Below are positions 1 through 64,000 of a stretch of DNA of 64,000 nucleotides, piece by piece. This stretch comes from a bacterium (GTDB taxonomy: Bacteria > Hinthialibacterota > Hinthialibacteria > Hinthialibacterales > Hinthialibacteraceae). The DNA lies in contig WGLV01000043.1 in NCBI GenBank assembly GCA_016125385.1, forward strand, positions 1-64,000. Direction: 5' to 3'. Made by a program: the position numbers and the translations under genes. Below the pieces are notes generated by a model. The model worked only from the letters and a program-made list of their open reading frames with translations, was not told where the DNA came from and searched no databases. Numbering within the stretch: position 1 is the stretch's first letter; every line of letters begins with the position of its first letter.

Positions 1-394
1 GCCCTAAGGTCTTTTTGATGATACTCTTTAATAACACGCGCTTCCCCTCGTGCTTCTTATGTTCTCAGCAAACTGAGATTACACGAGTTAGCGCGTGTTT
101 CCATGTCTACCCAACGCACAGATTCTTAGAACGAACCAAAAGAATATCAAAAAAAAAAAAATCAGTCAACTCCTTTTTGCAAAAAATTTAAACGTGAGAT
201 AGTTTTCATATTTTACACAAAAAGTCAAATTTAGCTAATTAAATCCAACTACCATGGCTGGCGAGATCGCATTCGCCGCGCATAATTATTATTAGATTTT
301 GGGGACTCAAAAAAAGACTGGAAAGTTAGCTGATAAATTCGCTGACTTGACGATGTAACTTGCTATATAGATTCATGCAGGATGGGGAATAATG
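1..394. other. AT-rich non-coding leader region
   Basis: No convincing gene is seen here. The stretch is much more AT-rich than the genes, with an A-tract near 151-162. It holds a nested inverted repeat (33-99, listed separately). The part next to position 394 is the downstream flank of the minus-strand ZIP-like gene; reading away from that gene there is a short T-run around 304-313 but no strong hairpin before it. Confidence 0.6.
33..99. repeat. Nested three-level inverted repeat
   Basis: Three perfect inverted repeats lie one inside another. The outer arms are AACACGCGC (33-41) and GCGCGTGTT (91-99), the middle arms CTCGTG (47-52) and CACGAG (82-87), and the inner arms TCTCAG (63-68) and CTGAGA (73-78) around a CAAA tetraloop. 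The sequence can fold into a single long, bulged hairpin. No T-tract follows on either strand, so it is not a classical intrinsic terminator. It could be a structured RNA, an mRNA end belonging to a gene outside the window, or a DNA cruciform. Confidence 0.5.
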
Positions 395-1117
395 CTATTT
401 GACCGACATCAGCAACATATGTCCGGCCATGCCCAGCAAAAAGCCGCACACCGCGCCAAACGGCGGCGCCCAGCGCCGCTCAAGTTTTGCCTGGGGAGCA
501 ATATCTTCGAAGACAAGGTACAGAATTCCGCCGGAAGAAAACACCATGATGACGCCCAGCGCGGCGCTCCAGCCGGCCAGCACGCTCCAGCCGATCCACG
601 CCGCCAGCGGTCCAAGGCCCACCAGCAGACAGAACGCGATCAAAATGGTTCGGGAGCGGAGACCGCCCGACGCGCGCATCTCACGATAGGCGTTAAAGGC
701 TTCAGGGACGTTCTGAATCGCGATCAGAAACGCCAACAGGCGCCCCGCGCCGCCGCCCTCGGCCATCGCCGCGCCCAACGCCATCGCCTCGGGGACGTAA
801 TCAAGCAGCATGGCGCACAACTGCGACGCGGCGCCGCCGGTTTTTGACAGCAGCATGTCGATCGCCATAAAGACGGCCCCGCCCGCCAGAAACGACGCGC
901 ACACGGCGGGTATCGACAGGCGTTCGATCCCTTCCGGAACCAGCACCAGCGCCACCGCCGCCATCAACGCCCCGCCGCCGAATGCGATCACGCCATGACG
1001 GAACTCGGTTTCAAGCCAGCGCGGCTGGATGCTTTCAAACCGCGCCAACACCCCGCCGACCGGAATCGAAACGCCGGCCAGCGCCGCATAAATCAACGCT
1101 TCAACAAAATCATTCAT
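395..1117 (-). CDS. ZIP-family-like metal transporter, divergent metal-binding motifs
   Basis: A 240-residue integral membrane protein with about eight hydrophobic helices, the usual size and topology of bacterial ZIP (ZupT-type) divalent-metal importers in the inner membrane. Helix 4 carries DYVPEAMALG and helix 5 carries QNVPEAFNA. These align with the ZIP metal-site motifs HxxPEGxA and HNxPEG, but the first residue is Asp or Gln instead of His and PEG has become PEA. Transport of another cation, or altered selectivity, is therefore possible. The start ATG at 1117 has GGGAGG six bases upstream. That SD is the 3' arm of a perfect 12-bp hairpin, suggesting translational control. The gene is divergent from the pseudopilin at 1286. 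The fold call is fairly secure, the substrate unknown. Confidence 0.7.
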   Translation of the reverse strand: MNDFVEALIYAALAGVSIPVGGVLARFESIQPRWLETEFRHGVIAFGGGALMAAVALVLVPEGIERLSIPAVCASFLAGGAVFMAIDMLLSKTGGAASQLCAMLLDYVPEAMALGAAMAEGGGAGRLLAFLIAIQNVPEAFNAYREMRASGGLRSRTILIAFCLLVGLGPLAAWIGWSVLAGWSAALGVIMVFSSGGILYLVFEDIAPQAKLERRWAPPFGAVCGFLLGMAGHMLLMSVK

Positions 1118-1123
1118 TCAACA

Positions 1124-1171
1124 CCTCCCGTTCAGTATACACGGTTTAGATATCGACTTCTGAACGGGAGG
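1124..1171 (-). promoter_or_regulatory. SD-sequestering inverted repeat upstream of the ZIP-like gene
   Basis: CCTCCCGTTCAG (1124-1135) and CTGAACGGGAGG (1160-1171) form a perfect 12-bp inverted repeat separated by 24 bases. On the minus strand, the arm nearer the gene contains GGGAGG, the ribosome-binding site six bases before the ATG at 1117. If transcription starts upstream of 1171, the mRNA would hide its SD in a 12-bp stem, as in an RNA thermometer or ligand-controlled leader. Alternatively the repeat is a DNA operator; a possible -35 (TTGACC) lies just upstream on the minus strand, which would put the transcript start inside the loop. Confidence 0.5.
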
Positions 1172-1285
1172 CGGTCAAACCAAAATTTAATTAGCGCCAG
1201 CAATCAAATCATTGTATGATACTGTTCCATCCTTTGTGGTCTGACACCCTTGTCTTCATATCATGGTATAAACGGGAGAGCCGGT

Positions 1286-1852
1286 ATGATCGTTTTACCG
1301 GGCAAAAAAGGGTTCACCCTGATCGAATTGCTGATCGTGGTGGCAATTATCGGAATTCTGGCCGCCATCGCCGTACCCAACTTTCTTAACGCTCAGATGA
1401 AAGCCAAAATCAGCCGCGTCTACTCAGACCAGCGCTCCATCGGCATGGCTTGCGAGATGTACAATCTCGACCGGAACTCGTATCCGGGCGGCGCCTGGTG
1501 GAATTCGACGGAATGGTGGGAGAAACATTCATACCGATTTCACGTGTTGACCACGCCCATCGCGTATCTGAGTTCGATCCCCATCGATCCGCTTCAGACA
1601 TCCGACCCGCATAAAATCGAACCGAATCTCGCTCCAATCTGGGACGGCGGCTACGTCTATGACGACGCCAGCCGCAGCGGCAACACCCTGAGCGTGTACG
1701 GCAAAAATTATAAATACACCATCCGCAGCCCCGGCCCCGCGCTCGACTGGAGCCAGGCGCACGCCACCTACGTGAATTACTACGCCGCGACCAACGGGCT
1801 GCGCAGCCGTGGAATCATCGCCTGGCTCGGCCCGGGCGGAACCATCTTCTAG
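1286..1852 (+). CDS. Type II secretion/type IV pseudopilin (GspG-like)
   Basis: 188 residues. A very short leader ending in KKG precedes FTLIELLIVVAI, the class III prepilin cleavage and methylation site: cleavage after Gly, N-methylation of Phe, and Glu at +5. The N-terminal helix continues to PNFLNAQ. The globular part contains LTTPIAYLSSIPIDPL and near the C-terminus NGLRSRGII, two signatures shared with the other two pilins in this window. I start at 1286 because GGGAGAG lies five bases upstream; an in-frame ATG 36 bases earlier has no SD and would lengthen the leader unusually. Prepilin peptidase and assembly ATPase are not in the window. A strong terminator follows. Confidence 0.85.
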   Translation: MIVLPGKKGFTLIELLIVVAIIGILAAIAVPNFLNAQMKAKISRVYSDQRSIGMACEMYNLDRNSYPGGAWWNSTEWWEKHSYRFHVLTTPIAYLSSIPIDPLQTSDPHKIEPNLAPIWDGGYVYDDASRSGNTLSVYGKNYKYTIRSPGPALDWSQAHATYVNYYAATNGLRSRGIIAWLGPGGTIF

Positions 1853-1880
1853 AACTGATTCGAATCGGATCGCCTGCCCC

Positions 1881-1913
1881 AAAAGCCTTCATGGCCGCAT
1901 GAGGGCTTTTTTT
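1881..1913 (+). terminator. Rho-independent terminator after pseudopilin 1
   Basis: AAAAGCCTTCATG pairs with CATGAGGGCTTTT across a GCCG loop, with one wobble pair. It is followed by a run of T. It ends the single-gene unit beginning at 1286. Confidence 0.85.
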
Positions 1914-2020
1914 ATCGCCTCAATTGTTTTCTAATCGATACCACATCGAAGCGTCACACGAATCGAGCAATATACCTGATTTTTGAGCGCCATTTTTTTT
2001 GAAATGAATAGCGAACCAGA

Positions 2021-2701
2021 ATGAACATGAGCCCCAAGCAGCGCCAACACCACCCCCGCGCATTCACCCTGATTGAGCTGCTGATCGTCGTCGCCATCAT
2101 CGGCATACTCGCCGCCATCGCCGTACCCAACTTTCTCAACGCGCGGATTCGCGCCAAGGTGGCGAGGACTGAATCGGACATGCGAACGCTGGTTACCGCG
2201 CTGGAGATGATGCGCGTGGATAAAAACGTGCTGCTCGTCGATATGTGGGACGGTGATACGGAATGGGGCAAAGACCGCATGGCAAACGTCTTCAATCACG
2301 TCGGCGAATACGGCGCGCGGTCGTTTTATCACGTGATTTCTCCGCTCACGACGCCGGTCGCGTACATTCCCTCCATTCTTACCGATCCATTCGTGGGCGC
2401 GGAACGACGCGGGCTGTCGCAGTCGGGAGTGGGAGCGTATCTGAATTCCGACTCGTATGGATACGCCGATAACGATTCCGCCGGATCGGGCCCCGATCAC
2501 GGGCTGGTTGCGTACCTTCCTGAAAATCAGGCGGAATGGCGAATTCAACCGCTGCTCACCGGACAATACCTGTTCGCCAGCGTGGGGCCTGACGGCAAGT
2601 TCGGTCTCGGCGAAGATTATGAGTTCCACCCGACTTACGGGATGCCCTATGACGCAACCAACGGCCTGGTCAGCGTGGGAGAAATCGTGACGCGTCACTA
2701 A
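2021..2701 (+). CDS. Type II secretion/type IV pseudopilin (GspG-like), second copy
   Basis: 226 residues. The leader is short and basic, ending in RA immediately before FTLIELLIVVAI, so the residue before Phe is Ala instead of the usual Gly; prepilin peptidases tolerate this. The N-terminal helix is almost identical to that of the gene at 1286. The globular domain diverges but keeps LTTPVAYIPS...DPF and the C-terminal NGLVSVGEI signature. It has its own terminator at 2780, and the leader between the two pilins carries no clear promoter beyond an AT-rich patch. Probably a major or minor pseudopilin used by machinery encoded elsewhere. The start is either the first ATG or the ATG two codons later; both have weak SDs. 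Confidence 0.83.
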   Translation: MNMSPKQRQHHPRAFTLIELLIVVAIIGILAAIAVPNFLNARIRAKVARTESDMRTLVTALEMMRVDKNVLLVDMWDGDTEWGKDRMANVFNHVGEYGARSFYHVISPLTTPVAYIPSILTDPFVGAERRGLSQSGVGAYLNSDSYGYADNDSAGSGPDHGLVAYLPENQAEWRIQPLLTGQYLFASVGPDGKFGLGEDYEFHPTYGMPYDATNGLVSVGEIVTRH

Positions 2702-2779
2702 ACCTCTCCGGGGCGGCCGGGGACCGGCGAGAAGATTTCGGCTTCCCGCTAGAGAATTCTTCAGAAATACGAAAAAATG

Positions 2780-2815
2780 ATCCGCTGGCGTACAATCGCC
2801 AGCGGATTTTGTTTT
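2780..2815 (+). terminator. Rho-independent terminator after pseudopilin 2
   Basis: A perfect 11-bp stem, ATCCGCTGGCG (2780-2790) with CGCCAGCGGAT (2797-2807), around a six-base loop. It is followed by TTTTGTTTTT. It separates the pilin from the long gene that starts 29 bases later. Confidence 0.9.
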
Positions 2816-2843
2816 TCAGGGGAAACAGGAAAGGAACGGCATC

Positions 2844-5800
2844 ATGCGAATTGCATTCAACCGGAAGGGAATTTACCTGCTCGTTATCGGAATCGTCGCC
2901 GGCTTCGCCGCGGCGGCGTGGAGCGCGGACTCCAGCGTTCGCGCGTGGGAGGACGAAATCACGCTCCCTACGTATGAAACCGGGGAACCCGAAGCGAACC
3001 CGATGTTTTATACTCACGAATCGTATCAGGGCGCGCAGAAGCGCATGTATCCCTACCCCGTCATCGACGATCTCTCGCGCCATCGCATTGAGAAGACCTA
3101 CAAGGCGCTGATGCTTGAAAACGAATACGTACAGTTCATCGTGCTGCCCGAAATCGGCGGACGCCTGTTCGGCGCGCTCGACAAGACCAACGGCTATAAC
3201 TTTCTCTACCGCCAGCACGTCATCAAACCGGCGCTGATCGGCATGCTGGGCGCGTGGATCTCCGGCGGAATCGAGTGGTGCGTGTTTCATCATCACCGCA
3301 ACACCACCTTTATGCCGCTTGATTACGCCATTGAAGACAACGGCGATGGAAGCAAGACGGTCTGGTTCGGCGAAACCGAACGCCGTCACCGCATGAAATG
3401 GCTGATCGGCCTGACGCTGCGCCCAGGCGCTTCGTACGTTGAAGCCCAGATCAGGATGACGAACCGCACGCCGCTGGCGAATTCCATTCTGTATTGGGCG
3501 AACGTGGCGGTTCACGTAAACGACGATTACCAGGTGATCTTTCCACCCAGCGTCCAGGTGGCGACCTATCATTCCAAGATCGATTTCACTCACTGGCCAA
3601 TCTCGAATGAAGTGTACCGTGGCGAAGATTACCGTGGTAAAGACGTTTCATGGTGGAAAAACTCGAAAAGCGCCAACTCATTTTTCGCCTGGCATCTGCA
3701 GGAAGATTTCATGGGCGGCTACGACCACGGCCGCGACGCGGGCATGGTTCACGTCGGCGACCACCACATCGTCACCGGCGCCAAGCTGTGGGAATGGGGA
3801 ACCGGCCCCTTCGGGCGGCGGTGGGACGACATCCTCACCGATGAAGACGGCCCCTACGCCGAGCTGATGGTGGGCGCCTATTCAGACAATCAGCCCGATT
3901 ACAGCTGGATCAAACCGCATGAAGTCAAAGCCTTCAAACAATACTGGTACCCGATCAGCGGCATCGATGGGTTTAAAAACGCCAACCTGAACGGCGCCGT
4001 CAATCTGGAAAAAACCGGCGAACGGGAGATCCGGTTCGGCTTCTGCCCCACGCGGCGTATCGATGGCGTCCACATCACGCTCTCAACGGGCGGCGAAACC
4101 ATTTACGAAAACACAGCCGACGTAGCCCCCGGCCAGCCGTTCAACCAGGCGTTCGCCCTGCCCAAGCCGGAAGACTTCGAGCGATTGAAAATCAGCGTTA
4201 CGGCGCCGGACGGCGCGGAACTGATCGCTTATCAACAGAAAGCACTCGAACCGGCCGATCGGTTGCCCGAGACAGTCAAACCACCGCAAAAACCGGAAGA
4301 CATCAAAACAAACGAAGAACTGTTTTACACCGGGATGCGGGTCGAACAGATTCATAACCCGTCCGTCGATCCGATGGCGTATTTCAATGAAGCTTTACAG
4401 CGCGATCCCGGCGACGTGCGCTCGAACATCGCGGCCGCCTCCATCGAATTGAAACAGTTTCTGTACGAAGAAGCCGAAGCCCATTTGCGCACCGCGCTGC
4501 AACGGCTGACCGCCGATTACACGCGCCCTGAAAACTGCGAAGCCAATTACCTGCTGGGTCTGGCGCTGCGCGCGCAAGGCCGGCTGGATGAAGCCCGCGA
4601 TCAGCTTTTCCGCGCGACGTGGGATTCCGCGTTCCGTTCACCGGCGTACTATCAGTTGGCTGAACTGGCGGGCATTCGCGGCGATTTCGGCGCGGCGCTC
4701 GATCACATTCAGCGCTCGCTGGAAATGAACGCGATCGACACGCAGGCGCTGCATCTCAAAGCCGCTCTGCTGCGGCGCAATGGGCGTCTCGATGAGGCGA
4801 TGCAAACCGCCGAAGCCGTGCTCGGGTCCGATCCGCTCGACTTTTTCGCCATGAACGAGCGGGCGTTGATTTTTCATGAACAGGGCCGCGACGCGGAAGC
4901 CGAAAAAGCCAAAGCCGCTTCGCGGGAACGCATGCGGGACGAAGCGCAGTCTTATCTCGAAACCGCGATCGACTACCTCAACGCGGGCATGAATGAAGAA
5001 GCGGAGGCGTTGCTTGAACGTCCCCGGCAATTAAAAATGGAGCCCGCCGGGCGGTTTCCGTTGATCAGTTACTACCTCGGCTTCACTCGCGAACGTATGG
5101 GCGATCATGACGGTGCGCATGAGGCGTACGCGGCCGCGGCCGCCGCGCCGGCCACATATTGCTTCCCGTTCCGCATGGAAACGTGGACCGTGCTCAACAT
5201 GGCGATTCAGAACAACCCCAACGATGCGCGCGCCTATTATTACCTGGGCGACCTCTTGTATGAAAAACAGCCCGAAGCCGCCATCCATCATTGGGAGATT
5301 GCACGTAAACTCGACCCGGACTTCGCCACCACTCACCGTAACCTGGGCTGGGCGTATTACCGCACCCGAAATGACCTGGACGCCGCGATCGCCAGTTATG
5401 AAAAAGCGATTCAATGCGATCCGGACGACGCGCGGCTGTATTACGAGCTCGACGTGCTGTACGAACGCGGCAACGCCGCTCCCGAACGCCGGTTGCGCGC
5501 GCTGGCCGATCGAAGTGAGGTTGTTTCAAGCCAGAATGAGAGCCTGATCCGCGAGATTCTTGTTCTCACGCTGAACGGCAAGTATGAGAGGGCGATTCAG
5601 CAACTGAATGACAATTTCTTTTTACCGCGCGAAGGCGCGGGCGACGTTCATGAAGTCTATTCTGACGCGCACCTGCTTTACGGTTTGCAACGCCTTGCCG
5701 AAGGCGACGCCTCCGGCGCGCTGGAGCATTTTGAGCGCGCGGGCGAATACCCCGAGAATCTTTCAGTGGGGCGCCCTGACAATGAACCGCGCGCCGCGCA

Positions 5801-6212
5801 GATTTTGTATTACAAGGCGCTTGCGCTGAAAGCGAAGGGCGACGGCGCGGCGGCGAAAGACGCGATGAACCAGGCGGCGCAACTCAACATTTCAAACCGC
5901 TGGCCCGAAGCGCGGTACTATCAGGCGCTTTGTTTTCAGCAACTGGGCGACGTGGATCGCGCGAACAAGGTATTTGAAAAAATGTGCGACGACGCCCGCC
6001 AGAGCGTTTCACACACCGGCGACGACGATTACTTCGCAAAATTCGGCGAGCGAAAGACAGCGCAGGAACATCTCGCGCACGCGCATTACATCCTCGGATT
6101 GGGTCTTCTCGGGCTCGATAAAAAAGAACAGGCCAAAGCGGAATTCAGCCAGGCGGTTGAGTTGAATCGTGGACACGTCTGGGCGCGGTATGAATTATCG
6201 ATGTTGAATTAA
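2844..6212 (+). CDS. Secreted DUF5107 domain protein with long TPR array
   Basis: 1122 residues. An N-terminal hydrophobic segment (about 10-28, ending WSA) is a probable signal peptide. Residues about 45-400 match DUF5107, a galactose-mutarotase-like beta-sandwich: ENEYVQFIVLPEIGGRLF, GGIEWCVFHHHRN and the Trp-rich region near KLWEWGTGPFGRRW. From about 480 to the end the chain is TPR repeats (AYYYLGDLLYEKQPEAAIHHW, HRNLGWAYYRTRNDLDAAIAS and others), a scaffold for protein contacts. DUF5107-TPR proteins are typical of carbohydrate-degrading environmental bacteria and are thought to bind or modify sugars; the exact reaction is not known. SD GGAAAGG lies 9-10 bases before the ATG. A terminator follows. 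Confidence 0.82.
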   Translation: MRIAFNRKGIYLLVIGIVAGFAAAAWSADSSVRAWEDEITLPTYETGEPEANPMFYTHESYQGAQKRMYPYPVIDDLSRHRIEKTYKALMLENEYVQFIVLPEIGGRLFGALDKTNGYNFLYRQHVIKPALIGMLGAWISGGIEWCVFHHHRNTTFMPLDYAIEDNGDGSKTVWFGETERRHRMKWLIGLTLRPGASYVEAQIRMTNRTPLANSILYWANVAVHVNDDYQVIFPPSVQVATYHSKIDFTHWPISNEVYRGEDYRGKDVSWWKNSKSANSFFAWHLQEDFMGGYDHGRDAGMVHVGDHHIVTGAKLWEWGTGPFGRRWDDILTDEDGPYAELMVGAYSDNQPDYSWIKPHEVKAFKQYWYPISGIDGFKNANLNGAVNLEKTGEREIRFGFCPTRRIDGVHITLSTGGETIYENTADVAPGQPFNQAFALPKPEDFERLKISVTAPDGAELIAYQQKALEPADRLPETVKPPQKPEDIKTNEELFYTGMRVEQIHNPSVDPMAYFNEALQRDPGDVRSNIAAASIELKQFLYEEAEAHLRTALQRLTADYTRPENCEANYLLGLALRAQGRLDEARDQLFRATWDSAFRSPAYYQLAELAGIRGDFGAALDHIQRSLEMNAIDTQALHLKAALLRRNGRLDEAMQTAEAVLGSDPLDFFAMNERALIFHEQGRDAEAEKAKAASRERMRDEAQSYLETAIDYLNAGMNEEAEALLERPRQLKMEPAGRFPLISYYLGFTRERMGDHDGAHEAYAAAAAAPATYCFPFRMETWTVLNMAIQNNPNDARAYYYLGDLLYEKQPEAAIHHWEIARKLDPDFATTHRNLGWAYYRTRNDLDAAIASYEKAIQCDPDDARLYYELDVLYERGNAAPERRLRALADRSEVVSSQNESLIREILVLTLNGKYERAIQQLNDNFFLPREGAGDVHEVYSDAHLLYGLQRLAEGDASGALEHFERAGEYPENLSVGRPDNEPRAAQILYYKALALKAKGDGAAAKDAMNQAAQLNISNRWPEARYYQALCFQQLGDVDRANKVFEKMCDDARQSVSHTGDDDYFAKFGERKTAQEHLAHAHYILGLGLLGLDKKEQAKAEFSQAVELNRGHVWARYELSMLN

Positions 6213-6230
6213 GGAGCGAGATCACAAAAG

Positions 6231-6280
6231 AACCCCGGCCTCTCCATCGGAAAATATCGAATGGAGAAACCGGGGTTTTG
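6231..6280. terminator. Bidirectional terminator between convergent genes
   Basis: AACCCCGG (6231-6238) pairs with CCGGGGTT and the inner arms TCTCCAT and ATGGAGA also pair. A T-run follows on the plus strand and an A-rich flank lies on the other side. It sits between the convergent genes ending at 6212 and 6306 and can serve both. Confidence 0.85.
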
Positions 6281-6305
6281 TTATTTGAATGAGTATGAAG
6301 AAAAG

Positions 6306-8705
6306 TTACTGGTATTTCTTCAATACTTCATAGGCATGTTCGAGTTGAGCCTTGGGCGCGGAGACTTTGACGTTCAACTCATGAATCGACCAGAAGAGAC
6401 CGTCCACCGAGCCAGTCTGAACGATCCGGATATAGCGCGCGCCCTTGGGCTGAAACTCGATTTCCAACAATGGCTGGCTTCCTTCGCCCTTCGCCACCGG
6501 AGCGCCCCAGTTTTTTCCGTCGAACGAGAAATACACCTCGTATCCACGCGGGTAATCGCCGTTTGAGCCACGCGCGTCAAGCGTGATTCCCTGCACCGAC
6601 GCTTCTCCGCCCAGATCGACCTGGAACCATTGCCCCGGGGTTTGCACCGCACCGGTATCCCAGCGCGTTCTCCGGTTTCCATCGATGGCGTTTCCGGCGG
6701 CGCCGCTGTTGTTCGAAGCGCTCACCTTCCAATCGGACCGGTTCGAGTCGGTCTTTTCCAGTTGAGCGACCACGCGTTGATACCCCTTCAACGCTTCCGA
6801 ACCCACCTGGCCGTCATCCAGCCATTTCTCCAGAAACGCCAGAATGGCAGGATCGCCCCGGTGAGACGCGGCGTCGATAACCATCGCTTTTTCATCCGGC
6901 GACTTGGCGGCGTCCATCGCGGCCTGATATTTCTCGATCACGGAGTCCACGGAGCCGGACATCAGGTCCACGGTTCGCAGAAAGCCCTTCAGGGCTTTCG
7001 CGCGCAATGCCGGATCCTGCACTTGTGAAAAGGCCGTAAACAGCGCATCCATCGGAGCCGCGTCGGGCCATTGGGCTAATGAATCGAGCGCGGCGGCGCG
7101 CACCATGCCGTCCTCATCGGCTTGAAAGGCTTTCACCGCGGCCTGACTGGCCTGAGAACCGCCGAACTCGCTCATGACGCGCAGGGCTGAAACGCGAATC
7201 GCCGGGGTTGGGCTCTGCAGCGCTTTAACCAGAACCGCCGAGCGTTTATCCGCGTCCGGCATCGATTGCGCCAGTTTGACGATGGATTCTTCCAGGCGGT
7301 CGATCCGTTCAGCGGATTTCACGTGGCCGATCAGCTCGAAAAGCGCGGGAATATCGCTCGCGCTCGAAAGCTCGGTCAGCGCTTTGACGGCTTCGTCGCC
7401 CACGGCGGCGTCATCGCTCGCGGCGAGGTTAACCAGTACGGAGATGGCGCCGTCGCTGCGGCGCGCGGCCAGCGCCCTGATCATGACGGCCTGCGCTTCG
7501 GGCCGCGCGTTGGCGATTCCGGAAAGCAGGGCGCGATCGTTATCGGCGCCATGCAGAGCGGCGAGGGTTTCTTCGGCCGCCTTGCCGAGTTCACCACCCG
7601 CCACGCCGATCGCGACCAGCCGTTCCACATTCGCCGCGTCGCCCAGTGAGGCCAGCGCCTCAATCGCCGCGCGTTTAACGCTTTCATCCGGATCGTCAAG
7701 CGCGTTTTCCACGGCGCCCACCAGCTCACGGTCGCCACGAACCGCCAGCGCATGCAGAGTTATGACCTTGGCATCGGCGGGATACTCGCTGAATTTGGCC
7801 ATCACAGTTTTAGACGCGGCGACGCCGGGCGCCAGTTGAAAAAACGGGCCCGCCGCCGCGCGGCGAAACGCGAGCTCATCCGACGCGAGCAACGACGCGA
7901 TAACCGAAGCGGGGTCTTTCGCCGTCACGACCAGTCCGCGATACGCGGCGGTACGAATGGGCAACGCATGGCCCTTTTCGCTCAACGACTGATATAACTC
8001 AACCGCATTGGCGGGTTTGCCATCCTGAACAAAACGATCCGCGCAGAGCAACAACGAATCGTCGCGAACCACGCCCCATTCGCCATCCAGCTTCGCGCCC
8101 TTCAACGCCTTCACCGCGGCCGCGCCGCCGATTTCGCCCAGCGACTTGATGGCCGCGCGGCGTAACATGGCGTCATCGGCGGTGAGGTATTTCGCGATCG
8201 GCTCGACCGCCAGTTCGTCTTTACGTTGGCCCAGCGTACCAACCACGCCGGTCAACAGATCGCCCTTCAGATCGCCGAGCGCTTTTCGCAAAACCGCGCC
8301 GGCATCGCTGGACTCCATGCCCTGCAGGGCGAAGCGCGCCATGCTCGACAGTTTTTCATCGCGCAGGAGCGGCTCCAGCGCGGGCACGCTGGCGGCGGTT
8401 CCGATACGGCGTAACATGCGGCACGCGAACTGTTTGGCGAAAAACGTCGCGTCCGGCGACTGCAACACGCCGATCATGGAGCGCTCGATCTCGCGGCGCT
8501 GATTTTCATCGGCGTTGCGGATGTTTTCTTCCACCGTGTGCAACGCGGTTCGGCTCTGGCCATATTCATATTTCAATACGTCATCCAGATTAACCGGCGA
8601 TTGCGGACCCGCGAACGCCGCGCCCGCCCAAAAGCAGGCCGCGCTCAATAACGCCGCGCCAAGAATGCAGGCCGGCGCTTTTTGTGTTCGTTCAAACCAT
8701 TTCAT
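6306..8705 (-). CDS. Exported HEAT-repeat protein with C-terminal discoidin (F5/8 type C) domain
   Basis: 799 residues from the ATG at 8705, chosen because AAGGAGA sits eight bases upstream and a good signal peptide follows (MKWFERTQ, then a hydrophobic stretch ending FAGPQ). An upstream in-frame extension has frame-shadow composition and runs back into the preceding gene. Residues about 60-620 are HEAT-like alpha repeats (AALDSLAQW, AIKSLGEIGG, AAIEALASLGDAA). Residues about 665-785 are a discoidin domain (AIDGNRRTRWDTG, GQWFQVDLGG, YEVYFSFDGKNWG, RYIRIVQTG), which usually binds glycans. It follows the MocA-type oxidoreductase by 28 bases, probably in one operon. Likely an extracytoplasmic binding or scaffold protein; no catalytic domain is visible. 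Confidence 0.8.
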   Translation of the reverse strand: MKWFERTQKAPACILGAALLSAACFWAGAAFAGPQSPVNLDDVLKYEYGQSRTALHTVEENIRNADENQRREIERSMIGVLQSPDATFFAKQFACRMLRRIGTAASVPALEPLLRDEKLSSMARFALQGMESSDAGAVLRKALGDLKGDLLTGVVGTLGQRKDELAVEPIAKYLTADDAMLRRAAIKSLGEIGGAAAVKALKGAKLDGEWGVVRDDSLLLCADRFVQDGKPANAVELYQSLSEKGHALPIRTAAYRGLVVTAKDPASVIASLLASDELAFRRAAAGPFFQLAPGVAASKTVMAKFSEYPADAKVITLHALAVRGDRELVGAVENALDDPDESVKRAAIEALASLGDAANVERLVAIGVAGGELGKAAEETLAALHGADNDRALLSGIANARPEAQAVMIRALAARRSDGAISVLVNLAASDDAAVGDEAVKALTELSSASDIPALFELIGHVKSAERIDRLEESIVKLAQSMPDADKRSAVLVKALQSPTPAIRVSALRVMSEFGGSQASQAAVKAFQADEDGMVRAAALDSLAQWPDAAPMDALFTAFSQVQDPALRAKALKGFLRTVDLMSGSVDSVIEKYQAAMDAAKSPDEKAMVIDAASHRGDPAILAFLEKWLDDGQVGSEALKGYQRVVAQLEKTDSNRSDWKVSASNNSGAAGNAIDGNRRTRWDTGAVQTPGQWFQVDLGGEASVQGITLDARGSNGDYPRGYEVYFSFDGKNWGAPVAKGEGSQPLLEIEFQPKGARYIRIVQTGSVDGLFWSIHELNVKVSAPKAQLEHAYEVLKKYQ

Positions 8706-8733
8706 TCTGATGTCTCCTTCCGGTATGCGCCGA

Positions 8734-10035
8734 TTACAGCGTCCAGGGTTCGCGGTACGAGCGTCCGAGCAAGGCGCTGGCTTCCGCGTCGCCGATGATC
8801 TCTTCCGTTTTGGGGTTCCAGTGAATCTTGCGCTGAACCAGCATGGCGATTTCGCCCAGGTGGCCCACGCCGATCGACCGGGCGGCGGTTTCAACCGGGG
8901 TGATGGTGGGCTGGCGGCTGTAAACGCAATCGATGAAGTTCTGCTTGTGGTCATCGCTGTGATAGAGGCGCAGATCGTTAGGACCGATGGCTTCGGGTTT
9001 GAGCAGATTTTTATCGGACGCATCAATGCCGCCGCGATCGACCCACACCCAGCCGTCTTCGCCGATCCACTTCGTGCCGCCCCGGTTGCGGTTGCTGACG
9101 TTCATCATCAGCCCGCCTTCGTACAGGCAGTCGAAGCTGTATGCGAAGGGCGCGGTATACAGGCCGTCTTCGGGATACTCGCCCTGACCCTCGATCTCGA
9201 TGGGGCCGGTGTTGTCGTAATCGAGCCCCCAATGAGCGATGTCGATGTGGTGACCGGACCAGTCGGTGAGCTGCCCGCCCGAGTAATCGAGAATCCAGCG
9301 CCAGTCCCAATGGCAGCGATTGCCGCCGAATTCACAGTAAGGACGCCAGGGCGCCGGTCCGAGCCAGAAATTCCAATCGAGGTCATCCGGCGCCGGGACG
9401 ACGGGATGATTGCCGGTTCTGCCGCCGGTGGGCAGGCCTACTTCGACGCGCGTGATCTTGCCGACTTTGCCGTTGCGCACCAGTTCACAGGCGTGGCGGA
9501 AATTCTGCACCGAGCGCTGCCAGCTGCCGGTCTGCCAGACGATTCCGTATCGATGAACAGCGTCGCAGATGGCGCGGCTTTCACGAATTGAACGCGACAG
9601 CGGCTTTTCCGCGAAAATGTCGAGCCCCGCCTTGGCCGAAGCGATGGCCGGGATGGCGTGCCAGTGGTCGGGCACCGCGATCGACACCGCGTCGAGATCG
9701 CCGCGCGCGAGCAATTCGCGAAAATCGTCATACGTCGCGCAGTCATCGCTCTCGTAGCGCGAATTGACCGTCTGGCGGGCGTTTTCGCGGTTTTTGCCGT
9801 CCACGTCGCATACCGCCACCACCTGCACTTCAGGATAATGCAGAAAACCGCGCAGGTTGCCGGTTCCCTGCGAACCGACGCCGATGCTGGCCATCATGAT
9901 GCGGTCGTTGGCCGCTTTGGCTCCATCGGCGCCGAGCGCCGAGGCGGGCACGAACGCCGGCAGCCCCAACGCGGAGGCGGCCACCGCCGTCCCGGTTAGA
10001 AAACCGCGGCGGTTCATGTGCTTTTTCGTTGTCAT
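8734..10035 (-). CDS. Tat-exported Gfo/Idh/MocA family oxidoreductase
   Basis: 433 residues. NRRGFLTG near residue 8 followed by a hydrophobic AAASALGLPAF-type stretch is a twin-arginine signal, so the enzyme should be exported folded with its NAD(P) bound. The Rossmann start is atypical, IGVGSQGTGN at about residue 51; VAVCDVD and AEKPLSRS follow, the latter holding the conserved EKP lysine. The C-terminal half has the WRWILDYSGGQLTDWSGHHIDIAHWGL pattern (quoted in parts: DYSGGQLTDWSGHH) characteristic of Tat-secreted members abundant in Planctomycetota. Substrate is unknown, probably a sugar or polyol derivative. It is the first gene of a two-gene unit with the HEAT-discoidin gene and is divergent from the amidohydrolase at 10284. 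Confidence 0.87.
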   Translation of the reverse strand: MTTKKHMNRRGFLTGTAVAASALGLPAFVPASALGADGAKAANDRIMMASIGVGSQGTGNLRGFLHYPEVQVVAVCDVDGKNRENARQTVNSRYESDDCATYDDFRELLARGDLDAVSIAVPDHWHAIPAIASAKAGLDIFAEKPLSRSIRESRAICDAVHRYGIVWQTGSWQRSVQNFRHACELVRNGKVGKITRVEVGLPTGGRTGNHPVVPAPDDLDWNFWLGPAPWRPYCEFGGNRCHWDWRWILDYSGGQLTDWSGHHIDIAHWGLDYDNTGPIEIEGQGEYPEDGLYTAPFAYSFDCLYEGGLMMNVSNRNRGGTKWIGEDGWVWVDRGGIDASDKNLLKPEAIGPNDLRLYHSDDHKQNFIDCVYSRQPTITPVETAARSIGVGHLGEIAMLVQRKIHWNPKTEEIIGDAEASALLGRSYREPWTL

Positions 10036-10283
10036 TATTCGCCGTCCTTTCTTTCATGACTCGTTGTAACCGATGTCATTATTCACTCCCTGTTAGCGGC
10101 GCGATGTCTCGATTCGCGCTTCAAGTTTTTAAAAGCGGCGTGGATTCCGATTCATGCAACGCCGAGCAAAACAATTTACTGTATCACACACGCCGGCCTG
10201 TGTGTATTCTTGCAGGGGGATGATGTGAAAGAGAAATTGATTTCGGCGCGGAGATCGAACCTGCGTCTTACGAGGTGAATGAA

Positions 10284-11234
10284 ATGGCCGGGAAAACTCT
10301 TCTTTATGCGATTTGTACGATCACGATCGCGCTTTCGCCAGGCGCTTCAGGACAAACGCTGAACCCCGGCAAGTATGACGGCAAGCCGCAAACCATCACC
10401 CGGTTGAAAGCGGCTTCCGTCTCGATCATGCCCGAAAAATGGAACAAGCAAGCCAACTGGCTGAAAATTGAAACGCTGGTGCGCGAGGCGGCCGCGCGTT
10501 TCAAACCACACGTGATCGTCACGCCGGAAGGCGCGCTGGAGGGATACGTCATCAACGAGGTCAACGCCGTAAAAGATCCGGAAGAACGCGCCCGTACAGT
10601 ACGGCGATTTATCGAACTGGGCGAACCTCTCAACGGACCCTATATCAAAAAGGCTTCCACGCTCGCGCGCGAGTTAAAAATCTTCCTGGTTCTGGGATTT
10701 CTCGAACGTTCGGGCGATCGGCTGTTGAACACCGCCGCGCTGTTCGATCCGGAGGGCGACATCATCGGCAAGTACAGCAAGACGCACTTCGCGCAGGGCT
10801 ATACCATCAACCCAACCTGTTACGTCACGGGAGAAGACTATCCTGTGTTCGACACTCCCTTCGGGAAGGCGGGCATCCTGATCTGTTACGACCGGCAGTT
10901 ACCGGAACCGGCCCGCATCATCGCGCTGAAGGGGGCGCAGGTTTTGTTTCTGCCATCCTACGGCTCCATTACTGACCGCGATGGTTGGAACACTGTGTTG
11001 TTAAGGGCGCGCGCCTATGAAAACCGGATGCCGCTGATTTTTTCACACCCCAGACAAAGCCTGCTGATCGACCGCCACGGCGAGTTGATCGAAATGGGCG
11101 AGACGGGACAGGCGGTCTGCTACGAGATCGACGTTTCACCGGAAAAGTATGAAGGCCGATTCCGTAACCGGCGGCCTTCCACCTATGGCGCTTTGATCGA
11201 AAGCGGAGATCTCTCAAAAAAAGAGAGTCAGTAG
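10284..11234 (+). CDS. Exported carbon-nitrogen hydrolase (nitrilase superfamily)
   Basis: 316 residues from the ATG at 10284, preferred because GAGGTGA ends five bases before it; a GTG nine bases upstream lacks an SD. A signal peptide (about 1-23, ending ASGQ) is followed by a nitrilase-fold domain. The Glu-Lys-Cys triad is visible: Glu in TPEGALEG (about 82), Lys in KYSKTHF (about 166) and Cys in ILICYDRQLPE (about 201). Such enzymes cleave amide or nitrile C-N bonds. Export is less usual in this family; the setting, next to glycoside hydrolases and a MocA oxidoreductase, suggests work on an amidated or N-acylated sugar or cell-wall component. It converges with the GH27 gene ten bases downstream. 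Confidence 0.82.
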   Translation: MAGKTLLYAICTITIALSPGASGQTLNPGKYDGKPQTITRLKAASVSIMPEKWNKQANWLKIETLVREAAARFKPHVIVTPEGALEGYVINEVNAVKDPEERARTVRRFIELGEPLNGPYIKKASTLARELKIFLVLGFLERSGDRLLNTAALFDPEGDIIGKYSKTHFAQGYTINPTCYVTGEDYPVFDTPFGKAGILICYDRQLPEPARIIALKGAQVLFLPSYGSITDRDGWNTVLLRARAYENRMPLIFSHPRQSLLIDRHGELIEMGETGQAVCYEIDVSPEKYEGRFRNRRPSTYGALIESGDLSKKESQ

Positions 11235-11243
11235 CCCTCTCGA

Positions 11244-12473
11244 TTATTCAGCGGGTTCGATCGACAGCAACACACAGCCGTGGGGCTCGATACCGTTCAA
11301 CGCGAGGCCTTCCGCATCGAGCGCAAATGTTTCACCGGTCCAGACGTCACGCGCGGCGTAACGCCCGGGGCCGAGCAGAAGCGCCTCCAGATCGAGCGAA
11401 AACGACGCCGTTTCATCGCCGCGATTAACCGCCAGCGCCGCGCACGAGCGCTCGCCGCTCTTCGGTTTGAACCACAGTTGGACGCCGTCCCGCGTTTTTA
11501 CGGGGCGGCCCTGCGCGCCCAGCGGGTCCTGGTTAATGGCGACCGCGCCTGGATTGGTCAGGATGGCGGCGATATCCGGCGGCATGCAGCGCAGATCGTT
11601 GCCCGCGATGAGCGGCGCCGACGCGATGCACCACAAGCTGAAGTGAGTGCGGTATTCGTTGAGCGTCATGGCGCGGTAGCCGCGCCGGGTAAAGCGCTCG
11701 GTTAGGTCCTTGCCGAAGGAGCCGACTTCGAGCATGTCGGGATCGTTCCAGTAACCCGGCCCGGCGAATTCGTATAACTCCACGCCCGCGTCGATACACT
11801 CCAGCATGCGGTTCCAGTCGTCTTTGATGTCGGGGCTGACGCGATGGAGGTTGGCCACCTCTCTGATCCAGGGCAAGCCGCCGCTTTCGGAGCCTTCGGT
11901 GCATTTGTCATGTGCGCTGTAGACGATGGGCCGGCCGGTTTTCGCGAGGCAATCACGCATCAGTTCAAACGCGGCGCGGCATTCCGCCTCCGATCCTTCG
12001 AACTTGCACCAGTCATACTTGAGGTAATCGACGCCCCATGCGGCGAAATCATCCGCGTCCCGTTGTTCATGCCCCCGGCTGCCCATCAGGCCCTCGCACG
12101 AGGTATACGACGGCGAGGAATAGATTCCAAATTTCAGCCCCAGCGCATGAATCGAATCGCTCAGCGCATTCATACCGCCGGGAAACTTCACCGAATTGGG
12201 CTGAATACGCCCACCCGAATCGCGTTCGGCGGTCTGCCATCCATCGTCGAGAATGACGTACTCATATCCCGCGTCTTTCATGCCGGACGAGACCATCGCT
12301 TCGGCGATGGAGAGAATCTTTTCTTCATCGATCTCCGCACGGAAACAGTTCCAACTGTTCCAGCCCATCGGCGGCGTCAAAGCGAGTCCATTATCGAGAG
12401 CACGCGCATCGTTCGCATGCCACAATAGCGGCGCGGCGGCCATCCCCATCAGAAAACGTCTTCGTTGCATCAT
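11244..12473 (-). CDS. Exported GH27 alpha-galactosidase-like glycoside hydrolase
   Basis: 409 residues. MQRRRFLMGMAAAP is a Tat- or Sec-type signal peptide. The (beta/alpha)8 domain has TPPMGWNSWNCF, VILDDGWQ, GVDYLKYDWCK with the nucleophile Asp at about 154, and GYWNDPDMLEVG with the acid/base Asp at about 244, all hallmarks of clan GH-D family 27. A short beta-sandwich follows (about 320-409). Expected activity is release of terminal alpha-linked galactose or N-acetylgalactosamine. The start is taken at the first ATG; a GTG two codons upstream, four bases after GGGA, is an alternative. It is convergent with the nitrilase-like gene and divergent from the GH71/99-like gene. Confidence 0.88.
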   Translation of the reverse strand: MMQRRRFLMGMAAAPLLWHANDARALDNGLALTPPMGWNSWNCFRAEIDEEKILSIAEAMVSSGMKDAGYEYVILDDGWQTAERDSGGRIQPNSVKFPGGMNALSDSIHALGLKFGIYSSPSYTSCEGLMGSRGHEQRDADDFAAWGVDYLKYDWCKFEGSEAECRAAFELMRDCLAKTGRPIVYSAHDKCTEGSESGGLPWIREVANLHRVSPDIKDDWNRMLECIDAGVELYEFAGPGYWNDPDMLEVGSFGKDLTERFTRRGYRAMTLNEYRTHFSLWCIASAPLIAGNDLRCMPPDIAAILTNPGAVAINQDPLGAQGRPVKTRDGVQLWFKPKSGERSCAALAVNRGDETASFSLDLEALLLGPGRYAARDVWTGETFALDAEGLALNGIEPHGCVLLSIEPAE

Positions 12474-12628
12474 GCGCACTCATTCCCATTGTATTTGGTC
12501 TGATTGTATCGCATCGAGCGGCCCGTACGCAACGCGAGAGCCTGTTTCATTCTCACAAGGCTGCTGGACAGCGCGATGAGGGCGCCGTACATTGGACGAT
12601 CATTTTATCGCAGTTGAAGGATGACGAT

Positions 12629-14431
12629 ATGAACAGCGAATTCCGTTGGTCAGCTCTCGCCCGGCGTATAAACAGTAGTACGTTTATCCCGCTTCTTTTC
12701 ATCGCGGCCCTGTACTGTCACGCCGCGCTCGCACAATCGGATCAGGCGCCCGCGCTCACCACGCCCTGGCCTGCGGTCGATGAACTGCACCGAGCCCTGC
12801 CCCTGAGCGATGAGGCAGGCCCGCCGAAACCGGATCGCTTCGTGGGGATTTTTTATTTTCTCTGGCTGGGACAACACGGCGACCCCAACCTGGGGCCGTT
12901 TAACGTAACCGATATCATGCGCGAACATCCCCTCGCGCTGCAGACGCCCGCGGCGCCGCCGTGGGGACCGGAAGGATTCCCGCATTACTGGGGTGAGCCG
13001 TTGTACGGATATTACCGCAGTGAAGACCCGTGGGTGTTACGGCGGCACGCCCAACTGCTGGCCGACGCGGGAATCGATGTGTTGATCTTCGACACCACCA
13101 ACGCGGTGATTTACGACAACGTCTATCACGCGCTCTGCGAAACATTCACTCAGATCCGCGCGGAAGGCGGGACGACGCCGCGCATCGCTTTCATGCTCAA
13201 CACTCAGGCCGGCGCCACAGCCCGGCGGATATATGAAGACCTGTACAAACCGGGGCGATACCCGGACCTGTGGTTTATCTGGCGGGGTAAACCGCTGATG
13301 ATTTGCGACCCCGCCGAAGCGGACGATGAGGTAAAAAATTTCTTCACGCTGCGCAAGGCGCACTGGCCCTTCACTCAGGTCAACACGCCCTATGCCTGGC
13401 ACTGGGAGGCGATATACCCGCAGGTGTACGGCTACACAGAAGACGAAAACATCCCCGAACAGGTAAACGTATCGGTCGCCCAGAATCTGCGCCAGTCTGA
13501 CGGCGCGGTCTCGCCGATGAGCCACGGCGACGCGCGCGGACGCAGTTTCCACCGCAAATCGCTCGACACCCGGCCCGGTTCGGTCAATTGGGGGTATAAC
13601 TTCGCCGAACAATGGACGCGCGCGCTCGAACTGGCCCCACCTTTCGTGATGGTGACGGGCTGGAACGAATGGATCGCCAGCCGCTTTCACTCGGAAAGCG
13701 ATCCGGTGATGTTCGTCGATCAGTTCGACGAGCAGTGCAGCCGCGATATCGAAATGATGAAGGGCGGACACGGCGACAACTATTATTGGCAGCTGACGGC
13801 GAACGTACGGCGTTATAAGGGCGCGCCGCCCATCCCGCAAGCAAGCGGGGCGAAGACGATCGATGTGAACGGTGAATTCGCGCAGTGGAAAGACGTCTTG
13901 CCGGAGTACCTCGATCACGATGGAGAAACCCGGCCGCGCGATTTCAACGGCGCGGGCGCGGTATCCTACACGAATCATACAGGGCGAAACGAATTGCTGG
14001 AAATGAAAGTCGCGCGCGACGCTGACTTCGTGTACTTTTACGCGCGCACGGCGGCGCCCATCACCCCACACAACGATCCAAACTGGATGATGCTGATGAT
14101 CGACGCGGACGGCGACCCGCTCAACGGATGGCTCGGATTCGATTTCATCATCAACCGGAACGTGATTTCCGAAAGCCAAACTACACTGGAAGCTAACACC
14201 GGCGGGTGGTCATGGCGGCGAAGAGCCGAGATCGATTACCGGGTAGAGGGCTGCGAGATCCAGATCGCCGTGCCTCGCACGGCGCTTGGCCTGCCGGGCG
14301 GCGATGGACCGATGCAAATCGATTTTCAATGGGCCGATAACTGGCAACGCCCCGGCGACGTGATGGATCTGTATGTCAGCGGAGACGCCGCGCCGGAAGG
14401 CCGCTTTCGTTACCGCTATCAGGTGAAATAA
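12629..14431 (+). CDS. Exported GH71/GH99-like protein with CBM9-like C-terminal domain
   Basis: 600 residues from the ATG at 12629, with GAAGGA seven bases upstream. Signal peptide about 20-38 (ALAQ). Residues about 60-380 resemble the GH71/GH99-like TIM barrel: RFVGIFYFLWLG, DPWVLRRHAQLLADAGIDVL, IFDTTNAV and VMVTGWNEW. The last 180 residues resemble a CBM9/DOMON-like carbohydrate-binding sandwich (IDVNGEFAQWKDVLPEY, MMLMIDADGDPLNGWLGFDF). Likely an alpha-mannan- or glucan-active secreted enzyme; the exact family is a judgement from motif pattern. It stands 22 bases before the GH78-like gene, so the two are probably co-transcribed. Confidence 0.72.
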   Translation: MNSEFRWSALARRINSSTFIPLLFIAALYCHAALAQSDQAPALTTPWPAVDELHRALPLSDEAGPPKPDRFVGIFYFLWLGQHGDPNLGPFNVTDIMREHPLALQTPAAPPWGPEGFPHYWGEPLYGYYRSEDPWVLRRHAQLLADAGIDVLIFDTTNAVIYDNVYHALCETFTQIRAEGGTTPRIAFMLNTQAGATARRIYEDLYKPGRYPDLWFIWRGKPLMICDPAEADDEVKNFFTLRKAHWPFTQVNTPYAWHWEAIYPQVYGYTEDENIPEQVNVSVAQNLRQSDGAVSPMSHGDARGRSFHRKSLDTRPGSVNWGYNFAEQWTRALELAPPFVMVTGWNEWIASRFHSESDPVMFVDQFDEQCSRDIEMMKGGHGDNYYWQLTANVRRYKGAPPIPQASGAKTIDVNGEFAQWKDVLPEYLDHDGETRPRDFNGAGAVSYTNHTGRNELLEMKVARDADFVYFYARTAAPITPHNDPNWMMLMIDADGDPLNGWLGFDFIINRNVISESQTTLEANTGGWSWRRRAEIDYRVEGCEIQIAVPRTALGLPGGDGPMQIDFQWADNWQRPGDVMDLYVSGDAAPEGRFRYRYQVK

Positions 14432-14453
14432 GGCTAGTCAGGAGAAAATTGTC

Positions 14454-16235
14454 ATGAGAAACCACTTGATCCATTCATCCGCGCTGGCGTTGTTCGCCTC
14501 GCTGAGTTTTATTCTTCCCACGCTTGCGGCGGACCTGCCCGCGCCGCTGCAGGGAACCTCGATCGAACAACGCACGCAAGACGATCCCCGCGTTCGAAAA
14601 TTCATCACGCCGGAGCGCATCGTATGGCGCTCTGAAGACAAGGGGTGTTCGGTCACCAACGCCGAAGCGTTGCTGGGCGGTAACCCCGGTCAGGCGAGCC
14701 TCGACGCACGCAACGCCTGTGAACTGCGAAACACCACCGGGCGCGCGGGCCTGCTGCTCGATTTTGGCGTGGAGCTGCACGGCGGGGTGCGCATCATGAC
14801 CACCATCAATACCAAGGACAATAAGCCGGTGCGGTTACGAGTGCGCTTCGGCGAATCGGTCAGCGAAGCCATGAGCGAACTCGGTGGAGAACAGAACGCG
14901 GGCAACGATCACGCCGTGCGCGACCAGACGATTCTCGTCCCGTGGCTGGGCAGTATCGAGATCGGGCAGTCGGGCTTTCGCTTCGTACGCATCGACCTCG
15001 CCGATCCCGATTCGTTCGTCCAGCTGAAAAACGTACAGGCGGTGTTTCTCTATCGCGATCTCGAATATAAAGGTTCGTTTCACAGCAGTGACGAGCGGCT
15101 TAACCGGATATGGAACACGGGCGCTTACACCGTTCATCTCAATATGCAGGACTATCTGTGGGACGGAGTCAAGCGCGACCGGCTGGTGTGGATCGGCGAT
15201 ATGCACCCCGAAACCATGACCATCCTGAGCGTCTTCGGCGCAAACCCTATCGTCCCCAAAAGCCTGGATTTCATCCGCGATGAGACGCCGCTGCCGAACT
15301 GGATGAACGGCATCAGTTCGTACTCGATGTGGTGGGTTCTGATTCATCACACCTGGTATGAATACACTGGAGACCGCGATTACCTGATGGAGCAAAAGCC
15401 ATACATGACCGGGCTGTTAAAACTTTTATCGAAACAGGTCGGGCCCGATAACCGCGAAACCATGCCGCCCGGGCGTTTTCTCGATTGGCCTTCCAGCGAA
15501 AACCAGCCCGCCATTCACGCCGGCTTGCACTCACTGCTCATTATGACGTTGCGCGCCGGGGCGGAGATGTGCGAAGTGTTCGGCGATGACGCGTTGAAAC
15601 AGGAGTGTAAAAACGCCGCCGCCCGCCTGCTTAAACACACCCCCGATCCCAACCACAGCAAGCAGGCCGCCGCGCTGATGGCGCTGGCCGAGTTAAAAGA
15701 CGCGGCCGCGCTCAACCGCGAGGTAATGGCGCCGGGCGGCGCGCACGGCATGTCGACGTTTTATGGCTATTACGTGTTGCGGGCGCGCGCGAAGGCGGAC
15801 GACATACAAGGCTGTCTCGATTGCATCCGCGACTACTGGGGGGCCATGCTCGACCTGGGCGCCACCACCTTCTGGGAGGATTTCAACCTCGACTGGACCG
15901 AAAACGCCGCGCCCATCGACGAGGTGGTTCCCGAAGGGAAGAAAGACATCCACGGCGATTTCGGCGCGTACTGCTATATCGGATTCCGTCACAGCCTCTG
16001 TCACGGCTGGGCGTCGGGACCGACCGCATGGCTGAGCGAAAACGTGCTGGGCGTACACGTGGTTGAACCGGGCTGCAAAATGGTGAAGATCGAGCCGCGC
16101 CTGGGCGATCTCGACTGGGTGGAGGGAACCTTCCCCACGCCGTACGGCGTCATCCGCCTGAAACACGTGAAGCAGGCGGATGGGAACATTCATAGCGAGA
16201 TCGACGCGCCTGACGAAGTGACGGTCGTGCGGTGA
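14454..16235 (+). CDS. Exported alpha-L-rhamnosidase-like protein (GH78-type six-hairpin)
   Basis: 593 residues with signal peptide (about 1-25, ending TLAAD). After an N-terminal beta domain (about 30-215), the (alpha/alpha)6 barrel shows DGVKRDRLVWIGDMHPE, the GH78 signature that carries acidic catalytic residues, and later LGATTFWEDF and SLCHGWASGPTAWL. A short C-terminal beta domain includes VEPRLGDLDWVEGTFPTPYG-type sequence. Expected to remove terminal rhamnose, or a related deoxysugar, from glycans. SD AGGAGA lies about nine bases upstream. It converges with the GT39 gene after 20 bases, with no obvious hairpin between. Confidence 0.83.
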   Translation: MRNHLIHSSALALFASLSFILPTLAADLPAPLQGTSIEQRTQDDPRVRKFITPERIVWRSEDKGCSVTNAEALLGGNPGQASLDARNACELRNTTGRAGLLLDFGVELHGGVRIMTTINTKDNKPVRLRVRFGESVSEAMSELGGEQNAGNDHAVRDQTILVPWLGSIEIGQSGFRFVRIDLADPDSFVQLKNVQAVFLYRDLEYKGSFHSSDERLNRIWNTGAYTVHLNMQDYLWDGVKRDRLVWIGDMHPETMTILSVFGANPIVPKSLDFIRDETPLPNWMNGISSYSMWWVLIHHTWYEYTGDRDYLMEQKPYMTGLLKLLSKQVGPDNRETMPPGRFLDWPSSENQPAIHAGLHSLLIMTLRAGAEMCEVFGDDALKQECKNAAARLLKHTPDPNHSKQAAALMALAELKDAAALNREVMAPGGAHGMSTFYGYYVLRARAKADDIQGCLDCIRDYWGAMLDLGATTFWEDFNLDWTENAAPIDEVVPEGKKDIHGDFGAYCYIGFRHSLCHGWASGPTAWLSENVLGVHVVEPGCKMVKIEPRLGDLDWVEGTFPTPYGVIRLKHVKQADGNIHSEIDAPDEVTVVR

Positions 16236-16255
16236 CCGGAACAGGCGAATGGGGA

Positions 16256-17890
16256 TCAGCGCTCATCAAGGCGTTTCCGGTTGATCTCCAGGTTGCGCCG
16301 GGCGAGATCATTGGCGGGGTCGAGTTCGAGCACGCGTTCGAAGAGTCGTGTGGAGGTTTCGAGATCGCCGCGGCGGGCGTACATCACGCCCAGATTCAAC
16401 GCGACGGAGGGATTGTTGGGGATGCGCTCATACGCCTCGCGGTAGGCCTCGAAGGCCTCCTGGTTTTGGCCGCGCGATTCATGCCACACGCCGAGATTGT
16501 AAAAGCCCAGCCCCACTTCGTTGGCGCGGTTCCAGACGAACGCGGGGTTGAGCGCGATCAGCGCGTAGAGGGCGATCCGCCCCGCCCAGCGCAATCGTTG
16601 CGAAGCCAGCGCGCTGCGCCGCGAAGTGCGCCAGGTTTCGACCAGCAGCGCGGCCTGGATCGACAGAAAAGGCAGCATGGCGGCCAGAAAGCGGTCGGAG
16701 GCGTAATAAATCAGGCTTAGCGAAAGGTACCCCGCCAGCAACGCCAGCAACCACACGCGTTCCGGGCGGAGATCGCGCCACAGCAGGGGCAGCGCGGCCA
16801 GCCCGCCGATCAGCGCGAGTATCGTGGGCAGCCGCAGCCAGCCGAGCCATGATACAAAGTGAGCCTCAAACGAAGATGACGCGTTCACTCCCGGCGGCGT
16901 GTGATAAAACGCCCAGAGAAATTTCCGGCATTCCAACTCGATGAAACGCAGTGGATTCGCCGCCGCCCAGCCAATGGTTTTCTTCACCCAGTAATTAGAC
17001 GCTTCCGATGGCGTGAATTCACGTCCAGCCAGTCGCGAGGCGAGTTCGATGCTCTGTGTGCGCTGATCTTCGATATCGTTTGACAGACCTTTAACCGGCG
17101 AGAGGCCGCCTTGCGCGTCGGGATTGGTTCCCATGTAAAGCGTAACCCCGGCGTTGGCGGTGAATGGAACCCAATCGCCGCCGATCAAGCCGTTGCGCAG
17201 CGTGGATGGGAGAATGGTCAGCATGAAGGCGAGACAAAACGCCAGGCTCCAACCGATCGCACGGCGTGGTTCACGGCCCAGCCACCCCGCATACAGCGCG
17301 GCGAACGGCAGAGTGAAAATCTGATTGGGGCGGCACAAAGCGGCGAGGCCGAATAACACGCCGGCGGCGATGACGAGCCAGACGCGGCGCATCCGCGCCG
17401 CCCACAACATGGCCAGCGCGAAAGCGAGAAACAGCGTCAGCCCCAGCGTGGCGGCGAGCGTTTTGCTTTCGAGATAAAGCGGAAGATGACAGGCGCCAAA
17501 AAGCAGGGCGGCGGCGAAAGCGGCGCGGCGCGGTACGATCACGCGCGCGGCGGCGTAGGTCAATAACACATTCACCACGCCCAGCCCGGCTTGCAGAGTC
17601 AGAACCTGAACCACGCGATGAACGCCGAGATGATGTAAAAGCGCCAGCGCGTAGGGATACAACGGAGCCTGATAAAACGGGCCGTCGTGAGGAAGCAGCC
17701 AGCCGTCGCGGAAAATCCGGAGGCCGAGTTCCCAATACGCCTTCGCGTCGTTTTGAGGGAACAGCGCGTTGGGCACGGTGGAAATGAACGCGCGAAGGTA
17801 CAGCGCGCGCAACAAGCCCGCGATCAGCGTCAGCCCCAAGCAGGATTTCAGCTCAGCCAGACGAAAATTCGATGAGTTATTTTCGTTCAT
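16256..17890 (-). CDS. GT39-like membrane glycosyltransferase with C-terminal TPR
   Basis: 544 residues, about eleven hydrophobic helices, then a cytosolic or periplasmic tail (about 465-544) of TPR units (AYERIPNNPSVALNLGVMYARRGDLETSTRLF). The N-terminal loop after helix 1 has FPQNDAKAYWELGLRIF, with the acidic residue typical of the first extracytoplasmic loop of GT-C/GT39 (dolichyl-P-mannose mannosyltransferase-like) enzymes, and later APLYPY. These enzymes transfer sugars from polyprenyl phosphates at the outer face of the membrane. It is the last gene of a four-gene unit and overlaps the preceding gene by 14 bases. Acceptor unknown. Confidence 0.7.
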   Translation of the reverse strand: MNENNSSNFRLAELKSCLGLTLIAGLLRALYLRAFISTVPNALFPQNDAKAYWELGLRIFRDGWLLPHDGPFYQAPLYPYALALLHHLGVHRVVQVLTLQAGLGVVNVLLTYAAARVIVPRRAAFAAALLFGACHLPLYLESKTLAATLGLTLFLAFALAMLWAARMRRVWLVIAAGVLFGLAALCRPNQIFTLPFAALYAGWLGREPRRAIGWSLAFCLAFMLTILPSTLRNGLIGGDWVPFTANAGVTLYMGTNPDAQGGLSPVKGLSNDIEDQRTQSIELASRLAGREFTPSEASNYWVKKTIGWAAANPLRFIELECRKFLWAFYHTPPGVNASSSFEAHFVSWLGWLRLPTILALIGGLAALPLLWRDLRPERVWLLALLAGYLSLSLIYYASDRFLAAMLPFLSIQAALLVETWRTSRRSALASQRLRWAGRIALYALIALNPAFVWNRANEVGLGFYNLGVWHESRGQNQEAFEAYREAYERIPNNPSVALNLGVMYARRGDLETSTRLFERVLELDPANDLARRNLEINRKRLDER

Positions 17891-19640
17891 ACCGCAAAAG
17901 ATAGACGCGTTCCTGTAACACGCGCACCCCCATGCCCGGCGATTGAATCGCTTCGCCCGAGCCGATCAGGTCCGGATCATCGTGTAATGCGTCTTCGAGA
18001 ACGCGGTTGATCTCACGCCGGGATGAAGCCACCCATAACGTCTCACCGGGTTTCAGTGTGTCTTTCGCCGAGCGTATCGACGCGGCGGCTTCTTCGGCTC
18101 CGTCGAGATGCGCCCGATACCATAGCTCATTGAAGTGAGCGAGTTGATTGGCCATATCCATCGGATAAGAAATCAGATCGAAGCCCTTCGGCTTCAGTTG
18201 ATACTCCAGCATGGGGCGCGTCAGGCCGGTGCAGATCACTACGCCGCCGCGGGGCGACTGGCGCAGAATATACCGGCCCGCTTCAGCCATCGAGATATAA
18301 GGTTGATCGATCTGACCCGCGAAAAACAGCAAACCGGGAACCATGACGGCGACCTGAAGAACATGGCGGAAACGGCCGTCCATCCAGCGGGACGCGAGAC
18401 GCAAACCTTCGGAAAACGCCATGACCACAAACGGCGCCGCGATGAAATCGGTGCGCAGCATGATATACACCGGGCTGGATGTCATCGATTGCATCCAGGG
18501 GAACAGCAGCAGCAGCGCGGAGAACGTCAGAAGCCAGCGAATCGCGCCCGGTTGCGTTTCACGCGGCCCCCGCGCGAGCGCTCGCCACACGACGATCCAT
18601 AACGCCAGCAGCGGCGCGGGATAAACGAGACGGATGAGCGGGACGGAGGCGGGGTTGTGTGCTGGATTCAACATCATGAACATCAGGATGGGCCATACGA
18701 GCAGGACGAAAATCAGGTATCCCGCGAAAAGACGATAGCGCGACAGGTCGAGCCGGTTAAACCGCACGATCAGCGGCGACCAGGCCGCGATCCAGATGGT
18801 CTGAAGTTGAAGCCCCAGAATCGCGGACGGCGCGAGTGCGGCGCCGATCTGCGCGAGCGTTACGCCGAGGCCATAGAAAAGCAGCGACGCCAGTGGCGCG
18901 GCGGGATGCCAGATATCGCGAATCCAGCCAATGGTCAGTTCGGCGTTTTGAAGCTGGGCGCGCAGGACGGGAATCCAGGGCAGGTAAAACGCCAGCGGCG
19001 CGAGGTGGGCGAGAAACAGAGGAAGCAGACGTTTAAGATCCCGCACATAGAGCAATGACGCGAGACCGCCGGCCGCGGCGAGATACCACGCGGTGTTGTG
19101 GTTATAGACCGAGATCGCCAACACCGCCGCGATGGCGGGCAAAGCGTATGGTCGCCGGTGAATCGCGTATTCCAACAGCAGCCAGACGTACGCGGCGGCC
19201 AGCGCGGTCAGCAAGGTGTAATTCCTCGCCTCGGTCGCATAATAAATTGAAAGAGGATGTACAACCCAGACCGCCGCCGTCCAGCGCGCGGCGGTCCGAT
19301 TGAGAAAACGAAGCGCGATGCCATACAGCAGCGCGGTGGTCAATAAGGCGAATAAAAGGCTCATGGTCCGCAACGCGAGTTCAGACTCGCCGAACAGCAT
19401 GCGCCAGACATGAAGCAGATCGTAATACAGAGGCGGGCCCGCGTCGTAGATCATGCGGCGGTGGATCTCGCCGAATGGCAGCCGCGCCATCAGGGCTGAA
19501 TAGGCTTCATCGATCCATAGCGGGCGGAAATTGATGAAATGGTTGAATACAAAGACGGCGGTTTGTACGGCCAGCATGAATAACAGAAAGCGCCGGTTGG
19601 AGTACGAAACCTCCTGAACGGCTGGTTCATCCGCGCTCAT
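17877..19640 (-). CDS. GT39-like membrane glycosyltransferase
   Basis: 587 residues with about eleven to twelve helices. The first loop has RPLWIDEAYSALMARLPF, with the Asp-Glu pair of the GT39/ArnT-like catalytic loop, followed by GPPLYYDLLHVW and the second-loop motif SIYYATEARNYTL. All fit a polyprenyl-phosphate-sugar-dependent GT-C enzyme. The C-terminal 130 residues are soluble and may bind the acceptor. The start overlaps the stop of the upstream permease gene (ATGA at 19637-19640) and the end overlaps the next GT39-like gene, so all are translationally coupled. Confidence 0.75.
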   Translation of the reverse strand: MSADEPAVQEVSYSNRRFLLFMLAVQTAVFVFNHFINFRPLWIDEAYSALMARLPFGEIHRRMIYDAGPPLYYDLLHVWRMLFGESELALRTMSLLFALLTTALLYGIALRFLNRTAARWTAAVWVVHPLSIYYATEARNYTLLTALAAAYVWLLLEYAIHRRPYALPAIAAVLAISVYNHNTAWYLAAAGGLASLLYVRDLKRLLPLFLAHLAPLAFYLPWIPVLRAQLQNAELTIGWIRDIWHPAAPLASLLFYGLGVTLAQIGAALAPSAILGLQLQTIWIAAWSPLIVRFNRLDLSRYRLFAGYLIFVLLVWPILMFMMLNPAHNPASVPLIRLVYPAPLLALWIVVWRALARGPRETQPGAIRWLLTFSALLLLFPWMQSMTSSPVYIMLRTDFIAAPFVVMAFSEGLRLASRWMDGRFRHVLQVAVMVPGLLFFAGQIDQPYISMAEAGRYILRQSPRGGVVICTGLTRPMLEYQLKPKGFDLISYPMDMANQLAHFNELWYRAHLDGAEEAAASIRSAKDTLKPGETLWVASSRREINRVLEDALHDDPDLIGSGEAIQSPGMGVRVLQERVYLLRYERK

Positions 19641-20572
19641 GCCCCGCCCCGCGCCTCCAGTTCATCTTTGAGATGCGGATCGAGAAAATCGCGCAGCCCG
19701 TCGCCCAACAGGTTCAGGCCCAATACCGCGAGACCGATGGCGACGCCCGGCGCGACCGCGCTGCACCAGCCGGTTCGGGAAAAAATCAGGCCGTAATTAT
19801 CTGAAATCATGCGCCCCCAGCTGGGCGTGGGCGGCTGAACCCCCAGGCCAAGAAAGCTGAGCGCGGCTTCGGCGATAATGGCTTCAGCGAATCCCAGCGT
19901 CACCACCACGAAGATGGGGGTCACGATATTGGGCAGCAAGTGCCGCATCAGAATGCGCGGCGTCGAAAAGCCGAAGGCGCGCGCCGCCTCGACGTAAGCG
20001 CTTTCTTTCGCGGAAAGAATCTGACCGCGCACGATGCGCGCCACCAGCACCCAGCTCACCAGACCGAGCGCGATAAAGACGGTGATGATATCGGCCATCG
20101 CTTCGGGTTCGATCAATACGAAGGTAAGCCGGTCGAGTCCGGTCCGTTCAAACAGCCCCAACAGCGCGAGGCGAAACGCACCGGTTAAAGCGATGTTCAA
20201 CGCCAATACGAGCAAGAGATAGGGAAACGACCAGAAGACGTTGATGGTCCACATCACCACCGAATCGACCCAGCCGCGATAATAGCCCGCCAGACACCCC
20301 AGCGGCACGCCGATCAGCAACGCCACGCCCTGCGAGATTACGCCCACGAAGAGCGAGATGCGCCCTCCGTACAACACGCGGGTGAGCACGTCGCGCCCGA
20401 ATTTGTCGGTCCCCAGCCAGTGATCGTATGTAGGCCCCTGACGCGCGATGCGCAGATTCTGATCGGCGAAATCATACGGCGACAGTAACGGTCCCGCGAA
20501 CGCCGTTACGCTGAGCAGCAGGATCAGACCGAAGCCGATAGAGGCCATTTTCTGTTTGAACAGCGCCGGCAT
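19637..20572 (-). CDS. Oligopeptide/nickel-type ABC transporter permease (DppC/OppC-like)
   Basis: 311 residues. Six membrane helices; the N-terminal loop has HWLGTDKFGRDVLTRVLYGGRISL, the OppC-family signature (quoted in part: GTDKFGRDVL). The EAA cytoplasmic loop AYVEAARAFGFSTPRILMRH couples to the ATPase. C-terminal SFLGLGVQPPTPSWGRM is also characteristic. It overlaps the DppB-like gene by one base (TGATG) and the GT39-like gene by four. Substrate-binding protein and ATPases are not in the window, so the transported compound cannot be stated. Confidence 0.9.
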   Translation of the reverse strand: MPALFKQKMASIGFGLILLLSVTAFAGPLLSPYDFADQNLRIARQGPTYDHWLGTDKFGRDVLTRVLYGGRISLFVGVISQGVALLIGVPLGCLAGYYRGWVDSVVMWTINVFWSFPYLLLVLALNIALTGAFRLALLGLFERTGLDRLTFVLIEPEAMADIITVFIALGLVSWVLVARIVRGQILSAKESAYVEAARAFGFSTPRILMRHLLPNIVTPIFVVVTLGFAEAIIAEAALSFLGLGVQPPTPSWGRMISDNYGLIFSRTGWCSAVAPGVAIGLAVLGLNLLGDGLRDFLDPHLKDELEARGGA

Positions 20573-21498
20573 CAGAGTTTCACCCTCGGGTCCAGGAAAC
20601 GGTACCCTATATCCACCAGCAGGTTCACCACAACAAATACGAACGCCGCCACCAGCACCGTCCCCTGAATCATGGGCAGATCACGCTGCTTGATCGATTC
20701 GATCGCGATAAAGCCGATGCCGGGCCAGCGGAAAATATATTCCACGAAGAAACTGCCCACCAGCAATCCCGCCAGCGAACCGGACAGCGCGGTGAAGACG
20801 GGATTGAACGCATTGCGGAACGCGTGGCGAAAGACCACCAGCCATTCCATCTGCCCTTTGGCGCGCGCGGTCAGGATGTAATCCTGCCGCAAAACCTCCA
20901 GCATGCTCGAACGGGTCAGCCGCGCGAGAATCGCCAGCGGCCGAGTGCCCAGCGCCACGCTGGGCAACACCAGCGCCAGCCATCCCACGTCGCTGACGTA
21001 ACCAGTCAACGGGAACCACCCCAGCGCGTAGCCGAATATCCATAACAGCAGAATCGCCAGAAAAAAGATGGGAATCGAGATTCCCGCCAGTGAGACGATC
21101 ATGGCGCCGAAGTCGATCCAGGTATTGCGGCGCAGCGCGGAAAGAACGCCCGCCGGGATGCCGACGACAATCGCGAACAGCATCGAACTGACCGCCAGCA
21201 TGGCGGTGGCGGGAGCGCGGTCGGCGATCTCGCCCAGTACGAGACGATTGGTATACGTCGAACGGCCCAGATCGCCGGTGCTGGCTTTTTTGAAAAAGCG
21301 CCAGTACTGAACCGGCAGCGGTTGGTCGTAGCCCCACTGCTGACGCAACGATTCGACGGTGGCGATGTTGGCGCGCAAGCCGAGCATCATGCGGGCGGGG
21401 TCGCCCGGGATGGCGTGAAACAACAAAAACGTGAGCAATGTCACGCCGATCAACACGGGAATGGTTTGTAACGAACGATTGACGATATATGACCACAT
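20572..21498 (-). CDS. Oligopeptide/nickel-type ABC transporter permease (DppB/OppB-like)
   Basis: 308 residues. Family marks are the N-terminal TIPVLIGVTLLTFLLFHAIPGDPARMMLG (quoted in part: FHAIPGDPARM), the EAA loop DYILTARAKGQMEW, and VEYIFRWPGIGFIAIESIKQRD (in part: FRWPGIGFIAIESI). Six membrane helices. First gene of a four-gene coupled unit running left; it pairs with the DppC-like subunit to form the membrane channel. The leader upstream holds a two-level hairpin at about 21529-21567. SD GAGGA is rather far (about 14 bases) from the ATG. Confidence 0.9.
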   Translation of the reverse strand: MWSYIVNRSLQTIPVLIGVTLLTFLLFHAIPGDPARMMLGLRANIATVESLRQQWGYDQPLPVQYWRFFKKASTGDLGRSTYTNRLVLGEIADRAPATAMLAVSSMLFAIVVGIPAGVLSALRRNTWIDFGAMIVSLAGISIPIFFLAILLLWIFGYALGWFPLTGYVSDVGWLALVLPSVALGTRPLAILARLTRSSMLEVLRQDYILTARAKGQMEWLVVFRHAFRNAFNPVFTALSGSLAGLLVGSFFVEYIFRWPGIGFIAIESIKQRDLPMIQGTVLVAAFVFVVVNLLVDIGYRFLDPRVKL

Positions 21499-21931
21499 AA
21501 CGGCGGACGATCCTCACGAGAACAGGCGATTACGCCGCCGGAAGACCGGCGGGGCGCTCGCCGTAATTCAGGCTGGATTACCTTAGCACAAACGTGGTTG
21601 GTGAGACAGAAGCAGAGCGGATATCGCCCGCCGGCGAATCATTGGGTTGAGGGGCCTGACCATCCCGATGGCCGCTGATGCGGTCGAATATATTTGATGC
21701 CAAAGTTACGTTCAGATTAACCGTGCCGAACATCACGTTTCCTTGTGACTTTCGGCGATTGTACCAAGGTCCAATTCGAACGTAATTCTGACAACCGCTA
21801 GAGAGAGAAAGCGTAACTTGTTTGAATCGGATTTGCGGCCGTATCAAACCGATTTTCGCGGGATCATGAGTATCGCCCCACGATTGTTCATCGGAAGAAC
21901 GCGGACATCGACTCGTTTATCCCGCCGTGTT
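21499..21931. other. Non-coding leader with GC-rich hairpin
   Basis: No gene is supported here. A two-level hairpin lies close to the permease start: ATTACG (21529-21534) with CGTAAT (21562-21567), and inside it CCGCCGG (21535-21541) with CCGGCGG (21546-21552) around AAGA. On the minus strand it would lie in the mRNA leader of the DppB-like gene. The rest (about 21570-21931) shows an 89-codon minus-strand open frame with no SD and atypical composition, which I do not accept as a gene. Confidence 0.45.
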
Positions 21932-22894
21932 TTATACCTGTTTAGGGATGAAGGCGTCGGCGTGGATATCCTGACTGGTGGCGCCATGCAGAAAGACCTT
22001 TTTCTGCATGAGACGGACCAGGTCGGGCGCGCCGCACAGGTAGACGCGCCAGCCGGAAAAAGACGGCGCCGTCTGGAGTAACAATTCGCCGATGTCGCCC
22101 ACGACTAGCCCCGGCTTCGAGGCGCCGTTCAATACGCAACGGGTATAACTCAGATTTGAGTAGCGTCCGGCGAGATCCAGCAACTCGTCTACGAGATACA
22201 GTCCGCTTTCATCCAGCCCGCCGTGAAGCAGGTGAATGGGCCCCGAGTGACCGAGCGCCAGCGCGTCGCGCAAAACACCGTAAATCGGCGCGAGCCCGGT
22301 TCCGGTACAGGCGAGCAGAAGAGGGCGCTCGGGTTCGCCTGACAGGTAAAAGCAATCGCCATAGGGGCCCCGCAGGCGGATGCGCTCTCCCGGTTCGGCT
22401 TCTTCATGCAACCACGGGCTGATGGCGCCACCCTCGACGCGTTGCACGTGCATTTCGATGAAGCCATCACGGACGGGCGCGCTGGCGATGGAATACGAAC
22501 GGCTTTCGCCATCGCCGCGGATCAATGAAACAAACTGCCCCGCCGCCCAATCGACGCGGCTCTCGGGCTCGAAACGAAGACGAATCACGCGGGCGTTGAG
22601 CGGAGTCTTCTCCATCAGACGCGCCGCGATCACCTCGCCCGCGTCGCCCACAATCAACCGCCCGTCCGGTTTGCACTGGCAGGCGAGAAAATACCCCTGA
22701 GCGCGCCGGGTGGGCTTCAGCCCGCGCTGCGATGATGAAGGCGGCTCGCCCGCCGCCGCCTTCATCATGCACGATTGGCATACGCCCGTCTTGCAGGCGT
22801 ACGGAACATCGACGCCGTTCCGCAATAAGGCGTCCAGTACGGTTTCATCCGGCTGAAGCGGATAAACAGCGTCGTGATAGATGATTTCAGTCAT
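21932..22894 (-). CDS. 2Fe-2S/FAD/NAD(P)H oxidoreductase, partner of truncated globin
   Basis: 320 residues in three domains. A plant-type ferredoxin domain (about 1-85) has Cys in ACKTGVCQSC plus a last Cys in LACQCKPDG. An FAD-binding ferredoxin-reductase barrel has RSYSIAS (about 130). A NAD-binding domain has ACTGTGLAPIYG and YLCGAPDLV. This is the layout of multicomponent-oxygenase reductases. Its start overlaps the end of the truncated-globin gene by four bases (ATGA), so the pair is made together. I infer that it re-reduces the globin, giving a split version of flavohaemoglobin Hmp for NO dioxygenation. An NsrR-like gene lies just upstream. Confidence 0.85.
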   Translation of the reverse strand: MTEIIYHDAVYPLQPDETVLDALLRNGVDVPYACKTGVCQSCMMKAAAGEPPSSSQRGLKPTRRAQGYFLACQCKPDGRLIVGDAGEVIAARLMEKTPLNARVIRLRFEPESRVDWAAGQFVSLIRGDGESRSYSIASAPVRDGFIEMHVQRVEGGAISPWLHEEAEPGERIRLRGPYGDCFYLSGEPERPLLLACTGTGLAPIYGVLRDALALGHSGPIHLLHGGLDESGLYLVDELLDLAGRYSNLSYTRCVLNGASKPGLVVGDIGELLLQTAPSFSGWRVYLCGAPDLVRLMQKKVFLHGATSQDIHADAFIPKQV

Positions 22895-23256
22895 CGATTC
22901 AAAACATCCTTGCGAGCGCCTTCCGCGATAGCGGCGACCTGAGCGATCAGTTCGGCGGGAACGTTCAGTTCTTGCAGGCTTTCGCCCAGCAGTTCGATGA
23001 CGGCGTCGACATGCTCATCCGTCAAACCGCGCTCGACGAGATGTTTGTGGCCCTGGCGCATGTCGAGCCCCGAATAATGATTGGGCCCTCCGAACGCCAT
23101 CGTCAGAAACGCTTTCTGCTTGGCGATCTGGGTATCCATATCGACGTCGTCGAAAAAACGGCTGATCCGGTCATCAGTCAATACTTTGCGGTAAAAAATC
23201 TCCACGGCTTGATCGACGGCGGCGTCTCCGCCCAGTTGTTCATACAGATTTGGCAT
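22891..23256 (-). CDS. Group I truncated haemoglobin
   Basis: 121 residues from the ATG at 23256, chosen because AAAGGGG precedes it and because family members begin with NLYEQLGG; an ATG 27 bases earlier lies inside a palindrome and has no SD. The glycine motifs, FFDDVDMDTQ and AFGGPNHYSG fit TrHbN, and His in MRQGHKHLV is the proximal (F8) haem ligand. Group I truncated globins detoxify NO by dioxygenation to nitrate if a reductase supplies electrons; such a reductase overlaps this gene. An NsrR-like operator lies 21 bases upstream of the start. Confidence 0.88.
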   Translation of the reverse strand: MPNLYEQLGGDAAVDQAVEIFYRKVLTDDRISRFFDDVDMDTQIAKQKAFLTMAFGGPNHYSGLDMRQGHKHLVERGLTDEHVDAVIELLGESLQELNVPAELIAQVAAIAEGARKDVLNR

Positions 23257-23276
23257 GGCACAACCCCTTTCGTATT

Positions 23277-23297
23277 GTTGCATTTATACTGCAACTT
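23277..23297 (-). promoter_or_regulatory. Candidate NsrR operator upstream of the globin gene
   Basis: GTTGCA (23277-23282) and TGCAAC (23290-23295) form a perfect inverted repeat with seven bases between. Read on the minus strand the site has the form AAGTTGCA-N4-AAATGCAAC, close to the NsrR consensus AAGATGCA-N4-AAATGCATC known from enterobacteria. A TTGACG -35-like hexamer lies upstream, with a TAAAAG- or TTAAAA-type -10 just before the palindrome. A repressor here would cover the transcription start. The adjacent upstream gene encodes an NsrR-like protein. Confidence 0.6.
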
Positions 23298-23392
23298 TTA
23301 ACCATGTTTTCGCCTCCCGTCAACCCGTTCGAAACAAAAAAACGGCTTGAGACCGATATTTTATGCCAAGAATGAATAAGAAAACGGAGCGA

Positions 23393-23827
23393 TCAGGATG
23401 AACCGATCAACTGTATCGCCGCTTCCGGATCGTGGCTGAGTTCGTCGAGCGTGTAACGGTCGAGTACGGCCATGAAGGCGTCGAGCGCCTCCCGCAGGAT
23501 GGTTTTCAACTTGCAGACTGAAGAGACACGGCATTCATTCGTCTCAAGATCGAAACATTCAACCATTATAAAATGGCTTTCCATTTCGCGGACGATCTCG
23601 CCGATGGTCACGGTTTTGGGGTCGCAGCCCAGTTCAATGCCGCCGCCGCGTCCGCGCGAGCTTTTGATATACCCGGCGCGGCTGAGATGATGGACGATTT
23701 TTACCAGGTGATCTTTCGAAATCTGGTAGAAGTCGGCGATTTCCTGAATAGAGGCCTTATCATGCATTTTGTATGAAAGATATAAAACTACCCGTAACGC
23801 ATAATCCGAATATTGCGTCAGCTTCAT
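23393..23827 (-). CDS. nsrR: Rrf2-family transcriptional regulator, NsrR-like
   Basis: 144 residues from the ATG at 23827, which has GGAGG upstream; the open frame extends further but without an SD. The winged helix opens with MKLTQYSDYALRVVLYLS and contains the HTH region IQEIADFYQISKDHLVKIVHHL and the wing SRGRGGGIELG. Three Cys (in VECF, NEC and SVCKL) have the spacing used by NsrR to bind a NO-sensitive Fe-S cluster. It lies upstream of the globin-reductase pair on the same strand, with a candidate NsrR site between. NO damage to the cluster should release repression. Confidence 0.85.
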   Translation of the reverse strand: MKLTQYSDYALRVVLYLSYKMHDKASIQEIADFYQISKDHLVKIVHHLSRAGYIKSSRGRGGGIELGCDPKTVTIGEIVREMESHFIMVECFDLETNECRVSSVCKLKTILREALDAFMAVLDRYTLDELSHDPEAAIQLIGSS

Positions 23828-24026
23828 CAGTACGCCTCCACTCAAAAAATGGGCTTCACAATGGAGCCTGTACACGCCCCACAAATAAGATAGTGCTCAT
23901 AATAAATCATAATACGATTCATAAAACCGTATCAAGCGGAAAATGATTTTCCTGGTATTTTTTTTCTTCGCTCTCAGGAAACGATCTTGAATTCTCCTAA
24001 AAAACTCAATTTAGAAAAATTTCTCT

Positions 24027-24053
24027 TATTTTTTCCGGTCAAGCCGCCGATAC
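24027..24053 (+). promoter_or_regulatory. Weak FliA (sigma-28)-like promoter
   Basis: GCCGATAC at 24046-24053 matches seven of eight bases of the FliA -10 consensus GCCGATAA. Eleven bases upstream the -35 position reads TATTTTTT, a poor match to TAAAGTTT. On its own it is marginal. It gains weight because the small gene at 37646 has a near-perfect FliA-like promoter with the same GCCGATAC -10 and its product has a similar VQ(L/I)S motif. Confidence 0.3.
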
Positions 24054-24125
24054 TAATGACAGACTCCCGGAAAACCGCCCGTTCGATGGATCGAACAGGC
24101 CAGACTTAAACCGGTCTGGAAATGG

Positions 24126-25040
24126 ATGTCCGCCATGACGCCAGTTCAGCTTGACGCCCATATTCCCAACTTGCAGGGATCGCCCGTTCAACCGGGCGCA
24201 TCTTCGTCTCGCGAGGATAATGGGCGGGTATTACCAGGCGGCAGGGACGATAAAAAAGATACCGGCCACAAGAAGGACGCGGTCCAACTCTCCAGCGAAG
24301 CCAGATCGCTCAACGGCAAAGAACTCTCCGACGCCGATAAACAAAAAGTTGAAAAACTGGAAAAGCGCGATCAGCACGTCCGCAATCACGAGCAGCAGCA
24401 TAAAGCGCAGGCGGGCGCGTATGGCGGATCGATCCAGTATGATTATGAGGTCGGTCCCGATGGAAGGACCTACGCGGTGGGCGGCGAAGTCAACGTGGAT
24501 ACCTCCAGAGAAGCGACTCCCGAGGAAACCATCGCCAAGGCTCAGAAACTGAAGCGGTCGGCCGATGCGCCGTCTGATCCCTCTTCAGCGGACCGCTCGG
24601 TGGCGTCAAAGGCGCAACGCATGGAAGCGGAAGCCCGGCGCGAGTTAAATGACGAGAAGCGTCAGGACGCTGGGTTGGATTCACCCCATCAGCCCGATCC
24701 GAATGGCGCCATTACAGCGCCACAATCAACCGGCGATTCTTCGAACAGCGGCGACGCGGCGGATGCGGCGGTTGACGCGCCCAAACCGGCGGGCGATGTT
24801 CCCGACATGATTGAAACCGGCCGCACCCCGCAGGAAAGCATCGATAAAGCGAAGAAGATCAAGCGGGCCGCGCTGTTCTCGGGTGAAGGCTCCAGCAGCG
24901 CGCAACGCGCCGCCGCCTACGCGCAGCGCATGGAGATTGAAGCTCGAAACGAACTGCTCACTGAAAAACGTCAGCAATTCAAGACGGAAAACTCGGTCTC
25001 GACTCCCGCGGGAACCTCAAAAATCAACCTGAAAGCCTAG
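24126..25040 (+). CDS. SprA-related putative metalloprotease with duplicated C-terminal module
   Basis: 304 residues, no signal peptide. The core RNHEQQHKAQAGAYGGSIQYDYEVGP...YAVGGEVNVD (in parts: RNHEQQHKAQAGAYGG and YAVGGEVNVD) is the SprA-related/putative metalloprotease family pattern with an HExxH zinc motif at HEQQH, about residue 88. The N-terminal part has AVQLSSEARSLNG, a motif also common in flagella-associated small proteins. After the core, a module beginning PEETIAKAQKLKRSA...KAQRMEAEARREL is repeated as PQESIDKAKKIKRAA...YAQRMEIEARNELL, separated by a Pro/Asp/Ser-rich linker. One copy is usual, so this looks like an internal duplication. Upstream are two short inverted repeats (24081-24096 and 24100-24119). 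A terminator follows. Confidence 0.7.
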   Translation: MSAMTPVQLDAHIPNLQGSPVQPGASSSREDNGRVLPGGRDDKKDTGHKKDAVQLSSEARSLNGKELSDADKQKVEKLEKRDQHVRNHEQQHKAQAGAYGGSIQYDYEVGPDGRTYAVGGEVNVDTSREATPEETIAKAQKLKRSADAPSDPSSADRSVASKAQRMEAEARRELNDEKRQDAGLDSPHQPDPNGAITAPQSTGDSSNSGDAADAAVDAPKPAGDVPDMIETGRTPQESIDKAKKIKRAALFSGEGSSSAQRAAAYAQRMEIEARNELLTEKRQQFKTENSVSTPAGTSKINLKA

Positions 25041-25070
25041 CCCTTCCCTCTGGAAGAATGACAAAAACAC

Positions 25071-25105
25071 ATCGCCCCGCGCAAGTCATACGCGGGGCGA
25101 TTTCG
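25071..25105. terminator. Bidirectional terminator between convergent genes
   Basis: ATCGCCCCGCG (25071-25081) pairs perfectly with CGCGGGGCGAT (25091-25101) around a nine-base loop. T/A-rich flanks lie on both sides. It serves the SprA-like gene and the nucleoside hydrolase operon coming from the right. Confidence 0.88.
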
Positions 25106-25133
25106 TTATGTGCTATCGATTTGCTTCGGACGC

Positions 25134-26090
25134 TCAGCGTGGCGGCAAGACCATCTGTTCTTCAATCACGTCCGCCAGATCGTCTGGTGACATTTTCTGA
25201 ACGAGATACGCGTATTGCGAATCGAGAGAGTCGTCCCATTGGTTGAAGCCGTCTTCCCGAACCACAACGCCGCCGCCGCGATGCACGTCCCAATACTCGC
25301 CGGCGCCACGCACCGCGAATAATACGGCGGTGTGGTCCCACGACTCGCGATCGTTAAGACCGTTGTAATACTGATAGGCGGTCCGAACCGGATCCTCTTT
25401 CGGCGCGGAACGTAACGCCGCGCCGGTCATGATTTTCATCCCGATCTCGAATCCGCTGAAAACGGCGGGAACCGGCCATTTCTGAATGGTTTCAATCGAT
25501 GCTTTCGCATCCTTGTGAATGTTGTACTCCCAACCTTCCGGAAAGCGGCATCCCATGCAGACCCACTGTTTGACCTTCGCCTCGATCAGATCGACGCCAT
25601 TCAGGCCGCTGAATGTATCGGGCTTGCTGTCGAGCAAATTACGTAGATTGGTGAGAAAGCCGACGGTTACGATGGTGACGCTGCGATCGGGCTGGGCGGC
25701 GAGGATCTTGCGGTACAGCGCGACCACATCGGGCGCGTCATCGCCTGATTTGAGATCGTGAGGGTGCTGTTCCGCTACGGCTTTGGTGTAACTGCTGCCG
25801 TCGCCGACTCCTTCTCCCTTGAGTTGACCGATGGGGATGTCCGGCCGGCCGTACCAGGTGTTGATTGCATCGGCGCAGGGGGCCGTCCAGGGGTCGGTGA
25901 CCGACACCATGACGGCGAGAATCTCCGCCTCGCCCGCGTCGGCGAGTTTGTTGAGCAACGCCAGCGCGCCGACGTCGTCGACGTCTCCCATCATGTCGGT
26001 GTCATAAATGATTTTGACCGGTTCGGCGTAGGCATTCACAGCGATTAAGAGCCCGGCGCAAACCGCCGCGAATGTCAGGATTCTACTCAT
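25134..26090 (-). CDS. Exported nucleoside hydrolase (IunH-like)
   Basis: 318 residues. Signal peptide about 1-22 (NAYAEP). The N-terminal YDTDMMGDVDDVGAL is the calcium-binding DxDxxxDDxxA motif that defines nucleoside hydrolases. Late in the chain an expected active-site His may be the one in SWDHTAVLF. Such enzymes split ribonucleosides into base and ribose; exported forms scavenge nucleosides. It is the last gene of a four-gene minus-strand unit, 68 bases after the FmdE-domain gene, with AAGGAG before its ATG. Confidence 0.85.
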   Translation of the reverse strand: MSRILTFAAVCAGLLIAVNAYAEPVKIIYDTDMMGDVDDVGALALLNKLADAGEAEILAVMVSVTDPWTAPCADAINTWYGRPDIPIGQLKGEGVGDGSSYTKAVAEQHPHDLKSGDDAPDVVALYRKILAAQPDRSVTIVTVGFLTNLRNLLDSKPDTFSGLNGVDLIEAKVKQWVCMGCRFPEGWEYNIHKDAKASIETIQKWPVPAVFSGFEIGMKIMTGAALRSAPKEDPVRTAYQYYNGLNDRESWDHTAVLFAVRGAGEYWDVHRGGGVVVREDGFNQWDDSLDSQYAYLVQKMSPDDLADVIEEQMVLPPR

Positions 26091-26158
26091 TTGACTTTCT
26101 CCTTGATGAAAATTCCATCGGCGTGGTGAAGACCGTCAATTCAAACGCACCGGCGTTT

Positions 26159-26665
26159 TTATTCATGAATCACGGCTTTGAAAAGATGATCCGGTTCCAT
26201 CTCAAAACAGCGGGCGCCGCGCTCTTCCACGTCCATGCGAGTTTTCTCCCATTCCGCCAACATTGTCCGCGCCTCATCCGTCAAGGTAAAGTCCAGCCAT
26301 TTCCCCGATTCGTCGTCACGGATGATCACCCGCATGCCTTCTCCGTCTTTCAGATGGATATTGCGTTTGCCCATGGTGGCGCCGGTCGCCATTTGCAAAC
26401 CGTCGATGATGCAGGTAAAGGGAGGGCTGGCGGGGCACTCAACCTCGACGGTCACTCCGAAATAGCGGGGCATGCCATATTTTTCCACGGCGAACTCACC
26501 CATTTTGGCGCCGATCACGACGTAGGGCCCCATGTGTCCGTGCAGCCGCGTCAGTTGTTCTGCGGTTACGGGTTTATATTCGACATGATGTTGCATGACG
26601 TGAGCGGCGGCGAAAACCGACGCCAATACGATAAGCGCTGAGACGCGAACGGTGATCTTGTACAT
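26159..26665 (-). CDS. Exported FmdE-domain protein
   Basis: 168 residues with an N-terminal signal peptide (about 1-22). LHGHMGPYVVIGAKMGEFAVEKYG is the core of the formylmethanofuran dehydrogenase subunit E family (PF02663); the usual HGHxCPG is HGHMGPY here, so the metal-ligating Cys is missing. PASPPFTCIIDGLQMATGATMGK is the second conserved block and keeps one Cys. FmdE-like proteins outside methanogens are often metal-binding or redox-accessory. Export and absence of other Fmd subunits argue against methanofuran chemistry. SD AAGGAGGAG is very strong. It lies 13 bases after the pseudopilin gene. Confidence 0.75.
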   Translation of the reverse strand: MYKITVRVSALIVLASVFAAAHVMQHHVEYKPVTAEQLTRLHGHMGPYVVIGAKMGEFAVEKYGMPRYFGVTVEVECPASPPFTCIIDGLQMATGATMGKRNIHLKDGEGMRVIIRDDESGKWLDFTLTDEARTMLAEWEKTRMDVEERGARCFEMEPDHLFKAVIHE

Positions 26666-26678
26666 ACTATCTCCTCCT

Positions 26679-27353
26679 TCATGATGGCGGAGCCTGATGG
26701 CCCGTACTTAATCGGACGATAATGCCCGAAGACACAACTCCATTGCTCGGATCGTACCAGGTGCTGGATGGAACCGGCTCCAGCATGTGAAAACCGATAT
26801 CTTCTTTTGGAACGGGGCCAATGCTCCAGAAGCCGTATTCAACGGGGCTTTGACTGGCTTTGTGTTCCGCGGAGGCGTTGTTATAAAAAACGTACTCTCC
26901 ATTATCGACGGGAAACCCGGTTGGAACCCATATGCCTTCTTCCGTGGGCATTCCATTAAAATACCCGAATCCTGGCCTGCGATACTTGATGGTTTGACCG
27001 GGCGCCTCGGTCGATGCGCCCGGAAACGTGTAGAACGGATCAAGCGGCCGCTCGGCGAGATAGGCTGTGGGCGTGGTCAGTTCCCACGGAAGTTCAAAAT
27101 ATTTTTTAGCGGTTTCTTCACCCCACGCAAGACAGTGATACCGGGTTGGAGGCAGCGCGCCGCGATCGATACGGTAACTTTCAATCGCGGTGACGCACGC
27201 GGCGATATTGGCCCGGGCGGCGGCGATTTTTCCCTTCACCCGAGCCTGCATAAAGTTGGGCAGCGCGATAACTGCGAGCACGCCGATGATGGAGACCGCG
27301 ATCAGCAGCTCGATCAGCGTGAACGCCCCGTTAACGGTACAGCGCCCAGTCAT
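26679..27353 (-). CDS. Type II secretion/type IV pseudopilin, third copy
   Basis: 224 residues. Leader ends NGA just before FTLIELLIAVSIIGVLA, with Glu at +5, so cleavage would follow Ala. The helix continues to PNFMQAR. The globular domain keeps LTTPTAYLAERPLDPF and the C-terminal YDPSNGVVSSGIIV, the same signatures as the pilins at 1286 and 2021. I start at the ATG at 27353, 23 bases inside the end of the preceding gene; an earlier ATG (27383) would give a longer leader. Overlap implies translational coupling with the secreted protein upstream. Confidence 0.82.
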   Translation of the reverse strand: MTGRCTVNGAFTLIELLIAVSIIGVLAVIALPNFMQARVKGKIAAARANIAACVTAIESYRIDRGALPPTRYHCLAWGEETAKKYFELPWELTTPTAYLAERPLDPFYTFPGASTEAPGQTIKYRRPGFGYFNGMPTEEGIWVPTGFPVDNGEYVFYNNASAEHKASQSPVEYGFWSIGPVPKEDIGFHMLEPVPSSTWYDPSNGVVSSGIIVRLSTGHQAPPS

Positions 27354-28122
27354 GAGAAGAACTCGCCGCGGGCTTGAAATCATCTATCGATCGGGGCCAC
27401 AGCTGATAACCCTCCGTGAAGGGGGGGGCGACGTCTTCCTGGTTGAAGACGCCGGTCACGTCGAGACGTCCCTCTGGCTGAGGCGAATCGGCGATCTTCG
27501 TCGCGAAACGCAACGGCGCCGAAAGCGTCGCGCCGTTTGAATCGACGAGCGTGACCGAACCGCCATTCACCCATTCGCCTTGGCTGATTTCCACATCGCG
27601 CACGGTAACCAGACAGCCCTGATACCGCTCAGCGCCGGTGGAGCGCGTTGCGTCGAAGAGATTTAACAAACTCAAATCGTCAATCACAAACGGCGCGGGC
27701 GCTATACCATGAGACAGAATTGTGATTTCCAATTTCTGATCGGGGTTGTGGCGTTCGTTCATGTTGGTCTGCCCCCCATAGTGACCGGTCAGCCCGGTGA
27801 CGCGCACGCGGTCACCCTGAAGAACCTCGGGATAATTAGCGAGCCCACTTCCGTACCATGACCCGGCATACGCTTCGATGCCACCGGTATCGTCTTGAAT
27901 AAACAGGATGAGCGATGTCTCTCCCTCTGAGTTAAATACTCCGCCATCGTTCAGAGCGATTCCCTCGATGGTGTAGCGATCGGTGGTTTGAAGACCGGCG
28001 AAGGTGGGTTCTCCATTCGCGTCGACGGTGTTGATCTCAGCGATGGGGATGACGGTCTGTGCAAGCGATGAACTGGTAACAGCAAAAGCGAACAAAAGGC
28101 AAAACGGAATTCGTAGCGTCAT
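27331..28122 (-). CDS. Secreted OB-fold/DUF5689-like protein ending in WALYR
   Basis: 263 residues. The ATG at 28122 follows AGAGG and opens a clear signal peptide (MTLRIPFCLLFAF, ending SLAQ). The mature part looks like one or two OB-fold-like beta domains: ILFIQDDTGGIEAYAG, LQGDRVRVTGLTGHYGG, RYQGCLVTVRDVEISQG and VTLVDSNGATLSAPLRF are typical of the OB-fold-like regions found next to nuclease or lamin-tail domains in secreted proteins. No catalytic domain is present. The last residues are HDWALYR, one of five W-x-x-Y tails in this window. It is the first gene of a four-gene unit and its end overlaps a pseudopilin gene. Confidence 0.65.
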   Translation of the reverse strand: MTLRIPFCLLFAFAVTSSSLAQTVIPIAEINTVDANGEPTFAGLQTTDRYTIEGIALNDGGVFNSEGETSLILFIQDDTGGIEAYAGSWYGSGLANYPEVLQGDRVRVTGLTGHYGGQTNMNERHNPDQKLEITILSHGIAPAPFVIDDLSLLNLFDATRSTGAERYQGCLVTVRDVEISQGEWVNGGSVTLVDSNGATLSAPLRFATKIADSPQPEGRLDVTGVFNQEDVAPPFTEGYQLWPRSIDDFKPAASSSHDWALYR

Positions 28123-28218
28123 AATGCGGCCTCTCATATTATGATTTTAATTTTCGTAATACTAGCACGATGGCCATATGATCGAAAGGGAGTGCATGGA
28201 ATTTTTTTTAAAAATCGA

Positions 28219-28260
28219 TTGACGCAGCGCGGAGACCGTACTACTGTACTAGCAATACAG
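28219..28260 (+). promoter_or_regulatory. Promoter and palindromic operator of the GntR-ABC operon
   Basis: TTGACG (28219-28224) is a good -35. At 17 bases spacing stands a poor -10, TACTGT (28242-28247). Overlapping it, CTGTA (28244-28248) and TACAG (28256-28260) form an inverted repeat. YtrA-type GntR regulators usually repress their own operon by binding such a site over the -10. Confidence 0.45.
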
Positions 28261-28286
28261 CACACCAATACACTGGAGACGGCGCC

Positions 28287-28679
28287 ATGATCCTGGATAT
28301 CGACCCATCCAACGGCGTACCGATCTTTATGCAGATCGTGCAGCAGGTGAAATACAAAGTCGCGACCGGAGCGCTCAGCCCCGGCGAGCAACTGCCCTCC
28401 GTCCGGCAACTGGCGGGCAGCCTGCGAGTAAACCCCAACACCATATCGAAAGCGTACAACGACCTCGAGCGGGACGGCGTCATCAAAACCCGGCGCGGAA
28501 TGGGGTGTTTTGTATCGGAAGAAAAGGTCAGCATCGCCAAACCGGAACGGCTGGCGATTATCGGTAAACATCTCGACCGGGCGCTGACCGAGGCCTACAA
28601 CCTGGAGATTCCCTTCCCCGAGGTGGAAACCCTGCTGCAGGAGCGCAATCGCGCGTTTGAGGAGAGGAGAGCGTCATGA
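28287..28679 (+). CDS. GntR-family regulator, YtrA subfamily
   Basis: 130 residues, the short YtrA size: an N-terminal winged helix (about 8-75) with VPIFMQIVQQVKYKVATGAL, PSVRQLAGSLRVNPNTISKAY and LERDGVIKTRRGMGCFV, then a short helical dimerisation tail. YtrA-type proteins regulate neighbouring ABC exporter genes. The stop overlaps the start of the ATPase gene by four bases (ATGA at 28676). SD is GGAGA about ten bases before the ATG. A palindrome over the putative promoter supports autoregulation. The inducer is unknown; cell-wall-active antibiotics are known inducers in Bacillus. Confidence 0.9.
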   Translation: MILDIDPSNGVPIFMQIVQQVKYKVATGALSPGEQLPSVRQLAGSLRVNPNTISKAYNDLERDGVIKTRRGMGCFVSEEKVSIAKPERLAIIGKHLDRALTEAYNLEIPFPEVETLLQERNRAFEERRAS

Positions 28680-29569
28680 ACCAACCGGCCATCGACATTC
28701 AACACTGTACCAAAGTTTTCCACTCAAAGGTCGCGGTGCACGACCTCACGCTCGACGTGGAACCGGGAAAAATCTACGGTCTCGCCGGCGACAACGGCGC
28801 GGGCAAGACGACCACCATCAAGATGATGCTCGGCCTGCAAACGCCCACCGAAGGGCGCGTTTCAGTGTTGGGGTACAACCCGGTGCGCGAGGGCGTGCGC
28901 ATGAAGCGCCTGATCGGTTACGTGTCGGAGAACCGCGAGATGTGGGGCTGGATGAAGATTCACGAGATCATCTGGTTTACGAAACAGTTTTATCTCGAAT
29001 GGGACGACGCGCTGGTGGAGGAATCGCGCCGCCAGATGAACCTCGACCCCGACGCGAAGATCAAACACCTGTCGCGCGGCGAACGCGCCAAGCTGGCGCT
29101 GCTGCTCGCTATTGGCCATCGCCCGCCGCTGCTTATTCTCGACGAGCCGTCGTCGGGGCTCGACCCGATGGTACGGCGCGAAATTCTCGAACAGGTGGTG
29201 ACGCTGATTCAAAGCGAAGGGCGCACGGTGTTTTTCTCATCTCACCTGCTCGATGAAGTCGAGCGCGTGGCTGACAACGTGGGCATCATGCACAACGGCC
29301 GCCTGCTGCGAAACCAGACCCTCGACTCGCTGAAAGAAAGCGTGAAACGCATCCGGGTGACGTGGAACGGGGAGATGCCCGAACGCGAACAGCTGCAGAA
29401 CGTGCGCTGGATCGAAGGCGCCGGCCGCGAAGAAACATACTTCACCGGCGATTTCAGCGACGACCTGCTTGAACAGTTCCGCGCCTATCACCCCAGGCAG
29501 CTCGACGTGGAAAGCATGAGCCTGGAAGAAATTTTCGTCGAGACGGTTCGCGAAGCGCGGCGCGGGTAA
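28676..29569 (+). CDS. ABC transporter ATP-binding protein
   Basis: 297 residues. Walker A GDNGAGKTT (about 40), Q-loop region YVSENREMWGW, signature LSRGERAKLALLLAI (the usual LSGGQ reads LSRGE), Walker B LLILDEPSSGLDP and switch His in FFSSHLLDEVE. A C-terminal extension of about 80 residues (IRVTWNGEMPEREQL onward) follows. This is the YtrB/CcmA-like exporter ATPase, cytoplasmic, powering the permeases at 29582 and 32107. Overlap with the regulator gene and a 12-base gap to the permease show one operon. Confidence 0.92.
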   Translation: MNQPAIDIQHCTKVFHSKVAVHDLTLDVEPGKIYGLAGDNGAGKTTTIKMMLGLQTPTEGRVSVLGYNPVREGVRMKRLIGYVSENREMWGWMKIHEIIWFTKQFYLEWDDALVEESRRQMNLDPDAKIKHLSRGERAKLALLLAIGHRPPLLILDEPSSGLDPMVRREILEQVVTLIQSEGRTVFFSSHLLDEVERVADNVGIMHNGRLLRNQTLDSLKESVKRIRVTWNGEMPEREQLQNVRWIEGAGREETYFTGDFSDDLLEQFRAYHPRQLDVESMSLEEIFVETVREARRG

Positions 29570-29581
29570 GGAGCGATCGCC

Positions 29582-32065
29582 ATGACGCCTTATCTCAATC
29601 AATTCAAGGCCTTGCTGTGGAAGGAATACCGCGAGTCGCGGCCGGTGTTTTACCTCATGCTGGCGGGCGCGCTGTTGAATACTCTCTTTTTCGGCTGGGC
29701 CACCAATTATTTCAACCGTTCTCACGGTGCGTATTACGGAAACATCAATGTTGAGAATCTGACCGCCATTCAGGGGTTCTACATTATCGCGGTGGCGTTC
29801 GTCCTGTTCCTCCCGCTCTTTTCGCGAGAATCCGAACGCGGCGTTTTGACATGCCTGCAAACCAAACCCATCGAACCGGAAACGCTGTTCGCCTTTACCT
29901 GGCTATCCGCCTTCCTGTTGAGTGCGATCTGCCTTGTCTTTTCAACGTTGTTTCTCTGCCTGTTTCTGAACGTCGGCCTCTATTTCACAGGGTTGTATAT
30001 CGCCCTGATCAGCGTGATTCCTGTAGCGGTCTATTTCACGCTGATGTCTTCCTGCTCGGCGAACCGGCTGCGCAGCTTCGGCGTAACGCTGATCGTCTGT
30101 TTCGCGTGCGCGTTATTCCTGGGCTGGCTGACTGAAAAATCCGCCGCGTATCCTTACAGCTTCATTCGCGCACTGTTCACATTTTCCACGATCATGCCTT
30201 TCTTTACGGCGCTGGCGGGCGCGGTAATGGGCCTGTTGCTGGCCGCGCTGGTGTTACGGTTGCGCATGACTCTGCGCGTACAGGGATGGCCGATCTACGC
30301 CGGAGCCGCCGGCGTGGTGCTCGCGGCGTTTTTCTACCTGATGTGGATGAACGTCACCACCAGCAACGCGACGATGGTTCGGCTCGATATGAAACCCGGT
30401 TCAAAAGAAACCCTCTGGGCGCTGCAACACACCGCGCCGTTGAATAAACGCGTGGGGTACTACACGGAATATACGGCCTTCGCCGGAACCAATGAAAACC
30501 TGAACCAGGAGGCTCCGATTCAGGAGCCCTGGCAAAGAATCAATCCCGATGTCGTGCGGCCCACTCAACTGACTGTCTTGAAATATGATGAGAATTTTGA
30601 ACTCAAAACCGTTTTCGAAAAGAAACTGGAAGAATGTTTCAATGCGGATCAGTATCAGGAAAACGAAAAATTCAACCAGTTTCATGTGTGGAAACATGAC
30701 TGTGAAACCTTCAACTCAGAAAACGCCGCGATCGTCATCAATAAAGGCGAATTCTCACGCGACCTGCTGGATGAATATATCCGCGAGCATGGCGGAACCC
30801 GTGACGACTTCGCGCCGATCTGGCGGCCCGACATGGAACCGATTCCACTTGATGACGAATATCTGAATCAACACCTGAACTCATCGATTCCACGCACGCG
30901 TGATTTCCGCTACCGGGAAGAGCCGTACACTCTGGAGGAAATCAAGCGGAAATACAGAGATTTTTTTGATTTCGTGCGCGAACACGGCGGACCGGAAATC
31001 ACTGAAGACAATCAGTTCACATACAATCCCGAAATTACGATCTACCCGATGTTCATCGGGCGCATCACGCTGGAGGACGAGCCGAAGTTCACCCCCATTC
31101 AGCATCTCGAATTCACCTTCGACACCGCCCAGGGCCGCGTCACCCGCACGGTGGACGCACGCGAACCGGGCTATTTCGAAATGAAGGATTTCGATCCGTT
31201 GTTTGAAGGCCTGCCGAAGCAATTTTTTACCGGCCCCAATGGAGTCACAAGCAACACGGACGAAAAAATGCAGAAGGAACTCGATCCTTTTCTACTGCAA
31301 CGTTTGAACAACGTCAGTTTTCAGTTGTATTTCTTCATGCGGGGTTCAATGATGTGGAATCCAAGCGACGACCGGAAAGACGCATGGCGTTTGTACTCCA
31401 ACGTGGAAGCGTATCGAACCAACGGTGACGTTGTGGATATCAGCATTACCGCCTTGGACTTCTCAAGCCCTGATACGGTTTCAGTTTTTATCGGCGGCGA
31501 CCTGCTGAAACCCGCTCGAATCAGCCCGCCCTATCGTTCTTACGATGGCGGCATCCCCATCGCATATTCCGTGGAAAACGGCCGCATGGCGATGACGTGG
31601 GGATTCAATCTACAGGAAGTCGTCTCCGTACTTGACGTCAGCGACTTGAACAACATGAAAGAGATCAACCGGCAATCGAACTCCACCTGGCGGCGATGGA
31701 CCAACTGGCGCTACCAGACTAGGGGTTACGCTGGCCTGAAACTGGAAAACGGGTTGCTTGAAATGCGTGGCTATCACGATCAGGTGACGTATTACCAGAT
31801 ACAGAAAGACGGTCGCGTTACCCCCCGCGCGCGCATCATGATGCCGTTAGCCGGCGAGGGCGTGAACGCGAGTTCGATTGAGGACGGTGCGGTGTTGCTC
31901 GCGGGTCCAAACACAGTGGCGAAATACCGCTTGGGCCGGCTGAGCGAGGCCGATCAGAAAGTTACGGCCCGGATCCCCACCTCTCCACAAGCCCTGCCCG
32001 GTTACGAGGAGACTCTCAAGCGTCTCGCGGATGAGAATCAGAAATCAAACTCCAGCGATCAGTAA
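29582..32065 (+). CDS. ABC-2-type permease with large extracytoplasmic C-terminal domain
   Basis: 827 residues. The first 260 hold about seven hydrophobic segments (around 21-41, 66-84, 105-130, 134-155, 167-185, 205-227 and 238-258) with SRESERGVLTCLQTKPIEP, the loop seen in ABC-2 exporters. From about 262 to 827 the protein is hydrophilic, with no further membrane segment, and contains charged, aromatic-rich beta-like sequence (VSVFIGGDLLKPARI, VVSVLDVSDLNNMKEI, NASSIEDGAVLLAG), which reads like propeller blades. The size is about three times that of a usual permease. SD AAGGAG is present. It probably pairs with the 235-residue permease at 32107. Confidence 0.75.
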   Translation: MTPYLNQFKALLWKEYRESRPVFYLMLAGALLNTLFFGWATNYFNRSHGAYYGNINVENLTAIQGFYIIAVAFVLFLPLFSRESERGVLTCLQTKPIEPETLFAFTWLSAFLLSAICLVFSTLFLCLFLNVGLYFTGLYIALISVIPVAVYFTLMSSCSANRLRSFGVTLIVCFACALFLGWLTEKSAAYPYSFIRALFTFSTIMPFFTALAGAVMGLLLAALVLRLRMTLRVQGWPIYAGAAGVVLAAFFYLMWMNVTTSNATMVRLDMKPGSKETLWALQHTAPLNKRVGYYTEYTAFAGTNENLNQEAPIQEPWQRINPDVVRPTQLTVLKYDENFELKTVFEKKLEECFNADQYQENEKFNQFHVWKHDCETFNSENAAIVINKGEFSRDLLDEYIREHGGTRDDFAPIWRPDMEPIPLDDEYLNQHLNSSIPRTRDFRYREEPYTLEEIKRKYRDFFDFVREHGGPEITEDNQFTYNPEITIYPMFIGRITLEDEPKFTPIQHLEFTFDTAQGRVTRTVDAREPGYFEMKDFDPLFEGLPKQFFTGPNGVTSNTDEKMQKELDPFLLQRLNNVSFQLYFFMRGSMMWNPSDDRKDAWRLYSNVEAYRTNGDVVDISITALDFSSPDTVSVFIGGDLLKPARISPPYRSYDGGIPIAYSVENGRMAMTWGFNLQEVVSVLDVSDLNNMKEINRQSNSTWRRWTNWRYQTRGYAGLKLENGLLEMRGYHDQVTYYQIQKDGRVTPRARIMMPLAGEGVNASSIEDGAVLLAGPNTVAKYRLGRLSEADQKVTARIPTSPQALPGYEETLKRLADENQKSNSSDQ

Positions 32066-32106
32066 ACACATCGGCGCCGTCAACCGGCGCCGGGAGGAAC
32101 CCAATC

Positions 32107-32814
32107 ATGGAAACTCGCATAGAACGCGCTCTGGCCTGGAAGGAGATCCGCCAGTCGGCCCCGATCGTCATCGCATTCGGCCTGCTGAGCCTGATCATTG
32201 TGGCGTATCTGTGTTACATGCACCATTATTCAACCCAACGCTTCAAGTTGTATACGCTTGATAACATCAACAACATGCTCGGCGTTTTCGCGTTTTTTAT
32301 CTCGCTGGGGCTGGGTTATCTGATGGCGGCGGGCAACCGGCTGATTGAATCGAGTGAAAATCTTGAAGGCTTTCTTTTTTCACGCCCGGTGGGACGCGGT
32401 TCGCTGGTCAAGGTGTATTACTTCGTCGGCTTCTGGGGGTTAGCGGTCTGGTTTCTTATTTTTCTGATGCTCTGCACTATATTTTTCGGCCCCGCGATAT
32501 TCATCCGCACCTCTGAGCACAACGTGATGCGCTATTTTAACTGGGAATACGGCTTTTTCATCGCTATGCTCATTATCGCTCATGGCGCGACCTTTTGCGT
32601 TTCGCTGGCTTTTCCCTCGCTGGTGGTCACGGCGGTGGTGTATTGCGGAACGTACTTCATTACGTTTTTTCTGTTTTTTGAAGCGCGAAGGCTGCTGACG
32701 CCACATGGCGTCGAGATGTTATTTGACCTGGCGCGCTACGGATGTATCGCAGGATTTGTAGCCGTGCTGATTCTTGGATCGATGTATTACTATCAGACGA
32801 AACAATTGAATTGA
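32107..32814 (+). CDS. ABC-2-type permease subunit
   Basis: 235 residues with six predicted membrane helices; the N-terminus ERALAWKEIRQSAPIVIAF resembles the amphipathic start of ABC-2 permeases and of its larger partner (FKALLWKEYRESRPVF). A conserved-looking block follows helix 2: RLIESSENLEGFLFSRPVGR, placed like the ERExG loop of the partner. SD GGGAGGA is strong. Last gene of the YtrA-type operon. No terminator follows directly; the next good one is at 33169. Confidence 0.8.
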   Translation: METRIERALAWKEIRQSAPIVIAFGLLSLIIVAYLCYMHHYSTQRFKLYTLDNINNMLGVFAFFISLGLGYLMAAGNRLIESSENLEGFLFSRPVGRGSLVKVYYFVGFWGLAVWFLIFLMLCTIFFGPAIFIRTSEHNVMRYFNWEYGFFIAMLIIAHGATFCVSLAFPSLVVTAVVYCGTYFITFFLFFEARRLLTPHGVEMLFDLARYGCIAGFVAVLILGSMYYYQTKQLN

Positions 32815-32962
32815 TGGCTCGCTGAACGCCTGTGAATGTTTTTTTCCGGTAATTTTTGAAATTCGTGAAACATTTCTGACGAACTGATCGTTTTATATTA
32901 CATATCGTTGTTGTGCGCGATTGGTTCGCATCGTTTCAAAATATGAGGAAGAAAAGCGGTAT

Positions 32963-33193
32963 CGTCCCGGACCGGGGCGGGGTTTGGGGAAACCTTCAGT
33001 ACAGGTAATTGTGCGGCTCGTCTGGATTTATCTTTCGTTCTGGTGAGAACGGCCGCTGTTTCACTTTCCCCGATTCAAGCAAAAGAAAGCGATTCAAGAA
33101 ACCAAGAAGAGCTGGTTGCGAGGGTGCAACGCCCCCGCAACCAACCTCTCTTTCCGATTTAGGCTTTTGGGCGGCTCTGCCGCCCGTTTTTTT
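32963..33193 (+). ncRNA. Candidate structured non-coding RNA or 3' UTR
   Basis: The 416-base gap between 32814 and 33231 holds no credible gene but several hairpins in a row: CGTCCCGG with CCGGGGCG (32963-32979), GGTTT-GGGG-AAACC (32981-32994), GGTTGCG with CGCAACC plus inner GGG/CCC (33114-33142), then a textbook terminator (33169-33193). CGATTCAAG occurs twice (33071 and 33090). I recognise no Rfam family: it lacks the SRP RNA, RNase P and tmRNA signatures I looked for. It may be an independent small RNA or the long 3' end of the ABC operon mRNA. Confidence 0.4.
33169..33193 (+). terminator. Strong Rho-independent terminator
   Basis: GGGCGGC (33169-33175), loop TCT, GCCGCCC (33179-33185), then G and seven T. 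It ends transcription from the ABC operon or from the structured RNA region, just before the convergent gene at 33231. Confidence 0.92.
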
Positions 33194-33230
33194 GCCCGAA
33201 TCAGGCGCAGAATAAAGCAGTATTCTTATT

Positions 33231-34100
33231 CTAGCCGAAGATGAGAAAAAATAGCAAGGAAAAGAGTTTAGCGAAGTTTAAATACAATATTATCAAGCCA
33301 ATAGTGTAAATAAAATTCCGCCGGAAGAACAAATACATCAGAAAGAATTTCGCAATAAACGCGATGAAGCCTCCCCCTGTGATCAGGTAATAATGGAGCG
33401 CGTTAATCAGCGTAAAACTAACAATTAACAACACAGAAGCCTGCAACTCCAACACCCACTCTTCGTTCCACTTCTTTTTAGGATCGGTCCAGTTAAGAAT
33501 CAGGATCGAACCAAACGCCGACGCGACTCCCGCCGCGAAATAATAAGCGAACTTAAATAACTCAAACAGCGTGGGGATATCCACGCTTGCATCCGGATTT
33601 TTATCAGGAATGGAGTACGTCGTTTGAATCCAGTAGCGCCCCGCCACCAGAAAGCCCAACACAACCAACACAACCGCCGCCAGTTTGAACAGGCGATAGT
33701 GAGGAAATACATATCCGCACTCACGGCATCGGGAGGCGGATCGCACCATTTCGAAACCGCACTCAGGGCAGGGTTTCTTTTTGATCCTCGGCCCATGCGC
33801 CAGCGCATCCAGATTAAGGGGGTCGATTTGGCCTTCGCGGGATCGTGCGGTATACTCTAATCGATTTAACAGTGCGGCGGCTTCGCGATGATCGGGATTA
33901 AGCCGCAGCGCTTCACGCAACGCCTCCATTGCTTCTTCGTATTCTCCCACCTTGTACAGGCAAAACCCCATACTGGCGTGTACGTCGGGATGACCGGGCG
34001 CAGATTGGCATTCACGCCGCAATACAAGCAACGCCTTTGGGTAATTTTCGTGATCGATCCAGTAGCGCGCGTCGTCCAGCGCGGGGATTGATGAAGACAT
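33231..34100 (-). CDS. TPR and zinc-ribbon membrane protein of unknown function
   Basis: 289 residues. Residues about 8-85 are two to three TPR units (ARYWIDHENYPKALLVLRREC, ASMGFCLYKVGEYEEAMEALREAL). Residues about 110-135 hold a zinc ribbon, CPECGFEMVRSASRCRECGYVF (two CxxC knuckles). Then come about five hydrophobic helices, the last very rich in Phe and Leu. The soluble part should face the cytosol. I do not recognise a named family. It stands alone: divergent from the sugar dehydrogenase at 34190 and convergent with the ABC operon. A role in membrane-protein quality control or in assembling an envelope complex is possible but not shown. Confidence 0.7.
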   Translation of the reverse strand: MSSSIPALDDARYWIDHENYPKALLVLRRECQSAPGHPDVHASMGFCLYKVGEYEEAMEALREALRLNPDHREAAALLNRLEYTARSREGQIDPLNLDALAHGPRIKKKPCPECGFEMVRSASRCRECGYVFPHYRLFKLAAVVLVVLGFLVAGRYWIQTTYSIPDKNPDASVDIPTLFELFKFAYYFAAGVASAFGSILILNWTDPKKKWNEEWVLELQASVLLIVSFTLINALHYYLITGGGFIAFIAKFFLMYLFFRRNFIYTIGLIILYLNFAKLFSLLFFLIFG

Positions 34101-34189
34101 CCGTTTTTCACCCTTGCGATGAATCGCTTGATCCGCGAAGCGGGATTCAATACATGATTCATCCTACGATATGAGGAGAGAATTGTCGA

Positions 34190-35428
34190 ATGGGAATCCA
34201 TCGAATTCTATTGAGTATCTTCTTCACCGTTTTAATCGCTCATCTGGCTCAGGCGCAACCCATGACCGATTATGAGATCGAACTCGACGACATCGTGACC
34301 GGGCTGTCTCAACCGGTGGCGGGCGCGAACGCGGGCGATGGCAGCGGCCGGCTCTTTATCGTTGAACAGAAGGGGCGCATCCGCATCGTTCAGGACGGCG
34401 CCCTGGTGACCGATCCGTTTCTCGACATTTCGAGCCGGGTGCGCGTGAATTCATCGGGCTACGACGAACGCGGCCTGCTGGGCCTGGCGTTTCACCCGGA
34501 CTACGCCGAAAACGGGCGCTTCTTTGTCAATTACACCGCGCCGGGCGGCCAGAACGCGCTATCGGTGATCGCGGAATATCACGTTTCGGCGAACGATCCC
34601 AATCGCGCGGATATGGAGGAGACCCGGTTGTTGACTTATTCACAACCGGAAGGCAACCACAATGGCGGCCAGCTCGCTTTCGGCCCCGACGGCATGCTGT
34701 ATATCGCCGCCGGAGACGGCGGGGGCGCGGGCGATCAGCACGGGCCGATCGGTAACGGTCAGAATCTCGATACGCTTTTAGGAAAAAATCTGCGAATCAA
34801 CGTCAACGATGCGAATGGCGGCTTCATTCCGCGGGACAATCCGTTCGTGGACGGCGATGGGATGGATGAAATCTGGGCCTATGGCCTGCGCAATCCGTGG
34901 CGGTTCTCATTCGATCGCGGCACGGGAGCGCTGTTTTGCGCTGATGTGGGACAGAATCGCATCGAAGAAATCAACATCATCGAAAAAGGCGGCAACTACG
35001 GCTGGCGCGTGATGGAAGGAAGCGACTGCTACAATCCATCCTCCAACTGCGACCGTTCCGGCAAGATTTTGCCCATCGCCGAATACGCGCACGGCGCGAA
35101 CCGCATCTCGGTGACTGGCGGGTACGTCTATCGCGGTTCAGTGTTTTCAAGCCTGCATGGCAACTATGTTTTCGCGGATTACGGAGGCGACATGTTCGTG
35201 CTTGAAAACGCCACGCCCGGCGTTTGGACGCTGAAGGAAGCGCCCTGGCGTTACTCGGACGGCCCGGCCAGTGCGGTCAGCTTCAGTTCATTCGTTGAAG
35301 ATGAGGAAGGCGAGGTTTATGTCCTGTATACCCGAGGCGGATTTTTCAACTCGCCCGGCCGCTTGGCGCGGGTCACCGTGCCCGGCGACACGCCGCTCTC
35401 CGCCGGTGAATGGGACGCATACCAATAA
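34190..35428 (+). CDS. Secreted PQQ-dependent sugar dehydrogenase-like propeller, C-terminal WDAYQ
   Basis: 412 residues with signal peptide (about 1-22, LAQAQ). The six-bladed GSDH/YliI-type propeller shows VGxxDGSGRLFIVEQKGRI-like start (GDGSGRLFIVEQKG), DERGLLGLAFHPDY, the His in EGNHNGGQLAFGPDGMLYIAAGDGG, GKNLRINV, EIWAYGLRNPWRFSFD and NYGWRVMEG. Soluble aldose dehydrogenases of this family oxidise sugars in the periplasm with PQQ. The C-terminus GEWDAYQ is one of the W-x-x-Y tails. SD GAGGAG lies about ten bases before the ATG. A strong terminator follows. Confidence 0.85.
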   Translation: MGIHRILLSIFFTVLIAHLAQAQPMTDYEIELDDIVTGLSQPVAGANAGDGSGRLFIVEQKGRIRIVQDGALVTDPFLDISSRVRVNSSGYDERGLLGLAFHPDYAENGRFFVNYTAPGGQNALSVIAEYHVSANDPNRADMEETRLLTYSQPEGNHNGGQLAFGPDGMLYIAAGDGGGAGDQHGPIGNGQNLDTLLGKNLRINVNDANGGFIPRDNPFVDGDGMDEIWAYGLRNPWRFSFDRGTGALFCADVGQNRIEEINIIEKGGNYGWRVMEGSDCYNPSSNCDRSGKILPIAEYAHGANRISVTGGYVYRGSVFSSLHGNYVFADYGGDMFVLENATPGVWTLKEAPWRYSDGPASAVSFSSFVEDEEGEVYVLYTRGGFFNSPGRLARVTVPGDTPLSAGEWDAYQ

Positions 35429-35449
35429 ACGGAAATCCGAATCACGAAG

Positions 35450-35485
35450 AAGGCCCGGGATAATTCTCCCGGGCCTTTTGTTTGT
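35450..35485. terminator. Bidirectional terminator between convergent genes
   Basis: AAGGCCCGGGA (35450-35460) pairs perfectly with TCCCGGGCCTT (35467-35477) across a six-base loop and is followed by TTTGTTTGTTT. It stands between the sugar dehydrogenase and the convergent secreted protein ending at 35521. Confidence 0.9.
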
Positions 35486-35520
35486 TTAACACAATGCGAT
35501 TTGAGATCGAGCGATTCAGA

Positions 35521-37062
35521 TCAGTAGACGCTCCACTCGCCCACCGCGGTACCCTTGAAGGGGTTTTTGAAAACGGTGTAGACGTGAGAGTTGTTCGGCA
35601 CGATTTCACCAGACGACAGCAACTCAAAATTGGCGCTGACGCGGCCGCCGATGATGATCTGATCGTCTGACATTCCCACACAGGGGTGAATCACGGACAC
35701 GCCAGTGATATCGCCGTCAGGTGAGCCCAGTCCCACGTCCGAATTCTGATAGACGAGGAAGGTGGAAGTGACGGGTTCCATGTCGCTGTTGAAGATGCGC
35801 GCAACGATCTGGTTGGCGGCGCTGTTTGAATTGTCAGACCAGGCCACGCAGAAATTGCCGTTGCTGTCCATGTCGGCGGCGAGACGGTCGGCGTGCGCGT
35901 AGTTTTCAAACGTCGGCACCGGGTCGGTGCTCCATTCATTGATGCGGATCTCTTTGACGCTGGTTTGGGTCTGCGCGTCGATCTTGACCATGTACGGCCA
36001 ACCTTCGGTGTTGAAGTCCTGATCGAAGCCCTTGCCCCCATAGTAAACGTAATGATCGCTGATATCGCCGATCATTGCGTACCCGTCACCGCGGCCACCG
36101 GACTGAATGGTGGTGGAGTAATCGAACGGGTTGTTATTAAAGTCGATGGGATCGAAATTAAAGTCGCCTACATCCACCGGGAACTGGTCCCAGCTGCCCT
36201 GCGGATCGCCGGCGTTGGAGAAGAAGCGAATGCGGACGGGATTGTTGAGGCGAATGGCGAAGCCGCCATTATACGCCGCCATGCCTTCCCAGGTTTCCTG
36301 ATTGTTCATGCCGTCTTCGGCGAGGCTGAAGCCTGATTTAATCAACGCGCCGGTTTCACCATTCACGATGCCCGCATGCGGAATTTTGCCAACGGTGCGA
36401 TCTTCGGTGCAGACCACGAAATTACCGTTCGACAACGCGACGGTACCGCCCTTGCGCAGTTTGCCGACGTCCGCGCCGGTCTGGGTTCCATAGATGGGGT
36501 CGATTACGTTGGATACCTTCTGGGTTCCATTGTCGGTCAGCTCAACGACCTGAGCCGCGAAGATGTGGTCGATGTAATTGTTCTTATCCCAGCGGTTATC
36601 GCTCTGAAATTCGGGGAAGTCCATCGGGGTGCATTCATTCGCGATGATAAAGCGCTTTGATCCCGGGCGCTTGTCGCCAGCGATTGAAGGCGGGTTGCCG
36701 TCCTGACGGACGACGTCCATATTGTTCTTGTAGGGTTGTCCGTTGTCCGCAATGAAGCCGAACACTTCTTTCACGGTTCCATCCGGTTTTACATAGATGA
36801 CTCCCGCGACTTCCGCCTGCGCCCCCGCCTGGCCTTCAGGGAACGTATTCACAACCATCAATACGCTTCCATCGCCGGTATGGGTGGCGTAGCCTTCCCA
36901 GTTGCTGAGATTAGCGGCGGTGGTCAGGAAACCAATGCTGTCGGGAACCAGACGCACCAGCCCAACGTCTTCCGCCGTGTTGGGCGTTTGCGCGTAACCG
37001 GTGAGTCCCGCCACTACGAGCAAACCTCCAATAGCGCAATACACAAACTTTTTCATCCTCAT
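35521..37062 (-). CDS. Large secreted protein, propeller-like, C-terminal WSVY
   Basis: 513 residues from the ATG at 37062, preceded by GGGAGGA; an upstream in-frame extension lies in AT-rich non-coding sequence and has no SD. MRMKKFVYCAIGG opens a signal peptide ending GYAQT. The mature protein is rich in Gly, Asp, Asn and Thr with recurrent short beta units (GGTVALSNGNFVVCTEDRTVG, GGFAIRLNNPVRIRFF, DSNGNFCVAWSDNSNS), consistent with a beta-propeller, but I cannot name a family. It ends GEWSVY. A strong SD, an AT-rich leader and terminators at both ends suggest high expression. The 39385 gene has a similar layout. Confidence 0.72.
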   Translation of the reverse strand: MRMKKFVYCAIGGLLVVAGLTGYAQTPNTAEDVGLVRLVPDSIGFLTTAANLSNWEGYATHTGDGSVLMVVNTFPEGQAGAQAEVAGVIYVKPDGTVKEVFGFIADNGQPYKNNMDVVRQDGNPPSIAGDKRPGSKRFIIANECTPMDFPEFQSDNRWDKNNYIDHIFAAQVVELTDNGTQKVSNVIDPIYGTQTGADVGKLRKGGTVALSNGNFVVCTEDRTVGKIPHAGIVNGETGALIKSGFSLAEDGMNNQETWEGMAAYNGGFAIRLNNPVRIRFFSNAGDPQGSWDQFPVDVGDFNFDPIDFNNNPFDYSTTIQSGGRGDGYAMIGDISDHYVYYGGKGFDQDFNTEGWPYMVKIDAQTQTSVKEIRINEWSTDPVPTFENYAHADRLAADMDSNGNFCVAWSDNSNSAANQIVARIFNSDMEPVTSTFLVYQNSDVGLGSPDGDITGVSVIHPCVGMSDDQIIIGGRVSANFELLSSGEIVPNNSHVYTVFKNPFKGTAVGEWSVY

Positions 37063-37376
37063 AAGAAAATCCTCCCAAAAACTATATAGCGGGGTATTTT
37101 TTACCCCTGTTAAGTATTGAATGAATATAAAGAAAACAAATAGTAAAATCAATATTTTTTTTTACTTTTTTGAGACATGGCCAAAAAATCATTCGAATGA
37201 TAAGAAGATTGAATTCGGGGAGTTATACCATCTGAACGTGTGGAGAAAAGAACACTGGATATTATTTACCGCGGCTAATGAAAAAGGCGGCCGTCCGGCC
37301 GCCTTTTACTCATTTTGGGGTTATGTTTGATACGACGAGTATTTTTCTATGAACAGCAAGTGGCGATAAGGTCTGT
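37063..37376. other. AT-rich intergenic region with terminator
   Basis: No gene. The first 130 bases are strongly AT-rich and should contain the promoter of the secreted-protein gene starting at 37062. At 37282-37307, AAAAGGCGGCC pairs perfectly with GGCCGCCTTTT around GTCC, with A/T runs on both sides: a bidirectional terminator that ends the small minus-strand gene at 37377. Confidence 0.7.
37282..37307. terminator. Rho-independent terminator of the small gene at 37377
   Basis: Perfect 11-bp stem AAAAGGCGGCC/GGCCGCCTTTT with a four-base loop. Read on the minus strand it is followed by TTCATT after the T-run. It lies about 70 bases after the stop codon of the 89-residue gene. Confidence 0.85.
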
Positions 37377-37646
37377 TTATCCCGCGAGGTTATTTACCAC
37401 ATCGTCGCCCTGATTGGCGCCGGCCGCCTGATCTTCACGGCGATCGGCCGCCGAGTTTTCGTTTTCCTGCGCGGTATTATTGACTTCCGCGGCTTTCTTG
37501 GCGGCGTCTGAGATTTGAACCTGATCTTTCAGAATGCGAGTTACTCCAGTGTCTGTTTTGGCGGGCGCATCATCTTTTTTGGACTGATCTGGTTGGTTCG
37601 CGTAGACCGCTTGAGTTGAAGCCTGCGGAGAAATTCCATCAATCAT
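37377..37646 (-). CDS. Small hydrophilic protein behind a FliA-like promoter
   Basis: 89 residues from the ATG at 37646 with AAGGAG nine bases upstream; the longer frame to 37715 would cross the promoter. The sequence is disordered-looking and rich in Gln, Asn, Asp and Ala. It contains KDQVQISDAAKKAAEV, a motif resembling the VxLSxxA segment of flagella-associated small proteins and the N-terminal region of FlgM, but the C-terminal sigma-binding helix of FlgM is not evident. An almost perfect FliA promoter at 37698-37724 links it to a motility regulon. Function unknown. Confidence 0.7.
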   Translation of the reverse strand: MIDGISPQASTQAVYANQPDQSKKDDAPAKTDTGVTRILKDQVQISDAAKKAAEVNNTAQENENSAADRREDQAAGANQGDDVVNNLAG

Positions 37647-37697
37647 TGTTCCGTACTCCTTCTTTGCCCGAAAATAACCCGAATAACCCCACATTCG

Positions 37698-37724
37698 GTA
37701 TCGGCGGAAAAGCAATAAACTTGA
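37698..37724 (-). promoter_or_regulatory. FliA (sigma-28)-like promoter
   Basis: On the minus strand TCAAGTTT (37724-37717), eleven bases, GCCGATAC (37705-37698). This matches the FliA consensus TAAAGTTT-N11-GCCGATAA at 14 of 16 positions with exact spacing. Transcription would start about 45 bases upstream of the ATG at 37646. Confidence 0.7.
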
Positions 37725-37783
37725 GGGAAATTACTAATTTAGGATAATAAAAGTAGAATCAAGGGAATGAGCGCAATTTTTCG

Positions 37784-39289
37784 TTACACGCTCAGCATGC
37801 CTCGGACGAATATCGGATTCGTAAACGCGAGTAAGCGGTCCAGCGGACGCCCGTATTGATAGATCTCAACCCGGATCCAATGCGGCTCGGATTCAGCCGT
37901 CATGATAAATTTCAGGCTGGTCTCATGGCGAGTGGAGTACGGCGTCTGGCAGAAGATTCCCTGATCGGTCTTAATGACGAGATAACCGCCTCGCTGCATC
38001 TGGCTTACAGTAAGCCGTAACCAGTAAGGCGCCCCCACCGGAAGACGCATTTCGTCGCCCATCATGGCCCCGCCTGATTCCGACTCGGTCCAGAGCGCGA
38101 CGGCGGGCTCGACGGTGGAATAAAAACGGCCTTCTTTTAACGCGGACAGCAACGCGGTCTCGCTGGCGCCCTGCGCGTATACGACGGTCTTGGGCCATGC
38201 CGAGGCGCTTTCTTCATCCGGCGGCCCTGAAGGCCCCTTCCCACACGTTCCGTATATGCGCAATCCAAGCGATAAGAGTTCATCCCACAGATCAAAAGCG
38301 TTCATGATTTCAGGAAAGCGCTGATCCCAGACGCCCAGCCAGATTTCCAGCAGGTCAACCATCGCCCATTCTTCAAGCCGGGCGATCCAGGGTGAAAATT
38401 CTCCGCACTGGCGCGGCGAGAATGGTTGGCTGACGCAAAACAGCCCCTCGTTCAGATGAGTCTCGCGCGCCAGGTGCGCCAGTGTCTTGACGCTGTTCTC
38501 ATCCCGCCAGCTGATCCACTCTCTCGCGCCCAGCGCGATCGCGTCTCCATCAAAGGTGCGAAGACGTTGCGCGCGGATCACACTGAGCCCCGGGTCCACG
38601 GTAAATGACGCCAGGGGAGGCTGATCGGCGTCCGCCAGCGCGGCGAAGCCATAGCCGAGACAGGAAAAAGCGGACAGCGTCTCGATCACGCTGAGCGCGC
38701 CGCGCGAGCGGCCTGTATCCGCCGCCAGCTCACCGATACGCCATTGAGAAGGGTCTTCTTCTTCAGGAAACGTTTCATCAATGGCGTAGAGATGGATCGA
38801 TGGCTCTCGCGGCGCCAGAGTGCTGGACGCCTCCACACGAATGAGCGCCGCGATCGCGTGATGAGAGCGGGGGAACGACGCGCTGACGCGCCAGACGCCG
38901 GGCTCAATCGGACCGGGACGGAAGCCCTCGGACGCGTAATCGGATTCGATCAGTTTCCAGCCGTCGAACGACGCGTCCCACCGGCCGCGAAACGCGCCGG
39001 CGCCATCGAAGAAAAACAGCCCGGTTCCGGCAAGCGCTGAATCGAGATACGCCCGGCTGAATGGCTCGCGGATCAGATCGGCCTGCTCGGGCGTAACATC
39101 CGGGTGAGCGATGTACCGGTCAAACGCGGCGATGATGGATGAATCGCCCGAGCCATCGCAGGCGATTTCACACCGCACGCGTAATCGCAGGGCGTCGAGC
39201 GGGATGGAGAAGGTACGATCGACCCAGCAGGGCGATTGATCCGGCGGGATGTCTATTCTGGATTGATACGCCTCAAACCACGGGTCCAT
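37784..39289 (-). CDS. PHP-fold (CehA/McbA-like) protein lacking usual metal ligands
   Basis: 501 residues, no signal peptide. The order of motifs follows CehA/McbA-type PHP metallohydrolases: FSCLGYGFAALADADQP where the family has GxDFxALTDHN, FCVSQPFSP in place of a HP motif, FDLWDELLSLGLRIYGTCGKG where the family has WDxLLxxGxRxxGxGGSDxH, then KTVVYAQGASETALLSALKEGRFYST and a final beta domain. The His and Asp metal ligands are replaced at each site. So it is probably a structural or regulatory relative and not an active hydrolase. The family call rests on pattern alone. It lies alone between two secreted-protein genes. Confidence 0.55.
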   Translation of the reverse strand: MDPWFEAYQSRIDIPPDQSPCWVDRTFSIPLDALRLRVRCEIACDGSGDSSIIAAFDRYIAHPDVTPEQADLIREPFSRAYLDSALAGTGLFFFDGAGAFRGRWDASFDGWKLIESDYASEGFRPGPIEPGVWRVSASFPRSHHAIAALIRVEASSTLAPREPSIHLYAIDETFPEEEDPSQWRIGELAADTGRSRGALSVIETLSAFSCLGYGFAALADADQPPLASFTVDPGLSVIRAQRLRTFDGDAIALGAREWISWRDENSVKTLAHLARETHLNEGLFCVSQPFSPRQCGEFSPWIARLEEWAMVDLLEIWLGVWDQRFPEIMNAFDLWDELLSLGLRIYGTCGKGPSGPPDEESASAWPKTVVYAQGASETALLSALKEGRFYSTVEPAVALWTESESGGAMMGDEMRLPVGAPYWLRLTVSQMQRGGYLVIKTDQGIFCQTPYSTRHETSLKFIMTAESEPHWIRVEIYQYGRPLDRLLAFTNPIFVRGMLSV

Positions 39290-39332
39290 GCGGGAACGCT
39301 CAGTTCAGAGTGAAGAAAAAACGGCAAGCAAA

Positions 39333-39359
39333 AGGCCCGGACGAAAACCGTCCGGGCCT
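39333..39359 (-). terminator. Rho-independent terminator of the 39385 gene
   Basis: AGGCCCGGACG (39333-39343) pairs perfectly with CGTCCGGGCCT (39349-39359) around AAAAC. Read on the minus strand a TTTTGCTTG tail follows. Confidence 0.88.
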
Positions 39360-39384
39360 CATCATACTCAAGTCTACTCGCGTA

Positions 39385-40764
39385 TCAATAGACCATCCAG
39401 CCGTTGACGTCAGCCGGCAGGTGATCCGAAGTGACGCTGAGACGCACCACGTTGGTGAAGCCGCCGCTGGTGGCGTAAATGATCAGGAACGATTTGCTGT
39501 TGGGATCGTACTTGACGTCGTGATAGTTGGCGTCGTTGCTGATCGAGGTCGGGGTTTCAACCAGACGGTAGAGATCGTCGGGCCGGCCGGGAAGAATGTG
39601 GCCATCCGGGCCCAGCAGAGTGAAGCCCATGCCCTGCCAATTGCCGTTGGCGTTGGTTGAAATTACGATGACGCCATGCGCGGTGTCCGCCGCGAGACGG
39701 GGATGACGCTGATTGAGCGGAACGCCGCCCGCCGCTTCCAGATAGGGAATCTGGGGTTGCGATTCAGTCAGGGTGTAATTGGGGGCGGGGCCGATATTGA
39801 AGTAGAAGATGTCGCCGCCTTCGGCGCCATTGTCATAGTCAAGCGCGCCGATGAACTCGCCGGTGAAGGGGTTTTCGATGGCGGATGGATGCCCCGCGCT
39901 GAAATCCTTCCGCAGTTTTGAGACGATCTGCATCGTCCCCTGCTGCAAGTTGCCGTTCGCATCAGGGACCGGCTGAATCGCGGTCGCCGCGATACGGTTC
40001 TTTGAAGTGGACGGATCGATATTGGTTATAAACAGGAACACGTCGTTTTCAGGCAGGTAATACACATCCGGGTCGTCCTCGTCACGGTCCGGCTCCAGCT
40101 GATCGAGACGGGTTTTATCATTTACCAGCAGGTTGCCATCCATATCGTAGAGCAGACCAATGACGCCTTCGCCTCCCTCACCCGCGGGCGAGTATTCGCT
40201 GACGTACATCAGGTTACCGTTTTTCGAACTGGAGGCGACAGCGGTGTCCTGGTAATTCTGCGCGGTTCCCTCATCCCATGACCACGCCTTGTAGATCGGG
40301 CCGTTGGCCTGTGAATCCGCATACGAATTCACGATCGCCATCAGGGGCACGCGGGCGCCGGAGGGGGAATAGCCATCCGCAGCGACCGCGATGAAGTACT
40401 TGTCGTTGACGGGGTTATAGGTAACGCTGAGCTTCTGCAGGCTGCCGCGCGGGTTGCCGACAATGACGAAGGGGTCGCCCTTCTGGGTGAGAGTTACCGG
40501 ATCGTAATAAAACCCGGTGACGGCGGTCTGAGCTGGTTCACCCGTGATAGGGTCGTTATCGATGGCGGCGGTGTCGATGGTCACGAAAAGAACTTCTGAC
40601 GTCTTTTCGTTAATAGCCAAACCGGCTTCCTTGGTCGCGGTTTCGGCGAACAGGTTCACCGGATCGCTGATGGTAAACGTCGGCTCGGTTTGCGCGACGG
40701 CGGCCAGTGACGAAGCCATCGCGAGTCCAACAAACAGACTTCGGGTGAAAATACTTTTTTTCAT
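39385..40764 (-). CDS. Large secreted protein, propeller-like, C-terminal WMVY
   Basis: 459 residues from the ATG at 40764, directly after GGAGGAAAG. Signal peptide MKKSIFTRSLFVGL..., ending AVAQT. The mature chain has blade-like repeats (LSVTYNPVNDKYFIAVAADG, DVYYLPENDVFLFITNID, DVKYDPNSKSFLIIYATSGG) resembling propeller proteins that recur with YNPxxxxYLVVW-type units. It ends VNGWMVY. Like the gene at 35521 it has an AT-rich leader, a strong SD and a strong terminator, which suggests abundant expression. Function unknown; perhaps a surface or matrix component. Confidence 0.73.
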   Translation of the reverse strand: MKKSIFTRSLFVGLAMASSLAAVAQTEPTFTISDPVNLFAETATKEAGLAINEKTSEVLFVTIDTAAIDNDPITGEPAQTAVTGFYYDPVTLTQKGDPFVIVGNPRGSLQKLSVTYNPVNDKYFIAVAADGYSPSGARVPLMAIVNSYADSQANGPIYKAWSWDEGTAQNYQDTAVASSSKNGNLMYVSEYSPAGEGGEGVIGLLYDMDGNLLVNDKTRLDQLEPDRDEDDPDVYYLPENDVFLFITNIDPSTSKNRIAATAIQPVPDANGNLQQGTMQIVSKLRKDFSAGHPSAIENPFTGEFIGALDYDNGAEGGDIFYFNIGPAPNYTLTESQPQIPYLEAAGGVPLNQRHPRLAADTAHGVIVISTNANGNWQGMGFTLLGPDGHILPGRPDDLYRLVETPTSISNDANYHDVKYDPNSKSFLIIYATSGGFTNVVRLSVTSDHLPADVNGWMVY

Positions 40765-41015
40765 GCTTTCCTCCAGTAAAATGAGTAGTGAGACCAGAGC
40801 AGTACACAAGGGGGACGTTCGAGGGTGATTAAGTATAAATTAAGATATTATTAATAAAGTATCAATATATTTTTTATTCTTTTTGAAATCACGCTTTCCT
40901 TACCTTTTAGCCATTTTGGCGCGACAATTGTTATACAACAGGATTTTTTTACGCGTTCCTTGGACGCCCGTATGGTTTTGTGATACATCTTTGACAGGAA
41001 CGGACGGATACGTAG

Positions 41016-41582
41016 ATGCCCGAAAAAACAGAGGCTACGTTGATACGCGAAGTCTTGAAAGGCAAACGGGAGTGTTTTCGCCCGCTGGTGGAACGCTATC
41101 AGAGCAAGGTGTTTGTTTTAGCCAACGGATTGTTGGGAAACGGACCCGAAGCCCAGGATATAGCACAGGAAGCGTTTCTGCTGGCCTTTCAGAAACTTCG
41201 CGAACTGGAAGACCCTGAAAAATTCGGCTCATGGTTGTACGGCATCACCCGCAATCTGTGTTATAACGCCCGCCGCTCACGGAAAATCGAAACCGAACCG
41301 TATGACGAAAGTTATCACCAGCACATGGCCAACGTCATCGCGATGAGGCCGCCCGGTGAAGAAGGCGAATCGATCACGGCGGTGATGCTCAGACGCCTCG
41401 AACGGATGCCGGATAAATACCGCGACCTGTTGCGGTTGAAATACGTGGAAGATTACTCGTACCAGGAGATCGCTGAAATGCTCGACCTGCCGGTCGATCT
41501 GGTGAGGTCGAGGCTGTTTGAAGGCAGGCGCATCCTGCGGGAACGGATGGAAGAAACGCGGAGTGAAGAGTATGGCCGCTAA
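41016..41582 (+). CDS. ECF-type RNA polymerase sigma factor
   Basis: 188 residues. Sigma region 2 spans RPLVERYQSKVFVLANGLLG, DIAQEAFLLAFQKL and FGSWLYGITRNLCYNARR; region 4 spans MPDKYRDLLRLKYVEDYSYQEIAEMLDLPVDLVRSRLFEGR (in parts). Length and layout are those of ECF sigma factors. It overlaps the downstream anti-sigma gene by eleven bases, so the pair is co-translated. The 250-base leader upstream is AT-rich, with TTGACA at 40991-40996 close to the start. The stimulus is unknown. Confidence 0.92.
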   Translation: MPEKTEATLIREVLKGKRECFRPLVERYQSKVFVLANGLLGNGPEAQDIAQEAFLLAFQKLRELEDPEKFGSWLYGITRNLCYNARRSRKIETEPYDESYHQHMANVIAMRPPGEEGESITAVMLRRLERMPDKYRDLLRLKYVEDYSYQEIAEMLDLPVDLVRSRLFEGRRILRERMEETRSEEYGR

Positions 41583-42609
41583 AGGCTGCTGCACGGAATG
41601 GGAACAGGAACTCGTCCTCTACGGCGACGGCGAGTTGGCGAAAGATGGGAGCGAACGAGTGGAGCGCCATCTGCATAAATGCCAGGAATGTTCCTCATTT
41701 TATAACGAGATGGTTCGTGAAGAGAACCTGATCTCGGGCGCCTTGCGGCGCCAGGCGGCCCCGTTCGCGCCCCGCGACGCCTTTTCTGAGTCGGTCATGA
41801 TGGCGCTGGAGGCCCGCAGCCCTGAAACCGTCTGGACCCGCCTTCAAAACTATCTGCATGAACTGACCGTCGTCACTTACGTCCGCACCCGTCCCCACAT
41901 GGCGGCGGCGATTTCGTTGTTGATCTGCCTGGCGGGCGCGTTAATCGCTCCCCAGATCAACACGCCGTCTGAAGACCACTACATTCACGTCACCCGCAAC
42001 GGCAAGGTATTTCGCGTTTCTCTGCTCGAGCCGATTCACGTATGGAACGCGGAAGGTGAATTCTTCGAATTACCCGACGGATCGATCCTATACGCCACGG
42101 CGGGGACCTGGTTTTCACTGGAAGCGTTTCAGGAAGGCGGCGGCGCCGCCAGCGTAGGCAGCGACCGGCTGATCAGCCTGAAAAGCGGCGAACTGTTCGT
42201 TGACGTGCGCCCCGCTAAAGAAGCGTTCAGCATTCTGACCACCAACTCCAGAACCACCGTCTTCGGCACGCAGTTTTACGTGGGGGTGCAGGTGGGCGTG
42301 GATAAACACACCACCGTCGGCGTTCGCCAGGGCCGCGTCATCGTCGAAAAACAGGCGCGCAACCAATTGGGCAGCACCGTGCTGACCGATGGCGAAGAAA
42401 CCCACGTCATCAGCCGTAACAGCAAGGTCACTCTCAGCGCGCCCGACACGATCGACCCTGAACTGCTGGCGCGGCTCAACCGTTTCTACGACGCACGCAG
42501 CGATCGTACCATGCAGCGCCTCGAACCCAATCTGCCCGCGATCGAGGGAGAGATCATCCCGGCCGCCGCCGATTCACTCGAAACGGCCCTGATTCCCTCC
42601 GCCACCTGA
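41572..42609 (+). CDS. Membrane anti-sigma factor with zinc-finger and FecR domains
   Basis: 345 residues from the ATG at 41572, inside the end of the sigma gene. The cytosolic N-terminus holds HLHKCQECSSFYNEM, the HxxxCxxC ZAS anti-sigma motif. One membrane helix lies at about 112-130 (AAAISLLICLAGALIA). The periplasmic part (about 140-285) is FecR-like: GSILYATAGTWFSLEAF, GELFVDVRPAKEAFSILTTNS, TVFGTQFYVGVQ and VRQGRVIVEKQ. FecR domains normally receive a signal from a TonB-dependent receptor; none is seen here. It should hold the ECF factor inactive until an envelope signal arrives. Confidence 0.87.
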   Translation: MAAKGCCTEWEQELVLYGDGELAKDGSERVERHLHKCQECSSFYNEMVREENLISGALRRQAAPFAPRDAFSESVMMALEARSPETVWTRLQNYLHELTVVTYVRTRPHMAAAISLLICLAGALIAPQINTPSEDHYIHVTRNGKVFRVSLLEPIHVWNAEGEFFELPDGSILYATAGTWFSLEAFQEGGGAASVGSDRLISLKSGELFVDVRPAKEAFSILTTNSRTTVFGTQFYVGVQVGVDKHTTVGVRQGRVIVEKQARNQLGSTVLTDGEETHVISRNSKVTLSAPDTIDPELLARLNRFYDARSDRTMQRLEPNLPAIEGEIIPAAADSLETALIPSAT

Positions 42610-42642
42610 TCGAACACGGTAAAAAAACCAATAAGCCCTTCC

Positions 42643-42676
42643 AACTCCCAAAGTCCATCCGGCTTTGGGAGTTTTT
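42643..42676 (+). terminator. Rho-independent terminator after the sigma/anti-sigma operon
   Basis: AACTCCCAAAG (42643-42653) pairs perfectly with CTTTGGGAGTT (42663-42673), nine-base loop, then TTT. It may also serve the convergent GerMN gene ending at 42706. Confidence 0.88.
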
Positions 42677-42705
42677 CATTATCAGACGAAGTTTATTTTT
42701 TCGGA

Positions 42706-43332
42706 TCAGGATTGAGACCCAACGGGGTACTGCACGAAGGATTTATCCGGCTTGAAGGGCATCGACCAGTCCCATACCAGGCGTCCGCTGTCGATGATTT
42801 CACCGTTAACCAGAATCTGCACATCCTTTACGGCGGAAGATTGCTGCGCGGCGGTGTTGACGATGCTGTAAATTGTTGCCCACTCGGCGAGTCCGTGCAT
42901 TGGGCGATCCTCGCCTAACAGTTCAGGCGAAAACGAAACGTACACCCGCCCGTCCGACTCGCTCCAATATACGTTCTGCAGTTTGGTACCCTCAGGAATG
43001 GGAGCCAGCAGGTTTTCCTCACGCGGTCCGCGGATCAGCAGTTCCATCGCCGAGCGGATACGCTGGGTTAACGTGTCGGACGGAAGACTCTGAATCGAAA
43101 CGCTGGCAAGCATATTGTGCTCGCGGGTGGGGAAATACACCTGCAGGAGATCCATACGGGCCGTTTCTTCCTGAGGCGTCGCTCTGGCTTCGAGGATCTC
43201 TTTGGGAACAGGCACGTCTTCCCGCATCTCGGCTTCCTGCAGGCGGGTATAAAAATAGCCCAGAAAACCGAGGCATACCGCCAGCCCGACGCCGAGAAGA
43301 AGGATCAACAGGGTTTGCAGTTTGCTTTGCAT
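42706..43332 (-). CDS. Membrane-anchored GerMN-domain protein
   Basis: 208 residues. One N-terminal membrane anchor (about 7-28, TLLILLLGVGLAVCLGFLGY). Residues about 60-190 match a GerMN (sporulation/germination) domain: VYFPTREHNMLASV, TQRIRSAMELLIRGPREENLLAPIPEGTKL, VYVSFSPELL and DVQILVNGE. In sporeformers GerM contributes to cell-wall remodelling; in other bacteria such proteins often accompany N-acetylmuramoyl-L-alanine amidases. Here it lies 16 bases after an amidase-fold gene in one operon, which supports a peptidoglycan-linked role. No lipobox Cys is at the right place. Confidence 0.83.
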   Translation of the reverse strand: MQSKLQTLLILLLGVGLAVCLGFLGYFYTRLQEAEMREDVPVPKEILEARATPQEETARMDLLQVYFPTREHNMLASVSIQSLPSDTLTQRIRSAMELLIRGPREENLLAPIPEGTKLQNVYWSESDGRVYVSFSPELLGEDRPMHGLAEWATIYSIVNTAAQQSSAVKDVQILVNGEIIDSGRLVWDWSMPFKPDKSFVQYPVGSQS

Positions 43333-43348
43333 ATCGAATCCAGCCGGA

Positions 43349-44557
43349 TCAGTTCACGTTAATACGCTCGAACAGAAAATCCTTCACCGCCGTGGCGAGC
43401 ACGTCCCCGATCTCGGCCTGAATGTTTTCGCCGCTCAGATAACGCGCGGTGGTGGGGTTTTCCAGATTGCCCAGTTCAACCACCACACCCGGCATAATCA
43501 GCCCGCGCAACACCGCCAGGCGGCCGGGACGCGCGTCTGAATCGGTCTTGATGATATTGGTGACTTCATAAAACGATGTAAGGTCGCGCAGGATCGAGCG
43601 CGCCAGCCGCCGGCTTTCGGTCACGTAGGGCGTATACGCGTCATGCCACGTTTTCAGCGAGGGTGAAAAGCGGACGTTCGGCTCAAAGGGCGGCTGCGCG
43701 TCCAGCGCGGGGTTCATATAATACACAACCGCTCGCGACGCGGCGGAAGTCAACAGGCGTCCACATTGCAGGCTGACGAAGAGCGAACCCTGCGCGCCGT
43801 TGGCCGCAGCGGTGCGGTCTTCATTCGTCATCGAAAACGTTTCGTCGCCTCCCTGCTGAGTCAGCACGACGGTAAAGCGGCTATCCTGCCGCAACGAATC
43901 GGCCATCTTGCGCGCGATAGAGAGCGTAATGTTCGCCTCCCGCACGGCGAACAGCGCCTTGGCGCCGGGATACGCGGGGTCGTTGCCCGGATCGATGACG
44001 ATCACCGCGCTGCTGACGTAGCGCTGGCCGGGCATGGCGTAATCGGATGGCGTCGGCGTGGGGAGATTCTGGGGCTGAAACTGAAACGGCGCGGGCGTTG
44101 GAGCAACGCCGAATGGCGTCGCGGCGGCGGTTTCAGGCGCGGCCGATTCAACGAAATTGGCGTTGGGAAACAGAATCGCGTCGACGATGTAAAACGGAAT
44201 ATAGACGACGTTTTTCTGACGAATGGGCGGGGCGCCGGTATGAACCACGTTATCGCCCACCATCACCCGCTGCTCGCCGATGCGCATGCCGACGCGCACG
44301 CCATCGTCACGGAACAGCGTCAGGGCTCCCGTCAGCCCGTCGTAATACCAGCGTTCAGGGAAATAGTAGACGATATTGGACGCGGATACGTATTCTCCCC
44401 CCTGCAGAATCTTCGTCTTGAGCCAGATCGTTTCATCGCCGCGTTTTCCCGCCAGATCCCGCGCGGACGCGGACACGCAAAGCAACAACAAAGCCGTGAG
44501 CAAACCGGCGGCGCGGCGCAAGGGAATGAAACGCAAGTCAGCAAAGAATCGAATCAT
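43349..44557 (-). CDS. Amidase_3-fold protein with replaced zinc ligands
   Basis: 402 residues. Signal peptide (about 10-35, ending SASARDL), a copper-amine-oxidase-N-like domain (about 40-130, NVVHTGAPPIRQKNVVYIP), a Pro-rich linker, then an Amidase_3 domain (about 185-400). The fold landmarks are VIVIDPGNDPAYPGA, REANITLSIARKM, GSLFVSLQCG and GVVVELGNLENPTTARYL. In active N-acetylmuramoyl-L-alanine amidases the zinc ligands are His in DPGHGG, Glu, and His in SIHAN. Here they are Asn, Glu and Gln. So it is probably an inactive peptidoglycan-binding relative or a regulator. The start ATG at 44557 has no good SD. Operon with the GerMN gene. Confidence 0.72.
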   Translation of the reverse strand: MIRFFADLRFIPLRRAAGLLTALLLLCVSASARDLAGKRGDETIWLKTKILQGGEYVSASNIVYYFPERWYYDGLTGALTLFRDDGVRVGMRIGEQRVMVGDNVVHTGAPPIRQKNVVYIPFYIVDAILFPNANFVESAAPETAAATPFGVAPTPAPFQFQPQNLPTPTPSDYAMPGQRYVSSAVIVIDPGNDPAYPGAKALFAVREANITLSIARKMADSLRQDSRFTVVLTQQGGDETFSMTNEDRTAAANGAQGSLFVSLQCGRLLTSAASRAVVYYMNPALDAQPPFEPNVRFSPSLKTWHDAYTPYVTESRRLARSILRDLTSFYEVTNIIKTDSDARPGRLAVLRGLIMPGVVVELGNLENPTTARYLSGENIQAEIGDVLATAVKDFLFERINVN

Positions 44558-44693
44558 CAATCGGCCATGAATCGAGAGGGAGTGTATCGCGTCCAACGTG
44601 TAACACGCCGACATCATAGCATCGCCCCACCGCCCCAAAAGGGAAATCGGCGGCGTGAACCTTGCCGGACGCCTTTACAAAGAAAACGCCGCT

Positions 44694-47600
44694 TCAGGGC
44701 AATAGTAACCCGAGCCCCTCGGAAGGACGGCCATCCATGCGGACGTGGTAATAACGCAGTGAGTGACGGGCGTATAGTTTGATGATCATCCAATGCTGAT
44801 CGGAAGCGGCGCCGTAGCGGTTGGCGGGTTCATGCAAGGGGAAAAACAGGGCGATGGTCTCGCCCGGGGGGGCGTGAAACGCCCGGCGCGGCGGCGTCAT
44901 CCAGCTGAGCGCGCGGTCGCCGGACAACTCGGGCGGCCAGGCCTCGGGCGGAACCACCAGCGAAATGCGGCCATCGACCGCGTCGAGCGAGTTATGGCGT
45001 AGATGAACGACGAAGCCCTCGCGGCTGAGCGTCATGCTGATTTCAAATTCCGGCGCGGGGCCAATGGGCAGCGAATCTTCGACGATCGCCCCGTCGAGAC
45101 GCGCCCGCGCCAGCAGGGCGCCGTGATACTCGCCGCCGTCGCGAATCAGATGAACGGGAACCGACTGGCTGGCGCCGCCCTGCAGCCGGTACGAAACCTT
45201 CGACGGAGCCGCACGCCAGCCGCGCGGCGCGGTGAGTTCGACCACGCCCGACGCCGTCCGTTCAAGCGCGTTATTCACCAGCACCAGTTCTACCAGATGA
45301 ATTCGTTCATCAATGCCGCGTTCATCGCGGCGGACGGCGCCGCGCAGCGATACCGCCACCGGCAGAAGCCCTTCGGGCGCGGCGCCCGCGTTGCGCTTCC
45401 AGTAACGCACGGGAAGAATGGGCGGCGCCTCATCAAGCCGGGGGGCGGTTTCAAGAGGCGGTTCGGCTTTAAACTGCAACAAAAACGTTGATATCTCGTT
45501 GGCGTGGGCCTGCGCGCGAATAAACGGTTCCTCGCGGTATAACTCGCGCTTGTCCATCGGTTCTTCCATCAGGTTGACGAAGCGAGCCCCTTTAATCGTC
45601 AGATTCGATCCCAACCATACGTTCGATTCTTCACCATACGCTTCAAACAGGCGCACGGCGGCGGTGGAAAAAGGCGTCGTCACATTCTCGCCGGTAATCT
45701 CGCGCGCACCCGCCGGTTTGACGGCGGAAACCACGATGTTCGAGGGCTCGACCGATAAAAACGACTGATTGGCGGGCAAGAGGCCGCTGCGGCGTTCAGG
45801 TTGTATCACCGTCGGCGTCTGGTGAAATTCAAGCGCGCGGCGCGGCGATTCGGCCAGCCGCCAGTCGCCGGCGTGCGGATAGAGCCGATAGGTAAAGACG
45901 GTCGATTTCTGTTCGGTGAAATTGGGCGACCAGGTGGTGCGTTGCGATCCGAAACGCGAGCGCTGCAACAACGAAAACAGCAGCGCGCCTTCCATCGTAA
46001 CCGACGCCCCCGCGTAACCGTGATGCATCAACGATACGCCCGCGTCATCCACAATGGTTGGCGACGCGGTGAACAGCGACGACGCGGGGCGGTCGCACCG
46101 GTGCGAGATCGTCGATTGCATCAGTTCGTCCACTCCACGATCAATGCCCGCCGGGTCGTTCGACGCGATAATGAACGCGGGCGCGGCGCCTGTACTCGCG
46201 TCCAGCCGGTCGACCGCGAGGATGACCGAACCGAAACGCTCCATGTGATGCGCGTAAAATTCCGCCGCGGCGGGGTTATTTTCAAGAAGGGCGTCGATCA
46301 GCGGGTTCGATTCGCGGGACCCCAGAATAAACAGACCGTCCAGACGCCGGACCTCACCGGAATCGACGCTGGATTCAACCCGCGCGGGGACGCCCTGACG
46401 CATCAGAAACGCATGAAGACGCTCGGCGGCGGGCCGGTGCGCCGGCTGAGGCGCGACGATCCCGCTGGGCCCGGCCGCGATGGACGCAATTTCGCGGTCG
46501 CCTTCCATAAAGCGGAACAGCAGCGACCACGACACGTCGAGCCAGCGCTCGCTCGATTGCAGGCGCAATCCGTTCGACCCCCAGTCATCGGCGTGAAACG
46601 CGCGAAAAGCCGCGCGGCCGCGCCAGCCCGCCCGGGCGTAAAAACCATCGTCGAGCACCGGGACGGCGCCGGGCAGAGTCAACGGCAACGCGGCGAGAAT
46701 CAGTTCGCCCTGATCCGGCGAATCGGGACGACGTGAAACGTTTTCAAGAATGGCGACGCAATCGATGAACGGCTGGCCTTCGGTCAGACGGATTTCCTGT
46801 ATCAAACGCCCGCCGGAAGGGTTTTCCGATTTCATCAATAAACGGCGGGTCAACGGGCCATCAAAGGTTTCGTACGAAAAACCCGACGTAAACGAAAAGT
46901 TGGGTTCGCCCGCAGCCGTGAATTCACCACACTCGCCGTCTTCACGAATCGGCAGATGAAAGGGAACGTTGGCGGGCGCGGGATGATCGGCGTCGATCCA
47001 TTCCTTCTCCAGTTCTTTGTCATACAGGCTGACCAGCGCGCCCCGGCGGCCCGGGTCGATCTCCAGGCGGAAGCAGTCATTCTCCAGCCAGGGCTGGCGC
47101 TGAGAGAGTTGCACGAACGGCGCCTCAATCTCTTCGTCGTGAAGCGGAGACAGACAGGTATAGCCTCCGGCGGGCAAAGCGTGCAGGCAATGAATATGCG
47201 CCACGTGGCCGCCGTCCGCTCCGGAGGGTTCGATGCGTTCAATTTCAAACGGAACCTCTTCGCCGAATGAATCGATCATCGCCAGACCGGCGTCGTCTCG
47301 CCACGGCATGGTAAAACGAATCGAACCTTCGCGCTGCCAGGGAAGGCTGTTGAACACGACGCAGGCGCATGAACCCTCGCCGCCTTCCTCGACGCGTTCG
47401 GCGATTTCGGTCATGGCGCGGCGGCCGGCTCCATGCGCCAGTTCGGCGGCGTTTTGAAGGGCGTCGAGACGATCGAGATACGCCGCGTCGCTGATTGAGG
47501 GCAGATCGCCCGGCTGGGCGAACAAGCGCTGCCGCCAGGCGTATTCAACCGCCCCGGTTTCAACGGGAAGGCCCAGCAATCCGGCGATGGTGTTCCAGAA

Positions 47601-48512
47601 CTCGGCGGCGTAGAGATGGTTTTCAGACAATCGAGCCGCGACGGCCAGGTCCTGCAGAGCCGAAGGCGCGGCGCTCATTCCACAGAAAAACGCGGCGGAT
47701 TCGGCGAGCTGAGCGTTTTCACCGGCGTAACGCGATTCCAGCGCGGCGAAATAGCGCTCGGCGGCGGCGCCCGCGATCAGCACGGGCGGATCGTGTTCGC
47801 TCCATTCCCGGCCGCGCGCGATCATGGCGGGATGCGGCGCGCCTCCCGGGTTCATCTCAACCGCGAAAGCCGCGAGTGCGGCGGGATCGCGCTGCCGTTC
47901 ACGTTCAACCAGCGCGGCGGCTTGCGTCTCAAACGGAACGTTTCCATCGAGGAGAATCGGCCGCAGTGCGAACAGCCAGTCTCCATTAGGCGCGTACGCG
48001 ATAAAGCGGCGGGCTTCATCCGAGCCGTCCGGACGCCCGGCGTGCGCCTTGATTCCGCATTGCGCCGCGAGCTGAGGATATTGCGCGAAAGCAGGACCGC
48101 TCTCGGCGTTCATCACAAAAGGCGGGCGGCAATCGCACCAGGCGTCCGTCCAGCGGCGCCCGAGCATCAGGTTGCGGGCGGCCGCCTCGGCGCCGCGCAA
48201 TTCAGGGGAATACGCGGCGTACTCCGACCCGATCAACAGCCGTTCCTGCCTGACCAGTTGCGTCACCCAGGGCCGTTCTTCCGGAAACAGATCGAGATAG
48301 GCCTTGAGCGGGTCGACGTTGATGAGGAAGAAACCATAATAGGGGTCGACGCGGCAGGCGAGCAGATGCTGGCGGATCATCGAGAGGTTGTGTTCGTAAC
48401 ACTCCGCCTGAGTCAGGTCGCCCGACAGACGCGCGACGCGAAGCGGCGCGTAATATACGGCGGGCTTTTTCAATCGCCGGCCTTTAAAGACGGATCGTTT
48501 TCCCCAGAGCAT
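44694..48512 (-). CDS. Very large GH38-like (alpha-mannosidase-like) protein, catalytic motif altered
   Basis: 1272 residues, no signal peptide. The N-terminal third follows GH38 alpha-mannosidase order: RLLIGSEYAAYSPELRGAEAAARNLMLGRRW parallels the substrate-loop and GESLVRQ region, and PPFVMNAESGPAFAQYPQLAAQCGI stands where the family has WLPDxFGxxxxLPQIL with the nucleophile Asp. The Asp position holds Asn, and the N-terminal HxD metal motif is not evident. The middle (about 390-900) is the beta-sandwich region (VVFNSLPWQREGSIRF, LENDCFRLEIDPGRRGALVSLYDKELEKEW). Near 1075-1160 a NEW3-like domain follows. Probably a non-hydrolytic or differently working relative acting on mannosides; family call by pattern only. 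Confidence 0.6.
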   Translation of the reverse strand: MLWGKRSVFKGRRLKKPAVYYAPLRVARLSGDLTQAECYEHNLSMIRQHLLACRVDPYYGFFLINVDPLKAYLDLFPEERPWVTQLVRQERLLIGSEYAAYSPELRGAEAAARNLMLGRRWTDAWCDCRPPFVMNAESGPAFAQYPQLAAQCGIKAHAGRPDGSDEARRFIAYAPNGDWLFALRPILLDGNVPFETQAAALVERERQRDPAALAAFAVEMNPGGAPHPAMIARGREWSEHDPPVLIAGAAAERYFAALESRYAGENAQLAESAAFFCGMSAAPSALQDLAVAARLSENHLYAAEFWNTIAGLLGLPVETGAVEYAWRQRLFAQPGDLPSISDAAYLDRLDALQNAAELAHGAGRRAMTEIAERVEEGGEGSCACVVFNSLPWQREGSIRFTMPWRDDAGLAMIDSFGEEVPFEIERIEPSGADGGHVAHIHCLHALPAGGYTCLSPLHDEEIEAPFVQLSQRQPWLENDCFRLEIDPGRRGALVSLYDKELEKEWIDADHPAPANVPFHLPIREDGECGEFTAAGEPNFSFTSGFSYETFDGPLTRRLLMKSENPSGGRLIQEIRLTEGQPFIDCVAILENVSRRPDSPDQGELILAALPLTLPGAVPVLDDGFYARAGWRGRAAFRAFHADDWGSNGLRLQSSERWLDVSWSLLFRFMEGDREIASIAAGPSGIVAPQPAHRPAAERLHAFLMRQGVPARVESSVDSGEVRRLDGLFILGSRESNPLIDALLENNPAAAEFYAHHMERFGSVILAVDRLDASTGAAPAFIIASNDPAGIDRGVDELMQSTISHRCDRPASSLFTASPTIVDDAGVSLMHHGYAGASVTMEGALLFSLLQRSRFGSQRTTWSPNFTEQKSTVFTYRLYPHAGDWRLAESPRRALEFHQTPTVIQPERRSGLLPANQSFLSVEPSNIVVSAVKPAGAREITGENVTTPFSTAAVRLFEAYGEESNVWLGSNLTIKGARFVNLMEEPMDKRELYREEPFIRAQAHANEISTFLLQFKAEPPLETAPRLDEAPPILPVRYWKRNAGAAPEGLLPVAVSLRGAVRRDERGIDERIHLVELVLVNNALERTASGVVELTAPRGWRAAPSKVSYRLQGGASQSVPVHLIRDGGEYHGALLARARLDGAIVEDSLPIGPAPEFEISMTLSREGFVVHLRHNSLDAVDGRISLVVPPEAWPPELSGDRALSWMTPPRRAFHAPPGETIALFFPLHEPANRYGAASDQHWMIIKLYARHSLRYYHVRMDGRPSEGLGLLLP

Positions 48513-48692
48513 GCGATAGTTCCGCCGTTTGATTGTTCAGGTGACTGAAATCAGACGATCTTGCGTCCCAGAGGCTTTGGCGCCCCGGCTCGTGAATAGA
48601 CATTCTTATTTCGAGAGCATAGCATACCAAAAGTACGACCTTCGGATAAGGTTTGATTCATTCGAACCGCTTTAATAAAAAAGGATACAAGC

Positions 48693-49706
48693 ATGACGCC
48701 GATTCATCGACTGGCCATCACCATGGGAGACCCGGCGGGCGTTGGACCCGAAATTATCGCGCGAGCGCTGGCGAAACCCGCGCAGGGCTTTGTTCCGCTG
48801 ATCGTCGGCTCAGAGCGGGCGTTGCGGAGAGCGTTTGAATTCACCGGCGTATCGTTTGACTATGACGTCGTCGATTCTCCCGCCGCCATCACCGGCGGCG
48901 GAGTGTATCTGATCAACGATGAAAGCAGCCTGGGCAGCGAGATTCCCCTGGGGCGGGTCGACGCGGGCTGCGGCGACAGCGCGTTCCGCTGGCTCGACCG
49001 CGCCATCGGGCTCGCTCTCGAACGCAAGATCGATGCGATCGTGACGGCCCCGTTGCACAAGGTTTCTCTCAATCAGGCGGGTCATCATTACGCCGGACAT
49101 ACCGAAATTCTCGCCGAAAAAACCGCTACAAAAGAATACAGCCTGATGCTGATCGCGGGCGGGTTCCGCGTGGTTCACGTCACCTGCCACGTCGCGATGA
49201 AAGATGTGCCCTCATTACTCTCGCGGGAGCGGATCGTTATGACGATCGATCTGTTTAACCAGGCGCTGTCCCGCATCGACGGCCAGGCACCGCGCATCGC
49301 GGTTTGCGCCTACAATCCTCATGGCGGAGAAGACGGGCTCTTTGGACGCGAGGAGATCGACGCCATCGCCCCTGCGGTGAAGGAATGCGTGGGACGCGGC
49401 GTTCAGGCGGAGGGGCCCTTCCCTTCCGATTCGATATTTCCTCAATTGCTGGGCGGGCGTTTCAACGGCGTCGTCGCGATGTATCACGATCAGGGGCATA
49501 TTCCATTCAAGACCACCAACTTTCATTTCAATCCCGGAACCGGCGAATGGGAAACCGTCACCGGGGTGAACGTCACACTGGGGCTGCCCATCATCCGCAC
49601 CTCGGTCGATCACGGCACGGCGTTCGACCTGGCGGGCACGGGCAAGGCATCGGAGCGCTCGCTGATGGACGCCATTGAAACCGCGATGCTTTTGGCGAAG
49701 CGCTGA
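48693..49706 (+). CDS. pdxA: 4-hydroxythreonine-4-phosphate dehydrogenase family protein (PdxA/PdxA2)
   Basis: 337 residues. Family marks: ITMGDPAGVGPEI at the start, TAPLHKVSLNQAG, the metal-ligand His residues in YAGHTE, NPHGGEDG and YHDQGHIP, and NVTLGLPIIRTSVDHGTAFD. A longer loop between YHDQGHIP and GVNVTLGLP (NFHFNPGTGEWETVT) is more like the PdxA2 branch, which oxidises 4-phospho-D-threonate or -erythronate, than classical PdxA of vitamin B6 synthesis. NAD-dependent cytosolic enzyme. No other B6 gene is nearby. An AAAAGGA SD lies upstream. Confidence 0.85.
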   Translation: MTPIHRLAITMGDPAGVGPEIIARALAKPAQGFVPLIVGSERALRRAFEFTGVSFDYDVVDSPAAITGGGVYLINDESSLGSEIPLGRVDAGCGDSAFRWLDRAIGLALERKIDAIVTAPLHKVSLNQAGHHYAGHTEILAEKTATKEYSLMLIAGGFRVVHVTCHVAMKDVPSLLSRERIVMTIDLFNQALSRIDGQAPRIAVCAYNPHGGEDGLFGREEIDAIAPAVKECVGRGVQAEGPFPSDSIFPQLLGGRFNGVVAMYHDQGHIPFKTTNFHFNPGTGEWETVTGVNVTLGLPIIRTSVDHGTAFDLAGTGKASERSLMDAIETAMLLAKR

Positions 49707-49765
49707 TGCGTTTTTCAGGTATACTATCTTAAAAAAGCGTTACACTCCGATTTGCGGAGATTATT

Positions 49766-50104
49766 ATGCCAGTGGATTATTCAGACGACCTTGAACAGAT
49801 CAAAAAAATCATCATCGGCTCATCCGACCCAAGACGAATTATCCTGTTCGGCTCAAGATGCAGGAATGACGCGCATATCGGCTCGGATATCGATCTGTTG
49901 ATCGAAGCCAGTCATTCATTTGACTCCAATGCGCAACGCCGCAAAGAGATCGCGGCGCTGTCACGCGCCCTCGCGCATATCCCGATTGACAAAGACATCC
50001 TGCTCTATTCAACCGAAGAAATTTCCCAGCACAAAAATTCAGTCAATCATGTCATCGGCCGCGCGCTGCGCGAAGGGATCTGCCTTTATGAGCGGCGGCG
50101 CTGA
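49766..50104 (+). CDS. MNT-type nucleotidyltransferase domain protein (HEPN partner)
   Basis: 112 residues. The minimal nucleotidyltransferase motif is complete: IILFGSRCRNDAHIGSDIDLLIEA holds GS and DxD, with a third acidic residue possible in IDKDILLYS. MNT proteins paired with HEPN act as antitoxins by AMPylating the HEPN RNase, or form a two-component transferase. The ATG at 49766 follows GGAG. The gene overlaps the HEPN gene by 17 bases. A 59-base gap separates it from pdxA. Confidence 0.88.
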   Translation: MPVDYSDDLEQIKKIIIGSSDPRRIILFGSRCRNDAHIGSDIDLLIEASHSFDSNAQRRKEIAALSRALAHIPIDKDILLYSTEEISQHKNSVNHVIGRALREGICLYERRR

Positions 50105-50477
50105 AGCGCTCACGATGTTGCAGTCGGCGCAACGCGATTTCAAAGCGTTATGCGCAATGCTTGATCCAGAGACTTTCTCTGTGGAAATTTTCGGTTTCCA
50201 TGCACAGCAGACAGTGGAAAAAGGCTTAAAGGCTTTAATTGCGTCTAACGAAATTGAATATCCGCATACACACAAGTTAGATCAGCTTATACTTTTCGTG
50301 GAAAAACTGGGCACCGACGTTAGTGAGTTATGGGATTTTATTGAACTCGATTCTTTCGCGGTTCAATACCGGTATGCGGCTTACGATCAATACGATGAAA
50401 ATGTTGATCGAGAGGAAATCATTGAAGTTCTCGAACGGTTTCTGATTTTTGTCAGAGAATCCATAAAAGAGAAATGA
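50088..50477 (+). CDS. HEPN-domain protein (MNT partner)
   Basis: 129 residues from the ATG at 50088; the open frame extends upstream only as a shadow of the MNT gene. FHAQQTVEKGLKALIASNEIEYPHTHKLDQL is the standard HEPN (PF05168) core, and RYAAYDQYDE resembles the ARYP-type helix end. The classical RNase motif Rx4-6H of toxic HEPN proteins is not obvious, so RNase activity is uncertain. All-alpha cytosolic protein. Its stop overlaps the start of the VanX-like lipoprotein gene by four bases, giving three overlapping genes. Confidence 0.85.
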   Translation: MSGGAEALTMLQSAQRDFKALCAMLDPETFSVEIFGFHAQQTVEKGLKALIASNEIEYPHTHKLDQLILFVEKLGTDVSELWDFIELDSFAVQYRYAAYDQYDENVDREEIIEVLERFLIFVRESIKEK

Positions 50478-51136
50478 TTCGCAGCCACCTTTTCTTTTAT
50501 TGCATATTTCTTTCCATAAGCCTTCTCAATGGGTGTTCATCCACGTCCAATCGAATGTCCTCTTCCAACCCTTCAAACATCCACGACCTCGTTTTATTGC
50601 GAGAAGTCGACCCGGCTATCGCCTTCGACGTGCGGTATGCGACCACAAACAATTTTACCGGGCGGGTTTTGTACGATTGCGGCGAGGTGTATCTGTCGCG
50701 CAGAGCCGCCGAGCGGCTGAAACGCGTCAGCGAACGCCTCCGCCCGCTGGGGCTGCGGCTCAAAGTGTATGACGGGTACCGGCCCCTCTCCGTGCAGAAA
50801 AAATTATGGGCCATAGTCCCCGATGAGAACTACGTCGCCAATCCGGCGAAAGGTTCGAGGCATAACCGGGGCTGTTCGGTGGATCTCACGCTGATTGATG
50901 AGCGCGGCGAAGAACTCGAGATGCCCACGCCCTACGACGACTTCAGCGAACGCGCGCATATCGATTCGCTGGACGTTTCGCGCGAAGCGATGGCGAATCA
51001 TTTCATCCTGATGAAGGCGATGACGGCGGAGGGATATATTCCATTGCGTACCGAATGGTGGCATTTCGACGCGCCCGGCTGGGAGCAACACCCCATCCTC
51101 GACGTGGACCCGTGCGAGTTATCGGGCGTTGAATAA
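50474..51136 (+). CDS. VanX/DdpX-like D-alanyl-D-alanine dipeptidase lipoprotein
   Basis: 220 residues. A signal peptide with lipobox LLNGC (Cys at about 21) anchors it to the membrane outside the cytosol. The peptidase M15D core has the zinc motif SRHNRGCSVDLTLID (SxHxxGxxxD) and EWWHFDAP, with KVYDGYRPLSVQKKLW upstream, all as in VanX/DdpX. It cleaves D-Ala-D-Ala. Lipoprotein forms like this are usually used for peptidoglycan turnover and not vancomycin resistance; no vanHA genes are present. Translationally coupled to the HEPN gene (ATGA). Convergent with GT4 18 bases away. Confidence 0.87.
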   Translation: MIRSHLFFYCIFLSISLLNGCSSTSNRMSSSNPSNIHDLVLLREVDPAIAFDVRYATTNNFTGRVLYDCGEVYLSRRAAERLKRVSERLRPLGLRLKVYDGYRPLSVQKKLWAIVPDENYVANPAKGSRHNRGCSVDLTLIDERGEELEMPTPYDDFSERAHIDSLDVSREAMANHFILMKAMTAEGYIPLRTEWWHFDAPGWEQHPILDVDPCELSGVE

Positions 51137-51154
51137 CAGCGTGAATGAACGCAT

Positions 51155-52342
51155 TCAGCGGGCCGCGCTTCCCTGCTTTTTCCGTAACAGGTCCTGATAG
51201 AGTTCGTCCAGATCGCGAATCAGGCGTTCGACGGCGTACTTCCGTAGCGTCTCCTCCTGCGCGCGGCGTCCCATGTCCGCGAGCGAAGGCTCGGCCAGCG
51301 CGCGCAGAAACGCCTCGGAGATCGACCCGACGTTGTACGGCTCGGCGATGAAGCCGGTGACGCCGTCTTCGATGAGTTCCGGCACGCCGCCGACGCGCGT
51401 GGCGACCACCGGCTTTCCTGAAGAAAGCGCCTCGATCACCGCGACGGGCAGGCCTTCGTTGCCGGAGGTCAGCGCCACCAGGTCGAGCGCCTGATAGACC
51501 CGGGCGCGGTCGTCGCGAAAGCCGGTGAAAACGAGGCGATGAGTGATGTTCAGATCGCGGGCGAGCGACTCCAGTTCGGGCCGAAGTTCTCCGTCTCCCA
51601 CGATAACGAAATACACGCCGGGGTGACATTCCAACACCGCCGGGATGGCGCGGAACAGGTCTTCATGGCGTTTGATGGGGACCATGCGGGCGATCATCCC
51701 CACCGCGATGGCGCCATCCGGGATTCCCCACTGCTGGCGCAGCGCGGCGCCGGATTCGGGCGGCTCGGCGCGGAACGGTTCGAGTTCCAGCCCGAGGGGG
51801 ATGGTGACGTCTTTCTCTTCATCGCCCACGCCGTAGCGAAGCAAATCCTGCCGGCAGCTCTCGCTGACCGCGATGATCTTGTCGCATCGCCGCGCGAGAA
51901 AGCGCTCAATCGAACGGAACAGCTCCGTCTTCCACGGGCTGAAGTAGCCGTGCAGCACATGGCCGTGAAAGGTGTGTATCACCACCGGAACCCCCGCCAG
52001 CCAGGCGGCCAGCCGCCCCACCGTGCCCGCCTTGGCGGTATGCGTATGGACGACGTCGGGCTTTTCGCGCCGGATGACGCGGTAGAGTTTCCATAACGTG
52101 GCGAGATCGCGAATCGGGTTCAACTCTCGCCCCAGCGCGGGCAGAATGAACGGTTCCACGCCCTTCTCATTGGCGAGGTCGTGCATATCGCCTTCGTCGG
52201 GGCCTTCGACGCCGCTGACCAGCACGGTTTCATAGCGTTCAGGGTCGAGTCCGGCGGTGAGCAGGATGACGTGAATCGCGGGGCCGCCGACGTTGAGGCG
52301 GGCGATCACGCGCAGTATTTTCGTTTTTCGCGGCGGGTTCAT
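51155..52342 (-). CDS. Glycosyltransferase family 4
   Basis: 395 residues from the ATG at 52342. N-terminal domain: ILRVIARLNVGGPAIHVI (acceptor glycine loop), DVVHTHTAKAGTVGRL and VIHTFHGHVLHGYF. C-terminal donor domain: GMIARMVPIKRHEDLFRA, YFVIVGDGELRPELE and the E-x7-E region SGNEGLPVAVIEALSSGKPVVATRVGG. Retaining GT-B fold, cytosolic, probably making exopolysaccharide, LPS or another glycan. No neighbouring polysaccharide genes; it is a single gene between converging ddpX and divergent deoC. The start has only a weak SD. Confidence 0.88.
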   Translation of the reverse strand: MNPPRKTKILRVIARLNVGGPAIHVILLTAGLDPERYETVLVSGVEGPDEGDMHDLANEKGVEPFILPALGRELNPIRDLATLWKLYRVIRREKPDVVHTHTAKAGTVGRLAAWLAGVPVVIHTFHGHVLHGYFSPWKTELFRSIERFLARRCDKIIAVSESCRQDLLRYGVGDEEKDVTIPLGLELEPFRAEPPESGAALRQQWGIPDGAIAVGMIARMVPIKRHEDLFRAIPAVLECHPGVYFVIVGDGELRPELESLARDLNITHRLVFTGFRDDRARVYQALDLVALTSGNEGLPVAVIEALSSGKPVVATRVGGVPELIEDGVTGFIAEPYNVGSISEAFLRALAEPSLADMGRRAQEETLRKYAVERLIRDLDELYQDLLRKKQGSAAR

Positions 52343-52520
52343 GCGGGTACGCTCGATCAGTTGAGGATGCGCTTTTGATGCTAGCGCGATCCCGCCGCCC
52401 GCCAACCCCCGCCATTCAAATCTCCGGCCAAAGCGGATTTCTTCAAGGCGTTGTCATGAATATCCTCTACAATTCATCACAAGAGAACGGATCACACAAT
52501 ACGGCAACAGGGGTTTCGCT

Positions 52521-53210
52521 ATGAATTTCACCTATCGCGACGTCGCTGGAATGATCGATCACTCGCTATTGAATCCAACGCTGGATATCCACGAACTGGA
52601 AGCGGGCTGCCGGATGGCGCTCGCGTATGAAACCGCCAGCGTGTGTATTTTGCCCTACGCCTTGCCTCTCTGCGCCGAAATTTTGCGCGGCAGCCAGGTT
52701 AAAGCCAGCACGACCATCGGGTTCCCTCACGGGGGCCAGGCTGTTTCCGTCAAGATCGCCGAAGCCGAACAGGCGCTCAAAGACGGAGGCGAAGAACTCG
52801 ACATGGTGATCAACATCAGTAAGACGCTCAGCGGCGACTGGAACTACATCCGGAATGAAATCGGCCTGCTGACTCAGGCCGTTCACGCCCGTGGTCAAAA
52901 AATCAAGGTCATTTTTGAAAACTGTTATCTCAACGATGAACAGAAAATCCGTTTGTGTGAAATCTGCGGCGAAATCGGCGTGGACTGGGTCAAGACGTCG
53001 ACCGGCTACGGCGCGGGCGGAGCGACGATGGAAGATCTCGAGTTGATGCGCAAACATTCGCCCGCTCACGTTCAGATCAAGGCGGCGGGCGGAATTCGCG
53101 ATCTCGACGCGTTGCTAAAAGTTCGCGCGCTGGGCGTCACGCGTTGCGGAGCCTCGAAAACAAAAGACATTCTGGACGAGTGCAAGCGCAGGCTGTCCGC
53201 GCAATCATAA
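52521..53210 (+). CDS. deoC: Deoxyribose-phosphate aldolase
   Basis: 229 residues, full length. Class I aldolase TIM barrel: MIDHSLLNPTL at the start, SVCILPYAL, TTIGFPHGG, ELDMVINI, KVIFENCYL, and WVKTSTGYG containing the Schiff-base Lys, then KAAGGIRDLD. It converts 2-deoxyribose-5-phosphate to glyceraldehyde-3-phosphate and acetaldehyde. The product could feed the nearby glycolytic genes gap and pgk, and the exported nucleoside hydrolase at 25134 could supply sugars, though they are not linked. Terminator hairpin at 53226. Confidence 0.93.
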   Translation: MNFTYRDVAGMIDHSLLNPTLDIHELEAGCRMALAYETASVCILPYALPLCAEILRGSQVKASTTIGFPHGGQAVSVKIAEAEQALKDGGEELDMVINISKTLSGDWNYIRNEIGLLTQAVHARGQKIKVIFENCYLNDEQKIRLCEICGEIGVDWVKTSTGYGAGGATMEDLELMRKHSPAHVQIKAAGGIRDLDALLKVRALGVTRCGASKTKDILDECKRRLSAQS

Positions 53211-53225
53211 GGTGAGAAAAAATAA

Positions 53226-53255
53226 CAACGGCCCGGGGATGACCCCGAGCCGTTG
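53226..53255. terminator. Bidirectional hairpin terminator between deoC and secG
   Basis: CAACGGC pairs with GCCGTTG and inside it CGGGG pairs with CCCCG, loop ATGA, with one mismatch. It is placed between the convergent genes ending at 53210 and 53289. Confidence 0.75.
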
Positions 53256-53288
53256 GATAAGACGAATGACGAATGAAACGCGCCCGAA

Positions 53289-53723
53289 TTACTGCTGAGG
53301 CTGGTCTCCAGCCGGCTGCTGGGCCGCCTGATCCGCCTGATCCTGAGCGGGCGCGGCTTCCTGTGAGGCCTCGCCGCCCGCCGCGGGCAGAGTCGCATCG
53401 GCCTTGTTGGAGTTAGCCTGCTGAACCACGTCGGAAACCGTTCCGCCGACCGCGTCAGCCTGATTCAACAGCAGACTGTTCTGAGCGGAGGGAGGGCGCA
53501 CCGTCGTCAGGGCGATGCTGGTCACCGCGAAAGCCAGTGAAAGACCGATGGTGATTTTAATCAGGACGTTCATTCCGCCCGAAGCGCCGAACAGGCTGTC
53601 GCCCGCGCCCACCGAACCAAAGGCGCCGGAAAGACCCATGCCCTTGTTGGATTGAATAAGGACGAAAAAGACCAGCCCTACACAGATGACGATATGAACG
53701 AGGCAGAGTAAGTAATACAACAT
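53289..53723 (-). CDS. secG: Preprotein translocase subunit SecG
   Basis: 144 residues. Two membrane helices (about 5-22 and 53-72) with the conserved cytosolic loop [16 protein letters not shown] and GAGDSLFG between them. It stimulates SecYEG-mediated export. The C-terminal 65 residues form an Ala/Gln/Asp-rich low-complexity tail, longer than usual. It lies 12 bases after pgk, in the gap-pgk-secG arrangement often seen in bacteria, where tpiA is commonly between pgk and secG; here tpiA is absent. Confidence 0.93.
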
Positions 53724-53735
53724 CGATTCGGCTCC

Positions 53736-54923
<1,188 letters not shown>

Positions 54924-54978
54924 CGTTCATGCCTCGGCGTTGGAGTGGTGATTCGATCGATGAATCCAGCGTAAGGGC

Positions 54979-55088
54979 GAGCCGAACCGGGGCGCGAATC
55001 GCGCCGCGTCGGCTCATACCCGGCAAAGCATTGTACGCCAAAAATCACGGGGGTAAAGCAAACGAGGGGCCGCCACCCGGGCGGCCCC
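54979..55088 (-). other. Intercistronic hairpins between gap and pgk
   Basis: Two hairpins lie in the 190-base gap. GGGGCCGCC (55066-55074) pairs with GGCGGCCCC (55080-55088). Further on, GAGCCG (54979-54984) pairs with CGGCTC (55010-55015) and inside it GGCGCG (54991-54996) with CGCGCC (55000-55005). Neither has a T-run, so they may be attenuating or mRNA-processing structures that set the relative levels of gap and pgk. Confidence 0.5.
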
Positions 55089-55113
55089 ATCGAAGCAATT
55101 CGAATTGGACAGC

Positions 55114-56160
<1,047 letters not shown>

Positions 56161-56338
56161 TCAATATGTTGAGCATACGCGCCGTGTTTACGAACTCATT
56201 CAGACTGAACGCCTTCGCGCCAGTCAAACGGGTATGGTACACGCGGGTTGGCCAAAACCGAAGGCGGGGAACGCGCGGGGCGGGATTCTTACGAAAAACT
56301 TACAGAGAATACATGGCTTAGAGCTGGAGACGCCTTTG

Positions 56339-56384
56339 CGCCGCAAGACGCCGAGGCGAACGAGCGCCCCGGCGTCTTGCGGCG
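56339..56384. terminator. Long perfect hairpin after the FGE-like gene
   Basis: CGCCGCAAGACGCCG (56339-56353) and CGGCGTCTTGCGGCG (56370-56384) form a perfect 15-bp stem, extended inside by GGCG/CGCC. It lies four bases after the stop codon of the minus-strand gene, so it probably ends that transcript or protects its 3' end. No U-run follows on the minus strand. Confidence 0.6.
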
Positions 56385-56387
56385 GGT

Positions 56388-57218
56388 TTATTTATAGTCT
56401 TCCCATTTCTTGAGGAACGATTCGGGCGCGATCATGACGAGACGCATACCGTAATTATTGGGTCCTTCCGTTGGGACGCCAAACCGTAGTTTCGAGCAGC
56501 ATCCCCTATCCCCAACATTATTGTATGCGAAATTACATCCCGCAGTAATTTTAAATGACCCATTTGCGGGCCCTTGTGGATCAACGGCGGGTTCCGTCGG
56601 CCATGATTGATCGACCCAATCCTGACACCATTCACTTACCCCTCTGGCGGAATCGAATATTCCCCAGGCATTTGAAGTGTCCTGAGTAACCGGAAGCGGA
56701 ATACTACTGGCAGGATGCGTCGAAGCCGGCGTTGTCCCTCTCGGGATCGCATCCATCCAGCACTCGCTCTCCCCCGCTTTAAAGGCGTATTCCAGTTCGG
56801 CGCTGGTGGGAAGCCTGAACTCACCAACCCCCAAGCGGTTCAAACGGCCAACAAAGTCCTGGCATTCATACCAATTCACTAAGGTTTGGGGATAATTGTC
56901 TTGCTGGTTGATGGCCGTATGGGGAACACCGCCCGCGTAGGTCCAATGAGCCACCGTGACCTCATATTTGCTCAAAAAGAATGGATGCGTCAGCGTCACC
57001 TCGCAGGTTCTGGCGCCGAGTTGCATCGTGAACTTGCCGGGTGGAATCAGGACGAAATCGAGCGGAACGGCGCCTTCCGGCAGATCGGGAATATCGACGC
57101 GAACCTCGCGCATGCCGGTTTCGGGGTTCACGCCCAGATCGATCAGCTCGAAACTGTAAGTAGAGGGAATCAGCAGAGTAAAAGCCAGAATCGCCAGTAA
57201 CCGAGAAACGTTTTTCAT
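56388..57218 (-). CDS. Secreted FGE/SUMF1-like domain protein, C-terminal WEDYK
   Basis: 276 residues from the ATG at 57218. Signal peptide (MKNVSRLLAILAFTLLI, ending TYSF). The formylglycine-generating-enzyme-like fold is seen in FVLIPPGKFTM, THPFFLSKYEVTVAHW, YPQTLVNWYECQDFVGRLN, FRLPTSAELEYAFKAG, WGIFDSARGVSEWCQDW and NYGMRLVM. FGE catalytic Cys pairs are not clearly placed, so it is likely a non-catalytic or lectin-like member, as most secreted bacterial ones. The C-terminus KKWEDYK fits the W-x-x-Y tail. A perfect 15-bp hairpin follows. Confidence 0.78.
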   Translation of the reverse strand: MKNVSRLLAILAFTLLIPSTYSFELIDLGVNPETGMREVRVDIPDLPEGAVPLDFVLIPPGKFTMQLGARTCEVTLTHPFFLSKYEVTVAHWTYAGGVPHTAINQQDNYPQTLVNWYECQDFVGRLNRLGVGEFRLPTSAELEYAFKAGESECWMDAIPRGTTPASTHPASSIPLPVTQDTSNAWGIFDSARGVSEWCQDWVDQSWPTEPAVDPQGPANGSFKITAGCNFAYNNVGDRGCCSKLRFGVPTEGPNNYGMRLVMIAPESFLKKWEDYK

Positions 57219-57369
57219 GATGATCACCACGTTGGTTGACAGAGTTGAAAGCCAGCAAATGCGCGTAACGTCACACAATTTACAATATCATAAATCAGGA
57301 GCTCGTATCAACTGTTTTAATAGATTTTCTTACACGGGGGAGAACCGCACCGCTTCTGAACCGGACTGT

Positions 57370-57792
57370 TTATTCCTTGCGCCAGGCGACGTTGAGGAAA
57401 CGTTCGAGGTAGCCGTTGGCGAGAAAGTGCTCCAGCGCCTCTTCGGTCCCCGCCTGGTTCATGCCCCAGACGGCGGCTTTGGGGTCTTTGTCGGCGAGGG
57501 TGAAATGGACGAAGGCGCGCTGCGAGCCGGTCCACACCACCGGGATGCGGTTGTAAAACTCGGCGGCGGCGGTGTTGACGCCGGGCCCGCCCACCAGCAC
57601 CGCCGCGCAGGCGTGAAAGAGGGGGTTATCCATAAACCAGCGGTCTGAGACGACGATGGCCTTCTGGTAAGCGTTGCCGCCCTGCGAGTCGATGCGGCTC
57701 TTGAGGGTGTAGGCGAGCGGCCGGTCTTTTTCTTCCGGCCCCAGTTCAGAACCGGTGACAATCAATACGGTATCGGTGACGTCAATCTGCAT
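57370..57792 (-). CDS. Conserved-looking hypothetical protein
   Basis: 140 residues, soluble, no signal peptide. Alternating alpha/beta pattern: VLIVTGSELGPEEKDRP, KAIVVSDRWFMDN, AAVLVGGPGVNTAAAEF and PVVWTGSQRAFVHF, suggesting a small Rossmann-like fold with a Gly-rich turn (GGPGVNTA). I do not recognise the family. It lies 70 bases after the aminotransferase gene on the same strand and could be co-transcribed. Confidence 0.7.
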   Translation of the reverse strand: MQIDVTDTVLIVTGSELGPEEKDRPLAYTLKSRIDSQGGNAYQKAIVVSDRWFMDNPLFHACAAVLVGGPGVNTAAAEFYNRIPVVWTGSQRAFVHFTLADKDPKAAVWGMNQAGTEEALEHFLANGYLERFLNVAWRKE

Positions 57793-57862
57793 GTGAGTTC
57801 CAATTCAATTCATGAACGCATGGTGAGGCGTGAAATGATCAACGCATATCAACCGCCGGGCG

Positions 57863-59155
57863 TCACGCCGAACGCCCAGCCTCATGGGTCAACGACGACA
57901 GGGCGGCGGCGAGACGGCGGCATCCCTCGCGTAGATCGTCGTCAGAGATCTGGCCATACGAAAGGCGCATGCACGGCGAGCGCTCCGATTCGGGCCGGTC
58001 CGGCGAGTAACACAGGCAGCCGGGCACGTAGAGCACCTTGTCTTCGACCGCGCGGCGAAAGACCTCGCCTTCCGGGCCGGCGTCCATCTCCGGCGGCAGC
58101 GTCACCCAGATGTAAAACCCGCCGGTGGGCGGCGTCCAATGCGCCTCGCCGGGCATGGTTTCGCCGAGCACCTCCAGCGCGGCGGCGCACTTGCGCCGGT
58201 ACACCCCGCGCAGGGTCTCGACGTGGCGATCGAACGCGCCCGCGGTCAAAACGCGGCGTAGCAGGGTCTGGTTGAAGTGGCTGCTGCCGAAATCGTGGTT
58301 GCCCTTTACGTCGATCATCTTGGCGATGACGTCTTTCGGGCCCACGCCGAATCCCAGCCGCAAGCCAGGCGAAAGCGATTTGGAAAACGATTCGGTATAA
58401 ACCACCAGATCGTTTCGATCGTCATATTGTTTAAGCGGAGCGGGCGGCTCTTCAAAACTCAGGCGGCGATAGGCCGCGTCTTCGAGCAGCAGGATGGGGA
58501 ATCCCTTTTCGCGCCAGGCGCGCAACAGTTCAATGATGCGCGGGCGGCGCTCGGCGCGCAGGGTGACGCCCTGGGGGTTGGTGGCGTACGACATGACGTA
58601 GAGCATCTTGACGCGCCCCAGCTCGCCCTCGTTTTGAAGACGTTCGAGGCAGGCCTCCAGCTGTTCGGGGATCAGCCCGCCCTCGTCGACGTCGAGCCCG
58701 ATGGTGCGGGCGCCGCGCGTCTGAAACGCGCCCAGTACGACGAAATAAGTGGGCGCTTCGAGCAGGACGATATCGCCCTCGTCGAGCATCGCCTCGGCGG
58801 CGAGATAGAGAATCTGTTGCGACCCCGAGCCGACGATGAAGTGCGATTCATCGATCCCGGCGCCGGGATGAAAAACGCCTTCGGCGGCGAGGCGCTCGGC
58901 CAGCGCGCGGCGCAGGCCGGGGTCGCCCTGGGTGGAGCCGTATTGCAGCATGGCGCGCGCCTGAACCGGCTCGGCCATCAACGCGGCCAGTTCGGATGAA
59001 AACGCCTCGTGCGGCAGCGACTGTTGATCGACGAAGCCCGCCGCCAGCGAGATCAGGCCCGGCGTTTCGAGCGCATGCGCCATCAGCCAGCTGATTTGCG
59101 GCGGGTGAGTACGCGCGGCGGCGCGGGAAAAACGAGACGGCCAGCCGGACTTCAT
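57863..59155 (-). CDS. PLP-dependent class I/II aminotransferase (LysN/2-aminoadipate type)
   Basis: 430 residues. Fold type I aminotransferase: ISLAAGFVD near the N-terminus, YGSTQGDPGLRRALAERL, IVGSGSQQILYLAAE, APTYF, MSYATNPQGVTL, LLEDAAYRRLSF and the PLP Lys in YTESFSKSLSPGLRLGF, then PTGGFYIWVTLP. This sequence order fits the 2-aminoadipate/alanine-glyoxylate-type aminotransferases often named LysN or MocR-type without the HTH domain. Substrate amino acid uncertain. Divergent from the membrane-protein gene at 59251. Confidence 0.88.
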   Translation of the reverse strand: MKSGWPSRFSRAAARTHPPQISWLMAHALETPGLISLAAGFVDQQSLPHEAFSSELAALMAEPVQARAMLQYGSTQGDPGLRRALAERLAAEGVFHPGAGIDESHFIVGSGSQQILYLAAEAMLDEGDIVLLEAPTYFVVLGAFQTRGARTIGLDVDEGGLIPEQLEACLERLQNEGELGRVKMLYVMSYATNPQGVTLRAERRPRIIELLRAWREKGFPILLLEDAAYRRLSFEEPPAPLKQYDDRNDLVVYTESFSKSLSPGLRLGFGVGPKDVIAKMIDVKGNHDFGSSHFNQTLLRRVLTAGAFDRHVETLRGVYRRKCAAALEVLGETMPGEAHWTPPTGGFYIWVTLPPEMDAGPEGEVFRRAVEDKVLYVPGCLCYSPDRPESERSPCMRLSYGQISDDDLREGCRRLAAALSSLTHEAGRSA

Positions 59156-59250
59156 TTGACGATCCCCCGGGTGGTTGTGATATGATCTTTACACGCGTGA
59201 CGCGCGCGGATTCGCTTTCAGATCACGTCTTAAAGGAAGAATACTCGAAG

Positions 59251-60084
59251 ATGGTCCGATTGTCTCCATCCGGCACGCTGATCTTTCTGTCGTGCTCATC
59301 GCTGTTCGTTCTGTTCGCGTTTCTGATGGATCAGGGCGAGCTGCAACACGTCCCGAAGTACGTCTACCAGATCTACTTCGTCGCGCTGGGCTTCATATTC
59401 TGCTGGTGGCCGATCGATCTGCTGTTGCATTGGGAAAAGCGCACCATCGCCGCCGAAACGAAAGATAACTGGGTTTCAGGCGCGGCGCTGGCCATCGTCT
59501 GCTTCATCGTTCCGTATTTCATTCTGGAGACGCCGTTCTGGCCGACGCTGATCATCGCGCTGTGCGCGGGGCTGGTGATTCCGGGCAGCGTCACTCTTCG
59601 TCACTGGCGGGCGAAAACCGAGACGCGCGTCGATCCGCATTACATCCAGCGTATCGCGCTGGAATCGGAACGGGCGAAGGAGTTTCAGCGCTACTTTCCC
59701 AACGCCGCGCAGTACGTCACCGGGATGAACGCGGCCGACGGCAACCGCGCGCACCTGCTGATCCACGACCGCAAGCCCTGCGCCGAGGCCCCGGGCTATC
59801 ACATCGATTACGTGATGGACATCAGCGTCGACCGCGAGGTGGGGATCTACATCGGCGGCAAGGAGCGGCTGCATTGTTACCTGTTCCGCAACGACGGCGA
59901 ACGGGCGTACATCGGCATGCTGCCCTCGGCGAACATCGGGCGCTCGCTGGATTACGGCTTCAGCGACGAGGAGATCGAGCGCGCCATCGAAGAGGCGGGC
60001 AACCCCGATCAGCAATGGGCGGCGCTGGATGAGCAGCCGCTGATGGTGCGCTATTACAGCGGCAAAGCGGCGAAAGTGCATTGA
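59251..60084 (+). CDS. Membrane protein of unknown function
   Basis: 277 residues from the ATG at 59251, with AAGGAAG upstream at about 11 bases; an alternative start is 59182 with a poor SD. Four hydrophobic segments in the first 120 residues (TLIFLSCSSLFVLFAFL, IYFVALGFIFCWWPIDLLL, AALAIVCFIVPYFIL, LIIALCAGLVIPGSV), then a soluble domain of about 150 residues with charged helices and YHIDYVMDISVDREVGIYIGG. No family recognised. Single gene. Confidence 0.72.
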   Translation: MVRLSPSGTLIFLSCSSLFVLFAFLMDQGELQHVPKYVYQIYFVALGFIFCWWPIDLLLHWEKRTIAAETKDNWVSGAALAIVCFIVPYFILETPFWPTLIIALCAGLVIPGSVTLRHWRAKTETRVDPHYIQRIALESERAKEFQRYFPNAAQYVTGMNAADGNRAHLLIHDRKPCAEAPGYHIDYVMDISVDREVGIYIGGKERLHCYLFRNDGERAYIGMLPSANIGRSLDYGFSDEEIERAIEEAGNPDQQWAALDEQPLMVRYYSGKAAKVH

Positions 60085-60174
60085 ACGGCGCCCGATTCAA
60101 TATTCGCCGCCAACTTACTCCATCTCAAAACTACCATTGATACGATTCCCAACACTGATTGGAGTTTTATTTTC

Positions 60175-61911
60175 ATGTCCAGAATGTTTTTTATCAATCT
60201 ATTAATCTCCGCCTGCGCGCTGACCGCCGGCGCGGAGGTCATTCAGGTTTCGCCCAGACCGCTCGACGGCGTCGAGAACCAGACCCGGACCATTCAGGAA
60301 GCGGCCGGCCGCGCCCAGGCGGGCGATACCATACTGATTCACAGCGGGATTTACCGCGAACACGTCGTCATCAAAAACAGCGGGAGCGCGAATCAACCGA
60401 TCCGCCTTCAGGCCGCACCCGGCGCCTGGGTGGTCCTCACCGGAGCGGACCGGCTCACCGAATGGCGAAAGACCGATGAAGCCGAAAACGTCTACTCCAC
60501 CGACTGGCCTTATGAATTCATCAGCTGGAACGAAAACCACACCCACCCCGGCGACGAATACCACCGGCTGATCGGGCGATGCGAACAGGTTTTCATCGAT
60601 AATTACCCCTTACAGCAGACGTTGGAGAAAGACCGCCTCGGACGCGGCGAATTCTACGCCGATCTCGCGAACCATACGCTATACGTCCGCCCCAAAGGCG
60701 ATGAAGACCTGACGCAGGACAAGCATCTGGTCGAAGCCTCCACGCGCGGCGAGATACTCTCATGCGAGGGTGATTTCATCGCGATCGGCGGGCTGCGGTT
60801 CCGCTTCGCCGCCAACATGGCGCAACACGGCGCGGTGAAACTCGCGGGCGCCGGGCTGCTCGTTGAAAACTGCATTTTCGAATGGTGCAACAGCAGCGGC
60901 GCGGAATTTCTCGGCGAAGACATGACCGTCAAAAACTGCACGTTTCAGTACAACGGACAACTGGGCTTCGGCGCAAACCGCGCTCACCGGCTGCATTTCA
61001 CCGGCTGCACGGTTCAGCAGAACAATATCAAAGGATTCAACCGGGGCTGGGAGGCGGGCGGCGACAAAATCTGTTTCACGCGCGGCGCCGTGATCGAGCA
61101 CAGCGTCTTCATCGGCAACCGGGGCAATGGAATCTGGTTCGACATCGGTAACGAAGACAACACCGTGCGCAACTGCCTGATCGCGAATAACGAAGACGCG
61201 GGAATTTTCTACGAAATCTCCTACGGGCTGCACGCTCACGACAACGTCATCACCGGCAACGGCTTCGCCTACAACCCCGGCGGGTGGGGCGCGCAGAGCG
61301 GCGTCAGCCTGTCGAGCTCGCCGGGCTGCATCATCGAACGCAATCTGCTGGTGGGCAACAAGGAAGGTTTCAATTTCCGCGAACAGACCCGCTCCACGCC
61401 GCGAATTGATGACAAAACCGGCGCTGCGGTGTGGAACCACGACCAGATCGTGCGCAGCAATATCATCGCTTATAACCGCGACGCGCAGACATGGGGATGG
61501 TTCGATATTTCGGACGAGCGGCATTGGCCCCGGGCCATGCAGGAAAACAAAACCGACGGCGCCTCCGCGAAAGACGATCGGGCGAGCGAGTACAAAGACC
61601 GCGACGCAACGAAACACCCGGTTGGCCTTTCGCTCGAAGACCTGAAGATTCGCTTTGAGAACAACGTGTACGCAAGGCTGCCCGGGCAGGAGTTATTCAA
61701 CTGGGGCGTGACGTGGAAGCGCAACAAGCGGTACGCGTCGCTCGATGAAGTTCAACAGGAACTGAATCTCGAACGGAACAGCATCCTCTCTGAACTTGAT
61801 TTCAGCGGCGACCACGCGTGGGATTTCCGTCTGCCCGCCGACAGCCCGGTCTGGGCGATGGAGGCGTATCCGCGCGGCGAGGTCCCGCGCGTCATGCTGG
61901 GGAAGCGCTAA
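60175..61911 (+). CDS. Secreted right-handed beta-helix protein
   Basis: 578 residues with signal peptide (about 1-20, ALTAGAE). DTILIHSGIYREHVVI begins the helix, followed by rungs rich in Asn and Gly: VKNCTFQYNGQLGFGANRAHRL, IEHSVFIGNRGNGIWFDIGNEDNTVRNCLIANNEDAGIFYE (in parts), DNVITGNGF and CIIERNLLVGNKEGF. This is the pectate-lyase-like parallel beta-helix seen in polysaccharide lyases and glycoside hydrolases such as PL6 or GH28 relatives. The catalytic family cannot be fixed by eye. The leader has no strong SD. It converges with ogt. Confidence 0.82.
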   Translation: MSRMFFINLLISACALTAGAEVIQVSPRPLDGVENQTRTIQEAAGRAQAGDTILIHSGIYREHVVIKNSGSANQPIRLQAAPGAWVVLTGADRLTEWRKTDEAENVYSTDWPYEFISWNENHTHPGDEYHRLIGRCEQVFIDNYPLQQTLEKDRLGRGEFYADLANHTLYVRPKGDEDLTQDKHLVEASTRGEILSCEGDFIAIGGLRFRFAANMAQHGAVKLAGAGLLVENCIFEWCNSSGAEFLGEDMTVKNCTFQYNGQLGFGANRAHRLHFTGCTVQQNNIKGFNRGWEAGGDKICFTRGAVIEHSVFIGNRGNGIWFDIGNEDNTVRNCLIANNEDAGIFYEISYGLHAHDNVITGNGFAYNPGGWGAQSGVSLSSSPGCIIERNLLVGNKEGFNFREQTRSTPRIDDKTGAAVWNHDQIVRSNIIAYNRDAQTWGWFDISDERHWPRAMQENKTDGASAKDDRASEYKDRDATKHPVGLSLEDLKIRFENNVYARLPGQELFNWGVTWKRNKRYASLDEVQQELNLERNSILSELDFSGDHAWDFRLPADSPVWAMEAYPRGEVPRVMLGKR

Positions 61912-61916
61912 GCGCG

Positions 61917-62438
61917 CTATCCCTTCGTCTCGACGCCTTCCAGCTCCAGCAGGGCGCGCTTGAGATCGAGACCGCCGCCGAAGCCGTGCAGCTTGCCGCT
62001 GGAGCCGATCACGCGGTGACAGGGGATCACGATGGGCGCGAAGTTGTTGGCCATCGCCTGCCCCACCGCGCGCGCGGCCTGCGGCGACCCCGCCAGGCCG
62101 GCCAGCTCGCCATACGACACCACCTTGCCGAACGGCACCTCGCGCAAGGCGCCGTAGACTTTCTGGTGAAACGCGGGACCGCGCATCACCACCGGCGTCT
62201 TGAAGGCGACCTTCGCGCCTGAAAAATAGCGTTCGAGTTCTTTGCGCAGCCGCGCCGCGACGGCGTTTTCGCCGTCATCAATCACGTAGCCTTCCGGCTC
62301 CAGCTCATCAATGAGATCGGCGGCGCTTTTTTTCAGGCCCAGTTTAACCAGCCCGTCGCGCGACGCCGCGAACGACACCGGCCCGACCGGCGTTTTCATT
62401 TCAACCACAGAGACCGATTCACGGGTTTTCGTTGCCAT
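61917..62438 (-). CDS. ogt: Methylated-DNA-protein-cysteine S-methyltransferase
   Basis: 173 residues from the ATG at 62438, six bases after AAGGTGA; an ATG two codons earlier touches the SD. The active site PCHRVIGSSG has the acceptor Cys, preceded by the helix-turn-helix region GKVVSYGELAGLAGSPQAARAVGQAM. C-terminal FGGGLDLKRALLELE is also typical. It removes O6-alkyl groups from guanine in a suicide reaction. The N-terminal half is a short ribonuclease-like domain, as in Ogt and not Ada. Confidence 0.93.
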   Translation of the reverse strand: MATKTRESVSVVEMKTPVGPVSFAASRDGLVKLGLKKSAADLIDELEPEGYVIDDGENAVAARLRKELERYFSGAKVAFKTPVVMRGPAFHQKVYGALREVPFGKVVSYGELAGLAGSPQAARAVGQAMANNFAPIVIPCHRVIGSSGKLHGFGGGLDLKRALLELEGVETKG

Positions 62439-62504
62439 TGTCATTCACCTTGGTATTCTGAAATAATACGAGAGACAGGCTTTCACAGAGGCGCGGGAGA
62501 GTAG

Positions 62505-62834
62505 TTGAGTCGTTGTATCATGGCGAAGAAAACGCGGGGAATCAAGTTTGTTTGTGATTTATGCGGGCAGTTGATCGAGATCGGCCGTCCGCGCTTTATC
62601 ATGAAAGGCGTACTCTACTGCGCGTATGACGGCGGTCAGTTCGACGAGACCGGCGACGGCGCGCCCGCCGATTTCAAAGCCGAGCTCGAACGGCTGATCG
62701 AACTCGCCGAGCAACGCAGCGAAAAAGAACTGAACGACGAAGTGCATTACGCCTTCGAGATGGACCTTTGCACCCACTGCCGCAAAAAAATGTACGAAAT
62801 GCTCGACAAAGCCCAGTTCAACGAAGTCGACTGA
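62505..62834 (+). CDS. Small two-CxxC zinc-binding-type hypothetical protein
   Basis: 109 residues if it starts at the TTG at 62505, which has GGAG five bases upstream; an ATG at 62520 would give 104. Two cysteine pairs, CDLCG near the N-terminus and CTHCRKKMYEM near the C-terminus, may bind one zinc. Between them lies an acidic helix (ELERLIELAEQRSEKELND). No family recognised. Convergent with the gene at 62871, which also carries CxxC pairs. Confidence 0.65.
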   Translation: MSRCIMAKKTRGIKFVCDLCGQLIEIGRPRFIMKGVLYCAYDGGQFDETGDGAPADFKAELERLIELAEQRSEKELNDEVHYAFEMDLCTHCRKKMYEMLDKAQFNEVD

Positions 62835-62870
62835 GGCAAAACCGCTTTCTCCAGAAATACCCATCCTTCT

Positions 62871-63518
62871 TCATTCATCCATCGGCCGATCAGCCGGGGA
62901 GGTGCGCAAGCCGTATTCGCTGGCGCCGGTCTGTTCGACGGTGACCATACGGCGCGGGTCTTCGGGCTCGGTCTCATTGGCGGGCGGCGAAGGCGGCTGA
63001 CACGAAAAGCCCGGCTGGGCGAGCAGTTCCTCGCGCGACACCGGTTTCAGCTCGGGATGAAGACACTTCAGCGCGGTCGCCAGAATCTCAACCGCCTCCC
63101 GGCGGAACGAAGGGTCTTCAAGCGCGCCATGCTCGAACAGGTTGTGACACGCCTCGCGCACCGGCGGAGGAACCTCGCAGCGCTTGAGGTTATCGAGAGT
63201 GAGAAAGCCGCGTTGCAAACACCACAACAGCATGTCGCGGCGATGTTGAATCAGGCCGAGCCAGTCGAACTGGGTGATCAGGATGCTGAGCGAGAGCCCT
63301 TCGCCTTTAAGATGGATGTGCTGATACACGCGCAGCAGCGTATCGAAAAAGTCGCGCTCGCACATGCTTTTTTCCGCGCCGCTGGGATGATAAACCGGAT
63401 AGGCGTCGAGCATGGGGTCCAGCGCGCATGAGAAGCCATGCCCGCAGACGACGCATCGCATCGATCGTTTCTGGTGTTTCAGATATTCGTTGAATTTCAC
63501 ATCTCTTTTTTCAATCAT
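62871..63518 (-). CDS. Hypothetical protein with N-terminal CxxC motif
   Basis: 215 residues from the ATG at 63518 (ATG at 63530 is an alternative). N-terminal RCVVCGHGFSCALDPMLDAYPVYHPSG and SMCERDFFDTL hold several Cys and may form a zinc site. The middle is helical (LLWCLQRGFLTLDNL, CHNLFEHGALEDPSFRREAVEILA), and the C-terminal 50 residues are Pro- and Glu-rich. No family recognised, no membrane segment. Its upstream region holds a 12-bp palindrome (63606-63632). Confidence 0.65.
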   Translation of the reverse strand: MIEKRDVKFNEYLKHQKRSMRCVVCGHGFSCALDPMLDAYPVYHPSGAEKSMCERDFFDTLLRVYQHIHLKGEGLSLSILITQFDWLGLIQHRRDMLLWCLQRGFLTLDNLKRCEVPPPVREACHNLFEHGALEDPSFRREAVEILATALKCLHPELKPVSREELLAQPGFSCQPPSPPANETEPEDPRRMVTVEQTGASEYGLRTSPADRPMDE

Positions 63519-63530
63519 GATAATACCCAT

Positions 63531-63833
63531 CTACCTTATATACTCCTATCCATTAGTATAGCGCATTCCTTACATACTTTCAACACTTTTTAGCACAATA
63601 CCCACAAAACATTGCATATAATGCAATGTTTTTTAACATAAACAATAAAGAAGATTGATTTCATTGCGCTTGCAGCTCTTTTCTCAATTCGATAGCGGAC
63701 GGTATTCAAAACCGTCTGGCGCATGAGTACCCCCCCGGCGACAAGTAAAAATATTGATGCTATGATTTTCCCGCCTCGCGATAGAACAGCAAGCGATGGC
63801 TCCTGCGAACCCTGCGAGGAAAGGATGTTTTTC
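63531..63833. other. AT-rich divergent intergenic region
   Basis: No gene is supported. It holds a perfect palindrome at 63606-63632 and a small hairpin at about 63697-63717 (GGACGGT/ACCGTCT). As the flanking genes diverge, both promoters should be here; TATGAT near 63763 could be a -10 for the plus-strand gene. Confidence 0.5.
63606..63632. repeat. 12-bp perfect inverted repeat, candidate operator
   Basis: AAAACATTGCAT (63606-63617), ATA, ATGCAATGTTTT (63621-63632). It contains TATAAT at 63617-63622, so it may overlap a -10 element. It lies between divergent genes, which favours an operator over a terminator. Confidence 0.5.
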
Positions 63834-64000
63834 ATGAACCGTCTGTATCGGGTCGTGATGGTGATTCTGGCGTGTGGTTTGACGGCGATTGGCGCGGCGA
63901 CCTCCGCGCCGCTCGATCGGGCTGACTACGCACGGTTGATTCAGCGGCAAAGCCGGTCGGTCGGCAATACGCGCATCATCTATCAGGCAGTCGAGTATTA
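63834..64000 (+). CDS. N-terminal part of an exported protein, cut by the window end
   Basis: The ATG at 63834 has a strong purine-rich SD upstream (GAGGAAAGG, about nine bases away). The 55 codons present have no stop. They begin with a signal peptide (MNRLYRVVMVILACGLTAIG, then AATSAP) followed by LDRADYARLIQRQSRSVGN. The gene runs off the right edge. Too little is visible for a family call. Confidence 0.65.
   Translation, partial: MNRLYRVVMVILACGLTAIGAATSAPLDRADYARLIQRQSRSVGNTRIIYQAVEY

Follow-up and report, generated by a model that had tools for sequence, protein, structure and literature searches.

A perfect inverted repeat that covers the Shine-Dalgarno (SD) sequence of a ZIP-like metal transporter gene may act in RNA as a translational off-switch, or insulator, in which the SD is hidden and the choice of transcription start site serves as the switch. 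This reading, which depends on modelled folds, is put forward tentatively, at somewhat short of even chances. The window, that is, the whole stretch of 64,000 nucleotides that was analysed, starts at the first base of contig C18, and the ZIP-like gene lies near the start of this contig. The features concerned are the following.

395 to 1117, minus strand: ZIP-like metal transporter gene, 240 amino acids, ATG at 1117 (weak Pfam Zip match and orthologs)
1129 to 1124, minus strand: SD sequence GGGAGG of the ZIP-like gene, six bases 5' of the ATG (sequence)
1124 to 1135, minus strand: 3' arm of the hairpin (CUGAACGGGAGG), which includes the SD (sequence, repeat search, RNA fold)
1136 to 1159, minus strand: hairpin loop of 24 bases, with part of a TATACT -10-like hexamer (1139-1134) that continues into the 3' arm (sequence)
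1160 to 1171, minus strand: 5' arm of the hairpin (CCUCCCGUUCAG), with an outer imperfect extension to 1178 (sequence, repeat search, RNA fold)
1184 to 1212, minus strand: best weak sigma-70-like site, ATGATT-N17-TAAATT, with a predicted start at about 1177, just before the 5' arm (promoter model)
1215 to 1221, no strand assigned: TATGATA, probable -10 of the pilin gene, of the symmetric TATNATA form, with a candidate minus-strand start at about 1209 (sequence)
1286 to 1852, plus strand: divergent type IV pilin or pseudopilin-like gene, with the SD AACGGGAG at 1271-1278 (sequence, profile matches)

A sequence-only reading of this DNA had described a perfect 12-bp inverted repeat with a 24-base loop, and direct reading places it exactly there: CCTCCCGTTCAG at 1124-1135 is the exact reverse complement of CTGAACGGGAGG at 1160-1171, with 24 bases between them. 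The repeat search extends the pairing imperfectly to 1117-1135/1160-1178, where 16 of the 19 positions match (84% complementary). The position of the SD of the gene starting at 1117 within the 3' arm, also claimed by that reading, is confirmed by the sequence. RNA from 1185 to 1105 folds at -29.6 kcal/mol, while 200 shuffled sequences gave -15.1 ± 2.8 kcal/mol (z = -5.2), and no shuffle was as good. On the predicted mRNA, the SD thus lies within a stable stem, as in a generic SD-occluding leader hairpin. An intrinsic terminator was considered for the hairpin and rejected, the T-run being absent on both sides.

The start codon is credible, since the ZIP-like frame offers no start earlier than the ATG at 1117, and the alignments with many orthologs begin at residue 1, where the ortholog has an ATG as well. 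Among the SD hexamers of the host genome, GGGAGG and CGGGAG are frequent. Pfam Zip matches the C-terminal half of the product with 27 bits, under the cut-off of 35.1, the NCBI ZupT model matches it far under its own cut-off, and no solved structure matches the product by sequence. Orthologs with 43-60% identity are found in several phyla, among them proteobacteria, Verrucomicrobia and one Pirellulaceae genome. The label "ZIP-like" is fair despite the weak Pfam match, and the product of 395-1117 is likely a metal transporter. This gene is the sole Zip match in the host genome, and it was not found in 13 genomes of the same class. Its absence from these genomes, together with best relatives in other phyla, suggests that the gene was gained by transfer. 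Downstream of it, toward the contig start, no gene was identified.

How strongly the SD is hidden depends on where the transcript begins. The modelled cost of opening the SD is 15.1 kcal/mol for a start at 1256, 20.7 for a start at 1209, and 16.7 for a start at 1177 or 1172. It falls to about 10 kcal/mol for starts at 1155-1168, and to 3-4 kcal/mol for starts at 1148 or later, where the 5' arm is missing. The hiding of the SD by the hairpin, as had been proposed from the letters of the sequence, is thus supported by the folds, with a modelled 15-21 kcal/mol for starts at 1172 or above. By these start-dependent energies, the start site would decide whether the ZIP-like gene is translatable.

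Candidate start sites were ranked with a sigma-70-like promoter model trained on 331 leaders of the host genome, which recovers TTGAC-N17-TATAAT-like promoters. Weak minus-strand sites with starts at about 1172-1178 rank first, and no start in the loop scores well. The site ATGATT-N17-TAAATT has a score of 4.66 and is tied with TTGATT-N17-TTTGGT; this score is at the 68th percentile of leaders and the 84th of reverse-strand controls, and is not significant. The TATACT hexamer has a poor -35, its RNA would start at about 1127, within the SD, and the model does not rank it with its best sites. With a start at about 1172-1178, the ZIP-like gene would always be off unless the stem is opened.

The promoter of the divergent gene offers another possible origin of minus-strand RNA. 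The sequence TCATTGTATGAT (window 1209-1220) is identical before the pilin ortholog of another genus of the family (L149, 1420-1500), and it is probably the pilin promoter, conserved between two genera, with no good -35. It contains TATGAT at 1215-1220; the next base completes TATGATA, and this final base is not conserved in L149. The symmetric TATNATA form lets one -10 serve both strands. In bidirectional promoters, the divergent starts are mostly 18 bp apart (PMC10268837), and the predicted starts at 1227 and 1209 fit this spacing. In the window, the TATNATA form is found as often as expected (three against 3.0). Two pilin-like genes stand in tandem at 1286-2701 of the window. The first of them has 61 matches in the host genome at E ≤ 1e-20, and sister genomes have up to 92; prepilin-type proteins are strongly expanded in the host and sister genomes.

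The repeat could be a coincidence or a mutational by-product: the two arms may match by chance, or template switching may have left one as an inverted copy of the other, and any regulatory role would be small or absent. Its chance frequency was surveyed in 857 kb of the host genome, mostly as stretches, with 372 SD-bearing genes. Perfect repeats of at least 12 bp with a 12-40-base loop number just four in these 857 kb, and most perfect repeats of at least 12 bp there are terminator-like, short-looped and situated at gene ends. A further long perfect repeat of the window, 15 bp with a 16-base loop at 56339-56384, lies in or near an open frame. Among the 372 genes, the ZIP-like leader hairpin is the sole perfect stem of at least 12 bp over an SD. 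When leaders were swapped between these genes, six matches over all cross pairs corresponded to 0.016 expected own cases, and the true expectation is somewhat below this value, at least one of the six being divergent neighbours with the same DNA. With a looser count of k-mer offsets the chance value came out higher, because offsets and shared DNA are counted repeatedly.

A chance origin of the SD-covering stem is unlikely on these counts: the stem is perfect over 12 bp and is placed exactly on the SD, and a cost of at least 17 kcal/mol would normally be disfavoured by selection unless it is tolerated or bypassed. On the other side, scaling 0.016 in 372 genes to a genome with a few thousand genes in all gives about 0.15 cases expected by chance, and the folding energy by itself is not extreme, since 21 of the 372 leaders fold as well. 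Among 12,000 chimeric leaders, 77 reach the energy of the hairpin with at least 10 bases of the SD zone paired upstream. The absence of conservation, in 13 class genomes without the gene and 44 distant leaders without the stem, also favours coincidence. Because many windows are being read, coincidence is kept as an unlikely reading that still carries substantial weight.

The comparison of leaders covered 44 of the 46 distant ortholog loci that were collected. The longest stem over an SD in them is 8 bp, and nothing is shared with the ZIP-like leader hairpin, so the hairpin is no general feature of the transporter family; among the leaders compared, it is seen in this one genome only. The regions upstream of pilin orthologs in relatives are not alignable and contain no such repeat, the -10 region alone being common to one of them, and thus nothing links the hairpin to the pilin gene by descent.

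The same repeat could also work as DNA. As an operator, its two inverted 12-bp half-sites, 36 bp apart, would bind a transcriptional regulator of one or both flanking genes (ZIP-like and pilin). In favour are the position of the repeat, with the divergent genes on either side and the conserved -10 of the pilin gene a short way downstream, and the TATACT hexamer between and across the arms, but no other intact arm was found in the 5.5 Mb genome. Copies of an arm with one mismatch occur at 44 sites, and nearly all of the 28 that were examined are inside open frames. Outside the ZIP-like leader the arms are found paired once, in a terminator-like repeat that follows a gene on contig C37, and a looser paired-arm pattern in the class genomes was not above the reversed control. 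A regulon is therefore not supported. In addition, a gap of 24 bp is long for one dimer, and the overlap with the SD would be left without explanation; an operator, perhaps one with a single target, is considered unlikely, yet a serious rival. The repeat on C37 (L130; G000:C37:40874-40907) is a 13-bp repeat, CCTTCTCCCGTTT/AAACGGGAGAAGG, about 15 bases past a 382-codon frame, and is terminator-like with no T-run.

Leaders of metal transport genes are the site of the metal-sensing riboswitches yybP-ykoY, NiCo and M-box, and the present gene is likely a metal transporter. The hairpin could be the off state of a switch that is metal-responsive or controlled by a trans-acting RNA and is released by a ligand or small RNA. 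RNA from the weak promoter with the highest score would begin immediately 5' of the 5' arm, and its leader would then consist of the hairpin alone. The metal-sensing leader suggested in the sequence-only reading gained no positive support: the curated covariance models of Rfam gave no match to the leader at E values up to 1, nothing similar is present in the 44 ortholog leaders, and little room is left for a second domain if the start is near 1172-1178. The folded leader is without a strong alternative pairing partner, its 24-base loop has no recognisable receptor, and a literature search for a zinc or ZIP leader found nothing. Unlike yybP-ykoY, NiCo and M-box, the leader has no aptamer architecture. 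A ligand- or RNA-released leader is judged quite improbable.

An RNA thermometer, in which warming melts the stem and frees the SD, had been suggested as well. As in ROSE-like and fourU thermometers, a hairpin just 5' of the start codon contains the SD in paired form, but here the SD stem is perfect, with no bulges, mismatches, weak pairs or four-U run, and is predicted to be closed in the physiological range. In the model, the fully paired 12-bp stem stays closed to 95 °C, where the unpaired probability of the SD is still 0.02, which contradicts that suggestion. The known thermometer ROSE-G loses its thermoregulation through a single stabilising change, a C-G pair in place of one bulge (PMC12857270). 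A thermometer here is very improbable indeed.

The translational off-switch has closer parallels. In phage T4, I-TevI is not translated from early and middle transcripts but from those of a late promoter, in which part of the hairpin is missing; a similar arrangement is known for segB, and sequestration of the ribosome-binding site (RBS) for soc and e (PMC2988022). The T4 hairpins resemble the present one in that a very stable hairpin sequesters the SD, and transcripts with a start inside it would escape it (PMC2988022). The case here differs in that the gene is a chromosomal one of a bacterium and has a divergent neighbour, a long early transcript is not known, and the internal promoter is a candidate, the TATACT hexamer. 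The transposase RBS of IS200 is likewise covered by a stem-loop (PMC3196728); the ZIP-like leader hairpin also lies over an RBS, but it is not a mobile element and has a single copy in the genome.

As an off-switch, the hairpin would act as follows. In a minus-strand transcript from 1172 or above, the SD would be folded into the stem at the 15-21 kcal/mol given above, and a start in the loop from about 1148 would give a transcript lacking the 5' arm, with the SD opened at 3-4 kcal/mol. Long transcripts, whether produced by read-through or divergently at the pilin -10 with its symmetric sequence (1215-1221), would leave the ZIP-like gene silent; one of the divergent kind, started at 1209, would include both arms and the loop. 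Translation would require a start within the hairpin, or else a 5' arm that has been cleaved or invaded. The switch would then lie in the choice of start site, comparable to I-TevI, soc and e of phage T4. The energies are thermodynamic models, silent on use in the cell, and we infer all the steps past them.

Support for the off-switch comes from the geometry, the fold at z = -5.2, one case in 372 genes against 0.016 expected, the start-dependent energies and the missing T-run, and further from the unique arms without an operator family, the TATACT hexamer, the symmetric TATGATA and the T4 precedent. Against it stand the promoter model, which prefers starts at about 1172-1178 and finds no good start in the loop, and the 44 distant leaders without the stem. 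A more specific proposal, that of a phage-T4-like chromosomal insulator that silences transcripts of the bidirectional (pilin) promoter while its own in-hairpin promoter gives translatable mRNA, is regarded as distinctly unlikely.

At present, this is a single well-formed hairpin in one genome, without supporting conservation. If the off-switch holds up, translation in a bacterium would here depend on the start site, and transcripts directed into divergent genes by bidirectional promoters could be neutralised in this way.
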